A stretch of DNA of 41,847 nucleotides from Rhodothermus profundi (lineage in GTDB: Bacteria; Bacteroidota; Rhodothermia; Rhodothermales; Rhodothermaceae), in the NCBI RefSeq assembly GCF_900142415.1, contig NZ_FRAU01000010.1, positions 1-41,847 on the forward strand, written 5' to 3'. Both the position numbers and the translations under genes were made by a program. This document shows positions 1 through 41,847 of this stretch, in pieces (position 1 is the first letter of the stretch; every line of letters begins with the position of its first letter). Below the pieces are notes generated by a model, which saw nothing but the letters and a program-made list of their open reading frames with translations, had not been told where the DNA came from and made no database searches.

Positions 1-4
1 AGCC

Positions 5-1201
5 ATGGCGAAGGAGGTATTTCAGCGGACGAAGCCGCATGTGAACATAGGGACGATAGGTCATGTGGATCATGGGAAGACGACGTTGACGGCGGCCATT
101 ACGCAGGTGTTGTCGAAGCGGGTGTCGGATCCGGTGAATCAGCCGCGGACGTTTGATTCGATAGACAATGCGCCGGAGGAGCGGGAGCGAGGGATTACGA
201 TAGCGACGGCGCATGTGGAGTATGCGACGGAGAAGCGGCACTATGCGCATGTGGATTGTCCGGGTCATGCGGATTATGTGAAGAACATGATTACGGGAGC
301 GGCCCAGATGGACGGGGCGATTTTGGTGGTGGCGGCGACGGATGGTCCGATGCCTCAGACGCGGGAGCACATTTTGTTGGCGCGTCAGGTTGGGGTTCCG
401 TACATTGTGGTGTTTTTGAACAAGGTGGATTTGGTGGATGATGAGGAGTTGTTGGAGTTGGTGGAGATGGAGGTACGGGAGTTGTTGAGTCAGTATGAGT
501 TTCCTGGGGATGAGGTGCCGGTGATTCGGGGGAGTGCGTTGTTGGCGTTGCAGGGGGAGCCGGAGTGGGAGGATCGGATTATGGAGTTGATGGAGGCGGT
601 GGATGAGTACATTCCGACGCCGGTACGGGAGAAGGACAAGCCGTTTTTGATGCCGATAGAGGATGTGTTTTCGATTACGGGTCGTGGGACGGTGGTGACG
701 GGTCGGATTGAGCGGGGTGTGGTGAAGGTGGGGGATTCGGTGGAGATTATTGGGTTGCGGGAGGACAAGTTGACGTCGGTGGTGACGGGGGTGGAGATGT
801 TTCGGAAGCAGTTGGATCAGGGGGAGGCGGGTGACAATGTGGGGTTGTTGTTGCGGGGTATTGGGAAGGATGATGTGGAGCGAGGGATGGTGGTGTGTGC
901 GCCGGGTAGTGTGACGCCGCATCGGGAGTTTGAGTGTGAGGTGTACGTGTTGTCGAAGGAGGAGGGGGGTCGTCACACGCCGTTTTTCAACGGGTATCGG
1001 CCGCAGTTTTATTTTCGGACGACGGATGTGACGGGGGATATTAGTTTGCCGGAGGGGGTGGAGATGGTGATGCCGGGGGACAATGCGCGGTTTCGGGTGA
1101 AGTTGATTTATCCGGTGGCGATGGAGGAGGGGTTGCGTTTTGCGATTCGCGAGGGGGGGCGGACGGTCGGTGCCGGCGTCGTCACGAAAATCCTCGACTG
1201 A
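5..1201 (+). CDS. tuf: Elongation factor Tu
   Basis: GTPase that delivers aminoacyl-tRNA to the ribosomal A site in the cytoplasm. The 398-residue product has every G motif: GHVDHGKT (19-26), switch I RGITI (62-66), DCPGH (84-88) and NKVD (139-142), followed by the two beta-barrel domains; the length is normal for the family. The ATG at 5 is the natural start ([19 protein letters not shown] follows it); only four bases of leader are in the window. In other bacteria tuf ends the str operon before rpsJ, which fits here. Codon use is very odd: all 27 leucines before residue 397 are TTG, other codons are almost all G- or T-ending and C is rare. The last ~16 codons switch to C-ending codons like the neighbours. 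Confidence 0.98.
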
Positions 1202-1229
1202 AAATCCGTCGATTTTGAATAAACCATCC

Positions 1230-1259
1230 GGTGGGGGCACGCGTTAACGTGCCCCTACC
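1230..1259 (+). promoter_or_regulatory. tuf-rpsJ intergenic RNA hairpin
   Basis: Arms 1230-1241 and 1248-1259 pair over 12 bp (one G-U) around the six-base loop CGTTAA. No T-run follows, so it is not a standard intrinsic terminator. It lies 28 nt after tuf and 26 nt before rpsJ, where it could be an mRNA processing or stability element or a pause/attenuation site. A smaller AAAATC/GATTTT hairpin (1201-1216) precedes it. Confidence 0.6.
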
Positions 1260-1285
1260 CTTTGACTTGCCGAGCAAGAGAGGCG

Positions 1286-1594
1286 ATGGCCAGCCAGAAA
1301 ATTCGCATCAAGCTGAAATCGTACGATCACACGCTGATCGACAGGAGTGCGGAGAAGATCATCCGCACGGTAAAGGCGACCGGTGCGGTGGTCAGCGGTC
1401 CGATACCGCTGCCTACAGAACGCACGGTCATCACGGTGCTGCGGAGCCCGCACATTGACAAAGAGAGCCGCGAGCAGTTTGAAATTCGGCGGCATAAGCG
1501 GCTCATCGACATCCTGTCGACCAGCAGCAAGACGGTCGACGCCCTGATGAAGCTGGAGTTGCCCAGTGGCGTCGACGTAGAAATTAAAGTGTAA
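1286..1594 (+). CDS. rpsJ: 30S ribosomal protein S10
   Basis: S10 of the small-subunit head, which also acts as NusE in transcription antitermination in bacteria. The 102-residue product carries the S10 signature around residues 56-76 ([18 protein letters not shown]). The start is the ATG at 1286 with a weak purine-rich AGAGAGG just upstream; an in-frame TTG at 1262 would add eight residues with no family support. It is the first gene of the S10 operon and has neighbour-like codon use (leucine mostly CTG), unlike tuf. Confidence 0.97.
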
Positions 1595-1632
1595 AGGCAG
1601 GCAAGCTGCCATAAGCTGCGTGCAAGGGCACC

Positions 1633-2265
1633 ATGAGTGGAATGCTTGGAAGAAAAATTGGGATGACCCAGGTCTTTGACGAGGCCGGGAATTGCATTCC
1701 CTGCACCATTATTCAAGCAGAACCCAATGCCGTGGTGCAGGTGAAAACGGCCGAAGGCAAAGACGGGTACGATGCCGTGCAGTTGGGCTACGGCGAGCGT
1801 AAGCTCAAGCGCACCACAAAGGCGATGCTCGGCCATTTTCAGAAGGCCGGCGTTTCGCCCAAACGGGTGCTCCGCGAGTTTAAAAACTTTGTGCTGGACG
1901 TAAAGCCCGGCGACGAGGTGCGCCTCGAGCAGCTCTTTGAGGAAGGCGAGCTGATTGATGTCGTGGGCATCTCGAAAGGCCGGGGATTTCAGGGCGTAGT
2001 CAAACGGCACGGCTTTGCCGGAGTAGGGACCCGCACGCACGGCCAGCACAACCGGGAACGGGCGCCTGGATCGATCGGAGCCTCTTCGTTCCCGTCGCAC
2101 GTGTTCAAAGGAATGCGTATGGCCGGGCGCATGGGCAACCAGCGGGTCAAGGTGAAAAACCTGGAGGTGATTCGGATTTTTCCGGAGCACCATCTGATTC
2201 TGGTCAAGGGAGCTGTTCCGGGCCCGCGCAACGGCATCGTTGAGTTGCACAAGAAGGTCCAGTAG
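1633..2265 (+). CDS. rplC: 50S ribosomal protein L3
   Basis: Large-subunit protein whose long loop reaches the peptidyl-transferase centre. The 210-residue product begins with the typical [12 protein letters not shown] and has the conserved loop [13 protein letters not shown] (117-129) and [13 protein letters not shown] (137-149). At the residue equivalent to the methylated glutamine of E. coli L3 (after GSIG) there is alanine (A150), so PrmB-type methylation is not possible here; I believe this is common in the phylum. Second gene of the S10 operon, 38 nt after rpsJ. Confidence 0.97.
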
Positions 2266-2300
2266 GCATCGGACCGAGTTTGAAGCGAAATAGACGCGTT

Positions 2301-2945
2301 ATGGAACTGCAGGTATATCGGCTGGATGGGAGTGAGACTGGCCGTACGGTAACGCTCGATCCAACGGTTTTCGAAATCGAGCCCAACGATCACGTGCTCT
2401 GGCTCGACGTCAAACGGATCGAAGCGAACCGGCGGCAAGGGACGCATAAGGTGAAAAATCGCGCGGAAAACGCCCACAGCACGCGCAAGCTGTATCGTCA
2501 GAAGGGTACGGGCTATGCTCGTGCGGGCGATGCTAAGTCGCCCATCCGGCGCGGTGGAGGAACCGCACACGGGCCGCAGCCGCGATCCTATGCGCTTAAA
2601 GTTAACCGCAAAACCCGGCGGCTGGCCCGCCGCTCTGCCTTAAGCTATAAGGCGAAGGCGGAAGCTATTCGCGTGATTGAAGACTTTACCTTTGAACGGC
2701 CCAGTACCCGGCAACTGGTGGAGGTGCTGACTGCGCAGGGGTTGGCAGGACGTAAGGTGTTGATTCTTACAGGTACGCACAACCCCACAGTGTACCTTTC
2801 CAGCCGCAATCTGCCTAAAGTGCGCGTGCTGGAGGCGCGCAATGCATCGACGCGCGACCTGCTGGATGCCCAGGTGCTGTTGATGCAGGAAAGCGCTGTT
2901 GAGGTGCTGAACCGACAGTTGACTACGGCACCCGTGGCGGCCTAA
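2301..2945 (+). CDS. rplD: 50S ribosomal protein L4
   Basis: L4 binds 23S rRNA and extends a loop to the exit tunnel. The 214-residue protein has the globular alpha/beta domain, with the basic tentacle at about 40-95 containing RKLYRQKGTGYARAGD. I start at the ATG at 2301 (MELQVY); an upstream in-frame TTG at 2280 would add seven residues. In E. coli L4 represses its own S10 operon through the leader; no matching leader structure can be asserted here because the region before rpsJ is short. Confidence 0.96.
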   Translation: MELQVYRLDGSETGRTVTLDPTVFEIEPNDHVLWLDVKRIEANRRQGTHKVKNRAENAHSTRKLYRQKGTGYARAGDAKSPIRRGGGTAHGPQPRSYALKVNRKTRRLARRSALSYKAKAEAIRVIEDFTFERPSTRQLVEVLTAQGLAGRKVLILTGTHNPTVYLSSRNLPKVRVLEARNASTRDLLDAQVLLMQESAVEVLNRQLTTAPVAA

Positions 2946-2967
2946 ACCAACCGACCAGGGCACAACC

Positions 2968-3270
2968 ATGAGCAAGCATCCGATTCTAATTCGCCCGCTG
3001 GTGACGGAGAAGCTTTCGCAGCAGATGGAAGAGGGGCGATATGCCTTTATCGTTGCCAAGGACGCCAACAAGATAGAGATACGGAAAGCCGTCGAGGAGA
3101 TGTATCCGGGCGTCAAAGTCAAGAAGGTGCGCACGATGATCATGCCAGGTAAGCGTCGCCGGCAATTTACGCGCCGGGGCGTGGCCGAAGGGCGCACCAG
3201 CGCTTACAAGAAGGCGATCGTGACGCTGACGCCCGACAGTCCTCGCATCGACTTCTTCGAGAACGTGTGA
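2968..3270 (+). CDS. rplW: 50S ribosomal protein L23
   Basis: L23 sits at the tunnel exit and is the docking point for trigger factor and SRP. The 100-residue product starts MSKHPILIRPLVTEK, the usual L23 N-terminus, and has the basic loop GKRRRQFTRRGVAEG typical of eubacterial L23. It follows rplD by 22 nt with the start context CAACC-ATG. Length and order are ordinary. Confidence 0.96.
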   Translation: MSKHPILIRPLVTEKLSQQMEEGRYAFIVAKDANKIEIRKAVEEMYPGVKVKKVRTMIMPGKRRRQFTRRGVAEGRTSAYKKAIVTLTPDSPRIDFFENV

Positions 3271-3282
3271 GCGCATGAACCT

Positions 3283-3319
3283 GGCAGGCGCAAAGTCCTT
3301 CGGGACCGGTAGGCCTGCC
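3283..3319 (+). promoter_or_regulatory. rplW-rplB hairpin with UUCG loop
   Basis: Outer arms GGCAGGC (3283-3289) and GCCTGCC (3313-3319) enclose an inner GTCC/GGAC stem (3295-3298, 3303-3306) capped by the exceptionally stable TTCG tetraloop. It fills most of the 68-nt rplW-rplB gap and lacks a T-run. Likely an mRNA stability or processing element, or a translation control element for rplB. Confidence 0.6.
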
Positions 3320-3338
3320 GCAGACCCGATAGACCATC

Positions 3339-4169
3339 ATGCCGATTCGCAAACGGAAACCGGTTACTCCTGGCCAGCGCCAGTATTCGGTTTCTACGTT
3401 TGAGGAAATCACCAAGGATACGCCGGAAAAAAGTCTGCTGGCCCCCTTGAAAAAACGGGCCGGCCGTAATAACCAGGGGCGCATTACCACGCGCCATCAA
3501 GGCGGTGGCCATAAGCGGCGCTATCGGATTATTGACTTTAAGCGCGATAAAGATGGCATCCCGGCGCGCGTAGTAAGTATTGAGTACGATCCTAACCGTT
3601 CGGCGCGCATTGCATTGCTGGCCTATGCCGATGGAGAAAAACGCTACATCATCGCGCCGAATGAGCTCAAGGTCGGGCAGACTGTGATGAATGGACCGGA
3701 GGCGCCTCCCGAGCCAGGCAACTGCCTGCCCCTGGAAAACATTCCGGTAGGTTCTTATGTGCACTGCATTGAAATGAAGCCGGGCAAGGGGGCGCAGATT
3801 GCGCGGGCGGCCGGCACTTATGCGCAGGTGATGGCGCGCGAGGGCAACTATGCCACGCTGCGCCTGCCGTCCGGTGAAATTCGCTTGATCCATGTGAAGT
3901 GTCGGGCAACAATCGGGACGACAAGCAATCCCGACCACATGAACATTGATCTGGGGAAGGCAGGGCGCAGTCGCTGGCTGGGCATTCGGCCCAAGGTGCG
4001 GGGAGTTGCCATGAACCCCATTGACCACCCCATGGGCGGCGGAGAAGGACGGCACTCAGGAGGGCATCCCCGTTCGCCTTGGGGGCAGCCGGCCAAAGGG
4101 TATAAGACCCGGAAGCGCAACAAACCTTCGGACAAATACATCTTGCGTCGTCGCAACGCGGCAAAGTAA
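3339..4169 (+). CDS. rplB: 50S ribosomal protein L2
   Basis: L2 is required for subunit association and peptidyl transfer. The 276-residue product starts [15 protein letters not shown] and has the hallmark C-terminal segment with the catalytically important histidine region, [12 protein letters not shown], followed by [15 protein letters not shown]. Full family length (~275). It follows rplW by 68 nt, the largest gap in the S10 section, which is occupied by a UUCG-capped hairpin. Confidence 0.97.
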
Positions 4170-4204
4170 AGGACGACGCTTAAGCAAAACGCAGAGAAGC
4201 GGAT

Positions 4205-4489
4205 ATGGCGCGTTCGTTAAAGAAAGGACCGTATGTCCACTATAAGCTGCTCAAGAAGGTTGAAGAACTCAACCGGACCGGCCAGAAGAAGGTCATCAAG
4301 ACCTGGAGCCGGGCTTCGATGATTATTCCTGAGTTTGTCGGCCATACGTTTGCGGTGCATAATGGCCGACAGTTTATACCGGTTTATATCACCGAAAACA
4401 TGGTCGGGCACCGGTTGGGGGAGTTTGCACCGACGCGGACTTTCCGGGGACATGCGGGCGAGAAAAAGGATAAGCGTGGCCGTCGATAA
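4205..4489 (+). CDS. rpsS: 30S ribosomal protein S19
   Basis: Small-subunit head protein forming a complex with S13. The 94-residue product has the family start [11 protein letters not shown] and the signature region [23 protein letters not shown], given here as its ends only: KTWSRAS (39-45) and [11 protein letters not shown]. The C-terminus is basic (KKDKRGRR). It lies 35 nt after rplB and 14 nt before rplV, as expected for translational coupling inside the S10 operon. Confidence 0.96.
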
Positions 4490-4503
4490 GCTATCAGAGA
4501 GCA

Positions 4504-4863
4504 ATGGAAGCCAGAGCGATCAATAAATATATCCGGAGTTCGCCGCGTAAAATGCGCGTGGTGGTCAATGCCGTTCGGGGCAAGCGGGTGGCCGAAGCGC
4601 TGGCTATTTTGCGCCACCTGCCCCATCGGGCGGCGCGCCCTATTGAAAAAACGATCCGCTCGGCCGTCTATAATCTGATCGAAAAAAATCCGGAGGAGCG
4701 GATCGATGAGGCCAACCTGGTCATCCGCGATATCCGCGTAGATGAAGGGCCGCGGCTCAAACGCTGGCGGGCAGCGCCTCGCGGGCGTGCCGTGCCGATT
4801 CGGCGACGGATGAGCCACCTGACGGTTGTCGTGGCCACAACGGAGCCTGAGGGCGAAGCATAA
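4504..4863 (+). CDS. rplV: 50S ribosomal protein L22
   Basis: L22 contacts all 23S rRNA domains and its beta-hairpin lines the exit tunnel near the macrolide site. The 119-residue product opens with EARAINKYIRSSPRKMR and has the hairpin loop RWRAAPRGRAVPIRRR near residues 85-100, then MSHLTVVV. Length is normal. The start at 4504 is preceded by GAGAGCA, a weak ribosome-binding site, 14 nt after rpsS. Confidence 0.96.
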   Translation: MEARAINKYIRSSPRKMRVVVNAVRGKRVAEALAILRHLPHRAARPIEKTIRSAVYNLIEKNPEERIDEANLVIRDIRVDEGPRLKRWRAAPRGRAVPIRRRMSHLTVVVATTEPEGEA

Positions 4864-4903
4864 CGCGGCGAGCAAGACGTTCTAACTGCAGCATAAAGCG
4901 ATC

Positions 4904-5653
4904 ATGGGGCAGAAGACACACCCAATAGGATTTCGCCTGGGCGTCATTCGCGGCTGGTTTTCCAGTTGGTACGCCGAGAAGGACCTGCCAGAAAAGCTGA
5001 TTGAAGATGAAGAAATTCGGCGTTACCTGCACGCGCGGTTGAAGCGGGCAGGGTTAAGCCGGGTCGTGATTGAGCGTACTCCGAAGCGCGTGATTCTGAC
5101 GCTGCACACCAGCCGACCGGGCGTGGTGATTGGCCGCGGTGGTCAGGAAGTGGAGAAGCTCCGGGAGGAGTTGCAGAAGCTGACGGGTAAAGAGATTCAG
5201 ATTAATATCAGTGAAATCAAGCGGCCAGAGCTGGATGCCAGCCTGGTAGCCCAGAACATTGCGCAGCAGTTGGAGGGTCGCGTTTCATTCCGTCGCGCAA
5301 TGAAACAGGCCATTACGGCGGCCATGCGCATGGGCGCCCAGGGAATCCGCATCAAGGTGTCCGGGCGGCTCGGCGGTGCGGAAATGAGCCGCACCGAACA
5401 ATACCTAGAAGGCCGCGTGCCGCTGCACACGCTCCGGGCCAACATTGACTATGCCCAGGCCACGGCCTACACGATCTATGGCACGATCGGGGTAAAGGTC
5501 TGGATCTTTCTGGGTGAGATTATCGGCAAGCCGGATTTGAGTCCGAATGCCCTGATTCAGCGGCAGCAGCAGGCCCTTGAACAGCCGGAGCGGCGGCGTC
5601 GGCGTCGGGCGCGCCGCGCTGGCCGACGCGCGGCTGCCGAAGAAGAGCGTTAA
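4904..5653 (+). CDS. rpsC: 30S ribosomal protein S3
   Basis: S3 lines the mRNA entry channel and contributes helicase activity. The 249-residue product starts [13 protein letters not shown], has a type II KH domain with the IGRGG loop at 76-80, and the C-terminal S3 domain. It ends in an arginine-rich then acidic tail (from about 225: [15 protein letters not shown]), somewhat longer than the ~233-residue E. coli protein. It follows rplV by 40 nt. Confidence 0.96.
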
Positions 5654-5664
5654 CTCAAAACCGA

Positions 5665-5680
5665 AAGGGCGTAAGCCCTT
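5665..5680 (+). promoter_or_regulatory. rpsC-rplP GNRA-loop hairpin
   Basis: AAGGGC (5665-5670) and GCCCTT (5675-5680) pair perfectly around the loop GTAA, a GNRA tetraloop in RNA. No T-run follows. It lies 11 nt after rpsC and ends 14 nt before the Shine-Dalgarno of rplP (GGAGGT, 5695-5700). A compact mRNA element of unknown role. Confidence 0.5.
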
Positions 5681-5707
5681 GACGTAAGCGAAGCGGAGGT
5701 ACGAGCC

Positions 5708-6142
5708 ATGTTAATGCCTCGACGCACCAAGTACCGCAAGCAACAGAAAGGCCGGATTCGCGGCCTGGCGTCGCGCGGTACGCAAATAGAATTTGGAGAT
5801 TTCGGGATCAAAGCCCTGGAACCGGCGCGTATAACGTCCCGGCAAATCGAGGCGGCCCGCGTGGCCATTACCCGCAAGCTGAAGCGCACGGGTAAGGTCT
5901 ACATTCGCATTTTCCCCGATAAACCCGTAACCAAAAAACCGGCTGAAGTGCGCATGGGGAAAGGGAAGGGTTCGGTCGAGTACTGGGTTGCGGTGGTGCA
6001 ACCGGGGCGCATTCTCTTTGAAGTGGGAGGAGTGTCTGAGGAGCTGGCGCGTGAAGCGCTTCGGTTAGCCTCCCATAAGCTGCCTATTAAAACCAAGTTT
6101 GTCATGCGGCCCGATTATGTGGCCGCCTCGCAGGGACGCTAA
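5708..6142 (+). CDS. rplP: 50S ribosomal protein L16
   Basis: L16 helps position A-site tRNA on the large subunit. The 144-residue product begins [16 protein letters not shown], matching the conserved ML(x)PKRTK(Y/F)RK start, so the ATG at 5708 is preferred over the one at 5714. The core contains [18 protein letters not shown] and [16 protein letters not shown], both family hallmarks. This gene has one of the few near-consensus Shine-Dalgarno sites in the cluster, GGAGGT at 5695-5700. Confidence 0.96.
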
Positions 6143-6162
6143 CCCAAACCTGGCATGGGGTT

Positions 6163-6381
6163 ATGAAGCCGAAAGAAATCCGTGCAATGAGCCTGGAAGA
6201 AATTGCTCAGCGCATCCGTGCCGAGGAGGAGGAGTTGCGTCAGTTACGTTTTCAGCATGCAGTCGCGCAGCTTGAAAATCCTATGTTGCTGCGCAACAAG
6301 CGTCGGCTTATTGCACGGCTGAAGACGATTTATAATGAGAAGCTCCGGGAAGCCCAGCAGGCGGCTTCCTCCTCCGAGTAA
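6163..6381 (+). CDS. rpmC: 50S ribosomal protein L29
   Basis: Small two-helix protein near the tunnel exit. The 72-residue product starts [14 protein letters not shown] and has the family core [17 protein letters not shown] followed by the second helix [12 protein letters not shown]. It follows rplP by 20 nt. Ends in a short Ala/Ser tail (AASSSE). Confidence 0.95.
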
Positions 6382-6400
6382 AATTAAACTTTTTCGGTAG

Positions 6401-6423
6401 TTGGTGAGGTCGAGGCTCACCAA
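6401..6423 (+). promoter_or_regulatory. rpmC-rpsQ hairpin
   Basis: TTGGTGAG (6401-6408) pairs perfectly with CTCACCAA (6416-6423) around a seven-base loop. It lies between rpmC and rpsQ, ending 16 nt before the rpsQ start. A T-rich stretch precedes rather than follows it, so it is not an intrinsic terminator in this direction. Confidence 0.5.
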
Positions 6424-6439
6424 GCCGTCAAAAGCAGCT

Positions 6440-6721
6440 ATGGCGAACGAACAGCAGACGCAGAAACCTCAGCGTGGACGCCGGAAAGAGCGGATCGGCG
6501 TCGTTGTCAGCAATAAAATGGATAAGACCATTACTGTCGCCGTTGAGCGACTGGTTAAACATCCGCTCTACGGAAAGTATATCAAGCGTACCACGAAGTT
6601 GATGGCCCATGACGAGAACAACGAGGCCAATGAGGGCGACGTTGTCCGCATCATGGAGACGCGCCCGCTTTCAAAGCGTAAACGTTGGCGCCTCGTTGAA
6701 ATTATCGAACGGGCCAAGTAA
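6440..6721 (+). CDS. rpsQ: 30S ribosomal protein S17
   Basis: Primary 16S rRNA-binding protein with an OB fold. The 93-residue product from the ATG at 6440 (MANEQQTQK) has the family core [20 protein letters not shown] and [13 protein letters not shown], and ends [16 protein letters not shown]. An upstream in-frame start at 6401 would add 13 residues encoded by the intergenic hairpin, so I reject it. The N-terminal [12 protein letters not shown] is a modest extension over E. coli S17 (84 residues). Confidence 0.95.
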
Positions 6722-6736
6722 AGCCGAGAGCCAACC

Positions 6737-7105
6737 ATGATTCAGCAGGAGAGCAGGCTGGTGGTCGCCGACAACAGCGGAGCCAAGGAAGTGCTCTGCA
6801 TCCGCGTGCTGGGCGGAAGTCACAAGCGCTACGCCCGCGTCGGCGACAAGATTGTCGTTTCGGTCAAATCGGCGATTCCTGGCGGTAGTGTGAAAAAGGG
6901 CGACGTAGTCAAGGCGGTTGTCGTCCGGACTCGAAAGGAATACCGCCGGCCTGACGGAACCTATATTCGCTTTGACGATAACGCGGCGGTGCTGATTAAC
7001 AACCAGGACGAGCCTATTGGGACGCGTATTTTCGGTCCTGTGGCGCGTGAGCTGCGCGATAAACAGTTTATGCGCATTGTGTCGCTCGCGCCCGAGGTGG
7101 TCTGA
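6737..7105 (+). CDS. rplN: 50S ribosomal protein L14
   Basis: L14 forms part of the subunit bridge with S12 and 16S rRNA. The 122-residue product opens [18 protein letters not shown] and contains the signature stretch from [12 protein letters not shown] to DDNAAVLIN, then [14 protein letters not shown]. Length is exactly that of the family. It follows rpsQ by 15 nt with the start context CAACC-ATG and is the usual first gene of the spc section. Confidence 0.97.
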
Positions 7106-7138
7106 GCCGCCGCGTAAACCTAAGAGCTGCAGAAGGCC

Positions 7139-7495
7139 ATGCCGCGGAAAAAGAATAAACAGCCTAAACTCCACGTAAAACGGGGCGATCTTGTGCGCGT
7201 GATCGCCGGCAATGATAAAGGCAAAGAGGGGCGCATTTTGCGCGTCTTTCCTAAGAAGCAGCGCGTGATTGTGGAAGGGGTGAACCTGCGCATCCGCCAC
7301 GTGCGGCCCAGCCCGAAGTATCCGCAGGGGGGGCGTATCCAGCAGGAGATGCCCATCCATGTTTCAAACGTAATGCCGCTTGATAGCAACGGGCGGCCCA
7401 CCCGCGTAGGGCGAAAGTGGGTGGAGGATCCGGCTACAGGCCGAGGGCGCTGGGTGCGCTACGCAAAAACTACGGGCGAAGAGCTGGATCGTTGA
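7139..7495 (+). CDS. rplX: 50S ribosomal protein L24
   Basis: Assembly-initiator protein of the large subunit. The 118-residue product has a KOW motif near the start ([18 protein letters not shown], about 14-31) and the downstream segment [12 protein letters not shown]. Slightly longer than the ~104-residue E. coli protein, with an added basic/aromatic C-terminus ([18 protein letters not shown]). It follows rplN by 33 nt. Confidence 0.95.
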
Positions 7496-7533
7496 AGCCG
7501 GCTACGCGCCAAAGCCCAGAATAAAAGGGAGCC

Positions 7534-8109
7534 ATGACCTACATTCCGCGACTGAAAAAAAAGTATCGGGAAGAGGTGGTACCCGCGCTCATGAAGCAAT
7601 TCGGGTACCGCAATGTGATGGAGGTGCCGCGTCTGGTTAAGATCTGCGTCAACAAAGGGGTGGGCGAGGCAGCCCAGAACAAAAAGATACTGGACGACGC
7701 GATTGAGGAGATTCGGCTCATTACAGGGCAGCATCCGGTCGTGCGTCGTGCCAAGAAGAGTATTTCCAATTTCAAAATTCGCAAGGGGATGCCCGTCGGC
7801 GTGTCGGTCACGCTGCGGGGCGACCGAATGTATGAGTTCTTTGACCGCCTCGTTACCCTGGCGTTGCCTCGGATGCGTGACTTCCGAGGCGTGTCGGACC
7901 GCAGCTTCGATGGGCGCGGCAACTATACGCTAGGAATTCCAGAGCAGATTATTTTCCCTGAAATCGACGTGGACAAAGTTGAACGCATCAGTGGGTTTGA
8001 CATCACATTTGTAACCACGGCGAAAACAGACGAAGAGGCCTATGCCCTGCTAAAGTTGCTGGGCATGCCGTTCGTTCGTCGAGAAGAACCACAGGCAAAA
8101 GCAGCATAA
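7534..8109 (+). CDS. rplE: 50S ribosomal protein L5
   Basis: Binds 5S rRNA and contacts S13 and P-site tRNA. The 191-residue product has [18 protein letters not shown] near the N-terminus, the central [22 protein letters not shown] and the C-terminal [19 protein letters not shown], all family hallmarks. About 12 residues longer than E. coli L5. It lies 38 nt after rplX and 7 nt before rpsN. Confidence 0.97.
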
Positions 8110-8116
8110 AAGCGCC

Positions 8117-8386
8117 ATGGCAAAGAAGTGCTGGATGGCACGCGAGAAGAAGCGACGCGAGCTGGTTGCAAAGTACGCGGAAAAGCGGCGGCAACTTAAA
8201 GAGGCGGGTGATTGGATTGGACTCCAGAAACTTCCGCGGAATTCCAGTCCGGTCCGGTTGCGTAACCGGTGTCCCCTGACCGGACGGGCGCGGGGCTACC
8301 TGCGGAAGTTCGGGGTCTCGCGCATTGTCTTTCGTGAAATGGCCTTGGAAGGGAAGATTCCCGGGGTTCGCAAGGCAAGCTGGTAA
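8117..8386 (+). CDS. rpsN: 30S ribosomal protein S14, zinc-free type
   Basis: Small-subunit head protein. The 89-residue product ends with the S14 signature [18 protein letters not shown] and RKASW. It has only two cysteines (C5 and C52) and no paired CxxC motifs, so it is the zinc-independent (C-minus) form. The start is ATG at 8117, 7 nt after rplE, indicating tight coupling. In some bacteria such forms are zinc-regulated paralogues; here it is in the main operon, so it is probably the only or main copy. Confidence 0.95.
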
Positions 8387-8413
8387 CCCCGATTTCAGTT
8401 AACTGCAACGACC

Positions 8414-8815
8414 ATGAGTGGGATTACGGATCCGATTGCTGACTACCTGACCCGTCTGCGCAATGCGCAGATGGCGCGGAAGGTCTATGTGGACATTCCC
8501 GCTTCCAAGCTGAAGCGGGCGATTACGCAGATTCTCGTGGATAAAGGATATGTGCAGCGGTACCTGGACATTGATGATGGTAAGCAGGGACTGCTGCGTA
8601 TCTACCTGAAATACGACCGCAATGGTAATCCGGCGATTCGGGAGCTGAAGCGCGTCTCCAAGCCGGGGCGGCGTCAGTACGTAGGAGCGGACGCGTTGCC
8701 CCGGGTACGTAATGGGCTGGGTATTGCCATTATTTCAACTTCCCAGGGGGTTATGACCGACAAGGAGGCGCGTAAGCTGCACATTGGGGGCGAGGTCCTG
8801 GCTTACGTGTTCTGA
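8414..8815 (+). CDS. rpsH: 30S ribosomal protein S8
   Basis: 16S rRNA-binding assembly protein and, in E. coli, the translational repressor of the spc operon. The 133-residue product starts [19 protein letters not shown] and contains the C-terminal signature [13 protein letters not shown] followed by GGEVLAYVF. Normal length. The S8 operator in E. coli lies at the start of rplE; I could not establish an equivalent structure by eye here. Confidence 0.97.
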
Positions 8816-8860
8816 GCCATTAAAGCCATGGATCAGCTTGACAGCAAAACCAGATAAACC

Positions 8861-9415
8861 ATGTCGCGGATAGGGAAACAGCCGATCCATCTGCCCGACG
8901 GCGTGCGCGTCGAAGTGGCACCGAACAATGTCGTTACCGTGACGGGCCCTAAAGGGACGCTCACGCTGCAGGTGGATCCGGACATTACCGTAGAAGTCCA
9001 GGACAAGACGGTCCGTGTGCTGCGGCCGACCGATCAGAAGCGGCATCGGGCATTGCACGGGCTTTACCGCGCGTTAATTCAAAATATGGTAACGGGGGTT
9101 ACCCAGGGATACCGTAAAGAGCTGGAAATTATTGGCATCGGCTTTCGGGCGTCGATGTCCGGCAACTTGCTGGAGCTTGCCCTGGGCTACTCGCACCCGA
9201 TCTACTTTGTCCCGCCGGAAGGAATTAAAATTTCGGTGCGGAGTGAGCGTGGGAGCAATCCGATTGTAATTGTCGAGGGCATTGACAAGCAGCTTGTGGG
9301 GCAGGTAGCGGCCAAGATCCGCTCGCTGCGGCCGCCGGAGCCGTACAAGGGCAAAGGCATCCGCTATGTGGGCGAGTACGTGCGGCGCAAGGCGGGCAAG
9401 ACGGCAGGCCGCTAA
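8861..9415 (+). CDS. rplF: 50S ribosomal protein L6
   Basis: L6 lies near the factor-binding site. The 184-residue product starts MSRIGKQPIHLPDGV, has two homologous domains, and ends with the family signature PEPYKGKGIRYVGEYVRRKAGK. It follows rpsH by 45 nt, with the start context AAACC-ATG. Nothing unusual in length or sequence. Confidence 0.97.
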   Translation: MSRIGKQPIHLPDGVRVEVAPNNVVTVTGPKGTLTLQVDPDITVEVQDKTVRVLRPTDQKRHRALHGLYRALIQNMVTGVTQGYRKELEIIGIGFRASMSGNLLELALGYSHPIYFVPPEGIKISVRSERGSNPIVIVEGIDKQLVGQVAAKIRSLRPPEPYKGKGIRYVGEYVRRKAGKTAGR

Positions 9416-9444
9416 GGTAGTGAGGGTTGTTCTGTTACGTAAAC

Positions 9445-9467
9445 CCGGAAGGTCGGCAATCTTCCGG
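9445..9467 (+). promoter_or_regulatory. rplF-rplR hairpin
   Basis: CCGGAAG (9445-9451) pairs perfectly with CTTCCGG (9461-9467) around a nine-base loop. An alternative pairing of GGGTT (9424-9428) with AACCC (9442-9446) would compete with it, so two states are possible. It lies in the 71-nt gap before rplR and has no T-run after it. Confidence 0.5.
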
Positions 9468-9486
9468 TAAACCTGAGGGACAGGCG

Positions 9487-9846
9487 ATGATTAACGAACT
9501 AAAACGCAAGAAAGAACGTCGGGCCCGCGTCAAGCGGGGGCTAAAGAAAAAGATTCGCGGGACGCCGGAGCGCCCGCGTCTATGCGTGTATCGGTCGAAC
9601 AAGCATATTTACGCGCAGGTAATTGATGACACGCGAGGGCACACGCTGGCAGCCGCTTCCAGCCTGGAGAAAGACATACCGGCAGGAACCAAGATGGAGA
9701 TTAGCCGGGAGGTTGGGCGGCGTGTTGCCCAGCGGGCGCTGGCTGCCAACGTAACCAAAGTGGTATTTGACCGGAACGCCTACAAATATCACGGTCGGGT
9801 AAAGGCACTGGCTGAAGGGGCCCGTGAAGGGGGCCTTCAGTTCTGA
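9487..9846 (+). CDS. rplR: 50S ribosomal protein L18
   Basis: 5S rRNA-binding protein of the central protuberance. The 119-residue product from the ATG at 9487 ([16 protein letters not shown]) has [20 protein letters not shown] and the C-terminal [21 protein letters not shown]. An in-frame upstream ATG at 9427 would add 20 residues coming from the intergenic hairpin and is not supported by the family. A weak AGGCG precedes the chosen start. Confidence 0.95.
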
Positions 9847-9884
9847 GTCTTTCCAGGCCATCGATAAAGCGAAAGTAGACGATT

Positions 9885-10427
9885 ATGGCACAACGGAAAA
9901 ATCGTAATCGGAATCGTCGCCGGCAGCGTCAGCGTGCTGCGGAGGAGCAGCAGTGGATTGAGCGTCTGGTGTCGGTAAAGCGGGTGGCCAAGGTGGTGCA
10001 GGGAGGACGGCGTTTTTCCTTTAGCGCCGTTGTTGTAGTAGGTGATGGCAATGGGTTGGTGGGATCAGGAGTGGGGAAGGCCCGTGAAGTGGCAGATGCC
10101 ATAGCTAAGGCCACCGAGAATGCCAAGAAGAATGTAATTCGGGTGCCGATTCGGCGGGGTACGATTCCGCATCCAGTGATTGGACGGCAGGATGCAGCCC
10201 GCGTGTTGCTCAAGCCGGCTGCGCCGGGTACGGGCGTGATTGCTGGAAGTGGGGCGCGGGCGGTGTTGGAGTGTGCGGGCATCACCGACGTGCTCTGCAA
10301 GGCGTTGGGATCGACGAATCCCTATAACCTGGTGGCGGCGACGATCAACGCCCTGGAGCAACTTGAAGACCCGCTGGAGGTAGCGCAGCGCCGGGGCGTC
10401 TCGCTGCAGAAGGTGTTTGAAGGGTAA
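9885..10427 (+). CDS. rpsE: 30S ribosomal protein S5
   Basis: Body protein of the small subunit involved in decoding accuracy and mRNA helicase activity. The 180-residue product has the S5 N-terminal double-stranded-RNA-binding-like domain ([20 protein letters not shown]) and the C-terminal domain with [15 protein letters not shown]. An N-terminal basic Arg/Gln-rich extension (residues 1-22) is longer than in E. coli. It follows rplR by 38 nt. Confidence 0.96.
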
Positions 10428-10457
10428 ACGCATCGGACCACGGAAGGCAACGGACGT

Positions 10458-10658
10458 ATGGCAGCAAAAAAGCAGAAAAAGCTGAAGATTACGCAGGTCC
10501 GTAGCGTCATTGACTATCCAGAGCGGCAGCGCCGCACGCTGGAAGCGCTGGGCCTGCGGCGCATTGGCCGGACGGTGGTCCACAATGATACGCCCCAGAT
10601 TCGGGGTATGATTAAGAAAGTGGAACACCTGGTGCGCGTTGAAGAAATTGAGGCGTAA
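10458..10658 (+). CDS. rpmD: 50S ribosomal protein L30
   Basis: Small large-subunit protein. The 66-residue product has the L30 core [20 protein letters not shown] and the segment [21 protein letters not shown]. The N-terminus (MAAKKQKK) is a short lysine-rich extension relative to the 59-residue E. coli protein. It is 30 nt after rpsE and 35 nt before rplO. Confidence 0.95.
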
Positions 10659-10693
10659 GCACGTTCACCTGTGCGCAAAACAGTCTGGCAGCA

Positions 10694-11155
10694 ATGGATC
10701 TGAGTCGATTGAAACCAGCAAAAGGAGCGGTTCGCGAGCGTAAGCGTCTGGGACGCGGCGTTGGATCGGGCTATGGAGGGCACAGCTCAACCCGCGGTAC
10801 GAAAGGGCAGAAGTCGCGGAGTGGGCAGAAAATTCCAGCCTATTTTGAGGGCGGGCAAATGCCGTTGGTGCGGCGCGTGCCCAAACGAGGCTTTCGGAAT
10901 CCTTTCCGCAAGGAATACCGAGTGATCAATCTGGCGGATTTGAGCCGTTGGATTGAGGCGGGGCGTCTTTCGACAGAGGCACCGATCACGCCGGAGACGC
11001 TGGTGGCCGCCGGGCTGGCCCGAAAGCGGGATCGCATAAAAATTCTAGGTGATGGCGAGCTGTCGGTGGCGCTGCAAATTTCGGCGCATGCTTTCAGCGC
11101 CTCGGCCCGTCAAAAAATTGAAGCGGCTGGCGGGACAGCCACCGTGATCGCCTGA
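10694..11155 (+). CDS. rplO: 50S ribosomal protein L15
   Basis: Late-assembly large-subunit protein. The 153-residue product starts MDLSRLKPAKGAVRERKRLGRG and has the glycine-rich GSGYGGHSSTRGTKGQKSR loop and the C-terminal DGELSVALQISAHAFSASA. Length is normal. It precedes secY, as in most bacteria, with a hairpin in the 51-nt gap. Confidence 0.96.
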   Translation: MDLSRLKPAKGAVRERKRLGRGVGSGYGGHSSTRGTKGQKSRSGQKIPAYFEGGQMPLVRRVPKRGFRNPFRKEYRVINLADLSRWIEAGRLSTEAPITPETLVAAGLARKRDRIKILGDGELSVALQISAHAFSASARQKIEAAGGTATVIA

Positions 11156-11170
11156 CCTTCCAGCGCAGAT

Positions 11171-11189
11171 GCGTCCCCTCAGGGGATGC
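11171..11189 (+). promoter_or_regulatory. rplO-secY hairpin
   Basis: GCGTCCCC (11171-11178) pairs with GGGGATGC (11182-11189), with one G-U, around the three-base loop TCA. It lies 15 nt after rplO and 17 nt before secY; no T-run follows. It could tune secY output relative to the ribosomal genes. Confidence 0.5.
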
Positions 11190-11206
11190 CAAGCCGATAG
11201 CAGACC

Positions 11207-12523
11207 ATGGCGGGTTTTACAGAAAGCATTCGCAATATCTGGAAGATTGAAGAGCTTCGGCAGCGCGTGCTGTATACGCTCGGGTTGCTGGTCGTTTACC
11301 GGATTGGCACCTACGTGACGCTGCCAGGCGTAGACGCCCACATTCTGGCCGAAGTGAACCGCCAGGCCGGTACCAACAACCTGTTTGGCCTTATCGACCT
11401 GTTTGTGGGAGGTGCCTTTTCGCAAGCGGGCATTTTTGCGCTGGGGATCATGCCCTACATCACTGCCTCCATTATCATTCAGTTAATGGGGGCGGTGGTC
11501 CCGTACTTTCAGAAGCTGCAGCGTGAAGGAGAAGAGGGACGGCGCAAAATTACCCAGCTTACGCGTTATTTGACGGTTGGCATTACCGCGCTGCAAGCCA
11601 TTGGGTATGCCATTAACCTGCGCTATGGCGCTACCGGACAGGCCATTGTGGTCAGTCCGGGCTTTTTCATGTTGATTGCCGTCATTGTGCTGACAGCCGG
11701 TACCGTTTTCGTAATGTGGTTAGGCGAGCGCATTACGGAGAACGGCATCGGCAATGGCATTTCGCTCATTATTATGGTGAGCATTATTGCCTTCCTGCCC
11801 CAGGCTGTCTATAACGAGTTTACGCTGAAAGACAACCTGTTTATTGTGCTGTTGGAGCTGGCTGTTTTTGTGGTCATTACGGCCGGGGTGGTGCTGGTAA
11901 CCCAGGGGACGCGCCGCATCCCTGTGCAGTATGCCAAGCGGGTTGTCGGACGCCGGGTGTACGGGGGAGTAACCCAGTACTTGCCACTGCGCGTTAATGC
12001 GGCCGGGGTAATGCCGATCATCTTTGCGCAGTCCATCATGTTTGTCCCTGCCACCATAGCGACGTTCTTTCCGGGCAGCGACTTCATGCAGCAGTTTGGC
12101 ACCTTTTTCTCGGATATTTCGGGCTGGGGCTATTCGTCGCTGTTTTTTGTGCTGGTAGTCTTCTTTACCTACTTCTACACGGCTATTGCCGTGAATCCCC
12201 GCGAAATGGCTGATACGCTCAAGCGACAGGGCGGCTTTATACCGGGCGTGCGGCCGGGCAAACAGACCAGTGATTTCATTGATACGATCCTGACTCGGAT
12301 CACGCTGCCAGGAGCTATCTTTCTGGGAATTGTGGCGATAATTCCGGCGTTTGCCATGCGGGCAGGGGTAACGGCCGGTTTTGCGCACTTTTTTGGCGGG
12401 ACCAGTCTCCTCATCATTGTGGGCGTGATGCTGGATACGCTGCAGCAGATCGAAAGCCATCTGCTTATGCGGCATTATGAGGGCTTTATGAAAGGGACGC
12501 GGGTGCGGGGACGACGTTTTTAG
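11207..12523 (+). CDS. secY: Protein translocase subunit SecY
   Basis: Central pore subunit of the SecYEG translocon in the inner membrane. The 438-residue product has the ten-helix pattern, the N-terminal signature GTYVTLPGVD (about 36-45), GNGISLIIMVSIIA in the middle and the cytoplasmic loop with ERWRGRR-like basic residues (GRRVYGG). Length matches E. coli SecY (443). Encoded at the end of the spc section, 10 nt before map. Start at 11207 has the context AGACC-ATG. Confidence 0.97.
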   Translation: MAGFTESIRNIWKIEELRQRVLYTLGLLVVYRIGTYVTLPGVDAHILAEVNRQAGTNNLFGLIDLFVGGAFSQAGIFALGIMPYITASIIIQLMGAVVPYFQKLQREGEEGRRKITQLTRYLTVGITALQAIGYAINLRYGATGQAIVVSPGFFMLIAVIVLTAGTVFVMWLGERITENGIGNGISLIIMVSIIAFLPQAVYNEFTLKDNLFIVLLELAVFVVITAGVVLVTQGTRRIPVQYAKRVVGRRVYGGVTQYLPLRVNAAGVMPIIFAQSIMFVPATIATFFPGSDFMQQFGTFFSDISGWGYSSLFFVLVVFFTYFYTAIAVNPREMADTLKRQGGFIPGVRPGKQTSDFIDTILTRITLPGAIFLGIVAIIPAFAMRAGVTAGFAHFFGGTSLLIIVGVMLDTLQQIESHLLMRHYEGFMKGTRVRGRRF

Positions 12524-12533
12524 CGGTCTGTGT

Positions 12534-13379
12534 ATGATTCACATCAAAACGGAAAAAGAAATCGATATCTTACGACGGTGCGCCGATCTAGTAGGCCGCA
12601 CGCTGGGCGAGGTGGCGCGCTATATCCGGCCGGGCGTGGCCACAGCCGAACTGGATGCTATCGCGGAGGATTTTATTCGGACGCATGGGGGCGAGCCGGC
12701 TTTTAAAGGGTATCGCGTAGGACGGTTGGTGTATCCGGCGACGCTGTGCGTTTCCGTAAACGATCAGGTCGTGCATGGCATTCCGGGGGATTACCGGCTG
12801 CAGGAAGGGGATCTGGTGTCGGTGGACTGTGGGGTGCGCTATCGCGGCTTTTATGGGGATAGTGCGTACACATTTGGCGTAGGGGAGCTAGATCCGGAAA
12901 ACGTGCGGCTCTGCCGGGTAACCTACGAAGCCTTGCAAAAGGGGATTGCGCAGGCAGTTGCCGGCAAGCGCATTGGCGACATCAGCCATGCGATTCAGCG
13001 GCATTGTGAGGCCGCAGGATACGGGGTAGTGCGTGCGCTGGTAGGACACGGAATCGGTCGCCGGCTTCATGAAGAGCCCCAGGTGCCTAATGTGGGGCGG
13101 CCCGGAACGGGACGGCGGCTTCGGGTGGGGATGACGTTCTGCGTGGAACCTATGGTTAATCGGGGAACGTATGAGGTGCGCGTCGGCGAGGACGGGTGGA
13201 CCGTCTATACAGCCGACGGATTGCCCTCGGCCCACTACGAACATATGGTCGTGGTGCGAGCCGGACGGCCGGAAGTGCTGACGACGTTTGCCTACATTGA
13301 AGACGTGGTCGAAGCGCCTTACAACCAGACGGTACCATCCCCCCATGGCGAAACAGAAACCCATTACGCAGGACGGTGA
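12534..13379 (+). CDS. map: Methionine aminopeptidase, type I
   Basis: Cytosolic metalloenzyme that removes N-terminal methionine, working after deformylase (def is also in this window). The 281-residue product has all expected residues: H81, metal ligands D98, D109, H172, E205 and E236, and H179. It is about 20-25 residues longer than usual; the extra C-terminus (after about residue 255) runs over the start of infA by 35 nt in another frame. It follows secY by 10 nt, an order known in many bacteria including Bacteroidota. Confidence 0.96.
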
Positions 13380-13563
13380 AGTGATCGAGGCGCTGCCCAA
13401 TGCCCAGTTTCGCGTGCGCCTGGATAATGGGCATGAAATTCTGGGCATTCTGTCGGGCAAGATGCGCATGCACTACATTAAAATTCTACCGGGCGACCGC
13501 GTCAAAGTAGAGCTGTCGCCCTACGATCTGACGCGGGGGCGCATAGTGTATCGTTATAAATAA
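13345..13563 (+). CDS. infA: Translation initiation factor IF-1
   Basis: S1-like OB-fold protein that blocks the A site during initiation. The 72-residue product ([20 protein letters not shown]) has [20 protein letters not shown] and ends RGRIVYRYK, full family length. The ATG at 13345 lies inside the last 35 nt of map in another frame, so translation is probably coupled; a possible longer start at 13288 has no family support. Confidence 0.96.
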
Positions 13564-13646
13564 ACGTTCACGAACCCGGCGGCGTCTAAAGCGTTTACGC
13601 ACCCTTGCCTGATAACGCTGGGGATTCACCTAAAGTAAGCAGGGTC

Positions 13647-13763
13647 ATGAAGGTACGTGCCAGTGTAAAAAAGCGGAGCGCCGATGACAAGATTGTGCGG
13701 CGCAAAGGGCGGATTTATGTAATCAATAAGAAGAACCCCCGCCATAAGCAGCGTCAGGGCTAA
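13647..13763 (+). CDS. rpmJ: 50S ribosomal protein L36, zinc-free type
   Basis: A 38-residue L36 ([20 protein letters not shown], ending [10 protein letters not shown]). The canonical C11, C14 and C27 zinc ligands are Ser, Asp and Asn here, so this is the C-minus form that cannot hold zinc. It lies in its usual place between infA and rpsM. The 83-nt gap before it has a weak AGCGTT/AACGCT inverted repeat (13590-13619). Confidence 0.95.
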
Positions 13764-13787
13764 TGGCGGGTTAAACCGGTAGAGGCT

Positions 13788-14168
13788 ATGCCACGAATTG
13801 CAGGTGTTGACATTCCGCAGCATAAGCGTGGAGAGATTGCGCTGACCGCGATTTATGGAATTGGAAGGTCGCGGGCAAAGGAGATCCTCAACCGGGTTGG
13901 TGTTGATCCCAATACGCGTCCCAAAGACTGGACCGACGAGCAGACGCGGGAGATTCGGCGGATTATTGAGCAGGAATACGTTGTCGAAGGGCAGCTCCGG
14001 GCCGAGGTCCAGATGAACATCAAGCGGTTGATGGACATCGGCTGCTATCGGGGCATTCGGCATCGGTTGGGGTTGCCTGTGCGAGGTCAGCGCACGCGCA
14101 CCAATGCCCGTACGCGTAAGGGGCCCCGCAAGACGGTGGCCGGGAAGAAGAAGGCTCCGAAGAAGTAA
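13788..14168 (+). CDS. rpsM: 30S ribosomal protein S13
   Basis: Head protein that contacts P-site tRNA and L5. The 126-residue product starts [14 protein letters not shown] and has [14 protein letters not shown] and the signature [22 protein letters not shown], then a lysine-rich tail. Normal length. First gene of the alpha section. In E. coli the S4 operator precedes rpsM; here the 24-nt gap from rpmJ is too short for a comparable pseudoknot. Confidence 0.97.
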
Positions 14169-14183
14169 TTCTGCATTGCAGCC

Positions 14184-14573
14184 ATGGCAAGGAAGCAGCG
14201 GACAACGCGCAAGAAGAACGTTATTGTCGAACAGAACGGGCAGGCGCATATTCAGTCCACTTTCAACAATACGATTGTCACCATCACGGACCAGTACGGC
14301 AATACGATTGCCTGGTCCAGTGGCGGTAAAGAAGGCTTTCGGGGCAGCCGTAAGGGGACGCCCTATGCGGCACAGATGGCTGCTACGTCGGCTGCGAAGG
14401 AGGCCTATGAACTGGGATTGCGCCGGGTGGACGTCTTTGTGAAAGGGCCTGGATCGGGCCGCGAGTCGGCCATCCGGGCGCTGGCAGCAGCGGGACTGGA
14501 GCTGCTGACCATTCGGGACGTTACCCCGGTGCCGCATAACGGCTGCCGGCCGCCGAAACGGCGTCGCGTCTGA
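14184..14573 (+). CDS. rpsK: 30S ribosomal protein S11
   Basis: Platform protein of the small subunit. The 129-residue product contains [17 protein letters not shown] and the C-terminal signature stretch [19 protein letters not shown]. Follows rpsM by 15 nt with the start context CAGCC-ATG. The asparagine-glycine pair in PHNGCRPP is the site that forms isoaspartate in E. coli S11. Confidence 0.97.
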
Positions 14574-14584
14574 ACCGCCGTTCG

Positions 14585-14664
14585 GTATAAGCCCGGTCAC
14601 GGCAGCAAGGGGTGGTGCTGTCGTGCGTTTGTCTTATACGTTGCAAACTTTCATCTGACAAACG
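14585..14664 (+). promoter_or_regulatory. Structured leader of rpsD
   Basis: Within the 105-nt rpsK-rpsD gap: CACGGCAGCA (14598-14607) pairs with TGCTGTCGTG (14616-14625) over 10 bp with one G-U. GTATAAG (14585-14591) pairs with CTTATAC (14633-14639), enclosing that hairpin. CGTTTGTC (14626-14633) can pair with GACAAACG (14657-14664), sharing base 14633 with the enclosing stem. rpsD starts 15 nt later. Two competing states just before the gene for S4, a known autoregulator, suggest an autogenous control element; this is inference. Confidence 0.55.
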
Positions 14665-14678
14665 AGACCAGAACGACT

Positions 14679-15281
14679 ATGGCCCGCTATCGAGGCCCCA
14701 AACAGAAGATTGCCCGGCGCTTTGGGGAGCCCATTTTTGGTCCGAGTAAGGCGCTGGAGCGCAAGCCGTATCCTCCTGGCCAGCATGGACGGACCCGCCG
14801 GGCTAAGGAGAGCGAATACGCTATTCAGCTAAAAGAGAAGCAGAAGGTCAAGTACATTTACGGGCTGCTGGAGCGGCAATTTCGCAACCTGTTCGAAAAG
14901 GCGTCGCGCAAGAAAGGCATCACCGGCGAGAATCTGCTGAAGATGCTGGAGGCGCGGCTGGACAATACGGTCTATCGCATGGGGTTTGCCCGCACGCGCC
15001 GGCAGGCTCGCCAGTTGGTCGTCCATCGTCACATCATGGTGAACGGCCAGATCGTCAACATTCCCTCCTACCAGCTTCGGCCTGGCGACGTGGTGGCGGT
15101 GCGTCCAAAGAGTCGCCAGTTGACTGTTATCCAGGAGAACATCAAACGGCTACGCCGGAACTTTCCCTGGCTGGAAGTCGATCGTAAGGAGATGCAGGGG
15201 AAGTTCCTGGACTATCCGAACCGGGAAGACATTCCCGAAAACATCCGTGAGCACCTGATCGTCGAGCTTTACTCCAAGTAG
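14679..15281 (+). CDS. rpsD: 30S ribosomal protein S4, zinc-free type
   Basis: Primary 16S-binding assembly protein and, in E. coli and B. subtilis, a translational autoregulator. The 200-residue product has [10 protein letters not shown] (about 28-37), the S4 domain with [29 protein letters not shown] shown here by its ends [11 protein letters not shown] and [11 protein letters not shown], and [10 protein letters not shown]. No cysteine is present, so it is the zinc-free form. It has the most structured leader of the whole cluster, right before its start at 14679. Confidence 0.97.
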
Positions 15282-15303
15282 TCCGGCGGCAGGCAGCGCG
15301 GAT

Positions 15304-15350
15304 GGAAAGGCCGGAGAACGACTTTCCGGGTTTTGCGATCGATAAAACCC
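15304..15350 (+). promoter_or_regulatory. Tandem hairpins before rpoA
   Basis: Hairpin A: GGAAAG (15304-15309) with CTTTCC (15322-15327). Hairpin B follows directly: GGGTTTT (15328-15334) with AAAACCC (15344-15350) around GCGATCGAT. The second ends 10 nt before the rpoA ATG, so it covers the ribosome-binding region. They may control the ratio of RNA polymerase alpha to ribosomal proteins; no T-run follows either stem. Confidence 0.5.
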
Positions 15351-15360
15351 AAGACTGACC

Positions 15361-16344
15361 ATGAGCAACTACATGGTACAACTGCCCGAAGGCGTTCGTG
15401 TGGAAGAGGCGACGGAAACGTTCGGGCGTTTTGTGATTCAGCCGCTGGAACGTGGCTATGGGGTTACGATTGGCAACGCGTTGCGGCGCGTGCTGCTCTC
15501 TTCGCTGCCGGGCGTTGCCATCACGGCTGTGAAGATTGATGGCGTGCAGCACGAATTCTCAACGATTCCAGGCGTTACTGAAGACGTCGCCGAGATTATT
15601 CTGAATCTGAAAGGCGTGCGCTTCAAGGCCAAGGATACGACGGACGCAAACATCCGGCTTTCGCTGAAAGGGCCCCATGTGTGGACAGCCCGGGATATCG
15701 GGGAGGCCACCAGCCACTATGAGGTGCTGAACCCGGACCATTACATTGCCACGCTGGCCGAAGGCGCGGAAGTTAACCTGGAGCTGCGCATGGGGCGTGG
15801 CCGCGGCTACGTGCCCGCCGAAGAAAACAAACTGCCGGATGACCCCATTGGCGTGATCGCTATCGACGCGATCTTTACGCCCATCAAGAACGTGCGGTAC
15901 ACGATCAAACCCACGCGCGTGGGGCAGAAAATTGAGTACGAACGCCTGGAGCTGGAGATCACTACCGACGGCTCTGTCTCTCCAGAAGATGCGCTCGTGC
16001 AGGCCGCTACCATCCTGCGCGACCATATTAACCTGTTCATTACGATGGAGAGCGAGCCGCAGCCCGAGGTGCAGAAGAAGGAAGTCGACGCCGAAGTGCA
16101 GCGCATCCGCGAATTGCTTTCGCAACCGGTCGATGAGCTCGACCTGTCGGTGCGCGCGCAAAACTGCCTCAAGGCAGCCAACATTCGCACAATTGGTGAT
16201 CTGGTGCGGCGGCAGGAGTCGGAAATGCTCAAGTTCCGTAACTTCGGCCGCAAGTCGCTGCAGGAACTGATTGCTGTGCTGGAGGAACGCGGGCTGCATT
16301 TTGGCATGGACGTCGACAAGTATCTTGAGGGAGCCGAGAGCTGA
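15361..16344 (+). CDS. rpoA: RNA polymerase subunit alpha
   Basis: Assembles the core polymerase through its N-terminal dimerisation domain and contacts DNA and activators through the C-terminal domain. The 327-residue product has GYGVTIGNALRRVLLSSLPG (about 38-57) and a complete C-terminal helix-hairpin domain with LSVRAQNCLKAANIRTIGD and FRNFGRKSLQELIAVLE. Length matches E. coli (329). It has two tandem hairpins immediately before the start. Confidence 0.97.
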   Translation: MSNYMVQLPEGVRVEEATETFGRFVIQPLERGYGVTIGNALRRVLLSSLPGVAITAVKIDGVQHEFSTIPGVTEDVAEIILNLKGVRFKAKDTTDANIRLSLKGPHVWTARDIGEATSHYEVLNPDHYIATLAEGAEVNLELRMGRGRGYVPAEENKLPDDPIGVIAIDAIFTPIKNVRYTIKPTRVGQKIEYERLELEITTDGSVSPEDALVQAATILRDHINLFITMESEPQPEVQKKEVDAEVQRIRELLSQPVDELDLSVRAQNCLKAANIRTIGDLVRRQESEMLKFRNFGRKSLQELIAVLEERGLHFGMDVDKYLEGAES

Positions 16345-16376
16345 GCCGGCGTTGCCGGAGTAAGCTGAAAGGAGCC

Positions 16377-17027
16377 ATGAGACATCGAAAGAAAGGATTT
16401 AAATTAGGCCGCACCTATGGACATCGCCGGGCTACGCTGGCGGCGCTTTCGTGCGCGCTTATTCGTCATAAGCGTATTCGCACGACGCTGGCTAAGGCCA
16501 AGGCACTGCGCATGTTCATCGAGCCGCTGATTACGCGGGCCAAGGAAGACACTACCCATAATCGCCGTCAGGTCTTCCGCTACCTGCAAAGTAAAGAGGC
16601 GGTCAAAGAGCTTTTTGGCGAGATCGCTGAAAAGGTAAACGGACGGCCCGGCGGCTACACGCGGGTGGTGCGCATCGGCCGGCGTCCCGGTGATGGGGCC
16701 GAGATGGCCATTATTGAACTGGTCGATTACAACGATATCAAGCCGGTCGATAGCCGAAAGACAAGGAAACGGACGCGGCGAGGCCGCGGGCGGGGACGGC
16801 GCCAGGCTGCGCCAGCGGCAACAGCGCCTACTGCGGCAGAGCAGCCGCCGTCCCCAGAAGAAGCAGGAGCAAGCGAAACTGCCGACGCTGAACCAGCAGA
16901 AGCGACGGCGCCTGCTGCGGCCGAAAGTGCCACCGAAACGGCTGCATCTGCCGAGACAACATCCCATGCGTCGCCCTCTACAGAGGAAGAGACGGCGCAG
17001 GATAAAAAGAAAACGGACGACGCCTGA
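16377..17027 (+). CDS. rplQ: 50S ribosomal protein L17 with long C-terminal tail
   Basis: L17 lies near the tunnel exit. Residues 1-118 are an ordinary L17 (MRHRKKGFKLGRTYGHRRA, then GGYTRVVRIGRRPGDGAEMA). The protein then runs on for about 98 residues: an Arg/Lys patch (127-142, KTRKRTRRGRGRGRR region) and a low-complexity Ala/Glu/Thr/Pro tail (143-208) ending in KKKTDDA, for 216 residues against ~127 in E. coli. It is the last gene of the cluster, 38 nt before a strong terminator. Confidence 0.95.
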   Translation: MRHRKKGFKLGRTYGHRRATLAALSCALIRHKRIRTTLAKAKALRMFIEPLITRAKEDTTHNRRQVFRYLQSKEAVKELFGEIAEKVNGRPGGYTRVVRIGRRPGDGAEMAIIELVDYNDIKPVDSRKTRKRTRRGRGRGRRQAAPAATAPTAAEQPPSPEEAGASETADAEPAEATAPAAAESATETAASAETTSHASPSTEEETAQDKKKTDDA

Positions 17028-17064
17028 ACCAAACTTTCCGCTGACGTATCCGAACCGGACGCCC

Positions 17065-17096
17065 AAGCGCCATCTTCTGGAGATGGCGCTTTTTTT
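17065..17096 (+). terminator. Intrinsic terminator of the ribosomal cluster
   Basis: A perfect 11-bp stem (17065-17075 with 17081-17091) with a five-base loop TCTGG, followed by a run of seven T (17090-17096). Placed 38 nt after rplQ, it ends the S10-spc-alpha transcript and separates it from rel. Confidence 0.92.
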
Positions 17097-17175
17097 GTTG
17101 GCGGAACAGGTGAAAGCCCCGACACTTTAACCCTGAGAGGAAAAGCTGCAAAGGGGAAGCGAAGCCCGGAGGCCC

Positions 17176-19401
17176 ATGGTCCAGGTATCCACGCTCCTGA
17201 AAGCGGGGAGTCTGAATATTCCAGAAGAATACCAGCAACGTCTGGAGGAGCTGCTGCGGGTGTGTCATAAGCACCTGCCTCGCGTTGATGAAGACCTTAT
17301 ACGCCGAGCATTTCGGGTAAGCTACTGGGCCCATCGAGATCACCGGCGCGTGACAGGTGAGCCCTACATCCTGCATCCTCTGGAAGTGGCCTTTATTGTG
17401 GCCCAGGATATCAGTTTTGATGATGTCAGCGTAGCGGCTGCGCTGCTTCACGACGTGGTGGAAGACTCCGACATCTCGCTGGACTTTATTCGGGAGGAGT
17501 TCGGCGAGACCATGGGCATTATTATCGACGGGCTGACGAAAATTCAAGGCGTCTTCGCATCGCGTGAGCTGGGACAGGCCGAAAACGTGCGCAAGCTGAT
17601 GCTCTCTATGGCCGAAGACATTCGCGTTATTCTGGTTAAGTTTGCAGACCGGCTGCACAATATGCGCACCATTGAGGCGCTGTCCCCGCAGAAGCGACTG
17701 AAAATTGCAACCGAGACGCTTGAGCTGTTTGCGCCGCTGGCGCACCGCTTTGGTCTGTTCAAGATCAAAAGTGAGCTGGAGGACCTGTCGCTCAAAGTGC
17801 TGCAACCCGATGAGTACTACGCAATTGTGCGGGGACTGAACGAATCAAAAAAGGAGCGGGAGGCTTATATCCAGCGCTTTATCGAACCCCTGAAGCAGCG
17901 GTTGGAGGAGGCAGGACTCGAATTTGATATCTACGGCCGTCCCAAGAACATTTACTCAATCTATCGAAAAATGAAGCGGCAAAACAAGCCGCTTGAAGAA
18001 ATCTATGACCTGTTTGCCATCCGCATTGTGCTCAAAAGTTCAGGTCGAAAGGGAAAGGAGGACTGCTGGCGGGCCTATTCCATTGTAACCGATCTGTATC
18101 GGCCTTTGCCGGAGCGGTTTCGGGATTTCATCTCCGTGCCTAAATCCAACGGCTACCAGAGTCTTCACACCACTGTGCTGGGGCCGGGCGGCCGCAAGGT
18201 AGAAGTGCAGATTCGCACGCAGGAAATGCATGAAGTGGCCGAACGGGGCGTAGCGGCGCACTGGCGTTATAAGGAGGGCATAGAGAAGCCTGATCCCAAA
18301 ATGGACCAGTGGCTGCGGTGGGTTCATGAGATTCTGGAAAATCCGAAGCCCGACCAGGCCACGGAGTTTGTCAAGGAATTTCGGCTGAATCTTTATGATG
18401 ACGAGATTTACGTCTTTACCCCTAAGGGCGACGTCATCAGTCTGCCGCAAGGTGCGACGCCAGTTGATTTTGCCTTTCGGGTACATACAGAAGTGGGCTT
18501 GCACTGCATCGGGGCCAAAGTCAATGGTAGGCTGGTGCCGCTTTCCTACAAGCTGAAAAGTGGGGACCAGGTAGAGATTATCACCTCCAAGAAGCAGACG
18601 CCCAATCCTGATTGGATGAAATTTGTCGTTACCCAAAAGGCAAGAAGTCATATCCGGCACTGGATCAACGAGCAGCGTCGGAAAACCATTGAGCTAGGAA
18701 AAGAGCTCTGGGAAAAGCGGGCGCAGCGTCTGGGGTTGGAAGTGGATGAGCGTCAGTTGCAGCGCGTGGCCCACCGGTTGAAATTCCCTAACCTCCAGCA
18801 GATGTTTTATGAACTGGGGAGCGGGTTGTTTGAAGTAGATGAGTTGATTAAGGCGCTGCAGGCCGGAGATGGGCAACAGGAGTCGCAATCGCAGGCGTTG
18901 CGTCTGAAGTACGAAAGCTTTCTGGATACGGCTAAGGAGACCGGGCAGCCTGCGCTGAAAATAGATGGAGAGCTTCATACGGATATTGTTACCACCTATG
19001 CGTCCTGCTGCAATCCTATTCCCGGGGATGAGGTGTTTGGCTATGTGAGTCGAAGTGGAGCCATAAAGATCCATCGGGTTAACTGTAAAAATGCTCCCTA
19101 TCTGCTGATCAATCATCCAGATCGCATTGTGCCGGTTGAATGGAGCCGGCAAAAGGACGTGCAGTTTCTGGCTGCACTGCGGGTAATTGGCGAAGATCGG
19201 GTAGGAATTGTCAGTGATATTACAACGGTCATTTCTAAGAGCCTCAAGACAAATATTCGCTCCATAACGGTCGATTCAGAAGATGGCGTGTTTGAAGGGA
19301 CCATTGTGCTTTACGTGAGCGACCTGGAGCACTTGCGCCGCGTCATTGAGCGAATCAAACGCATTGACGGCATCTACGGGGTATACCGTTTTGAGGAGTA
19401 A
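17176..19401 (+). CDS. rel: Bifunctional (p)ppGpp synthetase/hydrolase, Rel/SpoT family
   Basis: Makes and degrades the stringent-response alarmone. The 741-residue product has the N-terminal HD hydrolase (H53, H67, HD at 92-93, ED at 96-97, ADRLHNMR at 157-164), a synthetase domain with GRPKNIYSIYRKM (254-266) and RFRD at 314-317, the RXKD-class loop of bifunctional enzymes rather than the acidic EXDD of RelA, then PKSNGYQSLHTTV. TGS (~410-470), a Cys-Cys zinc-finger region (C611, C612, H633, C637) and ACT (~665-740) follow. GGAGG (17168-17172) precedes the start. The intact HD motif predicts active hydrolase. Confidence 0.96.
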   Translation: MVQVSTLLKAGSLNIPEEYQQRLEELLRVCHKHLPRVDEDLIRRAFRVSYWAHRDHRRVTGEPYILHPLEVAFIVAQDISFDDVSVAAALLHDVVEDSDISLDFIREEFGETMGIIIDGLTKIQGVFASRELGQAENVRKLMLSMAEDIRVILVKFADRLHNMRTIEALSPQKRLKIATETLELFAPLAHRFGLFKIKSELEDLSLKVLQPDEYYAIVRGLNESKKEREAYIQRFIEPLKQRLEEAGLEFDIYGRPKNIYSIYRKMKRQNKPLEEIYDLFAIRIVLKSSGRKGKEDCWRAYSIVTDLYRPLPERFRDFISVPKSNGYQSLHTTVLGPGGRKVEVQIRTQEMHEVAERGVAAHWRYKEGIEKPDPKMDQWLRWVHEILENPKPDQATEFVKEFRLNLYDDEIYVFTPKGDVISLPQGATPVDFAFRVHTEVGLHCIGAKVNGRLVPLSYKLKSGDQVEIITSKKQTPNPDWMKFVVTQKARSHIRHWINEQRRKTIELGKELWEKRAQRLGLEVDERQLQRVAHRLKFPNLQQMFYELGSGLFEVDELIKALQAGDGQQESQSQALRLKYESFLDTAKETGQPALKIDGELHTDIVTTYASCCNPIPGDEVFGYVSRSGAIKIHRVNCKNAPYLLINHPDRIVPVEWSRQKDVQFLAALRVIGEDRVGIVSDITTVISKSLKTNIRSITVDSEDGVFEGTIVLYVSDLEHLRRVIERIKRIDGIYGVYRFEE

Positions 19402-19443
19402 CGACAAGTCCTTAAAAATTCAATGATGAGCTGTCGTTTTGTT
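19400..19443 (+). terminator. Possible weak terminator after rel
   Basis: AACGACA (19400-19406, overlapping the rel stop) pairs with TGTCGTT (19432-19438), followed by more T and GTTTTG. The loop is 25 nt and the stem only 7 bp, so termination would be weak. It would separate rel from the HU gene. Confidence 0.3.
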
Positions 19444-19472
19444 TTGCAAAAGCTCACGTAATTTAATAAAAT
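19444..19472 (+). promoter_or_regulatory. Candidate sigma-70 promoter of the HU gene
   Basis: TTGCAA (19444-19449) and TAAAAT (19467-19472) are separated by 17 bp, the ideal spacing; they match four of six and five of six consensus bases. A transcript starting near 19479 would have a ~97-nt leader. In the leader CCTGCCGCAT and ATGCGGGCAGG can pair with one bulge. Sequence match only. Confidence 0.4.
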
Positions 19473-19575
19473 GCTGCGTCCTGCCGCATCGTTGCAATGT
19501 GGGAGGTAGCGCCCCATCCATGCGGGCAGGCAATCGCGTTGGTTGCATGTGCAAATTTAAACGGAGTGGCTGATC

Positions 19576-19971
19576 ATGGCGCAACGCATACCCACTTTGA
19601 CGAAGAAGGACGTGGCGCGTCGGGTTGCCCAGCTTATGGGTGAACCCATTTACAAAAGCGAGCCCTGGGTAAGTGCGGTGATTGAAGCATTGGCGCAGCT
19701 CCTTGAAGAGGCGGATCCTGAAGTGCGCATTGAGCTGCGCGATTTCGGGGTCTTTGAGGTCAAGCGCACGCGTGCAAAGCCCAAAGCACGCAATCCGAAG
19801 ACAAACGAGACCGTTTTTATTCCCAGTCGCCGAAAGACGCACTTTAAGCCCAGCAAGCGGCTGAAGCAGGTGTTGCAGCGTCCGCTCATTGAATTGAACT
19901 ATGAAATTCCTGAAGGGAGCGCCGACAAGTATCTGGAAGCGCAAGCTTCCGGGAAGAACGGCGCTCGCTGA
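19576..19971 (+). CDS. HU/IHF-family DNA-binding protein with C-terminal extension
   Basis: Nucleoid architectural protein that bends DNA. Residues 1-100 are an HU fold: LTKKDVARRVAQ helix, LRDFGVFEVKRTRA strand turn, and the beta-arm RNPKTNETVFIPSRR (72-86) with the RNPKT tip that intercalates in the family. Unlike ~90-residue HU, it continues about 31 residues more (QRPLIELNYEIPEGSADKYL and a basic end). It is monocistronic by context: probable own promoter upstream, strong terminator downstream. Whether it behaves as HU or as a specialised paralogue cannot be told from the sequence. Confidence 0.9.
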   Translation: MAQRIPTLTKKDVARRVAQLMGEPIYKSEPWVSAVIEALAQLLEEADPEVRIELRDFGVFEVKRTRAKPKARNPKTNETVFIPSRRKTHFKPSKRLKQVLQRPLIELNYEIPEGSADKYLEAQASGKNGAR

Positions 19972-20001
19972 AAATACCCTGCGGAGATGAACCATGAGGT
20001 G

Positions 20002-20036
20002 GCGGACGGGTTAATCCCGAACCCGTCCGCTTTTTT
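20002..20036 (+). terminator. Intrinsic terminator after the HU gene
   Basis: A perfect 11-bp stem (20002-20012 with 20020-20030), seven-base loop, and six T (20031-20036). It ends only 18 nt before the ruvX ATG, so ruvX must be expressed by read-through, attenuation or an upstream promoter. Confidence 0.9.
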
Positions 20037-20054
20037 CATGGTGCTGCTGAAGCA

Positions 20055-20510
20055 ATGTTGTTGTCTGGGGCTACGCGGCCGCGTGTAGTGGGCATAGATT
20101 ACGGAAGGCGACGGGTTGGGCTGGCGCTGGCTGACCCGCTGCGCATAATTGCTCAGCCCTATGGTACCTACCCGCCAGAGGAAGCGCTGCGCGTGCTTCA
20201 GCGACTGCATGCCGAGGAAGGAATTGAAACGCTGGTGGTGGGCTGGCCGCTGACGGAAGCAGGAACGGAGGGCGCAGCTACACGTCAGGTAGCGCGCTTT
20301 ATCCGTCGATTAGAACGGCTGCTGCCTGGCGTAAAAATTGTGCGCTGGGACGAACGCTACACGTCGGAGCTTGCCCGAGAACGTTTGCGCGAAGTAGGAG
20401 GATCGCGCAAAAAGCGAAGGGAGCGGGGACGTGTAGATCAGATGGCTGCCGCGATAATCCTGCAGGAGTATCTGGAATATCAGGAACCGAAGCAAAGCTT
20501 TCCCCAATAA
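20055..20510 (+). CDS. ruvX: Holliday junction resolvase-like protein RuvX/YqgF
   Basis: RNase H-fold nuclease family implicated in pre-16S rRNA 5' maturation and proposed as a junction resolvase. The 151-residue product has the GIDYG catalytic motif (13-17, D15), VVGWP (61-65), DERYTS (99-104) and the final acidic D128 in VDQMAAAIIL. Length fits the family. Start at 20055; the only other nearby ATG (20038) is out of frame. It is 32 nt before def, and both are housekeeping genes of translation and rRNA maturation. Confidence 0.93.
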   Translation: MLLSGATRPRVVGIDYGRRRVGLALADPLRIIAQPYGTYPPEEALRVLQRLHAEEGIETLVVGWPLTEAGTEGAATRQVARFIRRLERLLPGVKIVRWDERYTSELARERLREVGGSRKKRRERGRVDQMAAAIILQEYLEYQEPKQSFPQ

Positions 20511-20542
20511 AGCACAGGTCCAAACGTTACGATCGGACGCGG

Positions 20543-21112
20543 ATGGTACTGCCTATTCATGTATACGGGGATCCCATTTTGCGGGAGCGAGCGCAGCCCG
20601 TGCAGGCCAATTCGCCCGAGCTGCAGCAGTTGCTTGACGACATGGTCGAAACCATGCATGCGGCTTCGGGCATTGGACTGGCGGCGCCTCAGGTAGGGCG
20701 TCGGGAGCGTGTTTTTGTGGTCGATCTGACGCCGCTGAAAGAAGAGCTGGAAGCTGAAGGGGAGTCGCTTCCCTCCATGCCGATGTTTTTTATCAATCCA
20801 GAAATTATCTGGACGAGTGCGGCGCAATGCAGCCTTGAAGAGGGCTGTCTCTCTATTCCGGAGGTGCGGGAAGTGGTGGAGCGGCCTGAGGCCGTTCGGG
20901 TTCGCTATCTGGACCGTCAGTTCAGGCCGCAAGAATTGGAAGCCCATGGCATGTTGGCCCGGGTCATTCAACACGAATATGACCATCTGGAAGGCATTCT
21001 CTTTATCGACCGCATCAGTGCCTTTCGACGACAGTTGTTGAAGCGACGTCTTCGGGAGATTGCGCGGGGGCACGTGTCGGCCGAGTATCCGTTAGCGCTC
21101 AGCCGGGTATAA
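20543..21112 (+). CDS. def: Peptide deformylase
   Basis: Fe(II) or Zn enzyme that removes the formyl group from nascent N-terminal methionine, the step before Map. The 189-residue product has all three motifs: GIGLAAPQVG (43-52), EGCLSIP (100-106; metal ligand C102) and HEYDH (144-148; two metal histidines and catalytic Glu). Length is typical of type I enzymes. It follows ruvX by 32 nt and probably shares its transcript. Confidence 0.96.
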   Translation: MVLPIHVYGDPILRERAQPVQANSPELQQLLDDMVETMHAASGIGLAAPQVGRRERVFVVDLTPLKEELEAEGESLPSMPMFFINPEIIWTSAAQCSLEEGCLSIPEVREVVERPEAVRVRYLDRQFRPQELEAHGMLARVIQHEYDHLEGILFIDRISAFRRQLLKRRLREIARGHVSAEYPLALSRV

Positions 21113-21177
21113 CAAACGGGCTAATTGGCACTGCTTGCTCTGAGGAACGCGTCGCTGCTATCTTCCCAGGAGCGTAA

Positions 21178-21522
21178 ATGCACCCGGGCATGCAGGCGAT
21201 GTGGCGTAAACGGGCAGCAGGGCTGCTCCTGCTTTTTCTGGTCAGTGCCGTTGGCCTACCGGCCGGCCACCAACTGGTACATGTGCTAGAGGCGGGGGCT
21301 TTCGGGTGCGTGGTGGGCAAAGGGCTCCAGCAGGCGACAAACTGCAAACACCTGCCCGATCCTTGCCGTTTGTTTGCCAGTCTGCGTTCCCTTCCGGCAG
21401 CCGGAGTAGCCTTATCCGCCTTTAAAGGCCCTGAAGAGACGATTCCTTTCTTGACCATTCAGGCAGTTGTCCCCTTCTTACCGTGGGCGCCCTTTACGCG
21501 GGCCCCACCGGTTTTGTGCTGA
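21178..21522 (+). CDS. Small exported or membrane protein, Cys/His-containing, unknown
   Basis: I do not recognise the family. The 114-residue product has a basic start (MWRKRAA, residues 8-14) and a hydrophobic segment (about 14-29) ending in GLPAG, which looks like a signal peptide or anchor, then GHQLVH and four Cys-bearing segments (GAFGCVV, TNCKH, DPCRL, final C). A second apolar stretch closes the chain. AGGAG lies six bases before the ATG. Its last five codons form the left arm of a 15-bp hairpin. Placement directly before a TonB receptor suggests a shared role, perhaps metal related; that is inference. Confidence 0.6.
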   Translation: MHPGMQAMWRKRAAGLLLLFLVSAVGLPAGHQLVHVLEAGAFGCVVGKGLQQATNCKHLPDPCRLFASLRSLPAAGVALSAFKGPEETIPFLTIQAVVPFLPWAPFTRAPPVLC

Positions 21523-21571
21523 AGCAGACCACGCATCATCGCTGCTCACCAATAGCTCAGCACAAAACCGG
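21508..21571 (+). promoter_or_regulatory. Long inverted repeat before the TonB receptor
   Basis: A perfect 15-bp stem pairs 21508-21522 with 21557-21571; inside, AGCAG (21523-21527) can pair with CTGCT (21542-21546). The left arm includes the stop codon of the small upstream gene; the right arm ends 10 nt before the receptor ATG and takes in part of its purine-rich GGATGG. No T-run follows. Probably a translational or attenuation switch of receptor synthesis. It does not match a cobalamin riboswitch by eye. Confidence 0.7.
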
Positions 21572-21581
21572 ATGGCAAGCC

Positions 21582-23837
21582 ATGAAGCATCCTGTACAGG
21601 TAGGGCTTTTATTGCTGAGTTTTCTCGTTAGCCGAGGGCTCGAAGGATATGGACAGATTCTAAAAGGACGAGTTACTGATGCCGCTACAGGGACTCCCCT
21701 GATTGGCGCTACGGTCTTTGTGCCTGCCCTTCAGATTGGAACAACAACCGATGCCGAAGGGCGTTATTGCCTGAGGTTTACTCGGACGGGTCGCTACCGC
21801 GTGCTTTTTAGCTACGTAGGTTACCAGCCTGAGGCGCGTGAGGTAACGCTCACGGACACCACGTATTTAGCGGTGAGCTTAACTCCTACGGCTATTGAAG
21901 CTCCGGGCGTAACGATTACTGCCAAGGCACAGGCTACTGATCTGCTTTCGACTCCGCAGGCGGTAACGGTGCTGGAAGGCAGGGGGCTGCGTCTGGCTCG
22001 TGGGATGACGGCTGTGGATGCGCTGGCCCAGACGCCCGGGGTACATCTACTGCACACAGGCACCGGCATAGCCAAACCGATGATTCGAGGGCTCACGGCG
22101 CAGCGCGTGCTGGTGGTGCAGGATGGAGTTCGACAGGAAGGCCAGCAATGGGGAGAAGAGCACGGGGTGGAAGTGGATGCGTACGCTCCCGAGCGTATTG
22201 AGGTCGTCAAGGGGCCTGCCAGTTTGCTTTACGGATCGGATGCACTGGGCGGTGTGGTGCAACTGGCTACAGCAGGGCCTTTCGCGTACAGGCAGCCGGT
22301 TACCGGGTCCCTTACGCTGGAAGGAGCTAGTAATACCCGAATGGGCAGCGCGCATCTGGAGATAGGAGGGCGTCAGGGCAGATGGTTCTATGGTACCAAG
22401 CTGACGCTTCGTCGGGCCGGCGCTTACGACACGCCCCGAGGACTGGTCCCCAACACCGGTCTCGCCGAGCGCAATGGTATGCTTCAGGTGGGCTATCAAG
22501 ATCATACGGCGCAGGTGCACCTGGCTTATAAGGGATACCGCGCTCGCCTGGGATTTTTCGAACCGGAAGCAGAGGAAGCGACCTCTGGGCCGGACAGGCG
22601 CTACCATATTGGGGAGCCATACCAGCGGGTGCATCATGATCTAGCCCAGCTTCGGATCCAATGGCGGCCAGGGGCTGACCGTCTGGAGCTGCACGTGGCC
22701 TGGCAGCAAAACCGACGGCAGGAATTTGAGCATGAGGAGTCGGAAGCGCTTGCAGCTGCTCGGGAAGGTCCTTCGCTTTATTTGCGGCTGCGTACGGTAA
22801 CGACCGATCTGCGCATTCACCATCGGCCAATCGGGCCTCTATTTGGCACAATCGGTTTCAGCGGTCTTTTTCAGCGTAATGAGACGCTGGCCGCGGAAGC
22901 GTTAATTCCCGGGGCACGTGTCTGGAATGGAGCTGTATACGTATTTGAAGAACTAATGCTACCCCGGTTGACCCTTAGCGGGGGAGTGCGGTGGGACGGC
23001 CGGTGGCTTTTCGTGGAGGAGAACGAAGCACTGGGGGTAAGTGCACAGCGGCGCACCTATAGCGCCTTGAGCGGCGCTGTAGGTCTGTCCTGGCGCGTGC
23101 GGCCGAATCTGGCGCTGGCGTTCCATATTGGACGCGCCTGGCGTGCGCCGACGCTCAATGAGCTTTTTTCCCGTGGGGTGCATGAAGGAGCCAGCCGGTT
23201 CGAAGTTGGCACCCCAACGCTGCGCCCCGAGCAGAGCTTCAGTGTTGACGGCACGCTTCGCTGGTTGCAACGCCGCCTGCATCTGGAGGTTAATGCCTTT
23301 GTGCATTGGATTACCCACTTTATCTTTCCCCGGCCTACCGGCCAGCGGGATAGGGATTCTGGCTTTTTTATTTATCGTTTCGATCAAGCGCAGGCGTTAC
23401 TCTGGGGTGGAGAGTTGCTTTTAAATCTGAGCATAACCGATTGGCTGCATTTGCACCTGGGAGGCGACGTTACCTATACCGAGAACCGAGCAACGCGCAC
23501 GCCGCTTCCATTTTCGCCACCGCCCCGGTTGCTTGCTGGAATTGAAGTGCATCGGGAGCGCTGGGGGGCTGCCGATGAGGTGATGCTGCGTCTGGGGCCT
23601 ACTGTTGTCGCCTCCCAGCAGCGGGTTGCTCCAGACGAGGCCCCTACCGATGGCTATGTGGTCTGGCACCTGGCGTTTTCGGCTTCTTGGCCACTGGGCG
23701 CCTGGCGATTGGTGACCGATCTGACCGTTCAGAATCTCCTAAATCGGGCTTATGTTAGCCATTTAAGTCGGCTGCGTCCTTATGGCGTGTTGGAGCCAGG
23801 ACGAAACGTTCAGCTACGTCTTGTGCTGCAGAGGTAA
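21582..23837 (+). CDS. TonB-dependent outer-membrane receptor
   Basis: Gated beta-barrel for uptake of a scarce ligand, energised by TonB-ExbBD. The 751-residue product has a signal peptide (1-24, MKHPVQVGLLLLSF...), a carboxypeptidase-regulatory-like domain (~27-105, GRVTDAATGTPLIGATV), a plug (~120-232) with IRGLTAQRVLVVQDGV (168-183) and VVKGPASLLYGSDALGG (208-224), then the barrel. I start at ATG 21582; the upstream 21483 start would lie across the hairpin and precede the signal peptide. The plug motif and His-rich segments (RVHHDLAQ, RIHHRPIG) resemble ZnuD-like receptors, so zinc is a possible ligand but unproven. It is not SusC-sized. Confidence 0.88.
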   Translation: MKHPVQVGLLLLSFLVSRGLEGYGQILKGRVTDAATGTPLIGATVFVPALQIGTTTDAEGRYCLRFTRTGRYRVLFSYVGYQPEAREVTLTDTTYLAVSLTPTAIEAPGVTITAKAQATDLLSTPQAVTVLEGRGLRLARGMTAVDALAQTPGVHLLHTGTGIAKPMIRGLTAQRVLVVQDGVRQEGQQWGEEHGVEVDAYAPERIEVVKGPASLLYGSDALGGVVQLATAGPFAYRQPVTGSLTLEGASNTRMGSAHLEIGGRQGRWFYGTKLTLRRAGAYDTPRGLVPNTGLAERNGMLQVGYQDHTAQVHLAYKGYRARLGFFEPEAEEATSGPDRRYHIGEPYQRVHHDLAQLRIQWRPGADRLELHVAWQQNRRQEFEHEESEALAAAREGPSLYLRLRTVTTDLRIHHRPIGPLFGTIGFSGLFQRNETLAAEALIPGARVWNGAVYVFEELMLPRLTLSGGVRWDGRWLFVEENEALGVSAQRRTYSALSGAVGLSWRVRPNLALAFHIGRAWRAPTLNELFSRGVHEGASRFEVGTPTLRPEQSFSVDGTLRWLQRRLHLEVNAFVHWITHFIFPRPTGQRDRDSGFFIYRFDQAQALLWGGELLLNLSITDWLHLHLGGDVTYTENRATRTPLPFSPPPRLLAGIEVHRERWGAADEVMLRLGPTVVASQQRVAPDEAPTDGYVVWHLAFSASWPLGAWRLVTDLTVQNLLNRAYVSHLSRLRPYGVLEPGRNVQLRLVLQR

Positions 23838-23874
23838 TGTGTCCGTAAGCAGAGCGAGGTAGCAGGGCTGAAGT

Positions 23875-23920
23875 CCGAAACGAAAGGCGCCTTTGCTCAA
23901 TGAGGCGCCTTTCGTTTCGG
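23875..23920. terminator. Bidirectional terminator between convergent genes
   Basis: A perfect 17-bp stem (23875-23891 with 23904-23920) around a 12-base loop. Each arm carries CTTTCGTTTC-type T-rich sequence on its own 3' side, so it can work from either direction. It lies between the TonB receptor (+) and the ppiD-like gene (-), 37 and 21 nt from their ends. Confidence 0.75.
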
Positions 23921-23941
23921 GAGGTGGTTCAGCGGGTGGTG

Positions 23942-26032
23942 TTACAGCTCAAATCGACGGCGGTAATCTTTGATGTCCGCTTGCTCACGCAGCGCAGCCA
24001 GCCACTGAGCCAGGACTTGTTGGCGTCGCTGACTGAGCAATTGCTGCCGAATCTGTTCGCGCATCTGTGCGCTCAGGGGAGGCGGTTCATACAGCCTGGT
24101 TAGCTGCACCACGAAGGCAGCGTTTTCCCCTGCAACGACATCGGACGTCTCGCCTTCCTGCAGCCCGAACACGGTGCCGATGAAGCGCGGCTCACGGCCC
24201 AGTCCAGGAATCAGCGTTTGATTATAGCTAAGCTGAGTGACAGTTTGCACGGTGGTGCCCAGCGCTTCGGCCAGGCCCTCAAAGCCGTGTTGCTGCAGCG
24301 CTTGCCGCAGGCGGGCTACCTGCACTTCTTTTTTCTTTTCCAGCAGCACACGGGGGCGGATTTCATTGCGGACTTCTTCAAAAGAGCGGTATCCTTCGGG
24401 CGTTACTTCGACGAGCTGCAGGACGATAAACCGGTCGTCCAGTTCGATGACCTGGCTGATGTCGCCTTCGTCTGCGTCGGCGAGGAAGTTCAGGATGGCT
24501 CGGCTCTGACCAATTCCGGGCAGAAATTGCTGTCCTTCCTCAATGCGCATTTCCTGCACCTGCAATCCCATGCGTTGGGCTTCGCCCTCAAAGTCGCCGG
24601 AGTCTTCTGCAAAGTATGCCAGGTCTTCCATGCGTTCCTGGATACGGTTCAGCGTAGCCAGGGAGGGGGTCAGGCGCATGGCCAGGTCAGCGATCTGCAC
24701 CTCCAGGTTAGAGCGGCCGGTTACTTCAATCAGGTGGTAGCCGAAGCGCGTGGCAACAGGTCCGACGACGCGGCCGATCGGCGCTGAGAAAGCCGCTTTT
24801 TCGAAGGGTTCGACCATGCGGCCGCGTCCGAACCAGCCGAGATCGCCTCCGCGGCGAGCGCTTCCAGGGTCGTCGGAGTGCTCACGGGCCAGGGTGGCAA
24901 AGTCGGCTCCTTGTTCGAGTTGGCGTTTCAGTGCCAGGGCTTCCTGGCGGGCCTGGCGGCGAGCTTCCGGGTCATCTTCGGGGGCGCGGATCAGGATGTG
25001 CCGGGCGCGGATGACGGTTTCCGAGGCGGGGCGTACGGCCCGAATTTTAATCAGGTGCGCCAGGCCGCCGGCGATCACCGGTCCTACAACCTTGCCCGGT
25101 TGGGGGTCGTCAAAGATTACGTCGCCCAGCGCTGGGTCTAGTTCGTCCCGGCGGAAGAAAGCATCGGTGAAGGGCCGTTCTGAAGCATAGCGGGCCAGGA
25201 AGAGCGAGTCGTTTTCGGCCTGGGCAAAGCGTTCTTTGAGGTGAGTTAGTTCTTCGAGCACCTGCAGGGTGTCTTCAGCGGTGGGATTCTTGGGCAGGGT
25301 AACGTAGGCGACCCGATAGGTGCGGTTGCGTTTGAAGTCCTCCCGATGCTGGTTGTAGTAGCGGCGCAGGTCGCTTTCGGTAACCGAGACGGAATCGTCT
25401 GGCACTTCTGCGTAGCGGAGTGCGACGTAGCGTGCGTCCGCCCGCAGCGTGCGTCGGCGGTACGTTTCTTCCACTTCCTGATCAGAGACGCGTACGGTAG
25501 CGAGCAGGAGCTGCTCCAGTTTCTGCCGAGCGCGCTCGGCGCGCAGGAATTCTTCGAGTCGAATCCAGTCTTCACGGGCTGCCGGGTTGTCGATAAAGTT
25601 TTGCAGGAGCGCCCGGTTGACGTTACCGTTTTCGTCGCCGAAGTAGGCTTTAATAATGGGATGGGGGTTATCGCCCAGGACCATCTGTACGACTTCGTCA
25701 TCGGTCACCGTAATGCCCAGACGTTCCATAGCCTGCTGGCGCAGGCGGTCTTCGACGAGCGCATTGAAGACCTGTTCGCGAATCAGGTCGCTCATCTGCG
25801 GGGTAGGCGATTCGCCCGTCTGTTGCTGATAAGCCTGCATCTGGGCTTCGATTGCCCGGACGTATTCCTGGTACGAAATGGGGTCCCCGTTCACTTCGGC
25901 GATGGTGTCGCCGGTGCGTCCGACGACATCGAAGGCGCCCGAATCCTGCAGCACCCAGATAATGCCAAAGGAGATCACCAGAATCCACAGAATGACTCCG
26001 GTGTTCTCCCGGAGTTTATTCATGACACCCAT
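23942..26032 (-). CDS. ppiD: PpiD-like membrane-anchored peptidyl-prolyl isomerase/chaperone
   Basis: Periplasm-facing chaperone for outer-membrane and secreted proteins. About 696 residues from ATG 26032: a single N-terminal membrane helix (about 11-28, [15 protein letters not shown]), a SurA_N-like helical region (~45-220), a parvulin domain (~340-440: [29 protein letters not shown]), and a second half with a further substrate-binding-like region. The ATG at 26023 is an equally possible start three residues later. It is downstream of fliA but separated by a probable terminator, so it may not be part of the flagellar operon. Confidence 0.87.
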
Positions 26033-26080
26033 GCGCGCAACGCTGTTTGGTTGGCTTCCACACAAAAAACAAGTGGAAAT

Positions 26081-26126
26081 TAACAAAAATAAGGGCGCAG
26101 CCCAAGTATAAAAATGTGGCTACGCC
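26081..26126 (-). terminator. Probable terminator of the flagellar operon
   Basis: On the - strand GGCGTAGCC (26126-26118) pairs with GGCTGCGCC (26102-26094) over 9 bp with one U-G, around a 15-base loop, then CTTATTTTTGTTA. It lies 43 nt after fliA and 49 nt before the ppiD start. The long loop makes it less certain than the others. Confidence 0.5.
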
Positions 26127-26168
26127 GGTGTTGTGTAAAACGGTCCCTGTGCAGATTTGTTCGGCCTT

Positions 26169-26930
26169 TCAGGCTACGCGGGAGCGAGCGCGTTGCAGTT
26201 CGGTGCGCAGCGTCAGCAGCGTTTTCCCCAGGATTTGAGAGATGCGGGCTTCGGTAAGGCCCAGTAGTTGGGCGATTTCGCGAAGCGTCAGATTTTCGTA
26301 GTAGTAGAGCGCCAGAATGTTTTGCTCGCGTTCCGGGAGTCGTTGGATCAGTTTGGAGATGTACTCAATGAGAGAGGCCCGGTCGATAGCCTCGAATTGT
26401 TTTTCGGCGTCTTCGTTGGGGATGGTTTCGAGGACGCTCTGGTCGCCATCCTCGCCGATGGTGTCTTGGAGGGAGAGGGCAAAGCGTCGCTGGGCGTCGG
26501 TAAGCAGGGTATGATATTCTTGTAGTGAGATGCCCAGGTAGTCGGCTACGTCCTGGTCGTCGGGTTCTCCGCCGAGCGTCTGGCGGAGCGTGTCGATGGC
26601 CTGTTGCAGTTCGGCAAGTTTACGCCGACGCTCGCGGGGCAGGGCATCGATAGAGCGGAGGTAATCGACCAGCGCGCCTCGGATGCGGCCGTAGGCGTAC
26701 GAAACGAAGGGGGTGCCACGCTGGGGATCATAGCTGTCGAGCGCCTGGAGTAGGCCCATAAGGCCCACATTTTCCAGATCCTCCCGGGTGACCAGCGGAT
26801 GGTCGGGTACGCTCAGGCGTCCGACCAGCGAGCGGACCAGTGGGACGGCCGCTAGCACCACGGCCTCTCGGTTGGCCGGTGAGGGGTCGGCTGCATACTG
26901 CTCGACAAGTCGTTGCAGGTCGTAACCCAT
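26169..26930 (-). CDS. fliA: RNA polymerase sigma factor for flagellar operon (sigma-28)
   Basis: Directs transcription of late flagellar, motor and chemotaxis genes. The 253-residue product has region 2 (about 45-95: LVTREDLENVGLMGL, FVSYAYGRIRGALVDYLR), region 3 with a helix-turn-helix (VADYLGISLQEYHTLL) and region 4 (LPEREQNILALYYYENLT, then TEARISQILGKTL). It lacks region 1.1, as the family does. Position as the last flagellar gene of the operon, 32 nt after a small membrane-protein gene, supports the assignment. No flgM anti-sigma gene is in the window. Confidence 0.95.
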   Translation of the reverse strand: MGYDLQRLVEQYAADPSPANREAVVLAAVPLVRSLVGRLSVPDHPLVTREDLENVGLMGLLQALDSYDPQRGTPFVSYAYGRIRGALVDYLRSIDALPRERRRKLAELQQAIDTLRQTLGGEPDDQDVADYLGISLQEYHTLLTDAQRRFALSLQDTIGEDGDQSVLETIPNEDAEKQFEAIDRASLIEYISKLIQRLPEREQNILALYYYENLTLREIAQLLGLTEARISQILGKTLLTLRTELQRARSRVA

Positions 26931-26962
26931 GGCTCAGCCCCGATCAGAAGGCGGGACAGACT

Positions 26963-27253
26963 TCAGGCCGCAGCCGGTGCGGTCATCTGGGGGGAGTGTT
27001 CGCGCTGGTCGGTGTCCGATTTATGGGCAGTGGTTTCCTGGGGCGGCTCGGAGGCATCGGACTTTTGCCGGGGCGGGGCCAGCGTCAGGATCCATCGGAT
27101 GGCTACATATCCGAGGTGCAGCACAAAGAAAGCGCCCAGTCCCGTTAGCACGGCCGTCAGCAGGGCGCGATCCAGGGGTGCAAATTGCCAGAGTTGGAGG
27201 AAAAGCACAAACACGCTCAGAAGACCGCTAATGTAGGTAAGCAGGCTCTGCAT
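26963..27253 (-). CDS. Small two-helix membrane protein of the flagellar operon, unknown
   Basis: I do not recognise the family. The 96-residue product has two membrane helices (about 4-25 and 29-58, VLTGLGAFFVLHLGYVAIRW) and a hydrophilic, Pro/Glu/His-containing tail (60-96). ATG at 27253 has the context GGCC-ATG. It lies between flhG (73 nt upstream) and fliA (32 nt downstream) on the same strand, so it is co-transcribed and plausibly flagellar. Possible roles, such as assembly or placement factor, are guesses. Confidence 0.7.
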   Translation of the reverse strand: MQSLLTYISGLLSVFVLFLQLWQFAPLDRALLTAVLTGLGAFFVLHLGYVAIRWILTLAPPRQKSDASEPPQETTAHKSDTDQREHSPQMTAPAAA

Positions 27254-27326
27254 GGCCCTTAACGATTGAAGCTCTTCTTTCAGCGACTCCCTGCCCTGTT
27301 AAACAAGATGCATGCCATGATGGGAG

Positions 27327-28100
27327 CTACGAGGCGTGGCAAGAGGCTGGCTGGGCGATAGCGCCACGCACAAGTGCTTCTGCCAGGCGTTGAAAGGCGT
27401 TGCGTACCGGTCCGGGGGTCTGGACGGCCGGTTGCTGTCGATGCACGCTTTGCCGCACCTGTGCGGAAAAAGGTACCCATCCCAGGTACATGGGTTGGTG
27501 GTGTAGAAAATGCTGCGTAAGCTGAGCAAAACGACCCGCTACGCTTCGCGCTTCGGCCTCAGTGTCCGCGAAGTTCACCAGGCAGCCCAGTGGATAGTGC
27601 GGGGCTCGTTGCCAGAGCAGTTTGCAGAGGCGATAGGCGTCGGCGATAGCAGTGGGTTCACCCACAATGATCAGCAGGCCCAGGTGGGCGCGGTCGAGCG
27701 CCCAGCGTACCGGGCCTTCGGTGCCGGCCGGTGCGTCGATGAGCACAAACGTATGCGAGTGTTGCAGCTCTTTGAGCAGCCAGTCGAGCGTTTGATACAG
27801 GGCTTCGTGGTGGCCGTCGGCCTGGCCGGGTTCGGCGACGGCCTGAACAAGCGTAAAGCCTGATCGGGTTGGATGCAGCACTTCGTCCAGTTCGACCCGT
27901 CCCCGTGCCAGGTCGAGTGCGCTGGCGGGCGGCGTTTCGTTCAGCAGAATGCCACAGGCACCCTGGCCAAAGTCGGCGTCAATCAGGGCGACGCGCTCGC
28001 CTAGAACGGCTAATGTTTCGGCCAGGTTGACGGCTGTAATGCTTTTTCCCACGCCGCCTTTGCCGCTGACGATGGCAACAACGGTGGAACGACGTTTCAT
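27327..28100 (-). CDS. flhG: MinD/ParA-type ATPase FlhG (YlxH/FleN)
   Basis: Regulates flagellar number, acting with FlhF at the membrane. The 257-residue product has the deviant Walker A SGKGGVGKS (12-20) with the signature lysine K14, a switch segment with ALIDADFGQGACGILL, and the LIDAPAGTEGPVR loop in place of the usual DTGAG. The C-terminal amphipathic helix seen in MinD may be weak here. It starts 11 nt after flhF, the usual flhF-flhG pairing. Alternative: a MinD or general ParA, unlikely given the neighbours. Confidence 0.92.
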   Translation of the reverse strand: MKRRSTVVAIVSGKGGVGKSITAVNLAETLAVLGERVALIDADFGQGACGILLNETPPASALDLARGRVELDEVLHPTRSGFTLVQAVAEPGQADGHHEALYQTLDWLLKELQHSHTFVLIDAPAGTEGPVRWALDRAHLGLLIIVGEPTAIADAYRLCKLLWQRAPHYPLGCLVNFADTEAEARSVAGRFAQLTQHFLHHQPMYLGWVPFSAQVRQSVHRQQPAVQTPGPVRNAFQRLAEALVRGAIAQPASCHAS

Positions 28101-28111
28101 AGGTCTTTACG

Positions 28112-29368
28112 TCAAAGCCGGAGCAAGTATTCGATAAACGCAGCCGGAGAGAATCCCTCAAGGCTGTCAGGTACGCGAACGCCGCGTGACACGCAGACGA
28201 CTGGACAGGCAAGGGCGACCAGCCAGTCGTAGAGCCGTCCAGGTCGGCGCACCTCATCCAGATGGGTTAGCACCAGGGCGTCGGGTGCTAAGGGCAACCG
28301 CCGAACCCATTGGGGGGGAATGTCTTCCAGGTTGCACGTGGCATTCAGGCAGAACAGCACCTGGAGCGGAAGGACTGCCCCAAGCAACTGGCGCAGGTGC
28401 AGGAGCAACCGGCGGGCAGGAGCTTCCTGAAGGGGAAGCGGAGGCGTATCGATGAGAATCTGATCGAAGCTCTGCACGCGGCGAAGCGCTGCTGTCATCT
28501 CCCGGGGGGTCGCGACCGTTTGCACCGGTAGCTCAAAGCGCCGGTACAGCTCGACCGGGCTCAAGTAGGGTTGGGAATCAGCCTCTTCAGGCAGGAGCAC
28601 AAGCACCGCTGTGGTGCGCCGCCCGAAAAAGCTGGCATGTCGGGCCAGCTTGAGCAGCAGGGTGGTTTTTCCCGCACCCGCCGGACCGATAACAACCTGG
28701 GTGCCCTGCAGGGGGCGCGGGGCGGTGGGGGCTAGCTGCCGGCGCATTTCGCGAGCCAGTGCCCAGCGCAACTGTTCGTCCGGTTGTTCTGGATCAAAAC
28801 CCTGGGCGACCAGGCGGTCGAACAACCGGATAACGGTGGAAGGGCGCAGCCCCTGGCGTAGCAGTTCGCTTGCCAGTGGATGACCCAGCCAGCGGTGGGA
28901 GGCGCCTACCAGCGCGCCGCCTAATTGCTGCTCCAGCCGCGCCAGGCGACGGTGTAGACGTTCAATTTGGTCAGTCAGGTGGGCGGGAATGGTTGGCGGT
29001 GCAGGGGAAGATTTGGCGGGGGCGGTCGGAAAGAGTTGCCCGCGTCGGCTCGCGGAGGTCGGGCCTGTGCGGACAGGAGGTGTGCTGCCGTTGCCCTGCT
29101 CGGTGGTAAGCACCGTCGTATCGGACGCTGCTGTTGCAGAGGAGTGGACTGCGGCATGGGCCGTCTTGCGAGCGAGCTGTTGGGCTCCAGCATAGCCAAA
29201 GGGTAGTCGTTCGGGCTGCTGCGGCTCATCGACCATGATGGTGATGCGTGCCGGCTGGTCGCCTTGCGCTGGCACGGACTCCAGCAGCACGACGTCATCG
29301 CCGAAGCGGCGTCGCGCTTCCAGGAGGGCTGCCTGAATACTGGGAGCGGTAAGCGTGTGTAGTTTCAT
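28112..29368 (-). CDS. flhF: Flagellar SRP-type GTPase FlhF, divergent
   Basis: Family role: targets flagellar assembly to its site. The 418-residue product has a basic N-domain, a long Ala/Ser/Pro/Thr linker (about 68-130), a coiled-coil stretch (~132-150), then an NG domain with GPAGAGKT (228-235). Key GTPase motifs are altered: the DTYR motif expected near 258-268 is absent, DTAGR is DTPPL (307-311), and TKxD is THLDE (368-372). End motif VPDSLEGFSP is typical of FlhF. Length is in the family range. It may bind GTP poorly or hydrolyse it slowly; this is inference. Confidence 0.9.
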   Translation of the reverse strand: MKLHTLTAPSIQAALLEARRRFGDDVVLLESVPAQGDQPARITIMVDEPQQPERLPFGYAGAQQLARKTAHAAVHSSATAASDTTVLTTEQGNGSTPPVRTGPTSASRRGQLFPTAPAKSSPAPPTIPAHLTDQIERLHRRLARLEQQLGGALVGASHRWLGHPLASELLRQGLRPSTVIRLFDRLVAQGFDPEQPDEQLRWALAREMRRQLAPTAPRPLQGTQVVIGPAGAGKTTLLLKLARHASFFGRRTTAVLVLLPEEADSQPYLSPVELYRRFELPVQTVATPREMTAALRRVQSFDQILIDTPPLPLQEAPARRLLLHLRQLLGAVLPLQVLFCLNATCNLEDIPPQWVRRLPLAPDALVLTHLDEVRRPGRLYDWLVALACPVVCVSRGVRVPDSLEGFSPAAFIEYLLRL

Positions 29369-29375
29369 GACACAG

Positions 29376-29390
29376 GTGAGCTAGGCTCAC
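29376..29390 (-). promoter_or_regulatory. Hairpin across flhA stop, before flhF
   Basis: On the - strand GTGAGC and GCTCAC (29390-29385 and 29381-29376) pair over 6 bp around CTA. The stem includes the flhA stop codon and ends 7 nt before the flhF ATG. No purine-rich ribosome-binding site is visible for flhF, so translation may be coupled to flhA. Confidence 0.35.
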
Positions 29391-31477
29391 GGAAGCCGCA
29401 ACTGATCGACAACCTCCACTCGGGCGTCTGGAAGGAGGTCGTTGTAGGAAAGCACGTTCAAGTCCGGTATAGAAGGTGCCAGGAAGTTGTAGAGCACCGG
29501 ACGAAGCACCGGCGAAGTAAGCAGCACCGGTGGATGTCCTTCGCTCAGTAGCCGTTTGGTGAGCCGCTCTGCTTCCTTCAGAAAGCGTTCGCTTTGCTGC
29601 GGCTCCAGTCCCAGCGTGCTGGGATGCAACTCCCCGGCCTCTGCTTGTTGCAGCAAGTGGCGTTCCAATACAGGATCCAGTACAAAGGCATAGATGGCGC
29701 CGTCAGACGACATAAACTGACGGGTGATCGTTGGAGCCAGCGCGTGACGCACGTATTCGGTCAGCACGTCGATGTTTTTGGTGTTCGGGGCGTGGTCGGC
29801 CAGCGCTTCCAGAATAGAGACCAGGTCTCGGATCGGAATACGCTCACGCAGCAGCCGCTTGAGAACCTTCTGAATAGCACCGATGCTGAGCAAATTGGGC
29901 GTAAGCTCCTCGATCAGTGCCGGATGGGTTTCTTTGACTTTGTCCAGCAGTTTTTTGACTTCCTGGCGGTCGAGGAGCTGGTGCGCGTGCTTGCGCAGCA
30001 CTTCGAGCAGGTGGGTCGTGATAACAGCCGGGGCTTCGACCACGGTCAGCCCCATTCGTTCGGCATCGGGCAGGTTGCGCTCGGCAACCCAGAGGGCGGG
30101 TAGGCCAAAGGTGGGGTCTTTGGTGCGCAGGCCTGGCGGGGTCTCTTCCAGTCCTTCGGGTAGCAGCGCCAGGTAGTAGCCGGGAAGCACCTCTCCTTCG
30201 GCGACGGGATTGCCTCGAATCTTGATGACGTACCGGTTAGCGCCCAGGGCCATGTTGTCGCGGATGCGCACGGGCGGAATCACAATGCCCAGTTCCAGCG
30301 CGAGTTGCTGGCGGAGCACCTTGATGCGGTCGAGCAGATCGCCGTGCTGGTTTGGGTCGACCAGCGGGATCAAGCCGTAGCCAATTTCCAACTCCAGCGG
30401 ATCCACCATGAGGAGCTGACTGGGGTCTTCGCTTGGCTGTGGGGAAGGTTCGGAGGGTTCGGGCTGGGCAGGTTTTTCCTGGGCGCGGCGTTCAAACTGA
30501 CGTCGCTGGTAGCCCAGCAGCAGCGTCGTGCCGGCCAGCAGCCAGAACGGGACCAGGGGAAGACCCGGCACCAGCCCCAGCAGCGCCAGAAAGCTGCCAG
30601 TAATCAGGAGCGGATAGGAGCGGCCAAAAAGCTGGCCTTTAAACTCTTCAGCCAGGTTGGCCTCGCCGCTGGCGCGCGAGACGATAATACCGGCAGCCGT
30701 TGAAATGAGCAGAGCGGGAATCTGCGAGACCAGGCCATCGCCGATCGAGAGAAGCACGAAATTCTGGGCGGCTTCGGCGGCCGACATCCCATGTTGAAAC
30801 ACGCCGATAAGAAACCCGCCGATGATGTTAACGGCTGTGATGACCAGACCGGCAATAGCATCCCCGCGCACGAACTTGCTGGCGCCGTCCATAGCGCCGT
30901 AGAAGTCGGCTTCGCGGGCAATTTCTTCGCGTCGCCTGCGTGCTTCATCCTCGTCGATTAGCCCTGCATTCAGGTCGGCGTCGATGGCCATTTGCTTGCC
31001 AGGCAGGGCGTCCAGCGTGAAGCGGGCGGCAACTTCAGCGATGCGGCCCGAGCCCTTGGTAATCACGACAAAGTTGATGATCACCAGCACGATGAAAATG
31101 ATTGCGCCTACCACGTAGTTGCCGGCTACTACGAACTGGCCAAAGGCGCTGATAAGAGCCCCTGCTTTGCCCTCGCTCAGAATCAGTCGGGTAGAGGCTA
31201 CGTTGAGCGAGAGACGAAACAACGTGGTGAGCAGGAGCAGCCCGGGAAAGATGGCAAATTCGAGGGGTCGGGAAGCGTAGAAGGCGGTCAGCAGCACAGC
31301 CAGGCTGATGGTAATGTTGGTGGCCAGCAGCACGTCCAGTAGAAAGGGAGGGAGGGGCACCAGCATAACAAACAGAATGAGCACAATACTGCTGGCCAGC
31401 AGCGCTTCTGTGTTGAAGCGCCGCAGCAGGTTGCCAGGGGCTTTTGACGTAGCGGTTGCCGGGACAGCTTCGGCCAT
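29387..31477 (-). CDS. flhA: Flagellar export gate protein FlhA
   Basis: Inner-membrane component of the flagellar type III export gate; its cytoplasmic nonamer recruits substrate-chaperone complexes. The 696-residue product has about eight membrane helices in residues 25-320, the conserved FHIPEP-family loop (RLSLNVASTRLILSEGKAG; GSGRIAEVAARFTLDALPGK by its ends), a proline/glutamate-rich linker (~335-355) and the large C-terminal domain. Length matches the family (~690). It lies 19 nt after flhB and 18 nt before flhF. Confidence 0.97.
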   Translation of the reverse strand: MAEAVPATATSKAPGNLLRRFNTEALLASSIVLILFVMLVPLPPFLLDVLLATNITISLAVLLTAFYASRPLEFAIFPGLLLLTTLFRLSLNVASTRLILSEGKAGALISAFGQFVVAGNYVVGAIIFIVLVIINFVVITKGSGRIAEVAARFTLDALPGKQMAIDADLNAGLIDEDEARRRREEIAREADFYGAMDGASKFVRGDAIAGLVITAVNIIGGFLIGVFQHGMSAAEAAQNFVLLSIGDGLVSQIPALLISTAAGIIVSRASGEANLAEEFKGQLFGRSYPLLITGSFLALLGLVPGLPLVPFWLLAGTTLLLGYQRRQFERRAQEKPAQPEPSEPSPQPSEDPSQLLMVDPLELEIGYGLIPLVDPNQHGDLLDRIKVLRQQLALELGIVIPPVRIRDNMALGANRYVIKIRGNPVAEGEVLPGYYLALLPEGLEETPPGLRTKDPTFGLPALWVAERNLPDAERMGLTVVEAPAVITTHLLEVLRKHAHQLLDRQEVKKLLDKVKETHPALIEELTPNLLSIGAIQKVLKRLLRERIPIRDLVSILEALADHAPNTKNIDVLTEYVRHALAPTITRQFMSSDGAIYAFVLDPVLERHLLQQAEAGELHPSTLGLEPQQSERFLKEAERLTKRLLSEGHPPVLLTSPVLRPVLYNFLAPSIPDLNVLSYNDLLPDARVEVVDQLRLP

Positions 31478-31496
31478 CGGGGTACTTCAGGCAGTT

Positions 31497-32579
31497 TTAG
31501 CGCGGAGTGGCACCTGGAGGCTGCTGGCCGCGCTGGCGATAAATTTCAGCCAGGATGGTCGCAACGGCCAGGTAGAGCTCTTCCGGGATTTCGTGCTCTT
31601 CGGGTACGTTGTGGTACAGTGCCCTTGCCAGAGGCGGGTCTTCAACGACCGGAATGCCATGCTCTAGCGCAAGCGCTCGAATGCGCAGGGCGCGCTTGCG
31701 GATGCCTTTGGCCATCACGCGGGGGGCAGGAGCTTCAGAGGGATCATAGCGCAGCGCGACCGCATAATGCGTTGGGTTGGTGACCACCACATCGGAGCGC
31801 AGCACGGCATGGTCAAGCCGCCGCCGGCGGAGAAGCTCCCGGGCCTTTTTCAGCCGGCGGCTCTTAACCATGGGATCTCCTTCGGTCTCTCGATGCTCAT
31901 CCTTTACCTCCTGCGCGGTCATCTTCAGATCCTGCCTGTACTTCCATTTTTCATAGGCAAAGTCGGCAATAGACAGCAGCAAGAGGGCGCCGAGCGTATA
32001 GGCTGCTAGCTGAAGCATCCATAGCCCGGTTGTCTGCAGAATGGTTTCGAGCGAGTGGGTATGCAGTTCAAGGATTTCTGACAGGTGCCGATAGATAACC
32101 AGAAAGGCTATGGGACCGACAATAACAATTTTCAGCAGGGCTTTAAGCACGTTGAACAGTCCGCGTGACGAAAACAGGCGGCGCAGGCCGCGCAGCGGAC
32201 TGATGCGTTCGGGTTTGGGAATCAGCGGTTTGAGGGTGGGATGCCATCCGGTCTGCCACACGTTGACGCCGAAGGCGAGCACCAGGAGCAGGGCGAAGAA
32301 GGGAAGCAGCAGACGGCCCGTCACCATGAGCGCTTCCTGCAGAGCGCTGATGATGGAGGCGGCATTCAGGGCGTAGAAAGGAGCGCTCATCAGATGACGG
32401 GCTGTAAACTGACGCATGAGGCCGAAGGCATACGGCAGGCTCAGCGCCAGCGTAAGGAGGGCGCCCAGCAGGAGCAGGACAGCGCTCGTCTCCTGCGAGC
32501 GAAAGACATTTCCTTCTTCCCGCGCCTTCTGAATGCGGCGGGGCGTGGGATCGAACTGCTTCTGATCGCGATCCGGCAT
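31497..32579 (-). CDS. flhB: Flagellar export switch protein FlhB
   Basis: Membrane protein that switches export specificity from rod/hook to filament substrates by self-cleavage. The 360-residue product has four membrane helices and a cytoplasmic domain with the autocleavage motif NPTH at 268-271, so cleavage should occur between N268 and P269. It starts at 32579 after a 104-nt gap from fliR, one of the two largest gaps in the operon; that gap contains an inverted repeat whose second arm includes the start codon. Confidence 0.96.
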   Translation of the reverse strand: MPDRDQKQFDPTPRRIQKAREEGNVFRSQETSAVLLLLGALLTLALSLPYAFGLMRQFTARHLMSAPFYALNAASIISALQEALMVTGRLLLPFFALLLVLAFGVNVWQTGWHPTLKPLIPKPERISPLRGLRRLFSSRGLFNVLKALLKIVIVGPIAFLVIYRHLSEILELHTHSLETILQTTGLWMLQLAAYTLGALLLLSIADFAYEKWKYRQDLKMTAQEVKDEHRETEGDPMVKSRRLKKARELLRRRRLDHAVLRSDVVVTNPTHYAVALRYDPSEAPAPRVMAKGIRKRALRIRALALEHGIPVVEDPPLARALYHNVPEEHEIPEELYLAVATILAEIYRQRGQQPPGATPR

Positions 32580-32628
32580 ACGGCTTTTGCAGAGTGCTGT
32601 TCGTGTTTGCCGAAAAAGCGTGCCGGAT
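32571..32628 (-). promoter_or_regulatory. Inverted repeat spanning the flhB start
   Basis: ATCCGGCA (32571-32578) and TGCCGGAT (32621-32628) are perfect 8-bp complements 42 nt apart. Read on the - strand, the downstream arm comprises TG of the flhB ATG and the next codons, so pairing would hide the start. A 6-bp CGGAAA/TTTCCG hairpin (32669-32683) immediately follows the fliR stop upstream. Confidence 0.35.
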
Positions 32629-32683
32629 AGCTAAATGAGAAGACAGGCAAAGCTCAAAGCGGGGTGAGCGGAAATCCTTTCCG

Positions 32684-33460
32684 TCAGGGAGGTAGGAGCG
32701 CGCCCAGCAGCCGCAGCAACTCATCGTCGATATTGCTGATCAGCGTGGCCATTAGCGGGAAAAAGGCCCGCATGTAGAACAGCGCCAGAGCCAGTCCGAC
32801 AAGCAGCTTGAGCGGCAGGGCAATAGAGAACAGGTCGGCCTGAGGTACAATGCGGGCGAAGATACCGAGGGCCACGTCAATGAGTAAGATAGTAACCATG
32901 AAGGGGGCTGCCAGCCGAAGAGCGAGGATTAAGAAATCCCAGACCCATTGCACCAGGAGGGGGTGGCTGGCAGCTAAATGGGCGCCTGCAAGCGGAACAA
33001 CGCGGAACGACTCGACCAGGGCGCGAAGCACTACGTGATGGCCGTCGAGCAACACAAAAACCATCAGCGCGGCCAGCGAGAGGAGGCGCCCCATTGGATT
33101 GGTAGCCTGTCCTTCCAGGGGATTGAAAACCTGGGCCATATGAAGGCCAACCTGGAAACCGATGAGGTCGCCGGCCATTTCGACAGCCCAGAAAACCATA
33201 TGGGCTGCAAATCCCAGCAGAAGACCGGTCAGCGCTTCCAGTGCAACGGCCACGATGAATCCAAGGGCATGTTCTGCATGGGGAGGCAGCGGTCCGGGTA
33301 CCAGTCCCGAAAGACTGTAGGCCAGGAGTACGGCCAGCAGCACGCGCACGCGTACTGGAATGGAAAGCTGGCCGAAGAACGGGGCTGCCAGCAGCACCCC
33401 ACTGATCCGCACAAACACCAGCAACACGCGCAGCAGGTACTCCGGATTCAGCAGGGGCAT
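32684..33460 (-). CDS. fliR: Flagellar export gate protein FliR
   Basis: Membrane subunit of the export gate, with FliP and FliQ in a helical pore. The 258-residue product from ATG 33460 (MPLLNPEYLLRVLLVF) has six hydrophobic segments and the conserved NPMGRLLSLAALMVF and VDVALGIFARIVPQ stretches. A longer in-frame start at 33508 would add 16 residues overlapping fliQ and is not supported. It lies 4 nt after fliQ, so translation is coupled. Confidence 0.94.
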   Translation of the reverse strand: MPLLNPEYLLRVLLVFVRISGVLLAAPFFGQLSIPVRVRVLLAVLLAYSLSGLVPGPLPPHAEHALGFIVAVALEALTGLLLGFAAHMVFWAVEMAGDLIGFQVGLHMAQVFNPLEGQATNPMGRLLSLAALMVFVLLDGHHVVLRALVESFRVVPLAGAHLAASHPLLVQWVWDFLILALRLAAPFMVTILLIDVALGIFARIVPQADLFSIALPLKLLVGLALALFYMRAFFPLMATLISNIDDELLRLLGALLPP

Positions 33461-33464
33461 ACCC

Positions 33465-33734
33465 TCAGTGCGATACGTTCGGGATGAACTGCAACACCTG
33501 CACGGCAAAGTCGGTCAGCATCTGAAGCATCCATGGAGCCAGTAGCAGCAGCACGAGTCCTACAGCCAGAATTTTGGGAATATAGCTGAGCGTCATTTCT
33601 TGCACCGACGTAATGGCCTGCAGCAGGCTGACGATCAGGCCCACAATCAGGGCGATGCCTAGGAGGGGGCCTACCAGCAGGAGGGCAGTCTTGAGGGCTT
33701 CCTGGATCCAGTAGAGGGCAACTTCGCTGGTCAT
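33465..33734 (-). CDS. fliQ: Flagellar export gate protein FliQ
   Basis: Small gate subunit with two membrane helices. The 89-residue product from ATG 33734 (MTSEVALYWIQEALKTALLL) has the family core QAITSVQEMTLSYIPKIL and is full length. An in-frame start at 33812 would add 26 residues overlapping fliP and is rejected. It lies 13 nt after fliP and 4 nt before fliR. Confidence 0.95.
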   Translation of the reverse strand: MTSEVALYWIQEALKTALLLVGPLLGIALIVGLIVSLLQAITSVQEMTLSYIPKILAVGLVLLLLAPWMLQMLTDFAVQVLQFIPNVSH

Positions 33735-33747
33735 AGGCTCAGAGGGT

Positions 33748-34566
33748 TCAGGTTCCGAGATAACCGCGAACGACCGATTCGACAACGAGATACCAGCCGT
33801 CGGCCAGCACAAACAGGAGCAGCTTGAGGGGGAGCGAGATCATGACAGGCGGCAGCATCATCATTCCCATGCTCATTAGCACGCTGGCAACGATCAAGTC
33901 GACCAGCAGGAAGGGCAAAAAGATCATGAAGCCAATCTGGAAAGCAATGCGCAGTTCACTGATGACAAAGGCCGGGACCAGAATGTAGAAGGGGACGTCT
34001 TCGGGCCGATCAAAGACTTCGACGCGCGCCAGGTCCATGAACAGCATTAAGTCCTTTTCGCGCGTCTGACGGAGCATAAAAGTGCGCAGCGGTGCGGCAG
34101 CGCGTTCCAATGCTACTTGCTGGGTGATTTCGCCGTCCAGATAAGGGCGCAATGCTTCGTCATGAATCTGATCAAAGACGGGGTACATGATGAACAGCGT
34201 TAAAAAGAGGGCCAGTCCGATCAGTACCTGTGTGGGGGGAGACTGCTGGAGTCCGAGTGCGGTGCGCAGAATGCTAAAAATGACGACCAGTCGGGTGAAG
34301 CTGGTGGTCAGGATAATAATGGCGGGAGCCAGCGACAGAATGGTAAGCAGCAGCAGAAGCTGCAGGGGAAGCGCAAAGTCTTCGTTTTCGCCCAGTTGGA
34401 TGCGGGGCAGGGGACCCAGCAGGGTATTCCCGCCTGAGTTGGAGGAAGCCGGGGGGGTGGTCTGCTGGGTTGGGGTTTGCTGAGCGCGTGCAGCGTCAGC
34501 AGCCGGACCCATCCCCAGCAACGTGATACACAGCACCAGGCCCCAGAACGACAGCTTACGACGCAT
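33748..34566 (-). CDS. fliP: Flagellar export gate protein FliP
   Basis: Core gate protein with a cleaved signal peptide. The 272-residue product from ATG 34566 (MRRKLSFWGLVLCITLLG) has a signal peptide (~1-28, ending AARA), a Gln/Thr/Ser-rich linker, then the family's four helices with FTRLVVIFSILRTALGLQ and PVMISLPLKLLLFVLADGW. An upstream start at 34647 is unlikely as it would bury the signal peptide. Its start overlaps the end of fliO by 11 nt. Confidence 0.95.
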   Translation of the reverse strand: MRRKLSFWGLVLCITLLGMGPAADAARAQQTPTQQTTPPASSNSGGNTLLGPLPRIQLGENEDFALPLQLLLLLTILSLAPAIIILTTSFTRLVVIFSILRTALGLQQSPPTQVLIGLALFLTLFIMYPVFDQIHDEALRPYLDGEITQQVALERAAAPLRTFMLRQTREKDLMLFMDLARVEVFDRPEDVPFYILVPAFVISELRIAFQIGFMIFLPFLLVDLIVASVLMSMGMMMLPPVMISLPLKLLLFVLADGWYLVVESVVRGYLGT

Positions 34567-35086
34567 GGTCAGTGGGTGAAGGTCGCGCGGAAAGGGTGGT
34601 GAGTAATTGGGTGAAGGTAGCCGCCGGGGACATTTCGGCAGACTCAACCTGTAGTTCTGGTGGTAGGGGCAGGCTTTTGAGCAGCGTGATCTGGTGGGTG
34701 GTGACTCCCAGGATCAGCAGTTCGTCGCCGCAGGCGACCAGGCGAATTTGCTGACCGGGCCCCAGTGATAGCTGGCCGAGGGGGCGCAGCAAGGCAGGGC
34801 CGGGCAACGTGCGGGTGCGCCGATGCAGATACAGCGCCACAAGGGCACCGGCAGCCAGTACGAGCAGGACCAGCAGGTAGCGCAGGCTCAGCAGAGAAGG
34901 AGCAGGATCCGACCGAGCGAGCGGCACGCGCGCAGAATCGGCGGCAGGGGCTGAGGAGGCTGGTGATATGGAGGAAGGAGCGGCAGCCCATTGGAGGGCC
35001 AGCCAGAGCAATAGAAGTCCCCCGCCCAGCAGAAGCAGGCGGCGGGCTACAGACCCGTAGCAAACGGCACGCAGTCGGAAGGCCAT
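34556..35086 (-). CDS. fliO: Flagellar biosynthesis protein FliO
   Basis: Scaffold that assists FliP oligomer assembly. The 176-residue product has hydrophobic segments at about 14-34 and 67-84 (LLVLLVLAAGALVALYL) and a cytoplasmic domain with RPLGQLSLGPGQQIRLV and ELLILGVTTHQITLL, the typical FliO pattern. The sequence is poorly conserved, but the place between fliN and fliP settles it. Overlaps fliP by 11 nt. A 10-bp inverted repeat ends right at its start codon. Confidence 0.9.
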   Translation of the reverse strand: MAFRLRAVCYGSVARRLLLLGGGLLLLWLALQWAAAPSSISPASSAPAADSARVPLARSDPAPSLLSLRYLLVLLVLAAGALVALYLHRRTRTLPGPALLRPLGQLSLGPGQQIRLVACGDELLILGVTTHQITLLKSLPLPPELQVESAEMSPAATFTQLLTTLSARPSPTDHAS

Positions 35087-35144
35087 GGCACGGTGTGGAT
35101 GGGGGCGTGTTGCACTACCCCTGGCGGCCAGCGAACACCGTGCC
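35087..35144 (-). promoter_or_regulatory. Inverted repeat abutting the fliO start
   Basis: GGCACGGTGT (35087-35096) and ACACCGTGCC (35135-35144) are perfect 10-bp complements 38 nt apart, filling the fliN-fliO gap. On the - strand the second arm ends directly before the fliO ATG (35086-35084), so pairing would cover its ribosome-binding region. Confidence 0.45.
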
Positions 35145-35149
35145 AGTGC

Positions 35150-36037
35150 TCAGAACAGCGTTTTCTCCCGTTGTCGATTACCGGTTACCAGACTGGTGAT
35201 CCGCACGCCAAATTGCTCGTCGATTACAACGGCTTCACCTTCAGCAATCAGCCGGCCGTTGGCATAAATTTCCAGGGGTTCACCGACCAGTTTTTCCAGC
35301 TCGATAATACTGCCCGTCGTCAGGCGAAGCACATCGGCCAGCGGAAGACGACGTCGTCCCAGTTCTACAACCACTTCCAGCTCGACGTCAGCCAGCAGTT
35401 CCAGATTGCCTTTAACACCTCCATCCCCGATGCGCTCTGGTCCAAGCTCACTGAAGGCAGCAGGGCGCACTTCGACCGGCGACTGCGCTGCGGCTTCTGT
35501 GGAAGACGAGGCAGAAGGATCGGCCGGGCTGTCCTGCTGTTGCGCAGCCTCTGGGGGTAGCAGGATAAAGCCCTCGTGTTGCGTGTCGCCCACCTGAAGG
35601 GTAAAAGGAAGGTGCAGCAGCGAGGCAGGCAGCTCGACTGGTGGCTGCGCGGCGCCTGCGTCAGGCTGCTGTACTACGAACGTTACTTCGGGAAGCCGTA
35701 AGCCCTGGGCGGCCAGTGCGTTGCGCAGCGCCCCATAGCCCTGAGCAGCTACCTCGCTCAGCAAGTCGGTTGTCCCTTCATCTCCGGGATTGAGCGTTTC
35801 GCCCAGCATGGCCTGGGAGAGCATCGGGATCCAGTCTGGAGCCAGCCCGATGGCAAACGGTTCGCTGCTGGCCCAGATCAGCACCCGATCGCTGGCCAGT
35901 TCGTTCAGTTGGTCGCGCTGGACCGAGGCGAGCGTTCCCGGTTGAAGGGAGACTTCCTGGTTCAGCAGCGTCTGCAGAAACTGTTGCAGCGCCTCCTGCG
36001 AGGCTTCAAGCTGCGGAAGCGTTGGATTCGAGCTCAT
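35150..36037 (-). CDS. fliN: Flagellar motor switch protein FliN, extended (FliY-like)
   Basis: C-ring protein. Of 295 residues from ATG 36037 (a TTG three codons earlier is possible), only about the last 85 are the FliN/SpoA domain (VELGRRRLPLADVLRLTTGS, GEAVVIDEQFGVRI). The first ~155 residues look like a CheC/FliM-type domain (DLLSEVAAQGYGALRNALA), giving a FliY-like architecture; a Pro/Ser/Ala linker joins them. The catalytic pattern D/SxxxExxN of CheC-type phosphatases reads DLLSEVAA, with the Asn missing, so phosphatase activity is doubtful. Overlaps fliM by 32 nt. Confidence 0.9.
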   Translation of the reverse strand: MSSNPTLPQLEASQEALQQFLQTLLNQEVSLQPGTLASVQRDQLNELASDRVLIWASSEPFAIGLAPDWIPMLSQAMLGETLNPGDEGTTDLLSEVAAQGYGALRNALAAQGLRLPEVTFVVQQPDAGAAQPPVELPASLLHLPFTLQVGDTQHEGFILLPPEAAQQQDSPADPSASSSTEAAAQSPVEVRPAAFSELGPERIGDGGVKGNLELLADVELEVVVELGRRRLPLADVLRLTTGSIIELEKLVGEPLEIYANGRLIAEGEAVVIDEQFGVRITSLVTGNRQREKTLF

Positions 36038-37052
36038 CTTCGTCAACGGGTAATTCCGGAGGGACGACTTCCAGAATACGCAGGGCGCGGTGTTTTCCGG
36101 ATCGACCGGGAATAGCCTTGAACTTTTCGTGCTGCCCGATATACACCTGGATGGGCTGGTTCACCCGGCGCTCCAGCACAATGACATCGCCCACTTCCAG
36201 GGTCATCAGCTCGCTGAGCGGAATGCGGGTGCGTCCAATTTCAGCGCGCAGCTCGACTTCAATTTTCTTTAGCTGCTCTTCGTAGCGCTGGCGGATAGCT
36301 GGAGGAACTTCGGTGGTAGAGCTGGAGCGCCATTGTTTCATGGCGCTATGCCCCAGCATCCGCTCCAGCAGGATGTAAGGATAGCAGATGTTGATGAAGG
36401 AACGTTGCTCGTAGATCGCGACTTCGAAGGTGGCTACCAGGGCTGGTTCGACGCCGGGCAAGATTTGCACAAACTCAGCGTTTGATTCAAAACCGGATTC
36501 TTTCAGGTGAATTTCGTGAATTTGCAGCCAGGCTTTTTCTAATTCCCGAAAGGCCCGCATCATGACTTTGTCCATGATGCGGCGCTCAATCTGAGAGAGC
36601 TCGCGTGGCTTTCGCAGAAAGACCCCCGGCCCCCCGAAAAGCTTTTCGACGGTGTAGATAGCCAGGCGGGGGTCCATTTCAAAGACAATTTTCTGGTGCA
36701 GTGGCTGCACATCGACGACATACAGCGCCGATGGAGGAGCGCTGGACATCACAAATTCGGAGTACAGGACCTGGTCGATAGCCGACAGAGTGATGTCAAC
36801 CAGGGTGCGGAGCTGGGCCGAGAGGTAGACAGAAAGGTCACGTGCAAAGGCTTCATGCACGTAGTGCAGGACGCGCATCTGGTCCTGCGAAAACAGCCGA
36901 GGCCGCTTAAAGTTGTAGGGGAGAATTTTCTTCTCCGCCTCGGCCGTCATCATCGACTCGAGGGCCTCAAGGTCGTAGTCGCCCTGTTCGCCGATCTGAC
37001 TACGGACCTCAAGGAGTATGTCGATTTCTTCCTGGCTAAGGGGCTTTGCCAT
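36006..37052 (-). CDS. fliM: Flagellar motor switch protein FliM
   Basis: C-ring protein that receives phospho-CheY. The 348-residue product has the N-terminal CheY-binding motif LSQEEIDILL (5-14), a middle CheC-like domain (~45-235) with GGPGVFLRKPRELSQIERR, and a C-terminal SpoA-like domain (GRTRIPLSELMTLEVGDVI). Length is slightly over the family norm (~335). It lies 8 nt after fliL and overlaps fliN by 32 nt. Confidence 0.96.
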   Translation of the reverse strand: MAKPLSQEEIDILLEVRSQIGEQGDYDLEALESMMTAEAEKKILPYNFKRPRLFSQDQMRVLHYVHEAFARDLSVYLSAQLRTLVDITLSAIDQVLYSEFVMSSAPPSALYVVDVQPLHQKIVFEMDPRLAIYTVEKLFGGPGVFLRKPRELSQIERRIMDKVMMRAFRELEKAWLQIHEIHLKESGFESNAEFVQILPGVEPALVATFEVAIYEQRSFINICYPYILLERMLGHSAMKQWRSSSTTEVPPAIRQRYEEQLKKIEVELRAEIGRTRIPLSELMTLEVGDVIVLERRVNQPIQVYIGQHEKFKAIPGRSGKHRALRILEVVPPELPVDEDELESNASAA

Positions 37053-37060
37053 GGCCCTCG

Positions 37061-37618
37061 TTACTGCAGGACGTACTGGGTAAAGTAGACGCGGTCAATT
37101 TTTCCTTTGCGGAGGACACCGTTGACCGCATCGCGCAGCTCCTGTTTGAGCTGCGCGCGCAGGCTAATGTCGGCCAGTTCTTCGACGGTGCGCTGGCTCA
37201 GCAGTTTGAGCACCGTATCGCGCACCACCACTTCTTTTTCTTTCAGTTCCTCCAGGACGCTCCCTTCGGCGCTTTCTAAACCGAGGTTAACCATCAGGTA
37301 GCGCGTTCCGTCTGTGCCGGCCGGGTTGATGATGAAGCCTTGCAGCTCCATAAACTGGCCGTATTCGACGGGGCGCGCTTCCTCTTCTGTATCATCATCC
37401 GTGCCAGAAAATTGCTCAGCAGCTTGCACCAGCGTAGGATAGTAGAAATAGGCCAGCCATGCGCCGGCGGCGGTAGGACCGAGCGTCAATGCCACCAGCA
37501 GCAGGCGGCCCAGGAGGCGACGGCCTCCAGTGTTCTGGGCTTCCTGTTCTTCCTGGGTTACTTCTTCGTCGGGGGTATCAGGCGTTTCAGGTACGGATTG
37601 TTGTGCTCGTTCTGCCAT
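37061..37618 (-). CDS. fliL: Flagellar basal-body protein FliL
   Basis: Single-span protein around the stator that supports torque. The 185-residue product has an acidic N-terminus (1-30), one membrane helix (~36-59, LLGRLLLVALTLGPTAAGAWL) and a periplasmic domain with RYLMVNLGLE and RDTVLKLLSQRTVEEL, ending in FTQYVLQ. The start is supported by GGGAG three bases upstream, although the gene then overlaps motB by 61 nt in another frame. Next to motB, consistent with its stator link. Confidence 0.93.
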   Translation of the reverse strand: MAERAQQSVPETPDTPDEEVTQEEQEAQNTGGRRLLGRLLLVALTLGPTAAGAWLAYFYYPTLVQAAEQFSGTDDDTEEEARPVEYGQFMELQGFIINPAGTDGTRYLMVNLGLESAEGSVLEELKEKEVVVRDTVLKLLSQRTVEELADISLRAQLKQELRDAVNGVLRKGKIDRVYFTQYVLQ

Positions 37619-38319
37619 GGCTCCCAGTTGAATAGAATTTCAACACGGCGGTTACGGGCCCGTCCTTCTGGCGTCTCGTTGGTATCTCGCGGATGGAATT
37701 CGCCGTACCCCACCGCCACGTAGCGGGAGGGGGGAAGGGCGTCGGTATGTTCCAGCAAAAAGCGCACAACGGCCGCGGCCCGTGCTGCCGACAGCTCCCA
37801 GTTTGAGGGGAAGCGGGCTGTGTGGATGGGGCGGTTGTCGGTATGGCCCTCGACCACGACCGACTCGATGCGGTCGTCAATAATGCCGGCCAGAATGCGC
37901 AGGATGGTGCGGGAAGGTTCGATAATTTCGGCTTCGCCTGAACGAAACATGATTGAGTCGGTGATAATCAAGTGCAGGCCTCGATCGGTCAGGTTTACCT
38001 GCACCTTGCCCTGGAGATTGTGCTCCTGCAGGTACTGAATCAGCTCTTCATATTTCTGCAACTGCTCTCGGCTAAGGCGTCGGGTCACTACCTGGGTTTT
38101 GACGGAAGGAACGATAGTTTCGCTCTGCAACATGCCTGTTCGTCCTTGGAAGAAGCTGAGCGCTTCTTTGAACTTTTTGACTTCAACTTCCGACATGGCC
38201 ACGATCATCACGAAGAAGGTCAGCAGCAGGGTGGCCATATCGCTGAACGTAGTCATCCAGAAAGGAGCGGAAGGCTCCTCGTCGTCTTCTTCCTGGGGTT
38301 GTTGTACTTCTTCCGGCAT
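37558..38319 (-). CDS. motB: Flagellar stator protein MotB (PomB-like)
   Basis: Anchors the stator to peptidoglycan and carries the ion-binding aspartate. The 253-residue product has one membrane helix with D27 in TTFSDMATLLLTFF, the following AMSEVEVKKFKEAL plug-like helix typical of PomB, and an OmpA-like domain (VVVEGHTDNRP; NWELSAARAAAVVRFL). Taken with MotA, the pattern looks sodium-driven. The last ~20 codons overlap fliL by 61 nt. It starts 24 nt after motA. Confidence 0.94.
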   Translation of the reverse strand: MPEEVQQPQEEDDEEPSAPFWMTTFSDMATLLLTFFVMIVAMSEVEVKKFKEALSFFQGRTGMLQSETIVPSVKTQVVTRRLSREQLQKYEELIQYLQEHNLQGKVQVNLTDRGLHLIITDSIMFRSGEAEIIEPSRTILRILAGIIDDRIESVVVEGHTDNRPIHTARFPSNWELSAARAAAVVRFLLEHTDALPPSRYVAVGYGEFHPRDTNETPEGRARNRRVEILFNWEPWQNEHNNPYLKRLIPPTKK

Positions 38320-38343
38320 GGCGTAAGGAGGTCAGGTTAGCGG

Positions 38344-39132
38344 TCAGGCAGCCTTCGCCAGGTGCGGTTCTTCTTCTTGGGTGCTGGCGCTCTGGTCGCC
38401 TGCCAGCATTTGCAAGCGCTTTTCGATCATGCTGGGGCTGTCGCCCCGGACAATCGACAGAATGCCAACACGCGTCATTTCGCGGGCTTTTTGCAACTGG
38501 GCTAATTGTACCTTGGTCTTGTTGGCGAGCGGGAGGAAAACCAGGTTCGCCAGGATAGCCCCGTAGAGGGTGGTGAGCATGGCTACGGCCATTCCGGCCC
38601 CGATTTGCGTGGGGTCGGTGAGGTTTTGCATCATCTGCACCAGTCCGATGAGCGTCCCGATCATGCCAAAGGAAGGCGCAAACGTACCTGCGGAGTTCAT
38701 GATTTTGGCAAAGAGTTGCTTGGGACGTAGCTCCTCGGTGATGCGCACCTGAAGCATCTCGGCAATTTCCTGTTCTTCGATGCCGTCCACGGCCATTTCC
38801 AGGCCGAAGCGGATGAATTCGTCCTCCAGTTCGCCGAGGCGACGATCCAGTGCCAGCAGCCCTTCCCGGCGGGCGGTGCGGGACAGGTCGGTAAACAGGT
38901 TGACATATTCGCTCAGATCCGGAGGATTAAACCGCAGCAACTCCTGCAGGCCGGGAACGATGACCTTGAGTTCGTCGATCGAGTAGGCCACCAGCAATGC
39001 GGCGAGCGTGCCGCCAACAACGATCAGGATGGAGGGAATATCTACAAAGGTCAGCCAGTCTCCCCCCAGAAAGATGGCGGCAAAGATCAGTGCAAAGCCC
39101 AGTACTAAGCCGATGGGCGTGGATTTTTCCAT
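38344..39132 (-). CDS. motA: Flagellar stator protein MotA (PomA-like)
   Basis: Inner-membrane stator subunit that transmits torque to FliG. The 262-residue product has four membrane helices, FVDIPSILIVVGGT (29-42), a cytoplasmic loop with REGLLALDRRLGELEDEFIRFG by its ends, and the motif GMIGTLIGLVQMMQNL with MLTTLYGAILANLVFLPLA, which resembles PomA more than E. coli MotA. A hairpin and a sigma-28-like promoter lie upstream, in the 103-nt gap after cheB. The start at 39132 has no visible Shine-Dalgarno. Confidence 0.94.
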   Translation of the reverse strand: MEKSTPIGLVLGFALIFAAIFLGGDWLTFVDIPSILIVVGGTLAALLVAYSIDELKVIVPGLQELLRFNPPDLSEYVNLFTDLSRTARREGLLALDRRLGELEDEFIRFGLEMAVDGIEEQEIAEMLQVRITEELRPKQLFAKIMNSAGTFAPSFGMIGTLIGLVQMMQNLTDPTQIGAGMAVAMLTTLYGAILANLVFLPLANKTKVQLAQLQKAREMTRVGILSIVRGDSPSMIEKRLQMLAGDQSASTQEEEPHLAKAA

Positions 39133-39171
39133 GACGACAACGGTCCCGTACTTCCGGTGGCCGGGAATCTG

Positions 39172-39205
39172 GGGCGTCTGGCTGCTTTAGAAAGTGCAGA
39201 CGCCC
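39172..39205 (-). promoter_or_regulatory. Hairpin in the motA leader
   Basis: GGGCGTCTG (39172-39180) pairs perfectly with CAGACGCCC (39197-39205) over 9 bp around a 16-base loop. It begins about where a transcript from the sigma-28-like promoter would start, so it could sit at the 5' end of the motA mRNA and protect it. No T-run follows on the - strand. Confidence 0.55.
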
Positions 39206-39212
39206 GAAACGA

Positions 39213-39239
39213 GTATCGGCTGTTTGGGATGGGGCTTAA
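39213..39239 (-). promoter_or_regulatory. Candidate sigma-28 promoter of motA
   Basis: On the - strand TTAA (39239-39236), a 15-bp spacer and GCCGATAC (39220-39213) match the known sigma-28 consensus TAAA-N15-GCCGATAA at three of four and seven of eight bases, with exact spacing. It overlaps the cheB stop. motA-motB are classic sigma-28 targets, and fliA is in this operon. Confidence 0.6.
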
Positions 39240-40297
39240 GACGTAACGGGCTGGGCAACGGGTGTGCAGCCCAGGCTACGCGCCAGCATTGGACCGATCT
39301 GCTCCAGAGGTAACACAGCGTCGCTCAGACCGGCTTCGTTCACGGCACGGGGCATGCCATACACGACGCAACTTGCCTCGTCCTGCGTAATGACTTTACC
39401 GCCGCGTTGTTTGATCAGGCGGGCGCCTTCCAGCCCATCTCGTCCCATGCCGGTCATTACGACAGCCAGTACTTTCCCGTCGAAGGTCTGGCAGACGCTC
39501 TGAAACATGACATCGACAGATGGACGGTGTAGCGTTACGGGTTCGACGGGCGTTCGGATCAGTGGCGTCTGGCCGTTGCGGCCTGTCAGCACCAGGTGAC
39601 GTCCGCCCGGGGCCAGGAAAACGTGGCCGGCCTGAAGGGGCATCCCTTCTTCTGCTTCGACGACGGTCAGGGCGCTGAGGCTGTTCAGCCGTTCGGCAAG
39701 CGAACGGGTAAAATGGGGCGGCATATGTTGGACAATGAGTACCGGTACAGGCAGGTCGGCGGGTAGGGTCGGAATGACCTGCTGGAGGGCACGCGGGCCG
39801 CCGGTGGAGACGCCAATCGCAATAGCCCGAGCCTCTCGAAAACGCAGGGTAGGCAATGCTTCTGGAGGCGCAGCGGCGGCACGCCGTCGCGTTAGCAGGG
39901 GGCGTGTCCGAGCGATGGTTTTGATTTTTTCCAGCAGTTCAGCCCGAATTCGGGAGATCTCAATGGATACGTACGAGTGCTGTTTGGGAATGAAATCGAC
40001 GGCCCCGGCTTCCAGTGCTTCGATGGTGGCCTGTGCGCCTTCCTGGGTCAGCGAACTGACCATGATGACGGGCACAGGATGCTCCCGCATGATGCGGCGC
40101 AGCGCCGTCAGACCATCCATGCGGGGCATTTCTATGTCAAGCGTAACGATATCGGGATTGAGAGCGTGTACTTTTTCAATAGCTTCTATTCCATCGCGGG
40201 CTGTGCCCACTACCTGGATTTCTGGATCGCCCTCCAGCATGATGGAGAGCGCCTTACGCATAAAGGCCGAGTCGTCGACGATGAGTACGCGGATCAT
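39236..40297 (-). CDS. cheB: Chemotaxis response regulator/methylesterase CheB
   Basis: Removes methyl groups from chemoreceptors when phosphorylated by CheA. The 353-residue product has a receiver domain (~1-125; D8, D9, phospho-acceptor D54, K105), a linker rich in Arg/Ala, then the esterase domain with catalytic triad S164 (GVSTGGP), H191 (VQHMP) and D287 (MTGMGRDG). Length is normal. No cheR methyltransferase is in the window. It starts 23 nt after cheA, so the two are coupled. Confidence 0.96.
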   Translation of the reverse strand: MIRVLIVDDSAFMRKALSIMLEGDPEIQVVGTARDGIEAIEKVHALNPDIVTLDIEMPRMDGLTALRRIMREHPVPVIMVSSLTQEGAQATIEALEAGAVDFIPKQHSYVSIEISRIRAELLEKIKTIARTRPLLTRRRAAAAPPEALPTLRFREARAIAIGVSTGGPRALQQVIPTLPADLPVPVLIVQHMPPHFTRSLAERLNSLSALTVVEAEEGMPLQAGHVFLAPGGRHLVLTGRNGQTPLIRTPVEPVTLHRPSVDVMFQSVCQTFDGKVLAVVMTGMGRDGLEGARLIKQRGGKVITQDEASCVVYGMPRAVNEAGLSDAVLPLEQIGPMLARSLGCTPVAQPVTS

Positions 40298-40320
40298 GGA
40301 AGTTCCTGGCAGGCGAAAGG

Positions 40321-41847
40321 TTACGCTGTAACTACCGCCGAATGGAAGGTATCATTGCCACGGAGGCGCTGCGCTTCCATGCGCACGAGCTCGCCCACGT
40401 CCAGAATCATGACTACCCGGCCATCGCCAAGGATCGTGGAGCCGGCTACGCCAGGCACTTTCTTGAGGTAGTTGCCCAGCGGTTTGATCACAATTTCTTT
40501 CTGACCGATCAGGTCGTCCACGATCAGGCCTAGCCGATGATGGGCGATGCCGACGATAACCGCATAGGCGCGTTCTGGATGGTATTCCCAGTGGGGAACC
40601 TGGAGCATTTCACCTACGCGTAGCAGGGGAATAACGGCGTCGCGCAGGCGGATAACTTCGCGACCGTTAATGGTGGAAACGGTGTCTGGCTCAAGTCCGA
40701 CCACTTCGATCACCGTGTGCAGCGGAATGGCGAAGGCTTCGTCGCTTACGCGGACGAGCAAGCTCTGAATGATCGCGAGCGTGAGGGGTAGTTTGAGCGT
40801 GAAGCGGGTTCCTTGCCCGGGAACAGAATGTACGCTGATGGTTCCGTTCAGCTTCGTGATGTTGGTCTTGACTACGTCCATGCCTACGCCGCGACCCGAT
40901 ACCTTGCTGACGCGTTGCGCTGTGCTAAAGCCCGCTCGAAAGATCAGCTCCAACGCTTCCCGGTCGCTCATTTCCGCCGCCTCCTTTTCAGTGATCATCC
41001 CTTTCTCTACGGCTTTTGCTTTGAGTTTCTTCGGATCGATTCCGGCGCCGTCGTCTTCAACTTCGATGACAATGTGGTTGCCTTCCTGGGCGGCGGCCAG
41101 GCGAATGCGACCGGTTGGGGGCTTGCCGCGTGCGCGACGCGTTTCCGGGTCTTCGATGCCGTGGTCGGCAGCGTTGCGAACCAGGTGAACCAGCGGATCG
41201 CTGATCTCTTCGATAAGCGATTTGTCCAGTTCGGTGTCTTCGCCTTCGATGATCAGTTCGATCTGCTTGTTGAATTCACGGGCCAGATCTCGGACCAGGC
41301 GTGGGAACTTGTTGAAAACGCGGCCGATCTGCACCATGCGGGTGTGCATAACGGCCGACTGCAACTCGGTGGTAATGAAGTCGATCTGCGTTGTGGTGTC
41401 GGCAAGTTCTCGGAGCAGCTCGGCGTTGTCCCCTTCCCCGAGCTCGCTGAGAAGCTGTAGCAGCCGGTTGCGTCCCAGAACCAGTTCGCCTACCAGATCC
41501 ATGAGGTTGTCAAGGCGGCGAACTTCGACGCGGATCGTTTCGGTGCCTTTATCTCGGCGAGCGGTTTGCCCATTGCCGGCCGGGCGCGCTGCTGTAGAGG
41601 CTGGTGAGGAAGTGGTGGGCGACGCGGCAGCGGGAGCCGGTTGGGCAGCAGGGGGTGCAGGCTGAGCCGTTTCTGCGGCAGCGGTTGATTTGCCTTCGGC
41701 AACGGCTTGCAGTTTCTCAATAATAGTGGAGAGCGGCAGCGGTTGCAGCTTGCGGTCGACGACCTGTTGGAGGAGTTGTTTCATCAGGTCGAAGGCTTCG
41801 AAGAGGACGTCCATCATGGCGGGGTTGAAGGCGAGCGTGCCTTTGCG
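40321..41847 (-). CDS. cheA: Chemotaxis histidine kinase CheA, 5' end outside the window
   Basis: Sensor kinase that phosphorylates CheY and CheB. The frame is open to the right edge; 508 residues are visible and the phosphorylated His of P1 lies outside. Visible: end of P1 (RKGTLAFNPAMMDVLFEAFD), an Ala/Pro/Thr-rich linker (~52-100) where P2 would be, dimerisation P3 (~105-160), ATPase P4 with N box HLVRNAADHGIEDP (221-234), DDGAGID (265-271) and GRGVGMD (318-324), then a CheW-like P5. The P1 and ATG-like M11 are internal, so ATG 41817 is not the real start. P2 seems absent. Confidence 0.96.
   Translation of the reverse strand, partial: RKGTLAFNPAMMDVLFEAFDLMKQLLQQVVDRKLQPLPLSTIIEKLQAVAEGKSTAAAETAQPAPPAAQPAPAAASPTTSSPASTAARPAGNGQTARRDKGTETIRVEVRRLDNLMDLVGELVLGRNRLLQLLSELGEGDNAELLRELADTTTQIDFITTELQSAVMHTRMVQIGRVFNKFPRLVRDLAREFNKQIELIIEGEDTELDKSLIEEISDPLVHLVRNAADHGIEDPETRRARGKPPTGRIRLAAAQEGNHIVIEVEDDGAGIDPKKLKAKAVEKGMITEKEAAEMSDREALELIFRAGFSTAQRVSKVSGRGVGMDVVKTNITKLNGTISVHSVPGQGTRFTLKLPLTLAIIQSLLVRVSDEAFAIPLHTVIEVVGLEPDTVSTINGREVIRLRDAVIPLLRVGEMLQVPHWEYHPERAYAVIVGIAHHRLGLIVDDLIGQKEIVIKPLGNYLKKVPGVAGSTILGDGRVVMILDVGELVRMEAQRLRGNDTFHSAVVTA

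Follow-up and report, generated by a model that had tools for sequence, protein, structure and literature searches.

A conserved small reading frame ending in RAPP pairs with the start region of a TonB-dependent receptor gene in Rhodothermus profundi: a candidate metal-responsive arrest peptide

Within a 41,847-nt stretch of Rhodothermus profundi DNA (contig NZ_FRAU01000010.1, positions 1 to 41,847; hereafter the window), we found a small ORF whose protein ends in RAPP and whose final codons and stop codon form a perfect 15-bp stem with the sequence in front of a TonB-dependent receptor gene. We propose, with a probability of roughly 0.6, that this ORF encodes a metal-responsive arrest peptide acting like CruR and CutF, and that its arrest opens the receptor start. 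We infer arrest in this organism, a metal as the ligand, and a response in which metal turns the receptor off, the sign of that response following from the CruR precedent and from the logic of an uptake receptor.

The arms of the stem lie on the plus strand at 21508-21522 (CCGGTTTTGTGCTGA) and 21557-21571 (TCAGCACAAAACCGG), with 15 of 15 Watson-Crick pairs across a 34-nt loop. The left arm reads CCG GTT TTG TGC TGA, the four final sense codons and the stop of the small ORF, and the right arm occupies positions -25 to -11 relative to the receptor ATG at 21582. By itself the right arm touches just the first two G of the receptor's weak Shine-Dalgarno (SD)-like GGATGG (21570..21575, plus strand); in the predicted fold, CCA at 21505-21507 extends the left arm by pairing with TGG at 21573-21575 past one bulged A, so that GGATGG is covered. 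The minimum-energy fold also contains a small inner hairpin (21523..21546, plus strand; AGCAG 21523-21527 with CTGCT 21542-21546) directly 3′ of the small ORF's stop codon, and hairpins just 3′ of the left arm occur in other genus folds as well. The sequence-only reading had described a perfect 15-bp stem that holds the end of the small gene in its left arm, masks the receptor start and matches no known riboswitch, and each of these points was supported: with loops of 3-60 nt, the window holds two perfect inverted repeats of at least 15 bp (this stem and one at 23875), against none in 100 dinucleotide shuffles, and an Rfam covariance-model scan of the window at the gathering score returned 0 matches, hence no known riboswitch at the stem. 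Folding of 21496-21587 gave a z of -4.71, with 0 of 200 shuffles as good, and the longer stretch 21480-21610 a z of -3.45, with 1 of 200 as good. Three terminator-like sites were found in a scan of 20900-24200, none at the stem, and the right arm is followed by ATGGCAAGCC, without the T-run of an intrinsic terminator. Genome-wide, the only exact copies of the arm sequence are the two stem arms; near-copies with up to 3 mismatches number 152 in the window genome versus 38 for the reversed pattern, a surplus that probably reflects composition. The repeat at 23875-23920, with 18 perfect base pairs and a short loop, lies between the receptor gene and a convergent minus-strand gene and looks like a two-way terminator.

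The small ORF (21178..21522, plus strand) encodes 114 aa, with a hydrophobic leader, H31, H35, C63 and RAPP (R108-P111; codons CGG GCC CCA CCG at 21499..21510, plus strand) followed by VLC and the stop codon, for a C-terminal end of T-R-A-P-P-V-L-C. An orthologous ORF at the same place ends in RAPP plus 1-3 residues in all seven genus genomes, and the residues invariant across the genus include H31, H35, P60-C63 and R108-P111. In all seven genus proteins, Cys63 and Arg108 are separated by 44 residues, although the intervening stretch is poorly conserved. Differences fall mostly at third codon positions in 20 of the 21 genus genome pairs (the other is a tie), and dN/dS ranges from 0.08 to 0.59 in four close genus pairs; the small ORF therefore behaves as a translated gene and is under purifying selection, which bears out the earlier assumption of a conserved coding sequence. 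None of the seven genus proteins matched a Pfam family at E up to 10 or contained a CXXC motif, PF11162 (DUF2946) had no match in the window genome at E up to 1, and NCBIfam gave one weak match of the small proteins, to an unrelated family. The ORF is preceded by AGGAG, and some neighbouring genes also have SD-like starts. In the gap that separates the small ORF from the stop of the gene upstream, we noted a weak candidate promoter for the small-gene/receptor unit (21135..21164, plus strand; TTGC 21135-21138 and TATCTT 21159-21164), with boxes that we take to resemble Bacteroidetes -33/-7 boxes; comparable spacing of TTGC with TATCTT or TATTTT was seen by eye in G002, G004 and G005, and a sigma-70 promoter scan of 20900-24200 showed no promoter-like site.

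The receptor gene (21582..23837, plus strand) encodes 751 aa with Pfam PF00593, PF07715 and PF13715, in an architecture of a carboxypeptidase-regulatory-like N-terminal domain, plug and barrel. Its closest solved structure is ZnuD (E 2.9e-24), and the heme and ZnuD models of NCBIfam ranked at the top, with a copper model weaker and all of them below cut-offs. Receptor orthologues are 77, 77, 76, 76 and 67% identical in five genus genomes and fragmentary in a sixth. In the genus genome G005, one contig carries receptor pieces interrupted by internal stops (C90:11887-13338), and the upstream ORF with an N-terminal receptor piece sits at the end of a different contig, a split that is possibly a broken copy or an assembly break. 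The spacer between small ORF and receptor is 59 nt here and 56 to 86 nt across the genus. At the position of GGATGG, relatives carry GGAGG, GGAG or GGGG; a crude scan of 38 window ORFs revealed no general SD enrichment, and conserved 16S 3′-end motifs gave no match in the seven genus genomes searched.

Among the seven genus folds, the RAPP codons were paired to the receptor initiation region in every case (z -1.96 to -4.71). Stem covariation, which the sequence-only reading had named as a check, is present within the genus but modest: with arm registers assigned by script, double changes occur at six of 18 stem positions, and pairing is just as good when arms are exchanged between the four nearest genomes. 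Upstream of paralogous genus receptors, an R[A/G]PP ORF was found at 0 of 20 loci.

We compared this arrangement with published systems as described in the excerpts of the papers drawn on here. RAPP is a ribosome-arrest motif, and arrest peptides that carry it are described in PMC10951233, PMC10987492 and PMC12992588. CruR, a DUF2946 uORF of Bordetella pertussis, controls the TonB transporter BfrG by copper through Rho-dependent termination before the TonB gene, with a 162-nt spacer and 45 residues between CXXC and RAPP that are conserved in the CruR family (PMC9426467), and it arrests in vitro at RAPP with its two Pro codons occupying the P and A sites (PMC12992588). Like CruR, the small ORF lies directly upstream of a TonB receptor and encodes a small exported-type protein with a Cys about 45 residues before a C-terminal RAPP; unlike CruR, with its CXXC, 162-nt spacer and Rho-dependent termination, it lacks both a CXXC and a Pfam DUF2946 match, its spacer is 59 nt, and a stem covers the receptor start. 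CutF, a DUF2946 protein of Rhodobacter capsulatus, controls cutO through an SD-masking stem-loop (PMC9973294) and shares with the present system its small size, export, Cys motif, Pro-rich end and a stem over the next gene's SD; the excerpts of PMC9973294 do not describe that end as RAPP, and the target of CutF, in contrast to the receptor here, is a copper-induced multicopper oxidase. The reported sign of the copper response is off for the CruR target and on for the CutF target (PMC9426467, PMC9973294). SecM and RAPP arrest peptides such as ApdA and ApdP likewise have a C-terminal arrest motif whose stalled ribosome disrupts a stem hiding the next SD (PMC10987492, PMC10951233), whereas they monitor protein export, control sec or yidC genes and, in the excerpts used, have no metal motif. 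Secreted small R[A/G]PP proteins before TonB receptors form a bioinformatic class across Gram-negative phyla (PMC12992588); peptide type and position are the same here, and the stem and its geometry are added, since the main text of that paper contains no mention of stem-loop, hairpin, Shine, secondary structure, intergenic or Rhodotherm. Within the open-licence literature, this general class is in print (PMC12992588) and we found no publication on the stem itself. The small gene thus shows the roughly 45-residue distance from Cys motif to RAPP typical of DUF2946 (44 in 7 of 7 genus proteins), the placement of R[A/G]PP close to the C-terminal end of a small ORF preceding its target gene that marks RAPP-type peptides, and the pairing of a leader-ORF end with the next gene's initiation region that marks SD-masking systems (in 7 of 7 genus folds and in short-spacer loci). 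Because it has neither a Pfam match nor a CXXC, we filed it with the arrest-peptide uORFs and not under DUF2946; by analogy, its mode of action would combine CutF's RNA with CruR's peptide.

Focusing on the wider order, we built a second profile from fifteen order-level ORFs that either the genus profile or the DUF2946 model had detected and that were chosen for their R[A/G]PP ends, with genus sequences kept out. This profile matched 85 of 114 order genomes (E up to 0.05), six of the seven genus genomes among them, and its one match in the window genome was the small ORF described here. Comparison of the order and genus profiles gave a probability of 96.6 and an E of 6e-10, over just 36 N-terminal leader-type columns. 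We assembled 117 loci (7 from the genus, 30 from the order-profile search and 80 fetched, with 10 low-scoring profile rows left out), of which 109 have R[A/G]PP within 12 residues of the stop, a share that is not independent of the search since the profile contains the motif; the other 8, one of them cut by a contig end, were dropped. In every one of the 109, a Cys precedes the Arg by 40-50 residues (exactly 44 in 52 loci), and 71 have a CXXC 25-70 residues before it by manual count. Against PF11162, 11 of the 15 members of the order-level alignment matched at E up to 10 (best 1.3e-6), some of them having been found with that model. The downstream protein resembles the window's receptor in 66 of the 109 loci.

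The left region of each locus was then paired in silico against the 32 nt preceding the downstream start, and judged at the 5% level against three controls: (a) windows within the downstream gene, (b) dinucleotide-shuffled sequence and (c) upstream windows of the same ORF. Two of the 109 loci, with spacers below 38 nt, were dropped, and the short-spacer class was defined as 38-130 nt, the 130-nt limit being set post hoc after the spacers had been seen. The numbers of loci at this level under (a), (b) and (c) were 3, 6 and 7 of 7 in the genus, 5, 15 and 14 of 29 for short-spacer TonB loci outside the genus, and 0, 1 and 4 of 29 for long-spacer TonB loci; for non-TonB loci they were 2, 5 and 6 of 18 with short spacers and 1, 1 and 2 of 24 with long ones. 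After dereplication and with G+C-matched swapping, the short-spacer TonB set (n=24) gave p=5.5e-4, or p=0.006 with the RAPP codons excluded, while the long-spacer set showed a weaker effect (p=0.0028, and 0.063 without these codons). A shuffle z below -1.65 was reached by 12 of 24 dereplicated short-spacer TonB loci versus 1 of 25 long-spacer ones, and the non-TonB short-spacer loci gave a swap p of 0.07, with 6 of 16 by shuffles. The stem signal is missing in about half of the short-spacer loci.

Beyond the order, a receptor scan of named genomes yielded 24 relatives in Bacteroidota and neighbouring groups at 26-32% identity. An R[A/G]PP ORF lies upstream of 12 of these, always with a Cys that precedes the Arg by 43-49 residues; two further loci are near misses. 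Only L223 passed both stem controls applied there (shuffles and upstream windows), and the other 11 of the 12 loci failed at least one. A profile search of 394 phylum genomes matched 32, all within the window's own order, so the ORFs outside the order, which were found by synteny, are beyond the profile's reach. Since R[A/G]PP ORFs precede distant receptors mostly without the stem, the pairing of peptide and receptor appears older and wider than the stem. The earlier expectation of a stem near homologous receptors thus holds for 7 of 7 genus folds and about half of the short-spacer TonB loci in the order, but mostly fails at the 12 distant Bacteroidota-type loci that keep the motif.

In the mechanism that we favor, the 15-bp stem would form whenever no ribosome occupies the end of the small ORF, and would hide the receptor initiation region. 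When metal is scarce, the ribosome making the small exported protein would stall at RAPP, cover the left arm and hold the stem open, allowing the receptor to be translated; binding of metal to the nascent chain, with His31, His35 and Cys63 as candidate ligands, would relieve the arrest, and the ribosome would leave, the stem close and receptor synthesis stop. If arrest is placed as in CruR, CCA at 21505-21507 would occupy the P site and CCG at 21508-21510 the A site. Stalled ribosomes leave toeprints roughly 15 nt beyond the P-site codon; from the coordinates, the front edge would then be near 21520, and so the left arm would be covered. The idea that translation of the small gene licenses the receptor stands insofar as the stem would be opened by ribosomes that reach the end of that gene; the RAPP arrest had not been foreseen, and given this C-terminal motif, a ribosome stalled on the left arm is by analogy the likelier signal than mere passage and termination. 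In favor of this model we counted that some relatives have metal-type genes downstream (of ten scanned, two were MbnP and one was CobW), and against it the weak SD of the receptor itself, GGATGG, and the within-receptor-gene control, where just three of the seven genus loci and five of the 29 short-spacer loci reached the 5% level.

One competing account, the idea of the sequence-only reading, is plain translational coupling, in which any ribosome at the small-gene stop opens the stem with neither programmed arrest nor ligand. The stop codon does lie within the left arm, where ordinary termination would disturb the stem too, yet coupling leaves unexplained the presence of a RAPP end in all seven genomes, the fixed 44-residue spacing from Cys to RAPP, and the RAPP-type ORFs before stem-less distant receptors, and we regard it as unlikely. 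We give a still smaller chance to a RAPP arrest that is relieved by protein export, as in a SecM-kind secretion monitor, and not by metal: conserved His and Cys at a fixed distance from RAPP, metal-type genes downstream in some relatives, and a receptor instead of a Sec or YidC gene as the next gene all speak against it, despite the protein's hydrophobic leader and the Sec monitors among published RAPP-type arrest peptides (excerpts of PMC10951233, PMC10987492).

That the stalled ribosome instead blocks Rho, with a transcriptional read-out and the stem secondary, seems very unlikely at this locus, which combines a strong stem with a spacer of 59 nt as opposed to CruR's 162, even though CruR does use Rho-dependent termination before its TonB gene (excerpts of PMC9426467) and the stem signal is slight in long-spacer relatives (1 of 25). 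Any perfect inverted repeat is also compatible with a DNA operator, a terminator or a mobile repeat; a coding left arm, arms shifted by the 56-86 nt variation in genus spacers, the missing T-run after the right arm and the lack of a third exact arm copy in the genome make a DNA element of this kind highly improbable. Least credible to us is chance, whereby Pro-Pro codons and an SD are inherently complementary and the longer stem of this genome is accidental. CCTCC and GGAGG do pair by themselves and arms swapped within the genus pair well, but 100 shuffles gave 0 repeats of 15 bp, and the swap test was significant even when the RAPP codons were excluded (p=0.006).

Returning to the metal-responsive arrest peptide, a broader and distinctly more doubtful extension is an order-wide family of nascent-chain sensors, in which the His-His-Cys site of the genus would replace CXXC and spacer length would pick the read-out: with short spacers, the arrest codons would serve as the anti-SD strand and the arm would approximate the stalled ribosome's downstream footprint, and with long spacers the read-out would be another, perhaps transcriptional. 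If the arrest-peptide reading is true, receptor-mediated uptake in this part of the tree would be governed by a nascent peptide, which would replace a DNA-binding regulator or act beside one. The family would then provide a wealth of naturally varied peptides, spacers and stems, making the wiring of one arrest motif to different outputs directly testable, and at this locus peptide, stem and receptor start span about 410 nt, which fits one cell-free template.

The order loci without a receptor-like neighbor have varied downstream genes. Among ten of these 43 other downstream proteins, Pfam identified two MbnP, one CobW, one periplasmic binding protein and one ABC ATPase, with five uninformative. 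RAPP ORFs lie upstream of a CobW-type GTPase at L098 and L117 (in G032 and G022), the former recognized by Pfam and the latter by sequence similarity. At four loci from other families of the order, a small putative lipoprotein is encoded after the R[A/G]PP ORF (L095:1958-2452, L086:540-1037, L132:1070-1519 and L101:949-1377); those at L095, L132 and L101 matched no Pfam family at E 0.01, and some of the four have His/Asp-rich stretches.
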